Shown: positions 1-33,965 of the stretch, in pieces
Numbering within the stretch: position 1 is the stretch's first letter
How the letters are laid out: each line of letters starts with the position of its first letter
Assembly: GCA_004563715.1 (NCBI GenBank)
Contig: SIRX01000019.1
Location: 1 to 33,965, forward strand
Origin: Actinomycetota bacterium
GTDB taxonomy: Bacteria; Actinomycetota; Rubrobacteria; Rubrobacterales; Rubrobacteraceae
DNA: 33,965 nt
Direction of reading: 5' to 3'
Program-made: the position numbers and the translations under genes
Notes under the pieces: model-generated
Databases searched by the model: none
What the model saw: the letters and a program-made list of their open reading frames with translations, nothing else
What the model was told of the DNA's origin: nothing

Positions 1-1
1 G

Positions 2-445
2 CTGACCTCGTTCGACCCGACCCACGCCGAGGTGATCGGGCTAAACGCCGACCGGGTGCGCTACGGGCTCCTGGTCTTGCTGGCGCTCACGGTGGTGGCC
101 GGCATCCAGGCCGTCGGCGTGGTGCTCACGGGTGCCCTCCTGATCACGCCCGCCGCCGCCGCCTCGTTGATGACGCGGAGCCTGCCCGGGATGATGGCCA
201 TAGCCTCCGCGATAGCCGTTTTCTCCGGGGTCGCCGGACTCTACGCCTCCTACTACCTGAACGTGGCCTCCGGCCCGGCGATCGTGCTCGCCTGCACCCT
301 CGTCTTCGCTGTGACCTGGATCTTCTGGTCTTTGCGCCGTCGGCCGGAGCAGGGCTCATCGGGAGACCCGGAAGCCGGGAGATCCGGAGCATCGGAGATC
401 GGGCCGGCAGAGCGTCCCCTATCCGATTCCGCCCAGTCCCGGTAG
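2..445 (+). CDS. Metal ABC transporter permease, ABC-3 (ZnuB/MntB-like) family, C-terminal part
   Basis: The reading frame is open from the left edge, so only about the last 147 residues are present. They hold hydrophobic segments and the family-typical stretch QAVGVVLTGALLITPAAAA, seen in permeases of zinc/manganese/iron-chelate ABC importers (established for the ABC-3 family). A further hydrophobic segment (ASAIAVFSGVAGLYASYYL) precedes a hydrophilic tail rich in Pro, Gly and Ser that is probably cytoplasmic. The protein would form the membrane channel with an ATPase and a solute-binding lipoprotein encoded to the left. The metal cannot be told from this fragment. The gene runs tail-to-tail into the rhomboid gene, with a 27-bp overlap of the two 3' ends. 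Confidence 0.85.
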   Translation: MTSFDPTHAEVIGLNADRVRYGLLVLLALTVVAGIQAVGVVLTGALLITPAAAASLMTRSLPGMMAIASAIAVFSGVAGLYASYYLNVASGPAIVLACTLVFAVTWIFWSLRRRPEQGSSGDPEAGRSGASEIGPAERPLSDSAQSR

Positions 446-1129
446 GACCAGCCAGAGTACCAGCAATACCAGTTCCGCGCCGAGCACCACCACCAACGGG
501 GTCAGGGCGCGAAGCTTTTTCCGGGAGTAGACCGTCGGGGCCATAAGCCGGCCGAAGACGAAGCCGCCCGCGAGCCCTCCCATATGGGCTGTGTTGCTGA
601 TGTTGGCGATCGAGACGCCCAGGTAGATGTTCAGCGCCAGGAGTATGAGCAGCTGCCGGATCAGGGGGTTCTGCCAGGAGAAGGTGCCGCGCCTCAACGC
701 GTAGCCCAGGATGCTGCCGAGCAGCCCGAAGATGGCTCCGGAGGCCCCCACGGCGGGCTGGTCGAACGTCCCGAAGTACAGGTACGCGATGCCGCCGGAG
801 AGGCCGGAGAGCACGTAGAGCGAGAGAAAGCGCCACCGGCCGAAGGCCGTTTCGGCAAAGCTGCCTAGAAAGTACAGGGCCACCATGTTAAACGCCAGGT
901 GTATAAGCCCCGAGTGCAGAAAGATGCTCGTCAGGAGGCGCCATGCCTCGCCCTGGGCTACCAGAGCGGGTACTAGCGCGCCCTCTTCGAGGACCGCCCC
1001 CAGCTGGTTCACCAGGGCCACGTTCCAGGGCACGCCCGCCGCCGCGGCGAGGCTAGATACCCCCAGGTACACCACCACGTTGGCGGCGATCAGGCTGGCG
1101 GTTACCGGAAGGCGATCGGAAGCCAGCAA
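419..1129 (-). CDS. Rhomboid family intramembrane serine protease
   Basis: The protein has 236 aa and about six hydrophobic segments. Both catalytic motifs of rhomboids are visible: the serine in GASGAIFG (around residue 130) and the histidine in NTAHMGG near residue 180. The loop-1 stretch HSGLIHLAFNM matches the HxxxxHxxxN region. Rhomboids cleave transmembrane substrates within the bilayer (family knowledge); the substrate here is unknown. The start is TTG with a weak GGGAA-type ribosome site. It lies 29 bp after the stop of the FlgT-C-like gene in the same direction, so the two are probably cotranscribed. The 3' end overlaps the convergent metal permease gene by 27 bp. Confidence 0.92.
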   Translation of the reverse strand: MLASDRLPVTASLIAANVVVYLGVSSLAAAAGVPWNVALVNQLGAVLEEGALVPALVAQGEAWRLLTSIFLHSGLIHLAFNMVALYFLGSFAETAFGRWRFLSLYVLSGLSGGIAYLYFGTFDQPAVGASGAIFGLLGSILGYALRRGTFSWQNPLIRQLLILLALNIYLGVSIANISNTAHMGGLAGGFVFGRLMAPTVYSRKKLRALTPLVVVLGAELVLLVLWLVLPGLGGIG

Positions 1130-1158
1130 TACCCGTTCCCAGCGTTCTCGGCGTCGAT

Positions 1159-1608
1159 CTAGCGGCGCCGGATCTCGCGCACGCCGTCACCGACCTGTAC
1201 CTGGGAGAGGTCCTGCAAAGGGCCGCCGAGCATGGACTCCAGGTCGTCGGGGTCCTCGCTGCCGGGGGTCGTGCCGAAACCCTGGATCTTTACGTCCTCG
1301 CCGAACATCTGCCCGAACATGCGCTGCAGGTTCTCCTGCATCTCCCCGATGTTCACGGCTCCGAACGGCGAGGCGGCGGTCTGCAGCCGGGCGACGGCCA
1401 GCCGGTCTTTGACCTCGGTAACCTCGGCGCGGGCCTTTACGTCCTCGACGGTGCCCAGCGTCTCCCCAGTGTCCGGGTCCCAGACCTCCTCGCCGCCGGG
1501 AGAGAAGACCTCGAACAGCATCCCCGGCCGCACGCCCTGCGCCCGGCCCCGGTTTATGACGATCTCGTTGTTGGCCAGTATCTTCGCTACCTTGCCCTCG
1601 ACTGCCAC
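1159..1608 (-). CDS. Conserved hypothetical protein with FlgT-C-like beta domain
   Basis: The first half reads EGKVAKILANNEIVINRG followed by GVRPGMLFEVF and a DPDTGE turn. This is the pattern of small beta-barrel FlgT-C-like domains found in many bacterial envelope or regulatory proteins; function is unknown. The second half is Met/Gln-rich and probably helical, ending in VQVGDGVREIRRR. The frame opens upstream to a GTG at 1707, but GTG 1608 is preferred. It has AGAAGGGAG (1617-1625) 8 nt upstream, and a perfect TATAAT (1694-1699) lies inside the longer version, which would place the first 33 codons over the promoter. With this start the protein is 149 aa. The rhomboid gene follows 29 bp downstream. 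Divergent from endonuclease IV. Confidence 0.7.
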   Translation of the reverse strand: MAVEGKVAKILANNEIVINRGRAQGVRPGMLFEVFSPGGEEVWDPDTGETLGTVEDVKARAEVTEVKDRLAVARLQTAASPFGAVNIGEMQENLQRMFGQMFGEDVKIQGFGTTPGSEDPDDLESMLGGPLQDLSQVQVGDGVREIRRR

Positions 1609-1693
1609 GCGGTGGGCTCCCTTCTGTTGGCCGTCCGGCACAATGGCCCGCCGGCGTTTCAGGTCTTGCTGTGCGTCAGCGGACTCTCTGGAG

Positions 1694-1699
1694 ATTATA
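1694..1699 (-). promoter_or_regulatory. Candidate -10 element (TATAAT) for the FlgT-C-like/rhomboid pair
   Basis: A perfect TATAAT reads on the minus strand. No convincing -35 hexamer is seen 16-18 bp upstream. A start near 1687 would give a leader of about 79 nt to GTG 1608, which carries the only good ribosome-binding site. Confidence 0.5.
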
Positions 1700-1729
1700 T
1701 CTATCACAGCCGGAACGTCCGGGACGGGC

Positions 1730-1735
1730 TAGAAT
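1730..1735 (+). promoter_or_regulatory. -10 element TAGAAT of a leaderless endonuclease IV promoter
   Basis: TAGAAT ends 7 nt before the ATG of the endonuclease IV gene at 1743, and no Shine-Dalgarno lies between. Transcription would therefore begin at or next to the ATG. The -35 region is weak. The same hexamer at the same distance precedes the ClgR-like gene at 2643. Confidence 0.55.
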
Positions 1736-1742
1736 CTCCGCC

Positions 1743-2639
1743 ATGCTGAAACGGATCGCGGAACGAACGAACAGGATAGGACGCCACCTGCCGACCTCGG
1801 GCGGCTTGACGAAGACCTTGCAGAGAGCCGAAGGATTGGGCTGCGAGACGCTCCAGGTCTTTGTCTCCAACCCCCAGGGGTGGGCCGACCCGGTTACCCG
1901 ACCGGACGCGGCGGCTTTCGCCACGGGCGCGCGGGAGCTGGGCATCTCGCCGGTGGTGGTCCACGCCAAGTACCTGATCAACCTCGCCTCCCCGAACGCG
2001 GAGCATCGCGATCGCTCGGTCCGGACCCTGGTCCGGGAGCTGGCCGCCGCCGGAGAGCTGGGCGCGGACCTGATCGTGGTCCACTCCGGAAGCCACGGCG
2101 GGGCTGGGGAGGAAGAGGGGCTGGCCCGGCTCGTGTCCAGCCTGAAACGGGTTCGGGAGCTGGCCGGCAGCAACGGCCGCGTCCCGGAACTGGCGGTAGA
2201 GAACTCCGTGGGGGCCGGAACCCAGCTCTGTTCCACGTTCGAGGCCCTGGAAGAGGTTTCCCGGCGCGCGGGGGTGGGGGTCTGCGTGGACACGGCCCAC
2301 GCGTTCGTGGCGGGCTACGACCTCTCGGCCCCGGAGGGGGCGCGGGAGGTCGCCGAAGAGCTGCGGGAGGTGTTGGGGGGCAGGATCTCGTTGCTCCACC
2401 TCAACGACGCCCGCAACGGCCTCGGCAGCCACCGGGACGGGCATCGCCGGATCGGTGAGGGGCAGGTTGCGGAAGAGAGCTGGACGGAGGTCTTTGCTGG
2501 TCTACCCGGCGTCCCGGTGGTGATGGAGACGCCCTACGGCACGCCGGAGGTCGACCTGGAACAGGTCCGGCTGGTCAAGCAGTTAGCGGCCCGGCCGCCA
2601 TCAGGTTGCCAAACGCGGCGGGATGAATATAGAATCTAG
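1743..2639 (+). CDS. nfo: Deoxyribonuclease IV (AP endonuclease, Nfo family)
   Basis: A 298-aa TIM-barrel AP endonuclease, close to the usual family length of about 280. It cuts the backbone 5' of abasic sites in base-excision repair, using three metal ions. Seen in sequence: RHLPTSGGL near the N-terminus, LQVFVSNPQGW, VVHAKYLINLAS (metal-site histidine), IVVHSGSH, LAVENS (Glu ligand), GVCVDTAHAF (Asp and His ligands), LHLNDARNGLGSHRDGH (Asp/His cluster) and VVMETP. All are hallmark positions. A longer frame begins at 1671, but ATG 1743 is chosen because the -10 element ends 7 nt upstream and the family N-terminus begins just after it. The ClgR-like gene starts 3 bp past the stop but has its own promoter. 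Confidence 0.93.
   Translation: MLKRIAERTNRIGRHLPTSGGLTKTLQRAEGLGCETLQVFVSNPQGWADPVTRPDAAAFATGARELGISPVVVHAKYLINLASPNAEHRDRSVRTLVRELAAAGELGADLIVVHSGSHGGAGEEEGLARLVSSLKRVRELAGSNGRVPELAVENSVGAGTQLCSTFEALEEVSRRAGVGVCVDTAHAFVAGYDLSAPEGAREVAEELREVLGGRISLLHLNDARNGLGSHRDGHRRIGEGQVAEESWTEVFAGLPGVPVVMETPYGTPEVDLEQVRLVKQLAARPPSGCQTRRDEYRI
2606..2635 (+). promoter_or_regulatory. Leaderless promoter of the ClgR-like regulator
   Basis: -35 TTGCCA (2606-2611) and -10 TAGAAT (2630-2635) are separated by 18 bp. The ATG at 2643 follows the -10 by 7 nt and no ribosome-binding site is present. The promoter lies inside the last codons of the endonuclease IV gene, so the regulator can be expressed independently of it. 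Confidence 0.65.
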
Positions 2640-2642
2640 CAC

Positions 2643-2942
2643 ATGGAGTCTCTGGACATCCGCCCGACCCGCCGGAGGGGCGACCTCCTCGCCGCGATCG
2701 GCGAGACCCTGCGCGCGGAGCGCACCGAGCGCGGCCTGACCCTCCGGGAAGTGGCCGAAGGGGCGCACGTCTCGGTCTCGTACCTCGCCGAGATCGAACG
2801 CGGCGAGAAAGACCCCTCCTCGAAGGTCCTGGAGAGCATAGCCGGCGGTCTGGAGATGGAGGTCAGCGATCTCCTCATCCGCATCGCCGCCGCCCTGGAG
2901 CCCGCTGCGGTCGTCCCGGTCGCCGACTCTCTGGCGGCCTGA
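2643..2942 (+). CDS. XRE-family transcriptional regulator, ClgR-like
   Basis: A 99-aa protein with one Cro/C1-type helix-turn-helix at about residues 18-75. The central stretch LREVAEGAHVSVSYLAEIER followed by GEKDPSSKVLESI closely resembles actinobacterial ClgR/PopR regulators, which activate clp protease genes and related stress functions (family knowledge). The protein ends ADSLAA. A C-terminal -LAA/-AA is the known Clp degron of ClgR and PopR, so this regulator may be kept unstable by ClpP (inference). Transcription appears leaderless from TAGAAT at 2630. It lies between the endonuclease IV gene (same strand) and the convergent CPBP protease gene, with 13 bp between the two stops. Family assignment is good; the ClgR role is inferred. 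Confidence 0.82.
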   Translation: MESLDIRPTRRRGDLLAAIGETLRAERTERGLTLREVAEGAHVSVSYLAEIERGEKDPSSKVLESIAGGLEMEVSDLLIRIAAALEPAAVVPVADSLAA

Positions 2943-2955
2943 CCTTACCTCCACC

Positions 2956-3963
2956 TCACGTTACGAAGAAGTACGATAGGAGCACCGCGAACGTGTTGAA
3001 CGCGGCGTGCGCCAGAAAGCTCGCCGTCGTGTTTATGTAGCGGCGCAGCAGGCCGAGCCCCACGGACAGCAGGAGTATGTAGCCGATTAGCACGGACGGC
3101 CCGTACTGCACGTGCATGGAGGCGAAGAGCAGGGAGGAGGGCAAGATGCCCAGGGTTGGCTGGAGGGCGCCCCGGAACAGAGTCTCTTCTCCGAGCCCCG
3201 CGCCCAGCCCGACCAGGAGAGCGAACAGCACGGCGGAGAGGGGGCTAAGGCCCTCCGGGCTGAAAAGCGTCTCGGAGAGGTTCCCCACCGTACGGTACAA
3301 CTCCGGCTGGAGGTTGCGGAAGAGGGCGTCCGCCAGCGCCGAGAGCCCGAGCGCCACGACGACGAAGAGCGCGACTATCCCGAGCTGCGCCAACGAGATC
3401 CTGCCGTACCCCAACCGTGAGACCGTCTGGCGCAGGTTACGCCGAACGCCGGCACCGACCCCGAGCACCGCGACCACGAAAAACGGGATCTGGCCGGCGA
3501 AGACCGCGCCGGCCGACAGGCGCTGGTCCTGAAAGACCTGAGCCACGTCCGGTATCTGCGTGAAGATCAGCAGACTCACCACGTTGTACGCCAGGATAAG
3601 GGCGAAGAACCACAGGGCGAGAAAGAACGGTGGATCGGCCCACCGGCTGTTCTTGAGTCTTCCGCCGGTGATGCTGCGCAAGGGCGGTATGCACAGGGCC
3701 AGCGCCGCGACGGCCGCCATCAGCGCCGCGACCCCCGCCAGGCCAACGAGCACCTGCTCGGAGAGGGTCGCCGTCTGGGCTCCCAGAACCGTAAACAACC
3801 CGACAGCCGTGAGGCTTCCCACGGCTGCCACCAACAAAGACAACGCCAGCAGGGTAACGACCAGCGTAATCTCCGCCCGCCGGTTTCCGCGCGCCCACTG
3901 CGCGAGTAAGGCCATCCCGCCGACGAAAACGGTCGCCGCCGCGTAAAGAACAACACCCGTCAC
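2956..3963 (-). CDS. CPBP family intramembrane metalloprotease (Rce1-like)
   Basis: A 335-aa protein with about eight hydrophobic segments. Its last third carries the three CPBP/Abi motifs: EETLFRG (EExxxR) near residue 260, FASMH (FxxxH) near 283 and HAAFN (HxxxN) near 320, which form a metal or catalytic site within the membrane. Bacterial members are linked to peptide maturation, bacteriocin immunity or membrane signalling; the substrate is unknown. The start is GTG with AGAGAGG 7 nt upstream. A GC-rich hairpin with a T-rich tail lies about 45-85 bp upstream of the start and may be a terminator for the preceding small genes or an attenuator in this gene's leader. Converges with the ClgR-like gene. 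Confidence 0.9.
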   Translation of the reverse strand: MTGVVLYAAATVFVGGMALLAQWARGNRRAEITLVVTLLALSLLVAAVGSLTAVGLFTVLGAQTATLSEQVLVGLAGVAALMAAVAALALCIPPLRSITGGRLKNSRWADPPFFLALWFFALILAYNVVSLLIFTQIPDVAQVFQDQRLSAGAVFAGQIPFFVVAVLGVGAGVRRNLRQTVSRLGYGRISLAQLGIVALFVVVALGLSALADALFRNLQPELYRTVGNLSETLFSPEGLSPLSAVLFALLVGLGAGLGEETLFRGALQPTLGILPSSLLFASMHVQYGPSVLIGYILLLSVGLGLLRRYINTTASFLAHAAFNTFAVLLSYFFVT

Positions 3964-4008
3964 GAAGAAACCTCTCTAGAATCTGATGAGCGACGACCAG
4001 AGGTTAGC

Positions 4009-4048
4009 ACAAGAATAATCCCCGGCCCGTGCGGGTGGCGGACCGGGG
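4009..4048 (-). terminator. Candidate intrinsic terminator for the small gene pair
   Basis: On the minus strand, perfect arms CCCCGG (4048-4043) and CCGGGG (4025-4020) enclose a smaller CCCG/CGGG hairpin and are followed by ATTATTCTTGT. It lies about 115 bp after the stop of the 98-aa gene and about 50 bp before the CPBP start. The T-tract is interrupted, so efficiency is doubtful. Confidence 0.4.
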
Positions 4049-4162
4049 TAATCTCTGGGCCGAAGGGGAAGGAGAAGCCCAGTAACAAACACTATAAACA
4101 CCCTAAATTACATTACCGCTACCGGACGATAACAGTTTGGTAACAGCCTCGGGCTCCGGCAT

Positions 4163-4459
4163 CTACGGGTCGCGGTTCTCGTTCCGCTCCAGCCCGTCGA
4201 GTATGGGGCCGAGTTCCCGGTCGCGGGCGGCTTCGTACTCTTCCAGGCTCTCCGCCTCGCGCGCCAGCGCGGCGATACGGGCCGTGAGCCCCGCGCCGCC
4301 TTTTGCGGCCAGGATGCGCCAGCCCAGGATGCGGTAGGCCCTCTCCAACCGGCCGTCGTTTCCGATGGCGCTCTCCAGGAGGTCCTCAAGAGCGGTGTGG
4401 AGCGCTTCGGCTTCCTCCAGCGACAGGGTCAGAGATACCTTCTGCGGGGCATCGGGCAA
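4163..4459 (-). CDS. Hypothetical helical protein, 98 aa
   Basis: Not recognised. The sequence is almost wholly amphipathic helix, acidic, with Glu/Leu/Ala-rich stretches (LEEAEALHTALEDLLESAIG near residues 14-33, then AALAREAESLEEYEAARDRE around residues 62-81). This suggests a helical bundle or coiled coil. No signal peptide or membrane segment is visible. The start is TTG, one base after the stop of the upstream 115-aa gene. GGAGAAGG, 9 nt before the TTG, supports it; the only nearby ATG is out of frame. The two genes form a tight pair under one operator-bearing promoter, so a shared task is likely. A candidate terminator lies downstream. Confidence 0.65.
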   Translation of the reverse strand: MPDAPQKVSLTLSLEEAEALHTALEDLLESAIGNDGRLERAYRILGWRILAAKGGAGLTARIAALAREAESLEEYEAARDRELGPILDGLERNENRDP

Positions 4460-4460
4460 C

Positions 4461-4808
4461 TTAACGGACCTTCTCCAGGTAAATGCGATCCTGGGTGATC
4501 ACCACCCGCAAGTCTTCCGGCGGGCGGTGGAGATAGTCGCGCCACTCGCGGTCAAAGACCTCTGAGGCGTGGGCTTCCGTTTTCAAGACTATCCCCCCGG
4601 CGGTCTCTTCCAGCACCGCCGGATGCTCCGAGAGGTGGCCCCGCCGCACGGGGTCCCGGCGATAGATCGAGTTGCGCGACCGGAAGCTCTGCACGCTGGA
4701 GGACGTGGTGTTGAGTTCCTGCGCTATCCAGTCGTCACCCCGGCCCTCCTCGACCCAGCGGCGTATTCTGGCGGCGTGCGGCTTTAATGCCACTCTTCTG
4801 GTTCCCAC
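4461..4808 (-). CDS. Small protein with HTH-like N-terminal region
   Basis: With the chosen start the protein is 115 aa. The N-terminal half is basic and reads like a helix-turn-helix: RRWVEEGRGDDWIAQELNTT, then SSVQSFRSRNSIYRRD. WIAQELN-TTSSSVQSFR has the spacing of a resolvase/sigma-type HTH (inference). The C-terminal half (GGIVLKTEAHASEVFDREWR, ending IYLEKVR) is probably alpha/beta and unidentified. The frame opens to ATG 4856, but GTG 4808 is preferred. GGAGAAGG lies about 5 nt before it, and a TAGAAT -10 element at 4841-4846 would otherwise fall inside the gene. A near-perfect palindrome overlaps the -35 region, consistent with autoregulation. It is followed after one base by the 98-aa gene. 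Confidence 0.65.
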   Translation of the reverse strand: MGTRRVALKPHAARIRRWVEEGRGDDWIAQELNTTSSSVQSFRSRNSIYRRDPVRRGHLSEHPAVLEETAGGIVLKTEAHASEVFDREWRDYLHRPPEDLRVVITQDRIYLEKVR

Positions 4809-4840
4809 GAGCCCTTCTCCTTCACCCAATGGAGTTTTAT

Positions 4841-4882
4841 ATTCTATATGTACCATCTCTGGTTACCTGACGCCAGGTATCC
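4841..4882 (-). promoter_or_regulatory. Promoter with 22-bp operator palindrome
   Basis: The -10 TAGAAT reads on the minus strand at 4846-4841. The -35 position (about 4864-4869) is covered by an imperfect palindrome at 4861-4882, in which 18 of 22 positions are symmetric. Its core is TACCTG-N4-CAGGTA, flanked by GG and CC. This is the size and symmetry of a dimeric HTH-protein operator. The downstream gene encodes an HTH-like protein, so autoregulation is the simplest reading. Confidence 0.6.
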
Positions 4883-4932
4883 AAAACCGTATTCTCTTCG
4901 GTGCGCGACGACAGGTCTGGTCGGAACCCGGC

Positions 4933-5376
4933 TCAGGCTATCGTCCGGGCGGTCATCCAGAGCACGAGCAGCCCGCGGAGGCTCCAGGCTGTGGTCCGCA
5001 CCCAGTTGGAGGCTACCAGAAGCCGGTGGGCTCCCGGCTCGTAACCGAGGCCCAGGTCGCGGTGGCGCGGAACCTGGAGAAAGGCCGTGGACAGCCAGAC
5101 GGCCGCGAGCAGCCCGGCCCCGGCCCAGGCGGATGCCGCCAGCACGCCCGCTGGCCGTACGAAGAGGAGCAGCACGGCGGTAGCGGCCTCCACCAGCATC
5201 GGCGGGCCTACCACGTAGCCCGTGAGCCTGGAGTGGTCCCCGGCGTAGGACCGGAAACCCCCCGCGCCGACCCGGCCGAAGAGCGGGTAGTGGACGACCT
5301 GCACAAACCAGATGAGGCCGACCATAAAGAGCGTTGCGGCGACGTGGACGAGCAGCAGGAGTTCCGCCGCGCTCAT
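4933..5376 (-). CDS. Small integral membrane protein, 147 aa
   Basis: The protein has four predicted membrane segments (about residues 5-27, 53-72, 78-100 and 125-145). A polar motif, QVPRHRDLG, follows the third segment, and SNWVRTTAW precedes the fourth. The pattern resembles a widespread four-TM family of unknown function related to DUF1772-type proteins, but I cannot assign a name with confidence. It is last in the deacetylase operon: its ATG overlaps the TGA of the renalase-like gene as ATGA (5373-5376), a sign of translational coupling. Its stop is about 125 bp upstream of the small HTH-like gene on the same strand. Confidence 0.75.
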   Translation of the reverse strand: MSAAELLLLVHVAATLFMVGLIWFVQVVHYPLFGRVGAGGFRSYAGDHSRLTGYVVGPPMLVEAATAVLLLFVRPAGVLAASAWAGAGLLAAVWLSTAFLQVPRHRDLGLGYEPGAHRLLVASNWVRTTAWSLRGLLVLWMTARTIA

Positions 5377-6377
5377 ACGTCCCTTCCGAGCAGGTGGCCG
5401 GCCGCGGCGAGGCCGGAGAGGGCGGCGCCCTCCACCTTCGGCTGGCCGAAGGCGTCACCGGCGAAGACCAGCGGGTGATCTTCTGATATTGCCAGGAACG
5501 GCTCCTCGTGGGAACCCGTCACCCAACTGTAGCGCCACCGGGCAAGCGAGGTCTCCACAACCCGGGGGGAGAGGTCCGCCTCCAGCTGGTCTCCGGCAAG
5601 GGCCAGGAGGGAGGAGGCTACCTCGTCGTCCGGGGCGTCGAAGTGGTCCCGGCTCCATTCGGGGCCGGCGTGGACCGTGATGCCGGGGGTCTCGGAGATA
5701 CCCTTGCGGCGGTTGTCCCCGATCCAGTCCAGCGGCTCGCCTTTGATCTGGACGCCCCCCGGCTCGGGTACCCCGGTCGGCCCGTCCAGCACCGCCATGA
5801 GCGCCAGGCACGGGTCGTAGGAGATCTTCGCGAGCTGCCGCCGCTCCTCTGCCGGCAGCTCGTAGCCGCCGGACTCGACGAGCGCCAGGGCCTGCGGCGC
5901 CGGCGGCGTCATAACGAGCGCCGTGCCGGAGACCCGCAGGCCGGACTCGCAAGCCATCTCCCAGCCGTCCTGCCGGTGACGGACCGTCACCACCCTCTCT
6001 CCGGTGCGCACGTCGAGGCCGTGGGCCAGGTGCTTGGGAGCGGAGGTCATGCCCCGTGTACCCCGGTAGCGCGGGTGGCCGTCGGCCCGGGGCTCGCCGT
6101 CAGGGCCGGCGAAGCCGCGGGACCACTCCTCCACGACGCCGGCCGCCGTCCACTCCTCGACGAGTTGGGCAAAGCGTTCGCTACGGACGGTAAAGAACTG
6201 GGCGCCGTGGTCGAAGTTGCCTGAGCCCACCCGGCGGGTCGCCATCCGGCCGCCGACGCCGCGGGCCTTGTCCACGACCGTCACCCGCCACCCGGCATCG
6301 TGCAGCCCACGGGCAGCCAGGAGGCCCGAGATGCCGGCCCCGACGACGAGGCACGAGCCGGGTTGCGACGCCGGCAT
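5373..6377 (-). CDS. Renalase-like FAD-dependent NAD(P)H oxidoreductase
   Basis: With the start at ATG 6377 the protein is 334 aa, typical of the bacterial renalase group. The N-terminus has the Rossmann dinucleotide motif VVGAGISGLLAARGL, then VVDKARGVGGRMATRR (second FAD motif) and FDHGAQFFT, both characteristic of renalases. The C-terminus has FAGDAFGQPKVEGAALSG, the FAD-closing motif. Bacterial renalases oxidise mis-reduced isomers of NAD(P)H (2- or 6-dihydro forms) back to NAD(P)+ (established for the family), a metabolite-repair role. The frame opens far upstream, but that part overlaps the SDR gene. The ATG overlaps the SDR stop as TGATG, and the next gene starts in an ATGA overlap, so translation of all three is probably coupled. 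Confidence 0.87.
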   Translation of the reverse strand: MPASQPGSCLVVGAGISGLLAARGLHDAGWRVTVVDKARGVGGRMATRRVGSGNFDHGAQFFTVRSERFAQLVEEWTAAGVVEEWSRGFAGPDGEPRADGHPRYRGTRGMTSAPKHLAHGLDVRTGERVVTVRHRQDGWEMACESGLRVSGTALVMTPPAPQALALVESGGYELPAEERRQLAKISYDPCLALMAVLDGPTGVPEPGGVQIKGEPLDWIGDNRRKGISETPGITVHAGPEWSRDHFDAPDDEVASSLLALAGDQLEADLSPRVVETSLARWRYSWVTGSHEEPFLAISEDHPLVFAGDAFGQPKVEGAALSGLAAAGHLLGRDV

Positions 6378-7138
6378 CAGCGGGACTGGCGGCGCGGGAG
6401 CGGGTGGAGGGCCGAGAGGCCGCCGTCCACGCCGAAGACCTGGCCGGTGACCCAGCTCTGGGCCGGGTCGAGGAGCCACTCGATCATGGCCGCCACCTCG
6501 TCCGGCTCGCCGAGGCGTCCCAGGGGATGCAAGTCCACCGAGGCCTGCCGGGCGGCGTCGCTCGCGGTGATCCGCTCCGTCATCGGCGTCTGCACGAGGC
6601 CCGGGGCTACCATGTTGAACCGGAGGCGGCGGGGCAGGTAGGTCGCGGCGGCGGAGATGCCGAGCCCCGTCACGGCGGCCTTGGCGGCGGCTATGGCCTC
6701 GTGGTTGGCGAGCCCTACCCGGGCCGCCACCGAGGACATCAGCACCACCGAGCCGCCTTCCGGCATGTGCTCCGCGGCGGCCTTGACGGTTCCGAAAGCC
6801 GTGTTCAGGTTCAACGCCAGCGTCTCGGAGAGCTCTTTTTCGGTGGTCCGGTGGGCGGGCTTGAGCATGAAAGAGCCGACGCAGTTCGCCGCCCCGTCCA
6901 CCCGCCCGTGCTCCTCGACGGCTGTCGCGAACAGGCAGCCTACCTCGTCGGCCCGCCTGGCGTCCAGGGAGACGGTGCGGGCGCCGGTCCGCGAGGAGAG
7001 CTCCTCCAGCTTCGCCTCGTCGCGGGCGCTGGCTACGATGCGGGCTCCCTTCTCCGAGAGCCGGCGGCACAGCGCGGAGCCGATGCCCCCGGTCGCGCCG
7101 AGCACCACGTAGACGGGGTTACGGTTGCCGTTGTCCAT
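6377..7138 (-). CDS. SDR-fold protein lacking the catalytic tyrosine
   Basis: A 253-aa short-chain dehydrogenase/reductase. The N-terminal [14 protein letters not shown] is the NAD(P)-binding TGxxxGIG motif, and NCVG corresponds to NNAG. The Ser of MSSVAARVG and the Lys of AIAAAKAAV are in place. However, the residue four before Lys, normally the proton-donating Tyr of YxxxK, is Ile (NHEAIAAAK). [10 protein letters not shown] and FGVDGG close the fold. NHEAIAAAK also seems to occur in other bacterial SDR-like proteins (my recollection), so this is probably a subfamily trait and not an error. Activity may be altered or the protein may be a non-classical reductase. It overlaps the deacetylase gene by 20 bp at its start and the renalase-like gene by 1 bp. 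Confidence 0.88.
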
Positions 7139-8054
7139 AAAGAGTACCTTTCTCTAGCTCTTGCAGGGCGGCGGCGCGCCGGATGGTCTGGAAGTGGATG
7201 TCCACCGTGTCTTCGACGCGGCGGGCGTAGCCGCCGGCCATAGTTACAGTCACCGGGATGCCGCGCCCGCGGCAGGTTTCGAGGATGAGGCGGTCGCGCT
7301 CGGCAAGGCCCGCCTTGCTCACCGAGAGGCGGCCCAGCTTGTCGTCCTCGAAGGGGTCGGCGCCGGCCAGGTAGATCGCGGCCTCCGCCCCCGACCTCTC
7401 CAGCGCTTCTCCCAGCCCCTTTTCGAGCGCGGTGAGGAACGCCTCGTCGTCCGCTCCGTCCGGGAGCGCCACGTCCAGGTCGCTTTCTTCCTTGTGGAAG
7501 GGAAAGTTCTTGGCGCCGTGGATCGAGAACGTGAAGGCCGAGGCGTCGTCCTCCAGGATCGCCGCCGTCCCGTTGCCCTGGTGTACGTCCGTGTCTATGA
7601 CGACGACCTTCTCCACAAGCCCCTCGGCCCGCAGGGCGCGGGCGGCTATCGCCGAGTCGTTGAAGACGCAGTACCCCTCGCCCCGGTCGGCGAAGGCGTG
7701 GTGCGTGCCGCCGGCCAGGTTGGCCGCGAGCCCGTCCTCCAGCGCGGCCCGGCAGGCCTCCAGGGTGCCGCCCGAGGCCCGCCGGGAGCGCTCGACCATC
7801 CGCTCCGTCCAGGGGAAACCGATGCGACGCATCTCCTTGCGCGAGAGCGTGCCGTCCACGACGCGGGCCAGGTAGCCGGGGGCGTGGGCCCGCAGTATCT
7901 CCTCGTCCGAGACGGGACGCGGTACCCGCAGCTCGCCCTCGCGGCAGACGCCGTTGGCGGCGACCTTCTCGCGCAGCATGGAGTACTTGACCATCGGGAA
8001 CCGGTGCCCCTCGGGCAACGGGAGCACGAAGTGGTCGCTGTAAAAAACCTTCAC
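7119..8054 (-). CDS. Histone deacetylase-superfamily (class II/AcuC-like) amidohydrolase
   Basis: A 311-aa protein of the arginase/deacetylase fold. The zinc and catalytic residues are visible: THHAFAD (paired histidines), DTDVHQGNG (Asp and His zinc ligands), [13 protein letters not shown] (Asp ligand) and GGYARR (catalytic Tyr). The N-terminal [19 protein letters not shown] matches the class that includes bacterial acetoin-utilisation and acetylpolyamine deacetylases. The substrate could be an acetyl-lysine protein, acetylpolyamine or a small amide. The start is GTG with GGAGG about 10 nt upstream. It is first in a four-gene minus-strand operon followed by the SDR and renalase-like genes, and is divergent from the DUF72 gene across about 120 bp. 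A TATATT on the minus strand at 8084-8089 may be its -10. Confidence 0.92.
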
Positions 8055-8177
8055 CGCCGGTCGACCTCCATTTGCAGGACTCTAATATATGCCCACATTT
8101 GGCGTAGGAATAGCTTTCGCAAAACGCCGTCGGGGGCTGTGGTAGCATCGGGCATTCGAGAAGGTCCGGGGAGTGTT

Positions 8178-8978
8178 TTGCAAGAGAGGCTGTTCGAGGA
8201 AAACACGGGAAGCATCTCGCCGCCCGAACGGGGACTGTACCTCGGCACCTCGGGCTGGTCGTACGCCGATTGGGAGGGCACGCTCTATCCGGAAGGGCTC
8301 GCGCCCGGGGCGCGGCTCGCCGAGTACGTTAAGAGCTACGCGACCGTGGAGATCGACTCGACCTTCTACGGCACGCCGCGCCGGTCGACCGTCCAGAAGT
8401 GGCGGGAGGTCGCGCCGGAGGGCTTCCTGTTCGCGGCCAAGTTCCCGCAGGAGATTACCCACGAAAAGAACCTCGCCGGCTGCGAGGGCGCCGCGGAGAA
8501 TTTCGTCCGGGTGATGGAGGGCCTGGGCGACCGGCTCGGCCCGCTCCTCTTGCAGCTCCCGCCCTCGTTTACCGTGGAGGGAATGGACACGCTGGAGACG
8601 TTCCTCGACTCCCTACCGGACGGCTTCCGCTACGCGGTGGAGGTGCGCCACCGGAGCTGGCTGCGCCCGGACCTAACCGACCTCTTGTGGGAACACGGGG
8701 CGGTGCTCACGCTCGTAGACTACCCCCGGATGCCGCGGGTGGAGGAGGCCACGGCGGACTTCGTCTACATCCGCTGGCTCGGCGACCGGCGGGAGTTCCC
8801 GGAAGGGCACACGCATCCAAAGAAGGACCGTCGGAAAGACCTCCGGTGGTGGTCGGCGCTCGTGGACCGCTTCCTCTCCGAGGGCCGGACGGTCTTCGCC
8901 TACGCCAACAACCATTACCAGAACCACTCGCCCTCCACGTTGGAGCAGTTTCTGGGGCTCCGGGGGGGCGGCCGGTGA
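8178..8978 (+). CDS. DUF72 domain-containing protein
   Basis: A 266-aa TIM-barrel protein of the DUF72/YecE family. Family hallmarks seen: LGTSGWSYADW near the N-terminus, YVKSYATVEIDSTFYGTP, FAAKFPQEITHEK, LGPLLLQLPPSF, YAVEVRHRSW, FVYIRWLGDRR and FAYANNHYQNHSP. The biochemical function is not settled; the fold resembles endonuclease IV and xylose isomerases. No ATG opens the domain; TTG 8178 is chosen because GGGGAG (8168-8173) lies just upstream and the conserved region begins about 19 residues in. The next gene starts inside its stop codon (GTGA), so the two are coupled. Divergent from the deacetylase operon. Confidence 0.88.
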   Translation: MQERLFEENTGSISPPERGLYLGTSGWSYADWEGTLYPEGLAPGARLAEYVKSYATVEIDSTFYGTPRRSTVQKWREVAPEGFLFAAKFPQEITHEKNLAGCEGAAENFVRVMEGLGDRLGPLLLQLPPSFTVEGMDTLETFLDSLPDGFRYAVEVRHRSWLRPDLTDLLWEHGAVLTLVDYPRMPRVEEATADFVYIRWLGDRREFPEGHTHPKKDRRKDLRWWSALVDRFLSEGRTVFAYANNHYQNHSPSTLEQFLGLRGGGR

Positions 8979-9754
8979 GCATACCGGTGGTCTTCAGCAC
9001 CGGGTCTCTGTACCCCTTCGGCCTCGACCGGGTCTACCGCTGGGCCGCGGAGGCCGGCTACGACGGCGTGGAGGTCATGATGGACGAGCGCTGGGACACC
9101 CACCAGGCGGAGTACCTGCGAGGGCTCGCCGCCCGCTACGGCATCCCGGTGCGGGCGCTGCACCCGCCGCTCTACCGCGGCGCGTGGAACCTGGATCGCG
9201 AGGAGACGCTGGTGCGGGTCGCGAAGCTCGCGGGGGAGGTCGGCGCGGACGTTGTCGTGGCCCACCCGCCGGCCAACGGGTCGGTGCTTGAGGTCTGGAG
9301 CGAGGATACCCTCACCGACGCCCGCAAGGGCGGCGTCGCCGTCGCCGTCGAGAACATGCCGCGCAACCGGGTCAAGAAGTTCCTGTTTAGCTGGGACACG
9401 CAGTACTGTTACAAGCCGGAGCGGCTCGTGGGCCTCGGCGGCGTGACCCTCGACACCAGCCACCTCGCGGCCAGCGGGGTGGACGTCATGGGGGCTCTGG
9501 AAACGCTCGGGGAGCAGGTCCGCCACGTCCACCTCTCGGACTCCAACCGGACCGGCCGCGACGAGCACCGGGTTCCGGGGAGGGGCAGCCTGCCGCTAAA
9601 GGAGTTCCTCGGCGCCCTCGCCCGGATGGAATACCCCGGTGCCGTGAGCCTGGAGCTCAAGCCCTGGCCCCTCGGCGCGCCGGACCCGGCGGAGATTCTC
9701 TCCCGCATGCGCGAGGCGCTGGCTTACACCCGGGAAGGCCTTGAGGGCGCCTGA
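8975..9754 (+). CDS. Sugar phosphate isomerase/epimerase-like TIM-barrel protein (AP_endonuc_2)
   Basis: The protein has 259 aa and starts at GTG 8975, which overlaps the DUF72 stop as GTGA; the longer frame upstream is a shadow of that gene. The fold signature of xylose-isomerase-like/AP-endonuclease-2 barrels is seen: YRWAAEAGYDGVEVMMDERW, IPVRALHPPLY, GADVVVAHPP, VAVENMPRN (Glu metal ligand), VTLDTSHLAASG (Asp/His), VRHVHLSDSNRTGRDEHRVP (His/Asp/His cluster) and GAVSLELKPW. The metal site appears complete. The substrate is unknown; sugar isomerase/epimerase and phosphodiester-type activities both occur in this fold. Coupling with DUF72 suggests a joint role. Confidence 0.85.
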   Translation: MSIPVVFSTGSLYPFGLDRVYRWAAEAGYDGVEVMMDERWDTHQAEYLRGLAARYGIPVRALHPPLYRGAWNLDREETLVRVAKLAGEVGADVVVAHPPANGSVLEVWSEDTLTDARKGGVAVAVENMPRNRVKKFLFSWDTQYCYKPERLVGLGGVTLDTSHLAASGVDVMGALETLGEQVRHVHLSDSNRTGRDEHRVPGRGSLPLKEFLGALARMEYPGAVSLELKPWPLGAPDPAEILSRMREALAYTREGLEGA

Positions 9755-9828
9755 TCTACGCGGTGCGCAGGCGTGTTAAGCTCTCGAAAAACTTGCCGGA
9801 TAAGACTTTGGAACCAGAGGGAGCGCAA

Positions 9829-10929
9829 ATGAGAGACGAGCGTCTGGAGAAGCTGGCGCGGGTGCTGGTGGACTACTCGGTGGAGGCGGCCGAGGGCGAG
9901 CAGGTGGTGGTCTCCGGCGGCTCGGCGGCGGAGCCCCTTGTAAAAGAGATCTACGCCCGCGTGCTCCAGGCGGGCGCAACCCCGATCCCGATGGTCGCCC
10001 TGCCCGGGATGCGGGAGCTGTTCTTCCGGCACGCGAAGGACTCGCACTACGAGGAGACCCCCCCGATCCTGCGCTCCATCTACGAGCAGGCCGACGCGTT
10101 TATCTCGGTCATGGCCCCGACCAACACCCGCTCCCTCGCGAACGTGGACCCCCAGAAGCAGCAGGCCCTCGGCAAGCGGGACAAGGTCCTCCAGGAGATA
10201 GTGCTCGGGAAGGACCGCTGGGCCCTGACCCTGTTCCCGACCGAGGCGCTCGCCCAGGAGTCGGACATGAGCCTCGACGAGTACGAGGAGTTTGTCTTCG
10301 AGGCGATGGCCCTCCACGAGGACGACCCGGTCCGGCACTGGCGGGAGAAGGCCCGCGAGCAGCAGCGCCTTATAGACCGGCTGGAGCAGGCCCGCGAGCT
10401 GCGCGTCGTCGGCCCGGAGACGGACCTGACGCTTTCCGTGGAAGGCCGCAAGTTCCTCAACGGCGACGGCAAGCACAACATGCCCTGCGGCGAGGTCTTT
10501 ACCGGGCCCGTCGAGGACTCGGCGGAGGGCCGCGTGTACTTCGGGGTGCCGGTGGCGGTCGCCGGCCGGGAGGTCTCCGGGGTGCGGCTGCGCTTCGAGG
10601 AGGGCAAGGTAGTCGAGGCCACGGCCGAGAAGGGGGAGGAGTACCTGAACTCCATGCTGGACGCCGACGCGGGCGCCCGGTACCTGGGGGAGGTCGGGAT
10701 CGGGACCAACTACGGCATACCGCGCCCCACCAAGAGCATCCTCTTCGACGAGAAGCTCGGCGGCACGGTGCACCTGGCCGTCGGCCGGTCCTACGCCGAG
10801 ACCGGGGGCAAAAACGACTCCAGCGTGCACTGGGACCTGATCTGCGACCTGCACGACGGCGAGCTCTACGCCGACGGAGAGCTGTTGCAGAAGGACGGCA
10901 AGTTCCTCGGCTTCGACCTGGAGAACTGA
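9829..10929 (+). CDS. M29 family aminopeptidase (AmpS/AmpT type)
   Basis: A 366-aa cytoplasmic metallo-aminopeptidase (family M29, two-metal, often cobalt or zinc activated; family knowledge). The ligand set is visible in the C-terminal half: Glu in CGEVFTGPVEDS, Glu in LGEVGIGTNYG, His in GGTVHLAVG, catalytic Tyr in RSYAETGG, and His/Asp in SSVHWDLICDL. The N-terminal domain begins RLEKLARVLVDYSVEA, typical of the family. ATG 9829 is chosen over an in-frame start at 9763 because AGAGGGAG (9815-9822) precedes it and conserved residues begin immediately after. It removes N-terminal amino acids from peptides in protein turnover. A 74-aa protein gene follows after 3 bp. Confidence 0.94.
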   Translation: MRDERLEKLARVLVDYSVEAAEGEQVVVSGGSAAEPLVKEIYARVLQAGATPIPMVALPGMRELFFRHAKDSHYEETPPILRSIYEQADAFISVMAPTNTRSLANVDPQKQQALGKRDKVLQEIVLGKDRWALTLFPTEALAQESDMSLDEYEEFVFEAMALHEDDPVRHWREKAREQQRLIDRLEQARELRVVGPETDLTLSVEGRKFLNGDGKHNMPCGEVFTGPVEDSAEGRVYFGVPVAVAGREVSGVRLRFEEGKVVEATAEKGEEYLNSMLDADAGARYLGEVGIGTNYGIPRPTKSILFDEKLGGTVHLAVGRSYAETGGKNDSSVHWDLICDLHDGELYADGELLQKDGKFLGFDLEN

Positions 10930-10932
10930 GCC

Positions 10933-11157
10933 GTGCCGGGGGAGATGATGCTGCGGGTGGCCCGCCTGGAGAGCGAGGCGGAGCTGGAGGAGATCCGGGA
11001 CCTCCTCGACGAGTTGGGCGTCGAGTACGAGCACGTCCGCTCCGAACCGGAGGATGCCTACCCGCAGGCCGCCTACTTCTACATACCCGACGAGGCCGCC
11101 GACGACGTGGAGTACGTCATCGCCGAGAAGCACGGCTACGACGCCGAAGTATTGTAG
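10933..11157 (+). CDS. Small conserved hypothetical protein, 74 aa
   Basis: An acidic protein with an alternating beta-alpha pattern: MMLRVARLESEAELEEIRDL, then LGVEYEHVRSEPEDAY, AAYFYIPDEAADDVEYVI and HGYDAEVL. This looks like a small ferredoxin-like fold similar to putative signal-transducing DUF2007 proteins (inference, weak). The start is uncertain. GTG 10933 has GGAG 9 nt upstream within the end of the aminopeptidase gene, whereas ATG 10945 and 10948 sit directly after GGGGGAG with too little spacing. It is cotranscribed with the M29 aminopeptidase gene, whose stop is 3 bp away. Confidence 0.68.
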   Translation: MPGEMMLRVARLESEAELEEIRDLLDELGVEYEHVRSEPEDAYPQAAYFYIPDEAADDVEYVIAEKHGYDAEVL

Positions 11158-11196
11158 GCTCCCACGTCTGTGCCTGTGGCCTCGTCCCGGCGGGTT

Positions 11197-11202
11197 TATA
11201 CT
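11197..11202 (+). promoter_or_regulatory. Candidate -10 element (TATACT) of the HAD-folE operon
   Basis: TATACT lies in the 86-bp gap before the HAD gene. A start near 11209 would give a leader of about 35 nt with AGAGG 8 nt before GTG 11244. The -35 is not convincing. Confidence 0.4.
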
Positions 11203-11243
11203 CCGTGTGCCGGGTAACTTGCTATTGCAAAGAGGTTCCAGGA

Positions 11244-11945
11244 GTGGCACATAAAACCTACGATACAGTTTTTCTCGACGTTGACGGGACCCTACTCTGG
11301 GTAGACCTCGACGTGGAGGGTTACGTCGAAGACCTCGCGCCGTACTCGACCAACGGCCCTCTCACGTTGGAAAAGGCCGTTGGGCCGGTGTTGGAGAGCA
11401 TGCGGGAGCACATCTCCCAGAACATCCACTACCCTACCCGGGAGGCGTTGGACCGCTTCAAGCGCGAGAACCAGCGCCGCACGGCCCGGAAGCTGGACGT
11501 CGAGGCCCCGGCCGATGTCCTGGCCGAGGTGGCGGAGCGCCGGATATCCTTCGTCCCCTACAAGGAGTCCGAAAGGGTGATGGGGGAGCTGCGGGAAGCA
11601 GACCTGGGGCTCTACGTGGTCTCCAACTGGGACGCGCTGCTAGAAGAGGTGCTGGAGGAGCTGGGCTGGACGCGCTACTTCGACGGTATAATCGCCTCGG
11701 CGGTCGTCGGCGTCGAGAAGCCCGCTCCGGGTATCTTCGAGGAGGCGCTGCGGCTCAGCGGAACCTCGCGGGAGAAGGCGGTACACGTCGGCAACGACCC
11801 GGTCGCGGACGTGCAGGGCGCCACGGGATACGGGCTGGACGCGGTGCACATAGACCGCGGGGACGGCGGCGGAGCTCCCGGGGCGGTCGCGGTGTTGCCC
11901 GACCTCACGGGCCTGCCGGCCCTGTGCGGAGGACGCCGTGTCTGA
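11244..11945 (+). CDS. HAD-superfamily hydrolase (YjjG/REG-2-like phosphatase)
   Basis: The protein has 233 aa. All four HAD motifs are present: motif [11 protein letters not shown] (nucleophile Asp and acid/base Asp), motif II VVSNWD (Ser), motif [18 protein letters not shown] (Lys) and motif [15 protein letters not shown] (Asp pair). The helical cap lies between motifs I and II, about residues 25-100, so this is a C1-cap enzyme. It probably dephosphorylates a small phosphorylated metabolite. GTG 11244 is chosen because AGAGG sits 8 nt upstream and the catalytic core begins within ten residues. The last 8 bp overlap the start of folE. Coupling to folE raises the possibility of a role in pterin or folate dephosphorylation (inference). 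Confidence 0.88.
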
Positions 11946-12537
11946 GACGCTTCCCAAGAAGTCCACGGTAGACAAGCCGCGCATCGAGAGGGCGGTGCGC
12001 GAGATCCTGGCGGCTATCGGCGAGGACCCTGAACGAGAGGGCGTGCTCGGGACTCCCCGGCGCGTGGCGGACGCCTACGAGTACCTCTTCTCCGGGCTGA
12101 ACGAAGACCCAACCCACCACCTGGAGGTCGGTTTTGCCGAGGACTACGGCAACGTCGTCGTGGTCCGGGACATCCACCTGGCCAGTTTGTGTGAACATCA
12201 CCTCCTGCCGTTTATCGGGAAGGCGCACCTGGCCTACGCGCCGAAAGGCCGGGTCGTCGGGCTCTCCAAGCTGGCCCGGGTGGTGGAGGGGTACGCCCGC
12301 AGGCCGCAGCTCCAGGAGCGGCTCACGGCCCAGATCGCGGACGCCCTCTACGGGTATCTGGGTTCCTGGGGGTCGGTCGTGGTCATCGAGGCCGACCACA
12401 CCTGCATGACCATGCGCGGGGTGCAGAAGCCCGGCAGCATCACGGTGACGACCGCGGCCCGGGGCGTCTTCGAGGAGGACGACGCCCGGAGGGCGGAGGT
12501 TCTGGGCCTGATCTACCGGGGCGGGCTAGGCAGGTAG
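11938..12537 (+). CDS. folE: GTP cyclohydrolase I
   Basis: A 199-aa enzyme of the usual length. It converts GTP to 7,8-dihydroneopterin triphosphate, the first step of tetrahydrofolate (and biopterin/queuosine-type) synthesis. Zinc ligands are visible as Cys85 and His88 in [17 protein letters not shown], and Cys156 in [36 protein letters not shown] is the conserved GTP-binding region. The start is GTG 11938, overlapping the HAD gene by 8 bp, so the two are coupled. The 3' end overlaps the polyphosphate glucokinase gene (opposite strand) by 25 bp. No other folate gene is in the window. Confidence 0.96.
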
Positions 12538-13277
12538 CCCGCCGCTTCGTCCGTACCGGCGAGCGCGGCCCCGGCGATGCCGGCTTCGTTGAGCATCTCC
12601 GCCGGCACGACCTTCGTGCGGGCTGTCAGGCTGGGAATGAACTTCTCGGACTTCTTGCTGATGCCGCCGCCCACCACGATCAGGTCCGGCCACAGCAGGT
12701 CCTCGACGGCCCTTAAGTACTCGTCGAGCCGCCCCGCGTACTCGTTCCAGCTCAGGTCTTCGCGTTTGCGGGCGGCGTCGGCGGCGTAGAGCTCGGCGTC
12801 GCCGCCGTGCAGCTCTATGTGCCCCAGCTCGGTGTTCGGCACGAGCTTTCCCCCCACGAAGAGGGCGGTGCCGATGCCGGTGCCCAGCGTGAGCATCAGG
12901 ACCACGCCGCCGACCTCGCGCCCGGCGCCCCAGCGCATCTCCGCCAGCCCCGCCGCGTCGGCGTCGTTGATCATGCGTACGGGCTCTCCCAACCCTTTTT
13001 CCAGATGTCGCTGGAAGTCGAAGCCGATGGCCTCTTGCTCGATGTTGGCCGCCGTTTGGGCCACGCCGTTCTTTATTACGGCAGGAAAACCGCATCCCAC
13101 GGGGCCTTCCCAGCCGGAGCGCGAGACGACCTCTACTGCGGTGTCGACTATCGCCTCGGGCGTAGCGGGCCTGGGGGTCTTTATCCTCACCCGTTCCGCC
13201 GTGAGCTCTCCGGTCTCGAGGTCTACCGGTGCCCCCTTTATGCCCGATCCCCCTACGTCCAGTCCAAAAGCGTCCAT
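12513..13277 (-). CDS. ppgK: Polyphosphate glucokinase (ROK-fold, PPGK type)
   Basis: With ATG 13277 the protein is 254 aa, matching actinobacterial strictly polyphosphate or polyphosphate/ATP glucokinases. The N-terminal phosphate-binding motif is [21 protein letters not shown] second motif is [20 protein letters not shown]. The sugar-contacting region is [11 protein letters not shown], and [10 protein letters not shown] holds the catalytic Asp. The nucleotide or polyphosphate site motif [15 protein letters not shown] is also seen. The enzyme makes glucose 6-phosphate. The longer frame upstream is rejected because GGGGAGG lies 5 nt before ATG 13277 and a TAGAAT -10 at 13309-13314 would be internal to it. 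It overlaps folE tail-to-tail. ATP usage cannot be decided from sequence. Confidence 0.9.
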
Positions 13278-13308
13278 GCTGACCTCCCCGGATAGCAAAC
13301 GTCGGGTA

Positions 13309-13314
13309 ATTCTA
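13309..13314 (-). promoter_or_regulatory. -10 element TAGAAT for polyphosphate glucokinase
   Basis: On the minus strand, TAGAAT lies 31 bp upstream of ATG 13277, giving a leader of about 25 nt that contains GGGGAGG. The hexamer is identical to those at 1730, 2630, 4841 and 22695. The -35 is weak. Confidence 0.5.
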
Positions 13315-13356
13315 TCCAGATGCGGAGATCGTCGCCCGCGGGGGGTGCCGCCGCGA

Positions 13357-14433
13357 CTAGCTGCCGGTGCCGGGCCGGGGAAAGACGACCACCGGACCCC
13401 AGACCCCGATCGAGACCCGCGCCCCTTCTTCAAAACCGAAGCCCCCGACGAGCCGGGAGTTCAGGGTCTCTCCGCTGTCCAGCCGGAGCTTCACGAGTTG
13501 GTCGTGGCCGTAGAACTCTCGGCCCGTGACGGTGGCTTCGCCGTCGGGCAACGCCCGGAGCACCAGGGATTCGGGACGGAGCATCACCTCGACTTCTCTG
13601 CCCTCCTCCGGGGCTTCCACGACCGGGACGCTCCCCAGCACGCAATGCACGCGGCCGTTCTCCACCGTGCCGGGCACGAAGTTCGCCTCTCCGACGAACT
13701 CCGCGACCCGGCGGGAGCTGGGCCGGAGGTACAGTTCCTCGGGTGCGGCGGCCTGCAAGACGCGGCCGTCCATCATAACGGCCACCTCATCGGCGAGGCT
13801 CAGGGCCTCTTCCTGGTCGTGGGTGACGAAGATAGCCGTAGCCTGGGCTTCCTTGAGGATCTGGCGCATCTCCGAGCGCACCTGGTTCCTGAGCGTGGCG
13901 TCCAGGTTGCTGAAGGGCTCGTCGAGGAGCACCACGGCGGGCTCCGGGGCTAGCGCCCGCGCCAGCGCGACCCGCTGCTGCTGGCCGCCGGAGAGCTCGT
14001 GGGGCATCCGCTCCCCGAGCCCTTCCAGATGGGTCAGGCCGAGCACCTCGGCGACCCGGCCCCGGCGCTTGGCGCTCCGGGGCAGACCGTAGGCGACGTT
14101 CTGCGCCACGCTCAGGTGCGGAAAGAGGGCGTAGTCCTGGAAGACCATACCGACCTTGCGTTTATCCGGCGGCACCCACACGTCCGGTCCGGCGACGGTC
14201 CGGCCACCGATCTCGACCTCTCCGGCGTCCGGAGCTTCAAAGCCCGCGATTAGCCGCAAGGTCGTGGTCTTTCCGCACCCGGAAGGCCCGAGAAGCGCCA
14301 GGATCTTGCCGCGCTCCAGCCCGAGGTCCACGTCCTGTACGGCGCGGATGGAGCCGAAGCTCCGGCCGACGCCGGAGAGGCGTACCATGAGGTCTGGTGC
14401 TTCTCGTGGAAGGTTTTCTCCGGGTTGGATCAC
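13357..14433 (-). CDS. fbpC: Ferric iron ABC transporter, ATP-binding protein
   Basis: A 358-aa ATPase of the CUT/Fe/sulfate class. Walker A is [10 protein letters not shown] (about 48-57), the Q-loop is [13 protein letters not shown] (95-107), the signature is [15 protein letters not shown] (147-161), and Walker B is VVLLDEP (167-173), followed by NLDA (D-loop) and FVTHDQEEA (switch His). The C-terminal 120 residues are a TOBE regulatory domain. GTG 14433 overlaps the stop of the permease gene as GTGA, so the two are translationally coupled. It energises uptake through the two-domain permease encoded just upstream. Substrate assignment as Fe3+ rests on the binding protein in the same operon. 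Confidence 0.9.
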
Positions 14434-16037
14434 TTTGTACGCTCCCGGATCACCAGCAGGTACATGGGCAAAGCGGAGATCGAGATCAAGACCAGCGCCG
14501 GGGCCGCCGCCCGGGCGAAAAAGGCCTCGGAGGTGGCGTTCCAGATCTGGGTCGCCAGCGTGTTGAACCCCGTGGGCCCGAGCAGCAGGGTAGCAGGCAG
14601 CTCTTTCATGGTGGTGAGGAACACGAGCGCCGCCCCGGCCAGAATACCCCGCTGGGCCAACGGCACGGTGACCGTGGCGAGCACCCCGACGGTGCTCCGT
14701 CCGAGCCCCCGGGCGGCCTCTTCTATCGTCGGGCGTGCCTGCAGGAGCGAGGAACGTATAGCGCCTACGGCTTGCGGCATGAAGTGAACCACGTAGGCGA
14801 ACAGGAGCAGAGGCAGCGTCTGGTAGAGCACCGGGAACACGTTGGCCCCGAAAAAGACCAGCGCGAGCGCCAGCACCACCCCCGGCAGGGCGAAGCCGGT
14901 GTACGTTAGGCCCTCTAGCAGCGAGGCGGACCGGCTTCTGTATCGGGCCGCGAGCACCGCCACGGGCAGCGCCGCGAGCACCGCGATCCCGGCGGCCATC
15001 GCCGAGACCTGCAGGGAGTTAAAGGCGGTCTGCACAACGGGGTTGAGCGATCCTCCGGAGGCGAGGCCCCGCAAGAGCCAGAACACGAGCACCCCCACGG
15101 GGGCCGCGAGGGCCAGCAGCACCACGCTGCCGCAGTATGCGAGCGCGGGCAGCTTCCACCGGCCGAGAACGACGGGCTGGTGCGGCCGGGCTCCCGACGA
15201 GCCGGCGTGGTAGGCGGCGCGGCCGCGGGTGAGGGATTCGAGGAAGAGCACGACGCACACGAGAGCCACCAGCATCAGGGCCAGCACGGCGGCGGGCGTC
15301 CGGTCAAAAGCGGAACGGTACTGCAGGTAGATCTCCCGCGTAAACGAGTCGTACTGCAGCAGCGAGACGACCCCGAAATCGCTGAGGGTGTACAGCGCGA
15401 CCAGTAGGGCTCCGGCGGCTATGGCGGGCCGCAGCTGCAGCAGCGTGACCCTGAAGAACGCCGAGAGCCGGCTGCTGCCGAGCCCCCGCGCGGCCTCCTC
15501 CAGCGAGGGGTCTATGCCGCCGAGCGCGCTTCTCACGGTAAGAAACACGTACGGGTAGGTGAACAGCACCAGGACGAGCACCGTCCCCGGCAGCCCGTAG
15601 ATGGAGGGCAGACGCTCCACCCCGAGCGGGGCCAGAAAGTCCTGCAGGATACCCCGCGGCCCGAGCACGCTCACCAGCACAAAAGCCCCGACGTAGGAGG
15701 GGATCACGAGCGGCAGGGCCGCCAGGACGGTCCAAGCCTTCCTTCCCGGGAGGTCCGTGCGCGTCGTGAGCCAGGCGAGCGGCACGGCGACCGTGACCGA
15801 GAGGGCCGTGACTAGAACGGCCAGCAGCATGCTCCGGCCGAGCACGGCCAGGGAAGAGGCGTCCAGGGCTACCTCCAGGACGCCTCCGGCCCCGGCCTCG
15901 GAGGCGCGCAGGATCAGGTATCCGGGCGGAAACAGCATCGCCGACCCGACGAGCAGGGCGAGGCCCCAGATAAGGGCTGGGGGTCGCCCCCCGGCCCTCC
16001 CGGGACCCCGCAACCGGCTCGTGACTGCGGCGAGCAT
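14430..16037 (-). CDS. fbpB: Ferric iron ABC transporter, fused two-domain permease
   Basis: A 535-aa protein with about twelve membrane segments and two MetI-type permease domains. Each carries an EAA loop: EEAARGLGSSRLSAFFRV near residue 180, and EEAARGLGRSTVGVLATV near 450. This duplicated layout is standard for FbpB/SfuB ferric permeases. The ATG at 16037 has only a weak AGG upstream; no standard start lies further up in frame before the stop of the binding-protein gene 46 bp away. It sits between the binding-protein and ATPase genes, overlapping the latter by 4 bp. Confidence 0.92.
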   Translation of the reverse strand: MLAAVTSRLRGPGRAGGRPPALIWGLALLVGSAMLFPPGYLILRASEAGAGGVLEVALDASSLAVLGRSMLLAVLVTALSVTVAVPLAWLTTRTDLPGRKAWTVLAALPLVIPSYVGAFVLVSVLGPRGILQDFLAPLGVERLPSIYGLPGTVLVLVLFTYPYVFLTVRSALGGIDPSLEEAARGLGSSRLSAFFRVTLLQLRPAIAAGALLVALYTLSDFGVVSLLQYDSFTREIYLQYRSAFDRTPAAVLALMLVALVCVVLFLESLTRGRAAYHAGSSGARPHQPVVLGRWKLPALAYCGSVVLLALAAPVGVLVFWLLRGLASGGSLNPVVQTAFNSLQVSAMAAGIAVLAALPVAVLAARYRSRSASLLEGLTYTGFALPGVVLALALVFFGANVFPVLYQTLPLLLFAYVVHFMPQAVGAIRSSLLQARPTIEEAARGLGRSTVGVLATVTVPLAQRGILAGAALVFLTTMKELPATLLLGPTGFNTLATQIWNATSEAFFARAAAPALVLISISALPMYLLVIRERTK

Positions 16038-16083
16038 CAGCAGCCTGCGGCCGTAGAGCGCCAGCGTATGCCGCGTGACCTGA

Positions 16084-17202
16084 CTAGAGCACCCCCGTCT
16101 CGCGCATGAGCTGCAACGTACCGTCCAGGTCTTCGAGGTTGCTCAGGTCTATGTCCGGGGTCTCGATCTCCGATAGTGGGGGCAGGTCTTCGTCCACCTC
16201 GACGCCCTCTACCATCGGGTACTCGAACGTCTCTTCCGCGAAGTACTCCTGGGCTTCTTCGGAGAGCATGTAATCTACGAAGTCCTCAGCCGCCCCGGGG
16301 TTCGACGCGGTCTCCAGAATGCCGGCTCCGGCGACGTTGATCATGGCGCCGGTGTCGCCGCCTTCCGGGTACTGGTTGCGGGCCCCGAAGCCTTCACCCT
16401 GCTCGTCTAGCGACCGGAACAGGTAGTAGTGGTTCACGAAGCCCACGTCCACCTCGCCGGAGGCCACGGCCTCCAGGGTGCTCGTGTTGTCCGGGTACTC
16501 CATCGGGTCGTTGGCCTGGATGCCCTCCAGCCACTCCCGCGCCACGTCTTCGCCCTCGGTGATCCGGAGGGCGGTCACGAAGGCCTGGAAGGAGCCGTTG
16601 GTGGGGGGCCAGCCGATGCGGCCCTCCCACTCGGGGTCGGTGTAGTCGAGTATAGAGTCCGGCAGCTCTTCTTCGCTCAACGCCTCGGTGTTGTACGCCA
16701 CCACCCGCGCCCGGCCGGACAACCCGACCCACTCGCCTTCGGGCGACTTGAACCGGTCCTCGACGCGGTCCAGGATCTCCTCCGGCAGCGGCTGGAAGAG
16801 GCCTTCCTGGGCGACCGCGCCTAGAGCCCCGGCGTCCTGGGCGAAAAAGATGTCCGCCGGGCTGTTCTCGCCCTCCTCCAGGATCGTTGCCGCGAGCTCG
16901 GCGGTATCACCGTAGCGTACCTGCACGTCCATTTCGCTCTGCTCTATGAACTCGTCGATTATCGGGCCAACCAGCTCCGCGTTACGCCCGGAGTACACCA
17001 CCAGCACCTCGTCGTCGGAGGAGGCCGCCGCTTCTTCCTGGTCGGTTTCTTCGGAGGCCACTCCTCCAGCCGCTGTTTCTTCCGTCTCCTCGGTGGTGCC
17101 ATCCTCCTCTTCCTGGGTTGCCTCCTGGCCACACGCCACACCCAGCGTCAGAAGAAAGACGAACACAAACGCTACGAAAACTAGAGGCCTCACCGATCGC
17201 AA
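16084..17202 (-). CDS. fbpA: Ferric iron ABC transporter, substrate-binding lipoprotein
   Basis: A 372-aa extracellular solute-binding protein. The N-terminus has a hydrophobic signal (LVFVAFVFVFLLTLGVAC) ending in a lipobox with Cys24. A long Glu/Thr/Ser-rich linker (about residues 25-65) tethers the domain to the membrane. The mature domain starts VLVVYSGRNAELVGPIIDEF, typical of FbpA-type binding proteins, and includes SPADIFFAQDAGAL, GLSGRARVVAYNTEAL and VGFVNHYYLFR, whose paired tyrosines correspond to the iron-binding Tyr-Tyr. The start is TTG 17202 with GCGAGG 7 nt upstream; GTG 17193 is an alternative. First gene of the operon, with a Fur-type palindrome about 60 bp upstream. Confidence 0.9.
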   Translation of the reverse strand: MRSVRPLVFVAFVFVFLLTLGVACGQEATQEEEDGTTEETEETAAGGVASEETDQEEAAASSDDEVLVVYSGRNAELVGPIIDEFIEQSEMDVQVRYGDTAELAATILEEGENSPADIFFAQDAGALGAVAQEGLFQPLPEEILDRVEDRFKSPEGEWVGLSGRARVVAYNTEALSEEELPDSILDYTDPEWEGRIGWPPTNGSFQAFVTALRITEGEDVAREWLEGIQANDPMEYPDNTSTLEAVASGEVDVGFVNHYYLFRSLDEQGEGFGARNQYPEGGDTGAMINVAGAGILETASNPGAAEDFVDYMLSEEAQEYFAEETFEYPMVEGVEVDEDLPPLSEIETPDIDLSNLEDLDGTLQLMRETGVL

Positions 17203-17261
17203 CTCGTTACCTCGCTCTCTCTAGGCTTCGCGGGCCGGTGCCCGCCTTTGCCATTACAAAT

Positions 17262-17280
17262 ATTGACAATCGTTTGCAAT
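17262..17280 (-). promoter_or_regulatory. Candidate metal-responsive operator before the ferric ABC operon
   Basis: An AT-rich imperfect palindrome, ATTGACAA-TCG-TTTGCAAT, has 8-bp arms with 6 of 8 positions paired. It stands out from the GC-rich surroundings about 60 bp upstream of the binding-protein start. On the minus strand it also contains TTGCAA, which could serve as -35 to a TGTAAT or TAATGG about 15-17 bp further on, so a bound repressor would cover the promoter. The size (19 bp) suits a Fur or DtxR-family protein. Which one cannot be told. Confidence 0.45.
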
Positions 17281-17425
17281 ACCCAGAAGCAAACTATCTA
17301 CTGGCCCGGCTCCCGTCAAGCGCCGGGAGAAGGTTTTGTGATGCAGGTCAAAGCCTCTCCAGAACGGGCCTCGGAAAGCGGGCGGGTGTACCCGGGTTCG
17401 TGTCCGGCAGAGGCCGCGAAGCCGT

Positions 17426-18892
17426 TTACAGAAAGCCCAGCGGGTTCCACCAGAGAACGGTTACGGCGGCGAGGATAGCGAGAAAGACCAGCGTCAGCAG
17501 GGCCCCGATGCGCAGCAGGTCGCGGGCGTCGTAGAGGCCGGTCTCGTAGGTGACGAGGTTGGACATCGCCTGCGAGGGCAGGATAAAGGTCGCGAGGCCG
17601 GCGAGCGCCACCGTCATGCCGATCACCTCCTCGGGGAGCTGGAGGGCTCCGGAGGCGGCGAGCAGGATGGGCAGCAGGGTAGCCGCCGCCGGGGTGGAGC
17701 CGGCGAACGCGAGCTGGAAGACGAGCATTATGCCCGCGACGGAGAGGACCCCGGCTACCGCGGCGAGGCGCGCCACCTCGGAGACCCCGGCCCCGAAGAG
17801 TTGCTCTCCGACCCAGGCCGCCGCCCCCGTATCCCGCAGCGCCAGCGCCAGCGAGAGGCTTGCCCCGAACATGAACACCGAGCTCCAGGAAATGTCCAGC
17901 GCCTCCGTCCAGGAGATTACCCGCAGCGGCGAGACGGCGAGGAGCGCGACGGCGAGAAAGGCCGGAACGGAGGGGTGCCAGCCGGTGAAAGGCTCCAGGG
18001 TCCAGAGGACCGCGGTCAGGGTCAGTATCCCGGCCAGCCGCCACTCCGCCGCCTGGGTCGGGCCTAGCTCTTGTAGCTGATCCGCCACCGTGTTGCGGTC
18101 CAGCGGCTCCTCGTCCCGGGTTGGGAAGAGCAGCACCAGCCCGGCCCAGAGGGCGAGAAAAGCCAGGGCCTCCACCGGCCAGGCGAGGGCGAGCCAGCGG
18201 AAGTAGGTAATCCGTTCGCCGCCGGCCTCGACGACGAGGTCTACGGCCAGCACGTTCACTATGGCGGCGGGGAGGATGGCGATGCCGCCGAGGATAGCCC
18301 CGAAAGCGAGCCCGATCATGAGTCGTTTCGCCCCGTTGGGTGAGCCGCGCCGGACGAACGCTTCGGCCACCACGACCACGACGGGCAGGAGCGCCACGGC
18401 CCGCACCACGGTAGAGGGGACGAAGACCGCGGCGGCCGCGAGCGCCACCAGCAAGCCACCGAGTACGCCGCTGCTCTTTGGCGGCGCCCGGAGCAGGAAG
18501 ACATATGTCAGACGGCGGGCGAGCGGGGTCTTGCTCACGGCGGCGGCCATCATAAAGCCCGCTACCAGGAGCAGCGTCGCCGGGGAGCCGAAACCCGCCA
18601 CGGCGCCGCCGGCGGAGGCCGCGCCGGACGCGCCGAGGGCGAAGACCACGGGGATGGAGGTCGCGGCGAGGGGCACGGGGCGCAGGATCCAGGCCAGAAG
18701 CGTGCCCGCTGTGATGGCGAGTGCCCAGCGGGCGGGGGAGTCCAGGGTCTCCGGTAGAAAGTACAGGGCGGCGATCCCTCCGGCGAACGGCGCCAACCCC
18801 CGGAGGCCGAGGCCTAGCTTTTCGCGTAACCCGTCCCGGTCTCCCGCCGCGGGTTTGGAGGTTTCTTTGTTCTCGCCGCCGTGCTCGTCCAA
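17426..18892 (-). CDS. SLC13/DASS-family transporter with altered SNT motifs
   Basis: A 488-aa protein with about eleven to twelve membrane segments. The two-repeat DASS layout is clear: a P-S-T at residues 159-161 (followed by VVRAVALLPV) and a G-S-T at 398-400 (followed by PAAATLLPILLAAS) sit where canonical family members have Ser-Asn-Thr. The Asn that helps bind Na+ and carboxylate is missing from both, so cation or substrate use may differ from classical citrate/succinate carriers (inference). The tail FILPSQAMSNLVTYETG fits the divergent DASS branch. The start is TTG with GGGAGG upstream; TAGTAT on the minus strand at 18917-18922 may be its -10. The paralogue lies 220 bp upstream on the same strand. 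Confidence 0.87.
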   Translation of the reverse strand: MDEHGGENKETSKPAAGDRDGLREKLGLGLRGLAPFAGGIAALYFLPETLDSPARWALAITAGTLLAWILRPVPLAATSIPVVFALGASGAASAGGAVAGFGSPATLLLVAGFMMAAAVSKTPLARRLTYVFLLRAPPKSSGVLGGLLVALAAAAVFVPSTVVRAVALLPVVVVVAEAFVRRGSPNGAKRLMIGLAFGAILGGIAILPAAIVNVLAVDLVVEAGGERITYFRWLALAWPVEALAFLALWAGLVLLFPTRDEEPLDRNTVADQLQELGPTQAAEWRLAGILTLTAVLWTLEPFTGWHPSVPAFLAVALLAVSPLRVISWTEALDISWSSVFMFGASLSLALALRDTGAAAWVGEQLFGAGVSEVARLAAVAGVLSVAGIMLVFQLAFAGSTPAAATLLPILLAASGALQLPEEVIGMTVALAGLATFILPSQAMSNLVTYETGLYDARDLLRIGALLTLVFLAILAAVTVLWWNPLGFL

Positions 18893-19112
18893 TCGCGGAC
18901 CTCCCTGACGGGAAGCATACTACGAGCAGGTGGCGGAGCCTGCCGCCGCCCGGCAACCGGACGTGTCAGGCGCGGAGACCAGCTTTCGTGCGGCCCGTGC
19001 TCCCGCCCGGGATACGCTGGCGGTTGCGGAGCTGCAAGCACCGCAGCACGAAGTACATCCGGTGCCGTCAACGACCTGCCGGACCGGTTGGGTTACAAGC
19101 CGTCGTCCGGCC

Positions 19113-20711
19113 TCAGCCGAAGCCGATACCGAATACCCAGTTCGCCAGCGTGTAGGCGGTGGCGAAGATCAGCAGCGCGCCGATGAGGTTTAGCCAGATC
19201 CCGGCGCGAACCATCTGCACGATTGTTACGTGACCGGAGCCGAAGACGATGGCGTTCGGCGGGGTAGCCACCGGGATCATGAAGGCGCACGACGCGGCGA
19301 GGGCGGCGGGGATCGCGAAGGCCAGCGGGTCGAGGCCGAGCCCGATGGCGGCGCCGGCGAGGATCGGCAGCAGGGCGGCCGCCGTCGCGGTGTTGCTGGT
19401 CAGCTCCGTGAGGAAGATGACCACGAGGATGACGATCCCGATGAGCAGGAACACCGGCACCCAGCCGAGGCCGGAGACGAGGGCGCCGATCCACTCGTCC
19501 ACCCCGGTCTCGCTTACGGCGTTGGCGAGGCTCAGGCCGCCCCCGAAGAGCAACAGAATACCCCAGGGTATTTGCCGGGCGGTCTCCCAGTCGAGGGCGA
19601 ACACGCCGTTGCGCCAGTCTATGGGGATCGCGAACAGCACGAGGGCGGCGATTACGGCGATCCCGGCGTCGTCCACCCCCGCGAGTATCTCTTCCAGGGC
19701 GGGGAAGATGCTGGGCAGTATGGAGTTCAATATCCAGGCCGAGGCCGTTAGCACGAATACCGTCAGCACCCACTTCTCGCCGCGGCTGACCGGCCCCATC
19801 TCGTCTATCTGCTCCTGGATTATCTCCCGGCCGCCAGAGATCTCGTCTATCTCCGGCGGGTACACGAACCGGGTGAGCACGACCCACGTGATAAAGAGGA
19901 ACGTCGCGGACAGCGGTAGCCCTACGAGCATCCAGGTGCCGAACCCGATGTCGATGTCGTACTCGGATTGCAGGAACTGGGCCATAAACAGGTTGGGCGG
20001 GGTCCCGATGAGGGTGGAAAGGGATCCTATACTCGCCGCGTAGGCGATGGCGAGCATCAGGCAGGTCGCGAAGTTAGACGCGCCCGCCCCGGTGAGCTCC
20101 TCCGCCTCCTCCGCTTCGGACGCGCTCCCCATCCGGCCTCCTCCCTCGCCGAGCACGAGCACGAGCACGCTCAGCCCGATAGGCAACATCGCCACCGTGG
20201 TCGCCGTGTTGCTCACCCACATGCTCAGAAAGGCCGTTGCGAGCATGAAGCCGCCGATGACCTGCACCGGGCTCGTCCCGACCGCCCGCACCGTGAGCAG
20301 CGCGATCCGGCGGTGCAGCCCCCAGCGCTGCATCGCGAGCGCCAGCATAAAGCCGCCCATAAAGAGAAATATGAGCTCGCTCGCGTAGGGGGCCGTGGCG
20401 TCCTCGATGGAGACTACGCCGAGCAGCGGAAAGAGGGCTATCGGCAGGAGCGACGTCGCCGGCAGCGGTAGCGCCTCGGTGACCCACCACGTCGCTATCA
20501 AGAGGCCTATCGCGACCGTCGCCACACCCTCCTCGGAGAGCACGGCTTCCCCTTCCCCGGTGGGCAACGCGAAGTAGGCGATTATCGCGAGGATGGGGCC
20601 GAGAAAGCGGCCTACCCAGGCCCGGGTCGAGACACGCGTCTCCTCGACGGCCTCACCCATCTCAGGTACATCAGCAAGCTCGCGGTTGCGACTCTCCTGC
20701 GGATCAGACAC
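19113..20711 (-). CDS. SLC13/DASS-family sodium:anion (dicarboxylate-type) symporter
   Basis: A 532-aa protein with a hydrophilic N-terminus of about 30 residues and about twelve membrane segments. Both canonical SNT motifs are present: WVSNTATTVAMLP (Ser167-Asn-Thr) and LTSNTATAAALLPIL (439-441). It also has SLSTLIGTPPNLFMAQFL and MIPVATPPNAIVFGSG. In VcINDY the SNT motifs bind Na+ and the carboxylate (family knowledge), so a sodium-coupled dicarboxylate or sulfate-type substrate is expected. GTG 20711 is chosen because GGGAGGAG precedes it by 4 nt; the in-frame extension to 20894 covers the shared promoter region. It is divergent from the symporter operon at 20959 across an inverted repeat. 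Confidence 0.92.
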   Translation of the reverse strand: MSDPQESRNRELADVPEMGEAVEETRVSTRAWVGRFLGPILAIIAYFALPTGEGEAVLSEEGVATVAIGLLIATWWVTEALPLPATSLLPIALFPLLGVVSIEDATAPYASELIFLFMGGFMLALAMQRWGLHRRIALLTVRAVGTSPVQVIGGFMLATAFLSMWVSNTATTVAMLPIGLSVLVLVLGEGGGRMGSASEAEEAEELTGAGASNFATCLMLAIAYAASIGSLSTLIGTPPNLFMAQFLQSEYDIDIGFGTWMLVGLPLSATFLFITWVVLTRFVYPPEIDEISGGREIIQEQIDEMGPVSRGEKWVLTVFVLTASAWILNSILPSIFPALEEILAGVDDAGIAVIAALVLFAIPIDWRNGVFALDWETARQIPWGILLLFGGGLSLANAVSETGVDEWIGALVSGLGWVPVFLLIGIVILVVIFLTELTSNTATAAALLPILAGAAIGLGLDPLAFAIPAALAASCAFMIPVATPPNAIVFGSGHVTIVQMVRAGIWLNLIGALLIFATAYTLANWVFGIGFG

Positions 20712-20867
20712 GCTCTCCTCCCGGTTGTACCCCGTGTTGCATCCCCTCTGACCCCTATTCAAGCAGAAAAATACCGGGCGTGCTACCGGCCCGAAACGGA
20801 CGGGCCAGCCCCGCAAAACCAAACCTTGTGCTCCGCTGATCCGTGTGTGATACTTTAACTTACCATA

Positions 20868-20893
20868 TGTTACAAATAGCGTACATTGTAACA
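20868..20893. promoter_or_regulatory. Perfect inverted repeat between divergent transporter genes
   Basis: TGTTACAA (20868-20875) and TTGTAACA (20886-20893) are perfect 8-bp complements separated by 10 bp, so half-site centres are 18 bp apart. They lie in the only AT-rich patch of the gap between the DASS gene and the symporter operon. This is the geometry expected for a dimeric regulator acting on both promoters. It matches no operator I can name. Confidence 0.55.
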
Positions 20894-20958
20894 ATTCCGA
20901 GTAGCAAGCGGCCCCGAAAGAGTTGCAAGGTCGAGAGGGGTTGCGGAAGGGACGAGTT

Positions 20959-21141
20959 TTGGAGCGCAGAGGGGTTCTGTGGGGTGTGGCGGTGCTGTTC
21001 TTGGTGGCGACGGCTTACGTGGTGCCGTACACGCTGCTTTCGAGTGTGGACGCTTGGTACGGGGCGTTTCTTTTCTGGATCGTCTTCGGGCTTTTGGCGA
21101 TAGCGGTCATAGCCGTCATTACGAGCAGCTGGAGGGATTGA
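20959..21141 (+). CDS. Two-TM small protein, DUF3311-like, partner of the symporter
   Basis: With TTG 20959 as start the protein is 60 aa, with two membrane segments (about residues 5-25 and 32-55): GVLWGVAVLFLVATAYVVPY and WYGAFLFWIVFGLLAIAVIA. The length, the P-Y after the first segment, and the position directly before a sodium:solute symporter gene fit the DUF3311/YhdT class of small proteins paired with SSS transporters (inference). GGAAGGGA about 6 nt before TTG 20959 supports this start; TTG 20923 and 20941 are in frame but lack a site. The symporter ATG is 4 bp past its stop, so they form an operon. Confidence 0.72.
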   Translation: MERRGVLWGVAVLFLVATAYVVPYTLLSSVDAWYGAFLFWIVFGLLAIAVIAVITSSWRD

Positions 21142-21145
21142 GGAA

Positions 21146-22621
21146 ATGGGTGTTGGGCTTGTCTGGACCTCCCTGGCTATCTACGTGCTGATCGCGGTTG
21201 CCATAGCCTTTATCGCGCGGGGCGGGATGGGCCGGGGGATGAGCGAGTACTTTCTGTGGAACCGGTCTATGGGCGGCGTCCTGGCCGCCCTGAGCTACAG
21301 CGCGACGACCTTCAGCGCGTTCATGCTGGTGGGGCTCGCGGGGCTCACTTACGCTGGCGGGGTGGGGGCGCTGGGCTTCGAGATGGTGTACCTGTCCGGC
21401 CTGGTGCTCGTGGCGTTTTTCGGACCGCGCTTTCTCCTGGTGGGCAAGAAGTACGGCTACATAACCCCAACGGAGATGCTCGGGGACCGCTACGGGAGCC
21501 GGGCGGTGGCGGTGGTGACGGCCCTGGCCAGTTGCGTGTTCTTGATCCCTTACAGCGCGGTGCAGCTGGCGGGTATCGGGTACCTGCTCTCCGGGGCGAC
21601 CGACGGGATAATTACCTTCACCGGGGGCACCATCATCGCCACGGTGCTGGCCATAGTCTTCGCCTACGTCGCGGGGATACGGTCGGTAGCCTGGACGGAC
21701 GCTTTGCAGATGGTGATCATGGTGATAACCGCTACCCTGGCCGTGTTGCTGGTGGTGGGGGCGCTGGGCGGCTTCGCCACGTTCTTCGGGCGCATCTCCA
21801 CCGAGCACCCCGGTTCCCTGAGCGTTCCGGGGGGCGGCTACTTCAGCTTTTCCGTGTTCCTGGGGCTCACCCTGCCCTGGTTCTTCTTCAGCCTCTCGAA
21901 CCCCCAGGTCAGCCAGCGGCTCTTTATGCTGGGCACCATGAAGAACCTCCGGCGGATGCTTTTAGGCTTTCTGGTTTTGGGCTTCTTCTACACGATAGTG
22001 GCGGTTTTGTGGGGCTTTGCGGCGCTGGTGCGCTTCCCGGAGCTCGAGTCGGCGGACCTCGCAACCCCGGCGCTTCTGGGCTCGGACATCATCCCGCCGG
22101 TGGTGGCGGTCATCGCCATCGTGGGCATACTGGCCGCGGCCATCTCCACCATAGACTCCGTGCTCCTGACCCTCTCCTCGATGGTGGCCCGAGACGTCTA
22201 CGGCAACGCGCCCGGAAGAACCGACGAGCGCCGCCAGCTCCTCGTGGGCAAGCTCGTCATCCCGGTGATCGCGGTGCTGGCGCTGCTGTTTGCGGGTTTG
22301 CAGCTGGACCTCATAGCCGTGCTGGCCGTCTCCTCCTCGGCAGGACTGCTGGTAACGGTGCCGGCCATAATCGGGGCGTTCTTCTGGCGCCGGGGGACCG
22401 CTGCGGGGGTGTTGACCAGCGTCATCGTGGGTGGTCTGGCAGTCGGCTACCTGGAGGTTACACAGACGAGGTTTCTGGGGCAGGCCTCCGGGGTGTGGGG
22501 GCTGTTGTTGGCGGTGGTGCTTTACGTCGGCGTCAGCCTCCTCACCAGGGCCCCGGAGCGCAAGGCCAGCGAGTTCATTAGCTACCTGCGCGGGGCCTTG
22601 AAAGACAAGGGCGCCCTGTAG
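21146..22621 (+). CDS. Sodium:solute symporter (SSS/SLC5 family)
   Basis: A 491-aa protein with about thirteen membrane segments. SSS landmarks are SEYFLWNRSMGGVLAALSYS followed by ATTFSAFMLVGLAG (first core helix), YGYITPTEMLGDRYGS, IPYSAVQLAGIGYLLSG, GIRSVAWTDALQMVIM (the signature-type stretch) and AISTIDSVLLTLSSMVARDVY (helix carrying Na+-site serines). The substrate is likely an organic acid, amino acid or vitamin such as pantothenate; sequence alone does not decide. The gene follows the two-TM protein gene by 4 bp. It is divergent from a DASS carrier and may be co-regulated with it through the palindrome at 20868-20893. Confidence 0.93.
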   Translation: MGVGLVWTSLAIYVLIAVAIAFIARGGMGRGMSEYFLWNRSMGGVLAALSYSATTFSAFMLVGLAGLTYAGGVGALGFEMVYLSGLVLVAFFGPRFLLVGKKYGYITPTEMLGDRYGSRAVAVVTALASCVFLIPYSAVQLAGIGYLLSGATDGIITFTGGTIIATVLAIVFAYVAGIRSVAWTDALQMVIMVITATLAVLLVVGALGGFATFFGRISTEHPGSLSVPGGGYFSFSVFLGLTLPWFFFSLSNPQVSQRLFMLGTMKNLRRMLLGFLVLGFFYTIVAVLWGFAALVRFPELESADLATPALLGSDIIPPVVAVIAIVGILAAAISTIDSVLLTLSSMVARDVYGNAPGRTDERRQLLVGKLVIPVIAVLALLFAGLQLDLIAVLAVSSSAGLLVTVPAIIGAFFWRRGTAAGVLTSVIVGGLAVGYLEVTQTRFLGQASGVWGLLLAVVLYVGVSLLTRAPERKASEFISYLRGALKDKGAL

Positions 22622-22694
22622 CCCGGCGTTGCCCGCGGGACGAGGACGGCGGTTCCCGCTTGTCTCCCTGGTACTGACAGGCCGGACGGCGTGC

Positions 22695-22700
22695 TAGAAT
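22695..22700 (+). promoter_or_regulatory. -10 element TAGAAT before the 111-aa gene
   Basis: TAGAAT lies 25 bp upstream of ATG 22726, with AAAGGAGAAG between as ribosome-binding site. CTGACA, 15 bp upstream, may be the -35. Same hexamer as at four other promoters in the window. Confidence 0.5.
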
Positions 22701-22725
22701 TTACCGGGGGAAAGGAGAAGAGCCG

Positions 22726-23061
22726 ATGGTTACGGAACGCACGGAAAAAATGGGCCGGGCCACCGAAGAGCTGGCCGAAGTCGCCCGGGACTCGTACAGG
22801 GTGGTGGTAGACCGGACCTTTGCGGCCCGGGAGAGCAACGCCCGGATCACGCGCACCTTCTTCGAAGACACGGTGGAGGCCCTGCAGCAGGAGACGGAGT
22901 TGAACCTGCGCGCGGCAGAGGAGCTGGCGGAGCAGGCGCGCCGCCAGCGCGAGGCTTTCCGGGAGCTTACCCGCGAGTCGTCGGACGCTTACGAGGAGTT
23001 CCTCGGCTCGCTATCGGGCTACTACCAGGAGGAGGTGGACCGGAGCGAGAGCCGCCGATGA
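22726..23061 (+). CDS. Phasin-like or coiled-coil small protein, 111 aa
   Basis: Entirely hydrophilic and helical, with heptad-like runs: RATEELAEVARDSYRVVVDR, TFFEDTVEALQQETELNLR and AAEELAEQARRQREAFRELT. No membrane segment or cysteine. The pattern resembles phasins and other surface-binding amphipathic helical proteins, but the similarity is compositional only. It has its own promoter and a strong ribosome-binding site (AAAGGAGAAG), which suggests high expression. It is separated from the GH63 gene by 153 bp that contain a 12-bp palindrome, so it may be monocistronic. Confidence 0.75.
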   Translation: MVTERTEKMGRATEELAEVARDSYRVVVDRTFAARESNARITRTFFEDTVEALQQETELNLRAAEELAEQARRQREAFRELTRESSDAYEEFLGSLSGYYQEEVDRSESRR

Positions 23062-23085
23062 CGCGCCCGGCATATGGCCCCGCGG

Positions 23086-23097
23086 CCGAAATTTCGG
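23086..23097. repeat. 12-bp perfect palindrome CCGAAATTTCGG
   Basis: A perfect palindrome in the gap between the 111-aa gene and the GH63 gene, about 118 bp before the latter. It could be an operator; no function is known. No T-run follows, so it is not a terminator. Confidence 0.4.
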
Positions 23098-23214
23098 GGA
23101 GGAGGTCTTTCCCGGCCTCAAAGCCTTGAAGAAGCCCCGTTTTCTTGCCAGACTCAGGCTCGACGGGGCGGAACGAGCGACACGGGTACACGGGGCGGCG
23201 GCTGACGACCGGCA

Positions 23215-24609
23215 ATGAAAGAAGACCAGGAGCCGAGACTAGAACCAGATAACGCAAGCCCCGGCGCTGTGGCGGGTATCAACCCGCGGGCGGCCGGTGT
23301 GTTGCGCCGCAACAGCCTCGAATCCTGGACCAAGCCCGCGCCCTCGCTCTACCCGCACCAGTGGAGTTGGGACAGCGGGTTTATCGCGCTCGGGCTGGCC
23401 CACGTGGACAACCGCCGGGCCACGCGCGAGCTGGAGACTTTACTGGGCAACCAGTGGCGGACCGGCAAGGTGCCGCACATCGTCTTCAACCCGGATGCCC
23501 CGTCCAAAAGCTACTTCCCCGACGCCGGCCGGTGGGATACCGCGGGCCTCGCCCGCCACGCTCCTTCTTCCCGGGACACCAGCGGCCTGTGCCAGCCACC
23601 GATCCACGCCATCGCCGTGCTCCGCATCTGGGAGACGGCCCGCGCCAGGGAGGAGCGCCGGGACCGGGCGCTGCGTTTTCTGACGGAGAACTACCCTCGG
23701 CTCTTCTCCTGGCACCGGTACCTCTCCACCGCTCGGGACCCCGAAGAGTCGGGGCTGGTGACGATCTACCACCCGTGGGAGAGCGGTACGGACAACTCTC
23801 CCCGCTGGGATGCCCCTCTGGGGAGGATCGAGGTCGGAGATCTGCCGCCCTACGAACGCTACGACCTCCAGCACGTCGATGATCCTTCTCACCGGCCGTC
23901 GAACGCCGAGTACGACCGTTTTCTCTGGCTGCTCGAGAGCCTCAAGCGCGTCCGGTACGAGGAGCCCGAGATCTACGAGGCGCACCCGTTCCTCGTCAAG
24001 GACGTGCTCTCCAGCGCCATACTGGTCGCGGCCAACGAGGCGCTGCTCCGGATAGCCGAGGTTGTCGGGGCACCAGCCGGGGAGCGAGACCTGCTGTCCG
24101 CCTGGATAGAGCGTGGACGGGCCGCGCTCGGGCGGTGCCACGACCCGGAGACCGGCCTGTGCTTCGACTACGACGTGCGGGCCGGCGAGCCCGTGCGCGT
24201 CCGCACCGTGGCGGGGTTTGCGCCCTTGATCTCCGGCGAACTCGATCCGCGGCGCCGCGCGGAGCTTCTGGAGGTGCTCGACTCGCCGGCTTTTTCCGGT
24301 AACCCGGAATTGCGCTGGCCGCTGCCCCCGAGCGTCAGCCCGGAAGAGCCCGGGTTCCATCCCCGCAGTTACTGGCGCGGCCCCACCTGGCCGGTCGTAC
24401 ACTGGCTGCTGTGGTGGTCCCTGCTGCGGGCCGGAGAGGAGGGCCGTGCCCGGCGCTTGCGGCAGACGGCCCTCGACCAGCTCTCGCAGGGCGGCTTCGC
24501 CGAGTATTTCGAGCCCTTTACCGGCGAGCCGCTGGGCGCCTCCGACCAGTCCTGGACCGCCGCCGTCGCCCTCGACATGCTGGCGGCGGAGACCGGGGAG
24601 CTTTCCTAG
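23215..24609 (+). CDS. GH63-type glycoside hydrolase, mannosylglycerate hydrolase-like
   Basis: A 464-aa (alpha/alpha)6-barrel enzyme. Features: PHQWSWDSGF (48-56), SYFPDAGRWD (99-108), TIYHPWESGTDNSPRWD (183-199), SYWRGPTWPVVHWLL (385-399) and AEYFEPFTGEPLGASDQSW (429-447). This set matches the small GH63 group that includes mannosylglycerate hydrolases from Thermus and Rubrobacter, which split mannosylglycerate or glucosylglycerate. Asp103 in FPD is a plausible general acid, from recollection of the Thermus enzyme. In a Rubrobacter-type cell, which accumulates mannosylglycerate and trehalose, the role would be compatible-solute recycling. Other glucosidase or trehalose-type substrates are possible. 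It has no signal peptide, so it is cytoplasmic. The ATG lacks a strong ribosome-binding site. Confidence 0.85.
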   Translation: MKEDQEPRLEPDNASPGAVAGINPRAAGVLRRNSLESWTKPAPSLYPHQWSWDSGFIALGLAHVDNRRATRELETLLGNQWRTGKVPHIVFNPDAPSKSYFPDAGRWDTAGLARHAPSSRDTSGLCQPPIHAIAVLRIWETARAREERRDRALRFLTENYPRLFSWHRYLSTARDPEESGLVTIYHPWESGTDNSPRWDAPLGRIEVGDLPPYERYDLQHVDDPSHRPSNAEYDRFLWLLESLKRVRYEEPEIYEAHPFLVKDVLSSAILVAANEALLRIAEVVGAPAGERDLLSAWIERGRAALGRCHDPETGLCFDYDVRAGEPVRVRTVAGFAPLISGELDPRRRAELLEVLDSPAFSGNPELRWPLPPSVSPEEPGFHPRSYWRGPTWPVVHWLLWWSLLRAGEEGRARRLRQTALDQLSQGGFAEYFEPFTGEPLGASDQSWTAAVALDMLAAETGELS

Positions 24610-24680
24610 CTTTTCCGAGGCTTGCGGATGGCCGAACAGGGGAACATACTGGGCACGTCGGAGATCGAGAGGGGTTCGCG

Positions 24681-24899
24681 GTGGACGATAAGAACCAGCG
24701 AAAACTGGTGACGGCGCTGTCTATAGTGATAGCTCTGGTGGCGAGCCGGCCGATAACCCGCCGCCTCGCGGAGGAGGTCCCGGAGCGCCGGGGCATAAAA
24801 GAGGATTTCTTTGAGTCTGTGCTGCAGGGCGTGGTCTGGACGGGGGCTTTCCTCGTGGCCTCGGTAACCGTGCGGGAGGTCGCGCGTCGCCTGCGGTAG
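24681..24899 (+). CDS. Small membrane protein, 72 aa
   Basis: Not recognised. A basic N-terminus (DDKNQRK) precedes a hydrophobic segment at about residues 9-23 (LVTALSIVIALVASRP). A charged middle follows, then a second segment at about 47-63 (SVLQGVVWTGAFLVASVTV) and a basic end (REVARRLR). It is probably an inner-membrane hairpin with both ends in the cytoplasm. GTG 24681 is chosen because GAGAGGGG lies 5-10 nt before it; the longer frame upstream runs through the GH63 gene. It lies 71 bp after that gene and may share its transcript. Confidence 0.6.
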   Translation: MDDKNQRKLVTALSIVIALVASRPITRRLAEEVPERRGIKEDFFESVLQGVVWTGAFLVASVTVREVARRLR

Positions 24900-25028
24900 C
24901 TCTACCGGCCGGCGTTGATCAGCCGCCGACTTGCCAGACGGCGAGATATGCGGCACCATACGACCGTGTCGGTAGGTCTCGGATCTGCCGCAGTGTCTTG
25001 TGGGGAAAGAGAAAGGTAGAGCGGGCGC

Positions 25029-25286
25029 ATGACGGCTCCTGAAAAACTCTCGGAGGACCTAATCCGCATAGAAGGAGATATCCAGGAGCTTCTCGACTAC
25101 AGGACCGAGATAGACCAGCGCAAAAGGTCGGTTCGAGGCTGGGCGCGCTTCGTTATAAGCCTGAAGCTACTCTTGGTCGCGCGGCAGATAGAACGGCACC
25201 TGGTATTCTTGAAGTTGGAACGCAGGATCGCCCAGGATACCCTGCGGGAGCTGGAGGAAGCCGGAGCCCGGAACTCGCCCGGCTAG
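25029..25286 (+). CDS. Hypothetical basic helical protein, 85 aa
   Basis: Not recognised. Acidic N-terminal third (SEDLIRIEGDIQELLDYRTE), then a basic amphipathic stretch (RKRSVRGWARFVISLKLLLV) and further helix with heptad-like Leu/Arg (ERHLVFLKLERRIAQDTLRE). No clear membrane span. AAAGAGAAAGG lies about 10 nt before ATG 25029. It sits alone between small gaps of 129 and 157 bp, in the same direction as its neighbours. The codon pattern is GC-rich at third positions as in other genes here, which supports coding. Confidence 0.6.
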   Translation: MTAPEKLSEDLIRIEGDIQELLDYRTEIDQRKRSVRGWARFVISLKLLLVARQIERHLVFLKLERRIAQDTLRELEEAGARNSPG

Positions 25287-25443
25287 ATCCCCCGCCCGCC
25301 GCTCTCCGGGAAGCGTCGCCCGAACCGCTGCTCTCGTAACGGCAGGACAAGAGGTGTTGGTGCGGGTTTTGTTGGAGAGGAATGGGATGCAGGTTTGGCC
25401 GGGTGATGAAAACAGGTACGGAGTACTGAGGAGGTAGCCCCGG

Positions 25444-26316
25444 GTGTCCAAGTTTATCCGCGTAATAAAACAATCCGCCAGGGAGTTCTCCGAAGACGAC
25501 ATGACGACCTACGCGGCGGCGGTCTCCTACCAGGTCTTCTTCTCCCTCTTCCCGTTCATTATTTTCCTGCTCGCGCTGCTCGGGTTCCTGAACCTGCAGA
25601 GCGTGTTCGACTCGCTGCTGAGCGAGGCAGAGGCGGTGATGCCCCAGGACACCTTCCAGACCGTCGAGGGGATCATAGGTGAGATCCAGGACCAGGCCAG
25701 CGGGGGGATCATGTCTTTCGGCGTGGTAGTGGCGCTCTGGTCGTCTTCCTCGGCCGTGCGCATGACGATGCACGCCATGAACGTCGCCTACGGCGTCGAG
25801 GACCGGCCGGTCTGGAAGAAGCTGCCGCTCTCGATCCTGTACGCCGTGCTGCTGGCGGCTACGATCATCACGTCGGCCGTCCTGGTGTTTATGGGCCCGC
25901 AGCTCCTGGAGTCGATCTTCCAGGTGGTGGGCCTGGGTTCTGTCGCAAACCTGTTTCTCACCCTCTGGGCCTGGCTGCGGATACCCGTCGCCGTGCTGCT
26001 GATAATGTTGACGGTCGCGCTCGTCTACTATCTGTTTCCCAACTACCAGCAACCGTTCCGCGTCATCACGCCGGGGGCCGTGATCGCGGTGCTCGTCTGG
26101 GTCGCCGCGTCCCTGGCTTTTTCCTGGTACGTGTCGAACTTCGCTAGCTACAGCGCTACCTACGGGGCCGTGGCCTCGGTCATCGTATTGCTCCTCTACT
26201 TCTTTATCTCGGCGGCGATCCTGCTGTTCGGCGCGGAGATAAACGCGGAGACCTACCGCGAGGTCGCCGTGGAGGACGATGTAGCCGAAGACCAGGAGAC
26301 GGCCACCAAGAGCTGA
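25444..26316 (+). CDS. YihY/BrkB-family inner-membrane protein
   Basis: A 290-aa protein with six membrane segments. Family landmarks are TTYAAAVSYQVFFSLFPFI near residue 20, FGVVVALWSSSSAVRMTMHA near 90, ALVYYLFPNY near 190, FRVITPGAVIAVLVWVAASL and YSATYGAVASVIVLLLYFFI, ending ILLFGAEINAE. The family was once mislabelled ribonuclease BN; its function remains unsettled (transport or envelope roles). A hydrophilic acidic tail of about 25 residues ends the protein. The start is GTG with GAGGAGG about 9 nt upstream. The PPOX gene begins 30 bp downstream. Confidence 0.93.
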   Translation: MSKFIRVIKQSAREFSEDDMTTYAAAVSYQVFFSLFPFIIFLLALLGFLNLQSVFDSLLSEAEAVMPQDTFQTVEGIIGEIQDQASGGIMSFGVVVALWSSSSAVRMTMHAMNVAYGVEDRPVWKKLPLSILYAVLLAATIITSAVLVFMGPQLLESIFQVVGLGSVANLFLTLWAWLRIPVAVLLIMLTVALVYYLFPNYQQPFRVITPGAVIAVLVWVAASLAFSWYVSNFASYSATYGAVASVIVLLLYFFISAAILLFGAEINAETYREVAVEDDVAEDQETATKS

Positions 26317-26346
26317 CCCCGCCCAGAGCCTGCAAACACAGGATTT

Positions 26347-26772
26347 ATGCGAGAGATAGACAACAAAGAGCGCCGGACCTTCCTTCTGGAACGGGCCCGC
26401 ACGGCGAGCCTGGCCACGGTTCGCGAAGACGGTCGCCCGCACGTAGCCCCCGTGTGGTTCGACCTCGACGGCGACGTGGTCGTGTTCACCACCTGGCACG
26501 CTTCGGTAAAGGCGCGTAACATTCGCTCGAACGACAGCGTCAGCCTCTGCGTCGACGACGAGGAGCCGCCGTTCGCTTTCGTCCTGATCGAAGGCCGGGC
26601 TCGTCTCGGTGAGGAAGACCCCGATCTCCTCTACTGGGCAACGCGCATCGCGGGCCGGTACATGGGTGAAGACCTCGCCGAAAGTTACGGGAAACGCAAC
26701 AGCGTGCCTGGCGAACTGCTGGTCTGGGTCGATCCCACCAACATCGTCGCCCGCGCGAACATCGCCGACTGA
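26347..26772 (+). CDS. PPOX-class (pyridoxamine oxidase-fold) flavin/F420-binding protein
   Basis: A 141-aa split-barrel protein. LLERARTASLATVREDGRPH, then VAPVWFDLDGDVVVFTT, SVKARNIRSNDSVSLCVDDE and FVLIEGRARL are the conserved strands. The pattern fits the actinobacterial F420-dependent PPOX group, which reduces quinones, biliverdin or xenobiotics (family knowledge). FMN or heme binding is also possible in this fold, and the cofactor cannot be settled here. ATG 26347 has AGGA 5 nt upstream. It is probably cotranscribed with YihY and is followed by a 180-bp gap. Confidence 0.86.
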   Translation: MREIDNKERRTFLLERARTASLATVREDGRPHVAPVWFDLDGDVVVFTTWHASVKARNIRSNDSVSLCVDDEEPPFAFVLIEGRARLGEEDPDLLYWATRIAGRYMGEDLAESYGKRNSVPGELLVWVDPTNIVARANIAD

Positions 26773-26954
26773 CGCGAAACTCGAAGCCCTTTTTGTTGGA
26801 GAGAGGACGGTTTGGTGTAGTGCGCGCCCGGGACCGGTGGCCGGTTTCCCGGTTCACTGCTGAAGGCTACACAGACGCAGTGGAACGCTATACACTAGCC
26901 TTATGGGCACCAGGTTTCGGTGTTCCGGCTGCATGGGCAGGTCAGCGGTAGGGT

Positions 26955-27068
26955 TTGGAGCGCAACGTGGACAACCCAAACGCGGCGGTGCTGCGCGGCC
27001 CGCAGGTGGTGCGGGACCTGCGGAGCCGGCCGGTTGCAAAGAAAGCCCTCGGGCGGCTATGGGCATAG
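26955..27068 (+). CDS. Possible 37-aa upstream small protein
   Basis: A short frame starts at TTG 26955, with GGTAGGG directly before it, and ends in TAG 27066-27068, overlapping the ATG of the ADP-ribosylglycohydrolase gene by 10 bp. Third codon positions are mostly G or C, as in real genes here. The peptide is polar and basic (ERNVDNPNAAVLRGPQVVRD and AKKALGRLWA). Its stop just after the next start would allow translational coupling, which would help a downstream gene that lacks a strong ribosome-binding site. No family was recognised. It could be chance in a GC-rich gap. Confidence 0.35.
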   Translation: MERNVDNPNAAVLRGPQVVRDLRSRPVAKKALGRLWA

Positions 27069-28069
27069 AACCCCCCACACGCGAGCAGTTTCAGGGGTGT
27101 ATTGTGGGCCAGGCGGTAGGCGACGCCCTCGGCTTTAACGTCGAGGGCCAGCCGGCACCGGTGTGCCGCCGGTACGTGGAGAAGCTCCGGCCGGACCGTG
27201 CTGGAGGGCGCGGGTCTTTTACTCCGGGCCAGTACTCCGACGACACGCAGCTCGCCCGGGAGCTGTTGCAGAGCTACGCGGCGCGGGGCGAGTTCGACCC
27301 CGAAGACTACGCAGACCGCATCGCCGCCATTTTCTCGGAGGGCCGGATCGTGGGCCGGGGCCGGACAACCGAGAAGGCCGCCGAGAGGCTCGCCGCGGGG
27401 GTTCCCTGGCACGAGGCCGGGACCCCGCCGCCCGCCGCGGGGAACGGCAGCGCCATGCGCGCCGGACCCGTGGGATTGCTCTTTCACGACGACTTCGAGA
27501 GCCTGGTAAGGGTTGCCCGGGAGCAGGGGATCATCACGCACCGGGACAGCCGCTGCTCGGCCGGGGCCGTCGCTGTCGCTGGGGCGGTGGCGCTGGTGTC
27601 GCGGAAGGAGCCGGTAGAGCGGCTGGAGTTTCTCGGCCGGCTCTCGGAGCTGGTAGCGTCGGTAGAGGCTTCGTTCGCCGGGTCGTTGATGAGCCTCTCC
27701 GGTTGGGTAACGCTGCCGCCGGAGCAGGCCGCGGCCCACATCTCCCGGGCCGGGCTGGAGCGAAAACCGGATGAGGGGCGGGACGGGATCCCGCCCTTCG
27801 TCATTCCGAGCGTGCTCTGGAGCCTCTACTCGTTCCTGCGGAGTCCCGAGGACTACTGGCAGACGATCCGCACCGCCATAGCCGTTGGGGGCGACGTGGA
27901 CACCACGGCGGCTATGGCCGGCGCGATCAGCGGCTCCCGCCTGGGCCTCGACGCCGTGCCGCGCGCCCTGGCCCGGCGGCTCACCGACAGGGGAGCCTGG
28001 GGCTTCTCCGGCCTCACCGGCCTGGCCGACGAGTGCTACGACGTAAAGTACGGGCGCCCGAAGGTATGA
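27059..28069 (+). CDS. ADP-ribosylglycohydrolase (DraG/ARH family)
   Basis: A 336-aa all-helical hydrolase. The two-metal site motifs are intact: FQGCIVGQAVGDALGF at the start, YSDDTQLARELL (Ser/Asp/Asp/Thr), GNGSAMRAGPVGLLF, ITHRDSRCSAGAVAVAGAVA and AVGGDVDTTAAMAGAISGSR (Asp-x-Asp-Thr). Such enzymes remove ADP-ribose from proteins, nucleic acids or small metabolites with Mg2+ or Mn2+. The target is unknown and no ADP-ribosyltransferase is seen in the window. ATG 27059 is chosen because the conserved region starts about eight residues later; the longer frame from 26903 is Gly/Ala-rich and atypical. A possible 37-aa frame overlaps its start. Confidence 0.92.
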   Translation: MGIEPPTREQFQGCIVGQAVGDALGFNVEGQPAPVCRRYVEKLRPDRAGGRGSFTPGQYSDDTQLARELLQSYAARGEFDPEDYADRIAAIFSEGRIVGRGRTTEKAAERLAAGVPWHEAGTPPPAAGNGSAMRAGPVGLLFHDDFESLVRVAREQGIITHRDSRCSAGAVAVAGAVALVSRKEPVERLEFLGRLSELVASVEASFAGSLMSLSGWVTLPPEQAAAHISRAGLERKPDEGRDGIPPFVIPSVLWSLYSFLRSPEDYWQTIRTAIAVGGDVDTTAAMAGAISGSRLGLDAVPRALARRLTDRGAWGFSGLTGLADECYDVKYGRPKV

Positions 28070-28414
28070 GCCTGAAAGGACCGTCTCGCCGCGAACGCGG
28101 AACCCGCGAAGAGAACGAAAAAACAGCCCTCGCGGCGCGCGACGACAGAAGGCGGAAACGTCGTAATAGACGGTACACGACAGGGTCCTTCCGCTCTCCC
28201 GTACCAGGTGTTGGCCGGCCTTTGCGAACCCTTTGCTCCTCGTAGCTGGGGGGTACGCACCGCGCCAACCAGCCCGGAGGCGGAGCAGTGGGCGGGCTTT
28301 ACAGCCCGGCCGGCGGGTACGGTATAATAACGCGCGCAGCACGATGACCGATGTTTACATCAGCCAGGCCGGGACCGGACGTAGCAAACACTTCATGGTT
28401 GCGACTTTGTAGTT
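28070..28414. other. 345-bp gap with promoter and palindromes, no convincing gene
   Basis: The left part holds a 59-codon Arg/Lys-rich frame (28066-28245) that begins in an ATGA overlap with the previous stop, but with AGA/AGG and mixed third positions; it is not accepted as a gene. The right part holds a hairpin-forming CGGGCT-TTAC-AGCCCG (28293-28308), a promoter ending in TATAAT (28323-28328), and a palindrome GATGTTTACATC (28350-28361) just after the expected transcription start. No tRNA or known riboswitch was recognised. Confidence 0.5.
28298..28328 (+). promoter_or_regulatory. Consensus-like promoter for the hemolysin-family gene
   Basis: -35 TTTACA (28298-28303) matches five of six consensus bases and -10 TATAAT (28323-28328) all six; the spacer is 19 bp. 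The leader to GTG 28415 is about 80 nt and has a 5-bp-arm palindrome (GATGT-TT-ACATC) at about +15 to +26, a possible operator. The 6-bp hairpin at 28293-28308 overlaps the -35. Confidence 0.6.
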
Positions 28415-29707
28415 GTGGAAGACCCTCACTTATCTTGGTTGCTTCTTTCTCTGGCGCTCTTTCTCGTGGCCCTGAACGCGTTTTTCGTGGCGGCGGAGTT
28501 CGCGCTGGTGCGGGAAGCCCGCGTTCGGCAACTCGACCAGGATGGCAGCGTACGCGACCGCGTTCTACAGGACGCCCTCGAAGACCCGGACGCGTACCTC
28601 ACCGCGTGCCGGTTTGGAATAACGATCGCTTCCCTGGGGCTGGGGTGGGTCGGTGTGCCGCTCGTTTCATCCCTTGTCGCACCAGTCTTGGAGGGCGTGG
28701 GGGTTACCAGCGGACGGGCGGTGGGCATTACCTCTTTCGTCCTGGGGTTCGCGGTCGTAGCTTACGCCCACCTGGTCTTGGGTGGCCAGGTGCCGAAGTA
28801 CTTCTCGCTACACAAAACCGACAAGGTAGCGTTTCGGACCAGCCGTCCGCTCCGGCTGTTCGTGTCTCTGTTCCGGCCGGTGGTGTGGCTGGTCAACTTT
28901 TCGGCCGGCCTCGTGCTGCGGCCCTGGGGCGTTCGTATCGGGGAGGACACGGATGATCGCTCCGAAAAAGGGTCGCGGTCGAAGATGGGTCCTTACAATA
29001 CTCCCGGAGGGCCTGGCCGCCTGACCGGCGCCTTCGACTTCGGGGACAAAGTGGCCCGGGAGATCATGGTCCCCCGTCCCGACATCGAGGTGCTCTCGTG
29101 CGACACGCCGCTGGAAGATCTGGCCGAGGCTGCAGCGTTCGGGCGCTTTACCCGCTACCCGGTCTACGAGGGCGACCTGGACCGCGTGCTCGGTTTCGTC
29201 CACGTAAAAGACCTTTTCCGGGCCGCCAGCGAGGAGCCGGAGCGGTTCGACATCCGGGCCCTCGTCCGCGAGTGCCTCGTGGTACCGGAGAACAAGCTTA
29301 TCGAGCACCTCCTCAAAGAGTTTCAGGGCCGCAAGCTCCAGATGGCGATCGTCATAGACGAGTGGGGCAGCGTCGAGGGCCTCATAACCATCGAGGACGT
29401 GCTGGAGGAACTGGTGGGGGAGATCCAGGACGAGTTCGACGAGGACGAGGCCGCGATAGAGGAGCTTGGCGAGGATCTCTTCGCGGTGGACGGCCGCATC
29501 CCCACAACCGCCGTGAACGAACGCTTCGGCCTGGAGCTTCGCGACGAAGACTTCGACACCATAGGAGGCTACGTCCTCGGGGTTCTCGGGCGCCCGCCGG
29601 ACCCCGGAGACACCGTGGAGGCCGAGGGGATCACCCTTACCGTCAAGGCCGTAGACGGCCCGCGCGTCTCGATGCTCACCCTGCGGAGGACGGATGCGGC
29701 CGGATGA
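28415..29707 (+). CDS. Hemolysin-family/CNNM-CBS membrane protein (CorC/HlyC type)
   Basis: A 430-aa protein. An N-terminal DUF21/CNNM membrane domain (residues about 1-170) has segments LLLSLALFLVALNAFFVAAE, CRFGITIASLGLGWVG and TSFVLGFAVVAYAHLVLGGQ, then PKYFSLHKTDKVAF. A cytoplasmic CBS pair follows: VPRPDIEVLSCDTPLEDLAE with FTRYPVYEGDLDRVLGFVHV, and the second half with IVIDEWGSVEGLITIEDVLE. A C-terminal CorC/HlyC domain begins near FAVDGRIPTTAVNERFG. Related proteins act in Mg2+ or Na+ transport and magnesium homeostasis; the hemolysin name is historical. GTG 28415 has no clear ribosome-binding site. A strong promoter lies about 90 bp upstream. Confidence 0.93.
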   Translation: MEDPHLSWLLLSLALFLVALNAFFVAAEFALVREARVRQLDQDGSVRDRVLQDALEDPDAYLTACRFGITIASLGLGWVGVPLVSSLVAPVLEGVGVTSGRAVGITSFVLGFAVVAYAHLVLGGQVPKYFSLHKTDKVAFRTSRPLRLFVSLFRPVVWLVNFSAGLVLRPWGVRIGEDTDDRSEKGSRSKMGPYNTPGGPGRLTGAFDFGDKVAREIMVPRPDIEVLSCDTPLEDLAEAAAFGRFTRYPVYEGDLDRVLGFVHVKDLFRAASEEPERFDIRALVRECLVVPENKLIEHLLKEFQGRKLQMAIVIDEWGSVEGLITIEDVLEELVGEIQDEFDEDEAAIEELGEDLFAVDGRIPTTAVNERFGLELRDEDFDTIGGYVLGVLGRPPDPGDTVEAEGITLTVKAVDGPRVSMLTLRRTDAAG

Positions 29708-29987
29708 GTACGAACCGGGGCACGCCCAATACGAGGACCCGGTTCTGCGAGGGCTCGTGATTCGGGCGGGAGGTTGTCCTCCTACACGATCCGGCAAGTC
29801 CCGGACGGTGACGGAGAAAGCTATTTTGCCGGCCGGAGAGAGACGATCCATGCTTCTGGCCGGCTTGCTGAAAGAGCACCCTTCCGAAGCCACCGGCTGG
29901 TGCTGAACCCGCCCGATCCGGCAACACCAGGACCTCCCTGGTAACATTGCACGTTATTAGTTTCGAAGTCCTCGGACAAAGCTGGCG

Positions 29988-30827
29988 GTGAGATTGGATA
30001 CGGAGACGGAGCGCAAGCACAGCCTCGACGCGCTGACAAACGGGGCTATGGCCGGGATCTGGGAGTGGGTGCAGCAGAAGATCCCCGTCGGCGTGGAGGT
30101 CTTCGACGCCCACGCCCACATCGGGGCCGACGTTGACGGGCGGACGATGACCGCCGGGGGCATGCGCGACCGGATGGCCCAGGCCGGCGTGTCGCGGAGC
30201 ATCGTCTTTCCCCTCAACGACCCGAACGCCCGCGACGATTTCTCGGGGCCGAACGACGTGCTCTGGAACGCGTACGAGGAGTACCCGGACCTCTTCGTGC
30301 CCTTTTTTCGCCTCAACCCGCACCGCGACTACGAGAAGGAGTTCGAGCGTTGCCTGGACCGGGGCTTTAAAGGCCTCAAGCTGCACCCGGTCTCCCAGGC
30401 TTTCGAGCTGGACGACCCGGAGGCCGTGCGGCTGTTCGGGATGGCGGCGGAGGCGGACCTGCCGGTCCTGATCCACGCCGGCTTCGCGATGCAGCGGATC
30501 GTAGAGCCCCTCTTGCCGACGGTCGAGCGGCACCCGGAGCTGCGCCTCATCCTGGGCCACGCCGCGATGGTCGAGGTGCTGGAGGCCGTGCGGGCTTTCG
30601 AGATCCATCCGAACGTTCTCTTCGAGACCTCTGTGGTGGGGCTGCGGGACCTCTACGTCCTCTTCCGCACCCTGGACCCGGCCCGCATCAGCTACGGCTC
30701 CGACATCCCCTACGGTGACCTGCCCTCGACGCTCTACGCCACGCTGGCCGCCGCAGACGCCGCCGGCGTGCCCGACGGCGAGCTTCCCGGCATACTCTCC
30801 GGCAACATCCGGCGGTGGTTCCCGTGA
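29988..30827 (+). CDS. Amidohydrolase (TIM-barrel metal-dependent hydrolase, amidohydro-rel 2 type)
   Basis: A 279-aa protein with the metal-dependent hydrolase pattern. VEVFDAHAHIGADVDGRTMT carries the HxH metal site, GFKGLKLHPVSQAF the Lys-x-His strand, LPVLIHAGFA and LRLILGHAAM the further His ligands, and ISYGSDIPYG the Asp. It may hydrolyse an amide or lactone or decarboxylate a small acid. Substrate unknown. The 40-residue N-terminal helix is an addition to the core. GTG 29988 has no strong ribosome-binding site, so the true start could be slightly downstream. It is first in an operon: its TGA overlaps the ATG of the 101-aa gene (TGATG), which in turn overlaps the asparaginase gene. Confidence 0.87.
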   Translation: MRLDTETERKHSLDALTNGAMAGIWEWVQQKIPVGVEVFDAHAHIGADVDGRTMTAGGMRDRMAQAGVSRSIVFPLNDPNARDDFSGPNDVLWNAYEEYPDLFVPFFRLNPHRDYEKEFERCLDRGFKGLKLHPVSQAFELDDPEAVRLFGMAAEADLPVLIHAGFAMQRIVEPLLPTVERHPELRLILGHAAMVEVLEAVRAFEIHPNVLFETSVVGLRDLYVLFRTLDPARISYGSDIPYGDLPSTLYATLAAADAAGVPDGELPGILSGNIRRWFP

Positions 30828-31132
30828 TGGAGAAGGTCACCGACGACCTGCGGGTGGGGCACCTGCTGCGGATCAGCAGCTACCTGAACATGGCGATCCT
30901 CTCGATGTGGCGGGCCAACCCCCGCGCAGGCGTCGTTATGGGGATGGCCCGGGCCAGTGCCCGGGGACCAGGGCCGGGCGGAGACGACGAGGAGCTGCTC
31001 CAGAAGCTGCGGGCCCTGATCTCCGAGGGCATCGAGTACTACGAGCGGGATGACTTCCCGGCGGCGATGGCCCGGATGCGGGTTGCCCACGATCTCGTGG
31101 GCCTCCGCATTATCCGCATCTCGGGTGGATGA
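30827..31132 (+). CDS. Hypothetical protein between amidohydrolase and asparaginase genes, 101 aa
   Basis: Not recognised. N-terminal half: EKVTDDLRVGHLLRISSYLN, then MAILSMWRANPRAG, largely helical with a short hydrophobic patch but no clear membrane span. A Gly/Pro linker (ARGPGPGGDD) leads to a helical second half (LLQKLRALISEGIEYYERDD, AAMARMRVAHDLVGL) with a TPR-like look. ATG 30827 overlaps the amidohydrolase stop by 1 bp, and its own stop overlaps the asparaginase ATG by 4 bp. Such tight coupling on both sides suggests a subunit or helper of one of the neighbours (inference). Confidence 0.7.
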   Translation: MEKVTDDLRVGHLLRISSYLNMAILSMWRANPRAGVVMGMARASARGPGPGGDDEELLQKLRALISEGIEYYERDDFPAAMARMRVAHDLVGLRIIRISGG

Positions 31133-32133
31133 CGGTGGAGAAGGACCTCAACGCGGCGCTGCCCGAGGACGCGCCGCTCGCGCTGGCCCGGCGCGGGGCC
31201 GTCGTGGAGAGCATCCACCGCGGCCGCGCCGTCGTCTGCGACCCTGCGGGCACGGTGCTGGACGCCGTCGGTGACCCCTCGGGCTACGTCTACGTCCGCT
31301 CTTCGGTAAAGCCGTTTCAGGCCCTGCCGCTCGTCCTCTCCGGCGCGGCGGACGCCTTCGGTCTCACCACCGAAGAGCTGGCGATCGTCTGCGCTTCCCA
31401 CGACGCCGAGGAGCAGCACCTCGCCGCCGTGCGCTCCCTACTGGAGAAGGCCGGGCTCTCCGAGGAGCACCTGCAAAGCGGCCCGCACCGGCCGCGCTCC
31501 GCCGCGACAGCCGCGAAGCTCGCCCGCAGCGGTGAGGCACCCCGGCCCATCCACGGCAACTGCTCCGGCAAGCACGCCGGGATGCTCGCCGTCTGCGCCC
31601 ACCGGGGCTGGAGCCTCCGCGACTACCGGCAGCCGGACCACCCGCTGCAACGCTGGGTCCTGGAGCTCGTCGCGGAGGTCTGCGGCTTGGAGGTGGACGA
31701 GGTACTCCTCGGCGGCGACGGCTGCGGCGTGCCCAGCTTCGCGATGCCGCTCGCGAGCCTCGCCACCTGCTTCGCGCGCTTCGCCACCGGCGAGGAGCTT
31801 CCCCGGGAGGTCGGCGGGGCCTGCGAGCCCCTCCGACGCGCCATGCGCGAGCATCCGGGCATGATCGCCGGCCCTCGCCGCCTCGACACGCAGCTCATGG
31901 AGGGCACAAACCTCGTCGCCAAGCGCGGGGCCGAGGGTATCTTTGCCGCCGGCAGCCCTGAGGGGTGGGGGATGGCCCTCAAGGTCTCCGACGGCGCCGC
32001 CCGGGGCGTCCGGCCCGCGGTCCTCCCGCTGCTCGCCCGCCACGGTGTCGCGTATCCGGAAGGGCTGGAGACGTACGAGCTCCGGGACCTCCACGGTGAG
32101 GCCGTCGGCGAGATGGTGCCGGCTGGAGGGTAG
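31129..32133 (+). CDS. L-asparaginase, ReAV (Rhizobium etli type, Asparaginase_II) class
   Basis: A 334-aa enzyme of the serine-dependent, zinc-binding asparaginase class. All residues described for R. etli ReAV are found at a constant offset of +10: Ser58-x-x-Lys61 in RSSVKPFQALP (Ser48/Lys51), Ser90 in CASHDAEEQH (Ser80), Cys145 and Lys148 in GNCSGKHAGM (Cys135/Lys138), and Cys199 in GGDGCGVPSFAMPL (Cys189). The fold is beta-lactamase-like and unrelated to E. coli asparaginases. It converts asparagine to aspartate and ammonia. No signal peptide, so it is cytoplasmic. It is coupled to the 101-aa gene by ATGA and converges with the DUF190 genes, with 5 bp between stops. Confidence 0.93.
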   Translation: MTVEKDLNAALPEDAPLALARRGAVVESIHRGRAVVCDPAGTVLDAVGDPSGYVYVRSSVKPFQALPLVLSGAADAFGLTTEELAIVCASHDAEEQHLAAVRSLLEKAGLSEEHLQSGPHRPRSAATAAKLARSGEAPRPIHGNCSGKHAGMLAVCAHRGWSLRDYRQPDHPLQRWVLELVAEVCGLEVDEVLLGGDGCGVPSFAMPLASLATCFARFATGEELPREVGGACEPLRRAMREHPGMIAGPRRLDTQLMEGTNLVAKRGAEGIFAAGSPEGWGMALKVSDGAARGVRPAVLPLLARHGVAYPEGLETYELRDLHGEAVGEMVPAGG

Positions 32134-32138
32134 CCGGC

Positions 32139-32459
32139 CTACGGCGCGTACAGCTCGACCTCGGAGAGCGTGATCAAGCCGCGCTCCAGGACTTCTCTCA
32201 CGCGGGGCAGAGCAGCCTCCACCATCTCCCGGCAGCCCACGGCCTCGACCACCACCGGGAGGTCGGCGTGGAACCGCAGGGGCCGGCCGGAGATCATGCC
32301 GGAAGCCCGGTCGAAGCCCATGATGCCGTGGTGTACGGAGATGTCCTCGATGCCGGCCTCTCGGAATGCTTCGGCGATCAGGGCGTGGGAAGGCCGACCC
32401 CGGAAGCTGGCCGAGTCTCGGAGGTAGACCCTGACCCTCGTCGCCCGGGCGGCGTTCAA
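32139..32459 (-). CDS. DUF190 (PII-like) domain protein, second copy
   Basis: The protein has 106 aa. DUF190 hallmarks: ATRVRVYLRDSASFRGRPSH, then ALIAEAFREAGIEDISVHHG, IMGFDRASGM, LPVVVEAVGCREMVEAALPR and GLITLSEVEL. The fold resembles PII-type signalling trimers (family knowledge), but no ligand is established. The start is TTG 32459, overlapping the previous stop as TTGA. It is last in the four-gene CrcB operon and about 30-35% similar by eye to the neighbouring DUF190 protein, so the two may form mixed trimers. Confidence 0.88.
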   Translation of the reverse strand: MNAARATRVRVYLRDSASFRGRPSHALIAEAFREAGIEDISVHHGIMGFDRASGMISGRPLRFHADLPVVVEAVGCREMVEAALPRVREVLERGLITLSEVELYAP

Positions 32460-32797
32460 TGCTCACCGTCCGGCTCGGGGGGTACGATCTGCTCGGCCTC
32501 CACCTCCGAGGCGATGACGAGCCCGTTCTTGACCGCCCGCCGCAGGAAAGGCAGTAGGCTCCTTATGCGCTCCTCGTCGTCCACGATGTCCACGACGATC
32601 GGCAGGTTCTCCGCCAGGAGCAGGATGCCGGCGGTCGAGATTCCGGCGTGGGGCGCGTAGCCCATAAAGCCTTTGAAGACCGTGGCCCCGGCTATACCGC
32701 GCTCCCGGGCCGCGAGCACTATGGCCTCGAACAGGGGCCGGCCCCGGTAACGTTCGTCCTCCCCGACGAAGACCCGCAACCGGCGAGATCTCTTCAT
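32456..32797 (-). CDS. DUF190 (PII-like) domain protein, first copy
   Basis: The protein has 113 aa. RRLRVFVGEDERYRGRPLFE, AIVLAARERGIAGATVFKG, FMGYAPHAG, NLPIVVDIVDDEERIRSLLP and NGLVIASEVEAEQI give the full DUF190 pattern. The family is very often encoded beside crcB fluoride channel genes, where a regulatory or fluoride-sensing role has been suggested but not proved. The ATG lies 3 bp after the CrcB stop and the gene overlaps the next DUF190 gene by 4 bp. Confidence 0.92.
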   Translation of the reverse strand: MKRSRRLRVFVGEDERYRGRPLFEAIVLAARERGIAGATVFKGFMGYAPHAGISTAGILLLAENLPIVVDIVDDEERIRSLLPFLRRAVKNGLVIASEVEAEQIVPPEPDGEH

Positions 32798-32800
32798 CCG

Positions 32801-33169
32801 TTAGAACCTCGCTCCCAGGTAGATGCCGAGAAAGAGGGCCGGAAGCCCCAGGGCGACGCTGCCGAGGACGTTGAAGAACGAGCGGTTGTACTCCCGGGCC
32901 AGGACCAGGTTCAGGGTCTCCAGCATCAGCGTCGAAAAGGTGGTGAACCCGGCGAGCAGCCCGCTGCCCAGGATCAGGAACAGGGCTCTCTCCTGGGGGG
33001 CGGCGCCTTCGAGAAGCCCGAGCCCGAAGCAGCCCAGAATGTTGACCACGAGCGTGCCCCAGGGAAAAGCAGCCCCCGCCCGGTGGCTGACCCAGCCCCC
33101 GATTACGAACCGCAAGACCGCTCCCGTACCCGCCCCGACGAGCGTGAGCATATACTCGATCGCTACCAC
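32801..33169 (-). CDS. crcB: Fluoride channel CrcB/Fluc, single-domain subunit
   Basis: With GTG 33169 the protein is 122 aa, with four membrane segments. Fluc landmarks are GAGTGAVLRFVIGG (Arg of the first helix), FPWGTLVVNILGCFGLGLLE (the conserved Asn and pore region) and GLLAGFTTFSTLMLE (Phe-lined pathway, TTFS). Fluc proteins are dual-topology or paired channels that export fluoride. GGAGGG 8 nt before GTG 33169 supports this start; ATG 33151 is an alternative. It overlaps the fused CrcB gene upstream by 7 bp, so the two are probably made together as a heterodimer. Confidence 0.92.
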   Translation of the reverse strand: MVAIEYMLTLVGAGTGAVLRFVIGGWVSHRAGAAFPWGTLVVNILGCFGLGLLEGAAPQERALFLILGSGLLAGFTTFSTLMLETLNLVLAREYNRSFFNVLGSVALGLPALFLGIYLGARF

Positions 33170-33852
33170 CTCAAAACCCTCCGCGTGAACCGGATACCCA
33201 GGTAGGCGGCGGCGAGGCCGAGCATCAGGCTTCCGCCGGCGTAGAACGTCCCCAGGACCGGTGAGACGCTCCAGGTCTCGCTCGTCTGGAGGGCGTAGTT
33301 GCTGAACGTGGTGAACGAGCCCAGAAAGCCCAGCACCCAGAACATCCTCTCGCGCTCCTCCACGAACCTCTCGAAGAGCAGGGTTCCGAAGATGGCTATC
33401 CCGAAAGAGCCCAGGACGTTCACGGTCATCGTTCCCCAGGGAAACGCGCCCGCCCCGGTGGAAGCCGCCACCGTCTCCAACAGGATCCTGGCCCCAGCTC
33501 CCAGGGCGCCGCCGGCGAAGACCCATGCCAGGTGTCTCGGTTCCACCCTGAAAGGCTTGGGACGGTGCGCGCCGCCGCGCAGAAAGTCGGCGGGGGCCGC
33601 GTGCAGCACCTCCTCGCGCATCACCGAGACGGGTGCGTCGGGAACCGTGTTCAGAAGCTCGGGTATGAACTCTTCGAGCCGGTGCGCCTCGTCTACAACC
33701 ATCACGAAGAAGCTGTAGCCGCCGTCCTCCGGCCCCCGGTAGGCCGTCGCGGTTGCTATGCCGCCCCGGTGGGCGGCGCGCACGGCCCGCTCGCACTCCA
33801 GCTCCGAGCGCAGCCGCAACGTGGCCTGCGCCACCGTAACAGCGGTGTTCAT
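33163..33852 (-). CDS. DUF190-like domain fused to a CrcB/Fluc channel subunit
   Basis: A 229-aa protein. The C-terminal 120 residues are a complete Fluc subunit: FAGGALGAGARILLE, FPWGTMTVNVLGSFGIAIFG and GFLGSFTTFSNYALQ. The N-terminal 95 residues are soluble and look like a shortened DUF190 domain: RAAHRGGIATATAYRG aligns with the AARERGIAGATVFKG region of the neighbouring DUF190 protein, and VMVVDEAHRLEEFIPELLNT with its VDIVDDEERIRSLLPFLRR. The fusion is a reading by eye. The ATG at 33852 lies in the stop codon of an IS630 transposase (ATGA), so the first residues may be encoded by the element's end. No ribosome-binding site is evident; GTG 33894 is a less likely start. Confidence 0.8.
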   Translation of the reverse strand: MNTAVTVAQATLRLRSELECERAVRAAHRGGIATATAYRGPEDGGYSFFVMVVDEAHRLEEFIPELLNTVPDAPVSVMREEVLHAAPADFLRGGAHRPKPFRVEPRHLAWVFAGGALGAGARILLETVAASTGAGAFPWGTMTVNVLGSFGIAIFGTLLFERFVEERERMFWVLGFLGSFTTFSNYALQTSETWSVSPVLGTFYAGGSLMLGLAAAYLGIRFTRRVLRW

Positions 33853-33965
33853 GAAGGTTGGCCCGCTGACCCATAGCCGCAGTGTGCGAACCACCCGTGG
33901 GCGTCCTGAGGTGTGACGGCAGAGAGTGCTTCGCCCATCGCCTCCACCAGGGCCTCCCGTGTGCG
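33849..33965 (-). mobile_element. IS630-family transposase, C-terminal fragment at the window edge
   Basis: The last 38 codons of a minus-strand frame run in from the right edge. The peptide TREALVEAMGEALSAVTPQD, followed by AHGWFAHCGYGSAGQPS and a stop, is the usual end of IS630-type DDE transposases (a REELVEAI..AL..VT..DARGWF.HCGY pattern). The rest of the element lies outside the window. IS630 elements insert at TA, so the inverted repeat and target TA should lie within tens of bases below 33849, inside the fused CrcB gene. Whether the element is whole or a remnant cannot be seen. Confidence 0.75.

Follow-up and report, generated by a model that had tools for sequence, protein, structure and literature searches.

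DUF190 is a widespread protein family of uncharacterized function whose tie to the fluoride channel CrcB (Fluc) has so far come from gene neighborhood. A gene near the end of a contig from a member of the Rubrobacteraceae raises the question of whether the two are also joined covalently, and what a DUF190-like domain would do at a fluoride channel. The window analyzed here is the whole of that contig (C15; 33,965 nucleotides). Its preliminary description held that an open reading frame encodes a complete Fluc subunit preceded by 95 residues having the order and spacing of the DUF190 helix-strand pattern, and that such a protein would be direct evidence for an action of DUF190 on CrcB.

The fusion gene and its recurrence

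The open reading frame was found on the minus strand at 33163-33852, encoding 229 amino acids from an ATG at 33852 to a stop codon at 33163-33165. The C-terminal part (33166-33540, minus strand), delimited by Pfam, AlphaFold2, and alignments, is indeed a complete Fluc/CrcB domain with four predicted transmembrane helices, hereafter CrcB1; its Pfam CRCB match (E 2.2e-19) is above the cut-off and spans positions 2-103 of the 103 in the profile. Pfam, hhalign, AlphaFold2, and Foldseek together place a PII-like N-terminal domain (N-domain) at residues ~6-83 (33604-33837, minus strand), and the alignments define residues ~84-104 (33541-33603, minus strand) as a linker of ~20 residues with a conserved P-x-x-F-L-x-G-x-x-x-R-x-x-P-F type motif, of which residues 94-104 had low pLDDT in the AlphaFold2 model. 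The N-domain is thus shorter than the 95 residues first assigned to it, while its relation to DUF190, discussed below, was upheld.

Three genes follow on the same strand. The first encodes a partner Fluc subunit, CrcB2 (32801-33151; Pfam CRCB, 4.3e-23), and the others encode two stand-alone PII-like proteins, DUF190a (32456-32797; PF02641, 111 bits, 2.6e-32) and DUF190b (32139-32459; PF02641, 78 bits, 6.9e-22), in agreement with the earlier placement of stand-alone DUF190 genes two and three genes downstream of the fusion.

The in-frame fusion was present in 6 of 39 Rubrobacteraceae genomes in seven copies (two in G000 and one each in G004, G008, G019, G021, and G025), and each fusion locus had the same content and order: fusion, CrcB2, DUF190a, DUF190b. 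The carriers, among them Rubrobacter sp. MGR_bin143 and an unclassified Actinobacteria bacterium, are soil bacteria related to Rubrobacter. The fusion is no accident, given this recurrence in frame, and a chance open reading frame or an extension confined to one genome was rejected on the grounds of conservation. Contig C97 of the genome from which the window comes carries another, diverged operon whose domains are the same and in the same order; there, DUF190a and DUF190b are a single polypeptide, which suggests that the two proteins work 1:1.

The N-domain itself was found in nine copies in seven genomes, at 46-64% identity to the window domain, and seven of these are in frame with CrcB. The seventh genome, G010, has a frame-broken copy on contig C43 (L043 1977-2717), the break falling between the N-domain and CrcB. 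The single CrcB on C43 looks chimeric, its first helix resembling CrcB1 and the remainder CrcB2, and the broken frame and the chimera may represent either real decay or an assembly error. Contig C39 of the same genome has an isolated N-domain without CrcB (L044 2121-2645), probably the remnant of a fusion gene, lying inside a riboswitch-dense island. A search for the N-domain in 396 genomes of the same phylum gave no further convincing match; among the weak matches, one coincides in part with a canonical DUF190 gene, and the rest are short, unexplained, and without CrcB.

The fluoride riboswitch and a probable IS630-type insertion

A fluoride riboswitch (RF01734) scoring above the gathering threshold lies directly upstream of the fusion at L038, L040, L042, and L043, and none was found upstream of the fusion at L007, L039, or L041. 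The window also had no RF01734 match, because the contig ends in an insertion element upstream of the fusion gene. The right end of this IS630-type element, consisting of the transposase C-terminus and the terminal repeat (33840-33965, minus strand), abuts the fusion gene at its 5' end, and the frame of the gene is open upstream to the contig end inside the element. The source genome has a single RF01734 match, close to the end of contig C173, and the last 122 bases of that contig (L179 2683-2804) belong to the left end of an IS630-type element. The flanks on C173 and in the window have the three bases TTA in common, and across them the frame continues into ...GLTVAQATLRL, as in the relatives; the transposase C-terminus at the window end resembles that of a full copy of a related element on C96. 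Flank, frame, and riboswitch all favor the interpretation that the two contig ends are probably the two sides of one IS630-type element inserted into the fusion gene at its 5' end, a pairing we infer rather than assert, since other ends of the element occur in the genome (left ends on C160 and C59 and a right end on C160).

The element thereby probably separates the body of the fusion gene from its riboswitch and original start. The first residues, MNTA, come from the IS630-type terminal repeat and not from the original gene. Because the ATG at 33852 lies in that repeat and overlaps the transposase stop, expression of the window copy may be low or coupled, and the copy may be impaired. At another fusion locus, that of G019, an open reading frame with IS630-type transposase helix-turn-helix domains interrupts DUF190b (L040 501-1708).

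The island on contig C39 of G010 (L177 and L178, 2396-20684) had six fluoride riboswitch matches in ~18 kb, five of them above the gathering score, making it an unusually dense fluoride-responsive island. Its genes, as assigned by eye, include a hydrogenase-4/formate-hydrogenlyase-like operon, an MFS transporter, and two genes for MutS-like ATPases.

The channel subunits and the role of the N-terminal domain

CrcB1, when aligned to the solved Fluc structure 5A40 and in the other alignments, retained the GAxxR motif, the FPWGTxxVN motif with its conserved Asn, and the TTFS motif of TM3. Lys/Arg residues of CrcB1 number 6-9 on the N-terminus, loop 2, and the C-terminus and 0-3 on loops 1 and 3 in each of the seven in-frame operons, while CrcB2 shows the reverse bias (0-2 versus 4-5; 7/7 operons). 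An opposite charge bias is the pattern of heterodimeric Fluc twins of opposite orientation (PMC3755343). On the basis of this placement of Arg and Lys, CrcB1 is predicted to be N-in and CrcB2 N-out, the two forming a heterodimeric Fluc, and the fused N-domain is predicted to reside in the cytoplasm.

The first of the two pore Phe residues (F80 and F83 in Ec2) is kept in all CrcB1 and CrcB2 proteins. At the second position, CrcB1 has Tyr or Leu in five of the seven operons and Phe otherwise, and all seven CrcB2 proteins have Leu. Known heterodimers also vary at this position, and one working pore has been suggested for other heterodimers (PMC5636608); the residues found here would be compatible with one working pore. 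Channel activity is nonetheless not certain, since the second Phe is replaced in CrcB2 and in most CrcB1 proteins and Tyr was non-functional at either pore Phe position in Ec2 (PMC5636608).

All nine N-domain homologues matched Pfam DUF190 (best E 1.9e-5). The window protein scored 15.9 bits as a whole and 19.8 bits for the domain alone, which is below the gathering threshold of 23.4, and the N-domain is therefore DUF190-like without formal membership in DUF190 (PF02641). Comparison by hhalign of the N-domain profile with the DUF190 proteins of the same operons gave a probability of 95.6% and a score of 50, whereas 200 column-shuffled profiles reached at best a score of 20 and a probability of 5.6%, and the reversed profile scored 9; the relation is beyond chance. 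DUF190a is the nearer relative (95.8%, versus 15% for DUF190b). A PDB sequence search with the N-domain profile returned insignificant matches only, the DUF190 protein 2DCL among them (E 1.2).

An AlphaFold2 model based on the nine-sequence alignment (pLDDT 87.9, pTM 0.76) consisted of strand 6-14, helix 17-29, strands 34-42 and 45-55, helix 56-69, and strand 75-81, the beta-alpha-beta-beta-alpha-beta ferredoxin-like fold of the PII superfamily as seen in DUF190, CutA1, SbtB, and PII structures. The top Foldseek match in the PDB was again 2DCL (E 4.1e-6, TM 0.64, 23% identity), followed by 1O51 (also DUF190), CutA1, SbtB, and PII. The order of the elements is thus that of DUF190, as the preliminary description had noted, but the spacing is not. 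Alignment to DUF190 showed gaps of 6 and 16 residues, corresponding to a beta1-alpha1 loop ~6 residues shorter and a beta2-beta3 connection ~16 residues shorter, so that the N-domain is ~22 residues shorter in all and has a short beta2-beta3 turn in the model. The 16-column gap is the T-loop with its GxxG motif, which is absent from the N-domain.

The N-domain is a T-loop-less PII-superfamily domain, either derived from or sister to DUF190. Since the T-loop is lacking, it cannot itself work as GlnK does, and its role may be one of docking or structure instead of sensing. PII-like proteins form trimers, as established for PII, CutA, and SbtB, and the operon encodes exactly two PII-like chains besides the fused domain. 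The reading we favor, to which we would give about an even chance, is that the N-domain serves as a docking site that holds DUF190a and DUF190b against the cytoplasmic mouth of a heterodimeric Fluc. The fusion would be the cytoplasm-facing (N-in) subunit, with CrcB2 as its N-out partner, and the fused domain, the descendant of a DUF190-type protein after loss of the T-loop, would act as a covalently attached docking subunit. Each channel would then have one PII-like trimer, made of its single fused domain together with DUF190a and DUF190b, a stoichiometry that the tandem DUF190a-b protein of C97 fits, and the T-loops of DUF190a and DUF190b could modulate fluoride exit on ligand binding, much as GlnK acts on AmtB. 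In its fullest form, the proposal is of a ligand-gated channel, in which the N-domain, DUF190a, and DUF190b form a 1:1:1 heterotrimer tethered to one heterodimeric Fluc and a small-molecule signal controls fluoride exit beyond transcription; this form we put forward tentatively and as more doubtful than docking itself.

Loss of the T-loop and the glycine motif could also indicate a degenerate PII-like domain without a signaling role, which fixes CrcB1 in the N-in orientation and stabilizes the heterodimer. The charge pattern already requires CrcB1 to be N-in, consistent with such a role. We consider this reading possible but rather unlikely, in that 16 invariant columns remain in the domain, and DUF190a and DUF190b are retained in the operon wherever the fusion occurs. 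The N-domain moreover appears constrained to a degree similar to the channel part, with uncorrected pN/pS of 0.41-0.88 and 0.28-0.63, respectively, although these values are a rough sign of constraint, as synonymous sites are near saturation.

The N-domain might instead be a ligand sensor in its own right, for example a CutA-like one for metals or metal-fluoride complexes, gating the channel directly. The Foldseek matches to CutA1 and to the nucleotide-binding SbtB, and a Cys (C20) invariant in 9/9 N-domains, would be in keeping with a sensor. The identity in the fold matches to CutA and SbtB was, however, 8-18% as compared with 23-25% to the DUF190 structures 2DCL and 1O51, and Pfam gave no CutA match. 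The nucleotide site of PII normally involves the T-loop, which the N-domain is missing, and we regard a sensor of this kind as improbable. That the N-domain is an unrelated ferredoxin-like domain with a mere resemblance to DUF190 is more improbable still: the ferredoxin-like fold is common and the window protein falls short of the Pfam cut-off, but DUF190 was matched by 9/9 homologues and was the top Foldseek match, the profile comparison was far above the shuffles, and the operon context points to DUF190 as well. The contig ends just upstream and the frame lacks an upstream stop, which might suggest that the region before crcB is an artefact of annotation or extends the frame by chance; this can be dismissed given the nine conserved copies, seven of them in frame with CrcB, and the confidently predicted fold.

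Docking of DUF190a and DUF190b by the fused domain thus remains our preferred reading. The claim that the fusion directly demonstrates an action of DUF190 on CrcB is supported in part, as far as a physical and evolutionary link, which is well supported by the fusion, the riboswitches, and the neighborhood of CrcB and DUF190 genes; regulation of the channel, and any ligand, are what we infer.

DUF190 and CrcB in other lineages and in known systems

CrcB and DUF190 are encoded by adjacent separate genes in other phyla. By hand count, 17 of the 20 best DUF190 matches in a 297-genome sample of another phylum were ≤100 bases from a CrcB match, and plasmids of Chroococcidiopsis, Ideonella, Streptomyces, Deinococcus, and Methylocystis have crcB and DUF190 genes that directly adjoin or share a few bases. 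No in-frame DUF190-CrcB fusion outside the Rubrobacteraceae was found among the matches listed for the CrcB-DUF190 order in 396 genomes of the same phylum or for the DUF190-CrcB order in the 297-genome sample; these searches used artificial joined profiles, each order in one sample, and may miss rare fusions. Long open frames resembling fusions in G079, G277, G396, G397, and G398 proved to hold neighboring genes that are out of frame with one another or divided by a stop. Three PII-like chains per operon are not universal, some operons having one CrcB with either one DUF190 or two. The association of CrcB and DUF190 is common but not exclusive, because a DUF190 gene of Phenylobacterium lies amid metal-efflux genes without CrcB. 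Among the papers we searched for a link between DUF190 and CrcB, none was relevant.

A conserved covalent fusion in riboswitch-bearing operons turns the action of DUF190 at Fluc into a hypothesis that is concrete and testable, and the fusion is a natural construct for studies of structure and flux. Were PII-like proteins to gate Fluc, the efflux of fluoride would be regulated and not a passive leak under transcriptional control alone.

Multi-domain DUF190 proteins occur elsewhere. A plasmid of Mycobacterium branderi encodes a three-domain DUF190 protein of 359 amino acids, adjoining enolase (L103 2147-3226), that looks like a single-chain PII-like trimer. On plasmid pLIS41 of Listeria innocua, the gene for a two-domain DUF190 protein stands side by side with two crcB genes and a gene for enolase (L104 2117-4769), an arrangement that looks like a fluoride-resistance cassette with DUF190. 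Both resemble the fusion operon in having several PII-like domains per locus and fluoride-related neighbors, and differ in that their DUF190 domains are joined to each other and not to CrcB.

With DUF190/COG1993 proteins (PF02641; 2DCL, which is PH1503, and 1O51, which is TM0021), the N-domain shares the order of strands and helices, core sequence from helix 1 to strand 2 and from strand 3 to helix 2, and an operon with CrcB, but its T-loop is deleted, its score is below the Pfam cut-off, and it is fused to a membrane channel. CrcB1 and CrcB2 have in common with Fluc/CrcB proteins (PF02537; 5A40 and 5A43), including heterodimeric La1/La2, a full-length match, the key motifs, and tandem genes with opposite charge bias (PMC3755343). 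They differ in that one subunit has an N-terminal soluble domain and in the residue at the second pore Phe position (Leu in CrcB2; Phe, Tyr, or Leu in CrcB1). Precedent for a PII-family protein acting on a channel or transporter comes from GlnK-AmtB and SbtB-SbtA (PMC8395244). Those systems consist of separate proteins, whereas in the fusion described here one PII-like domain, lacking the T-loop, is covalently attached to the channel.
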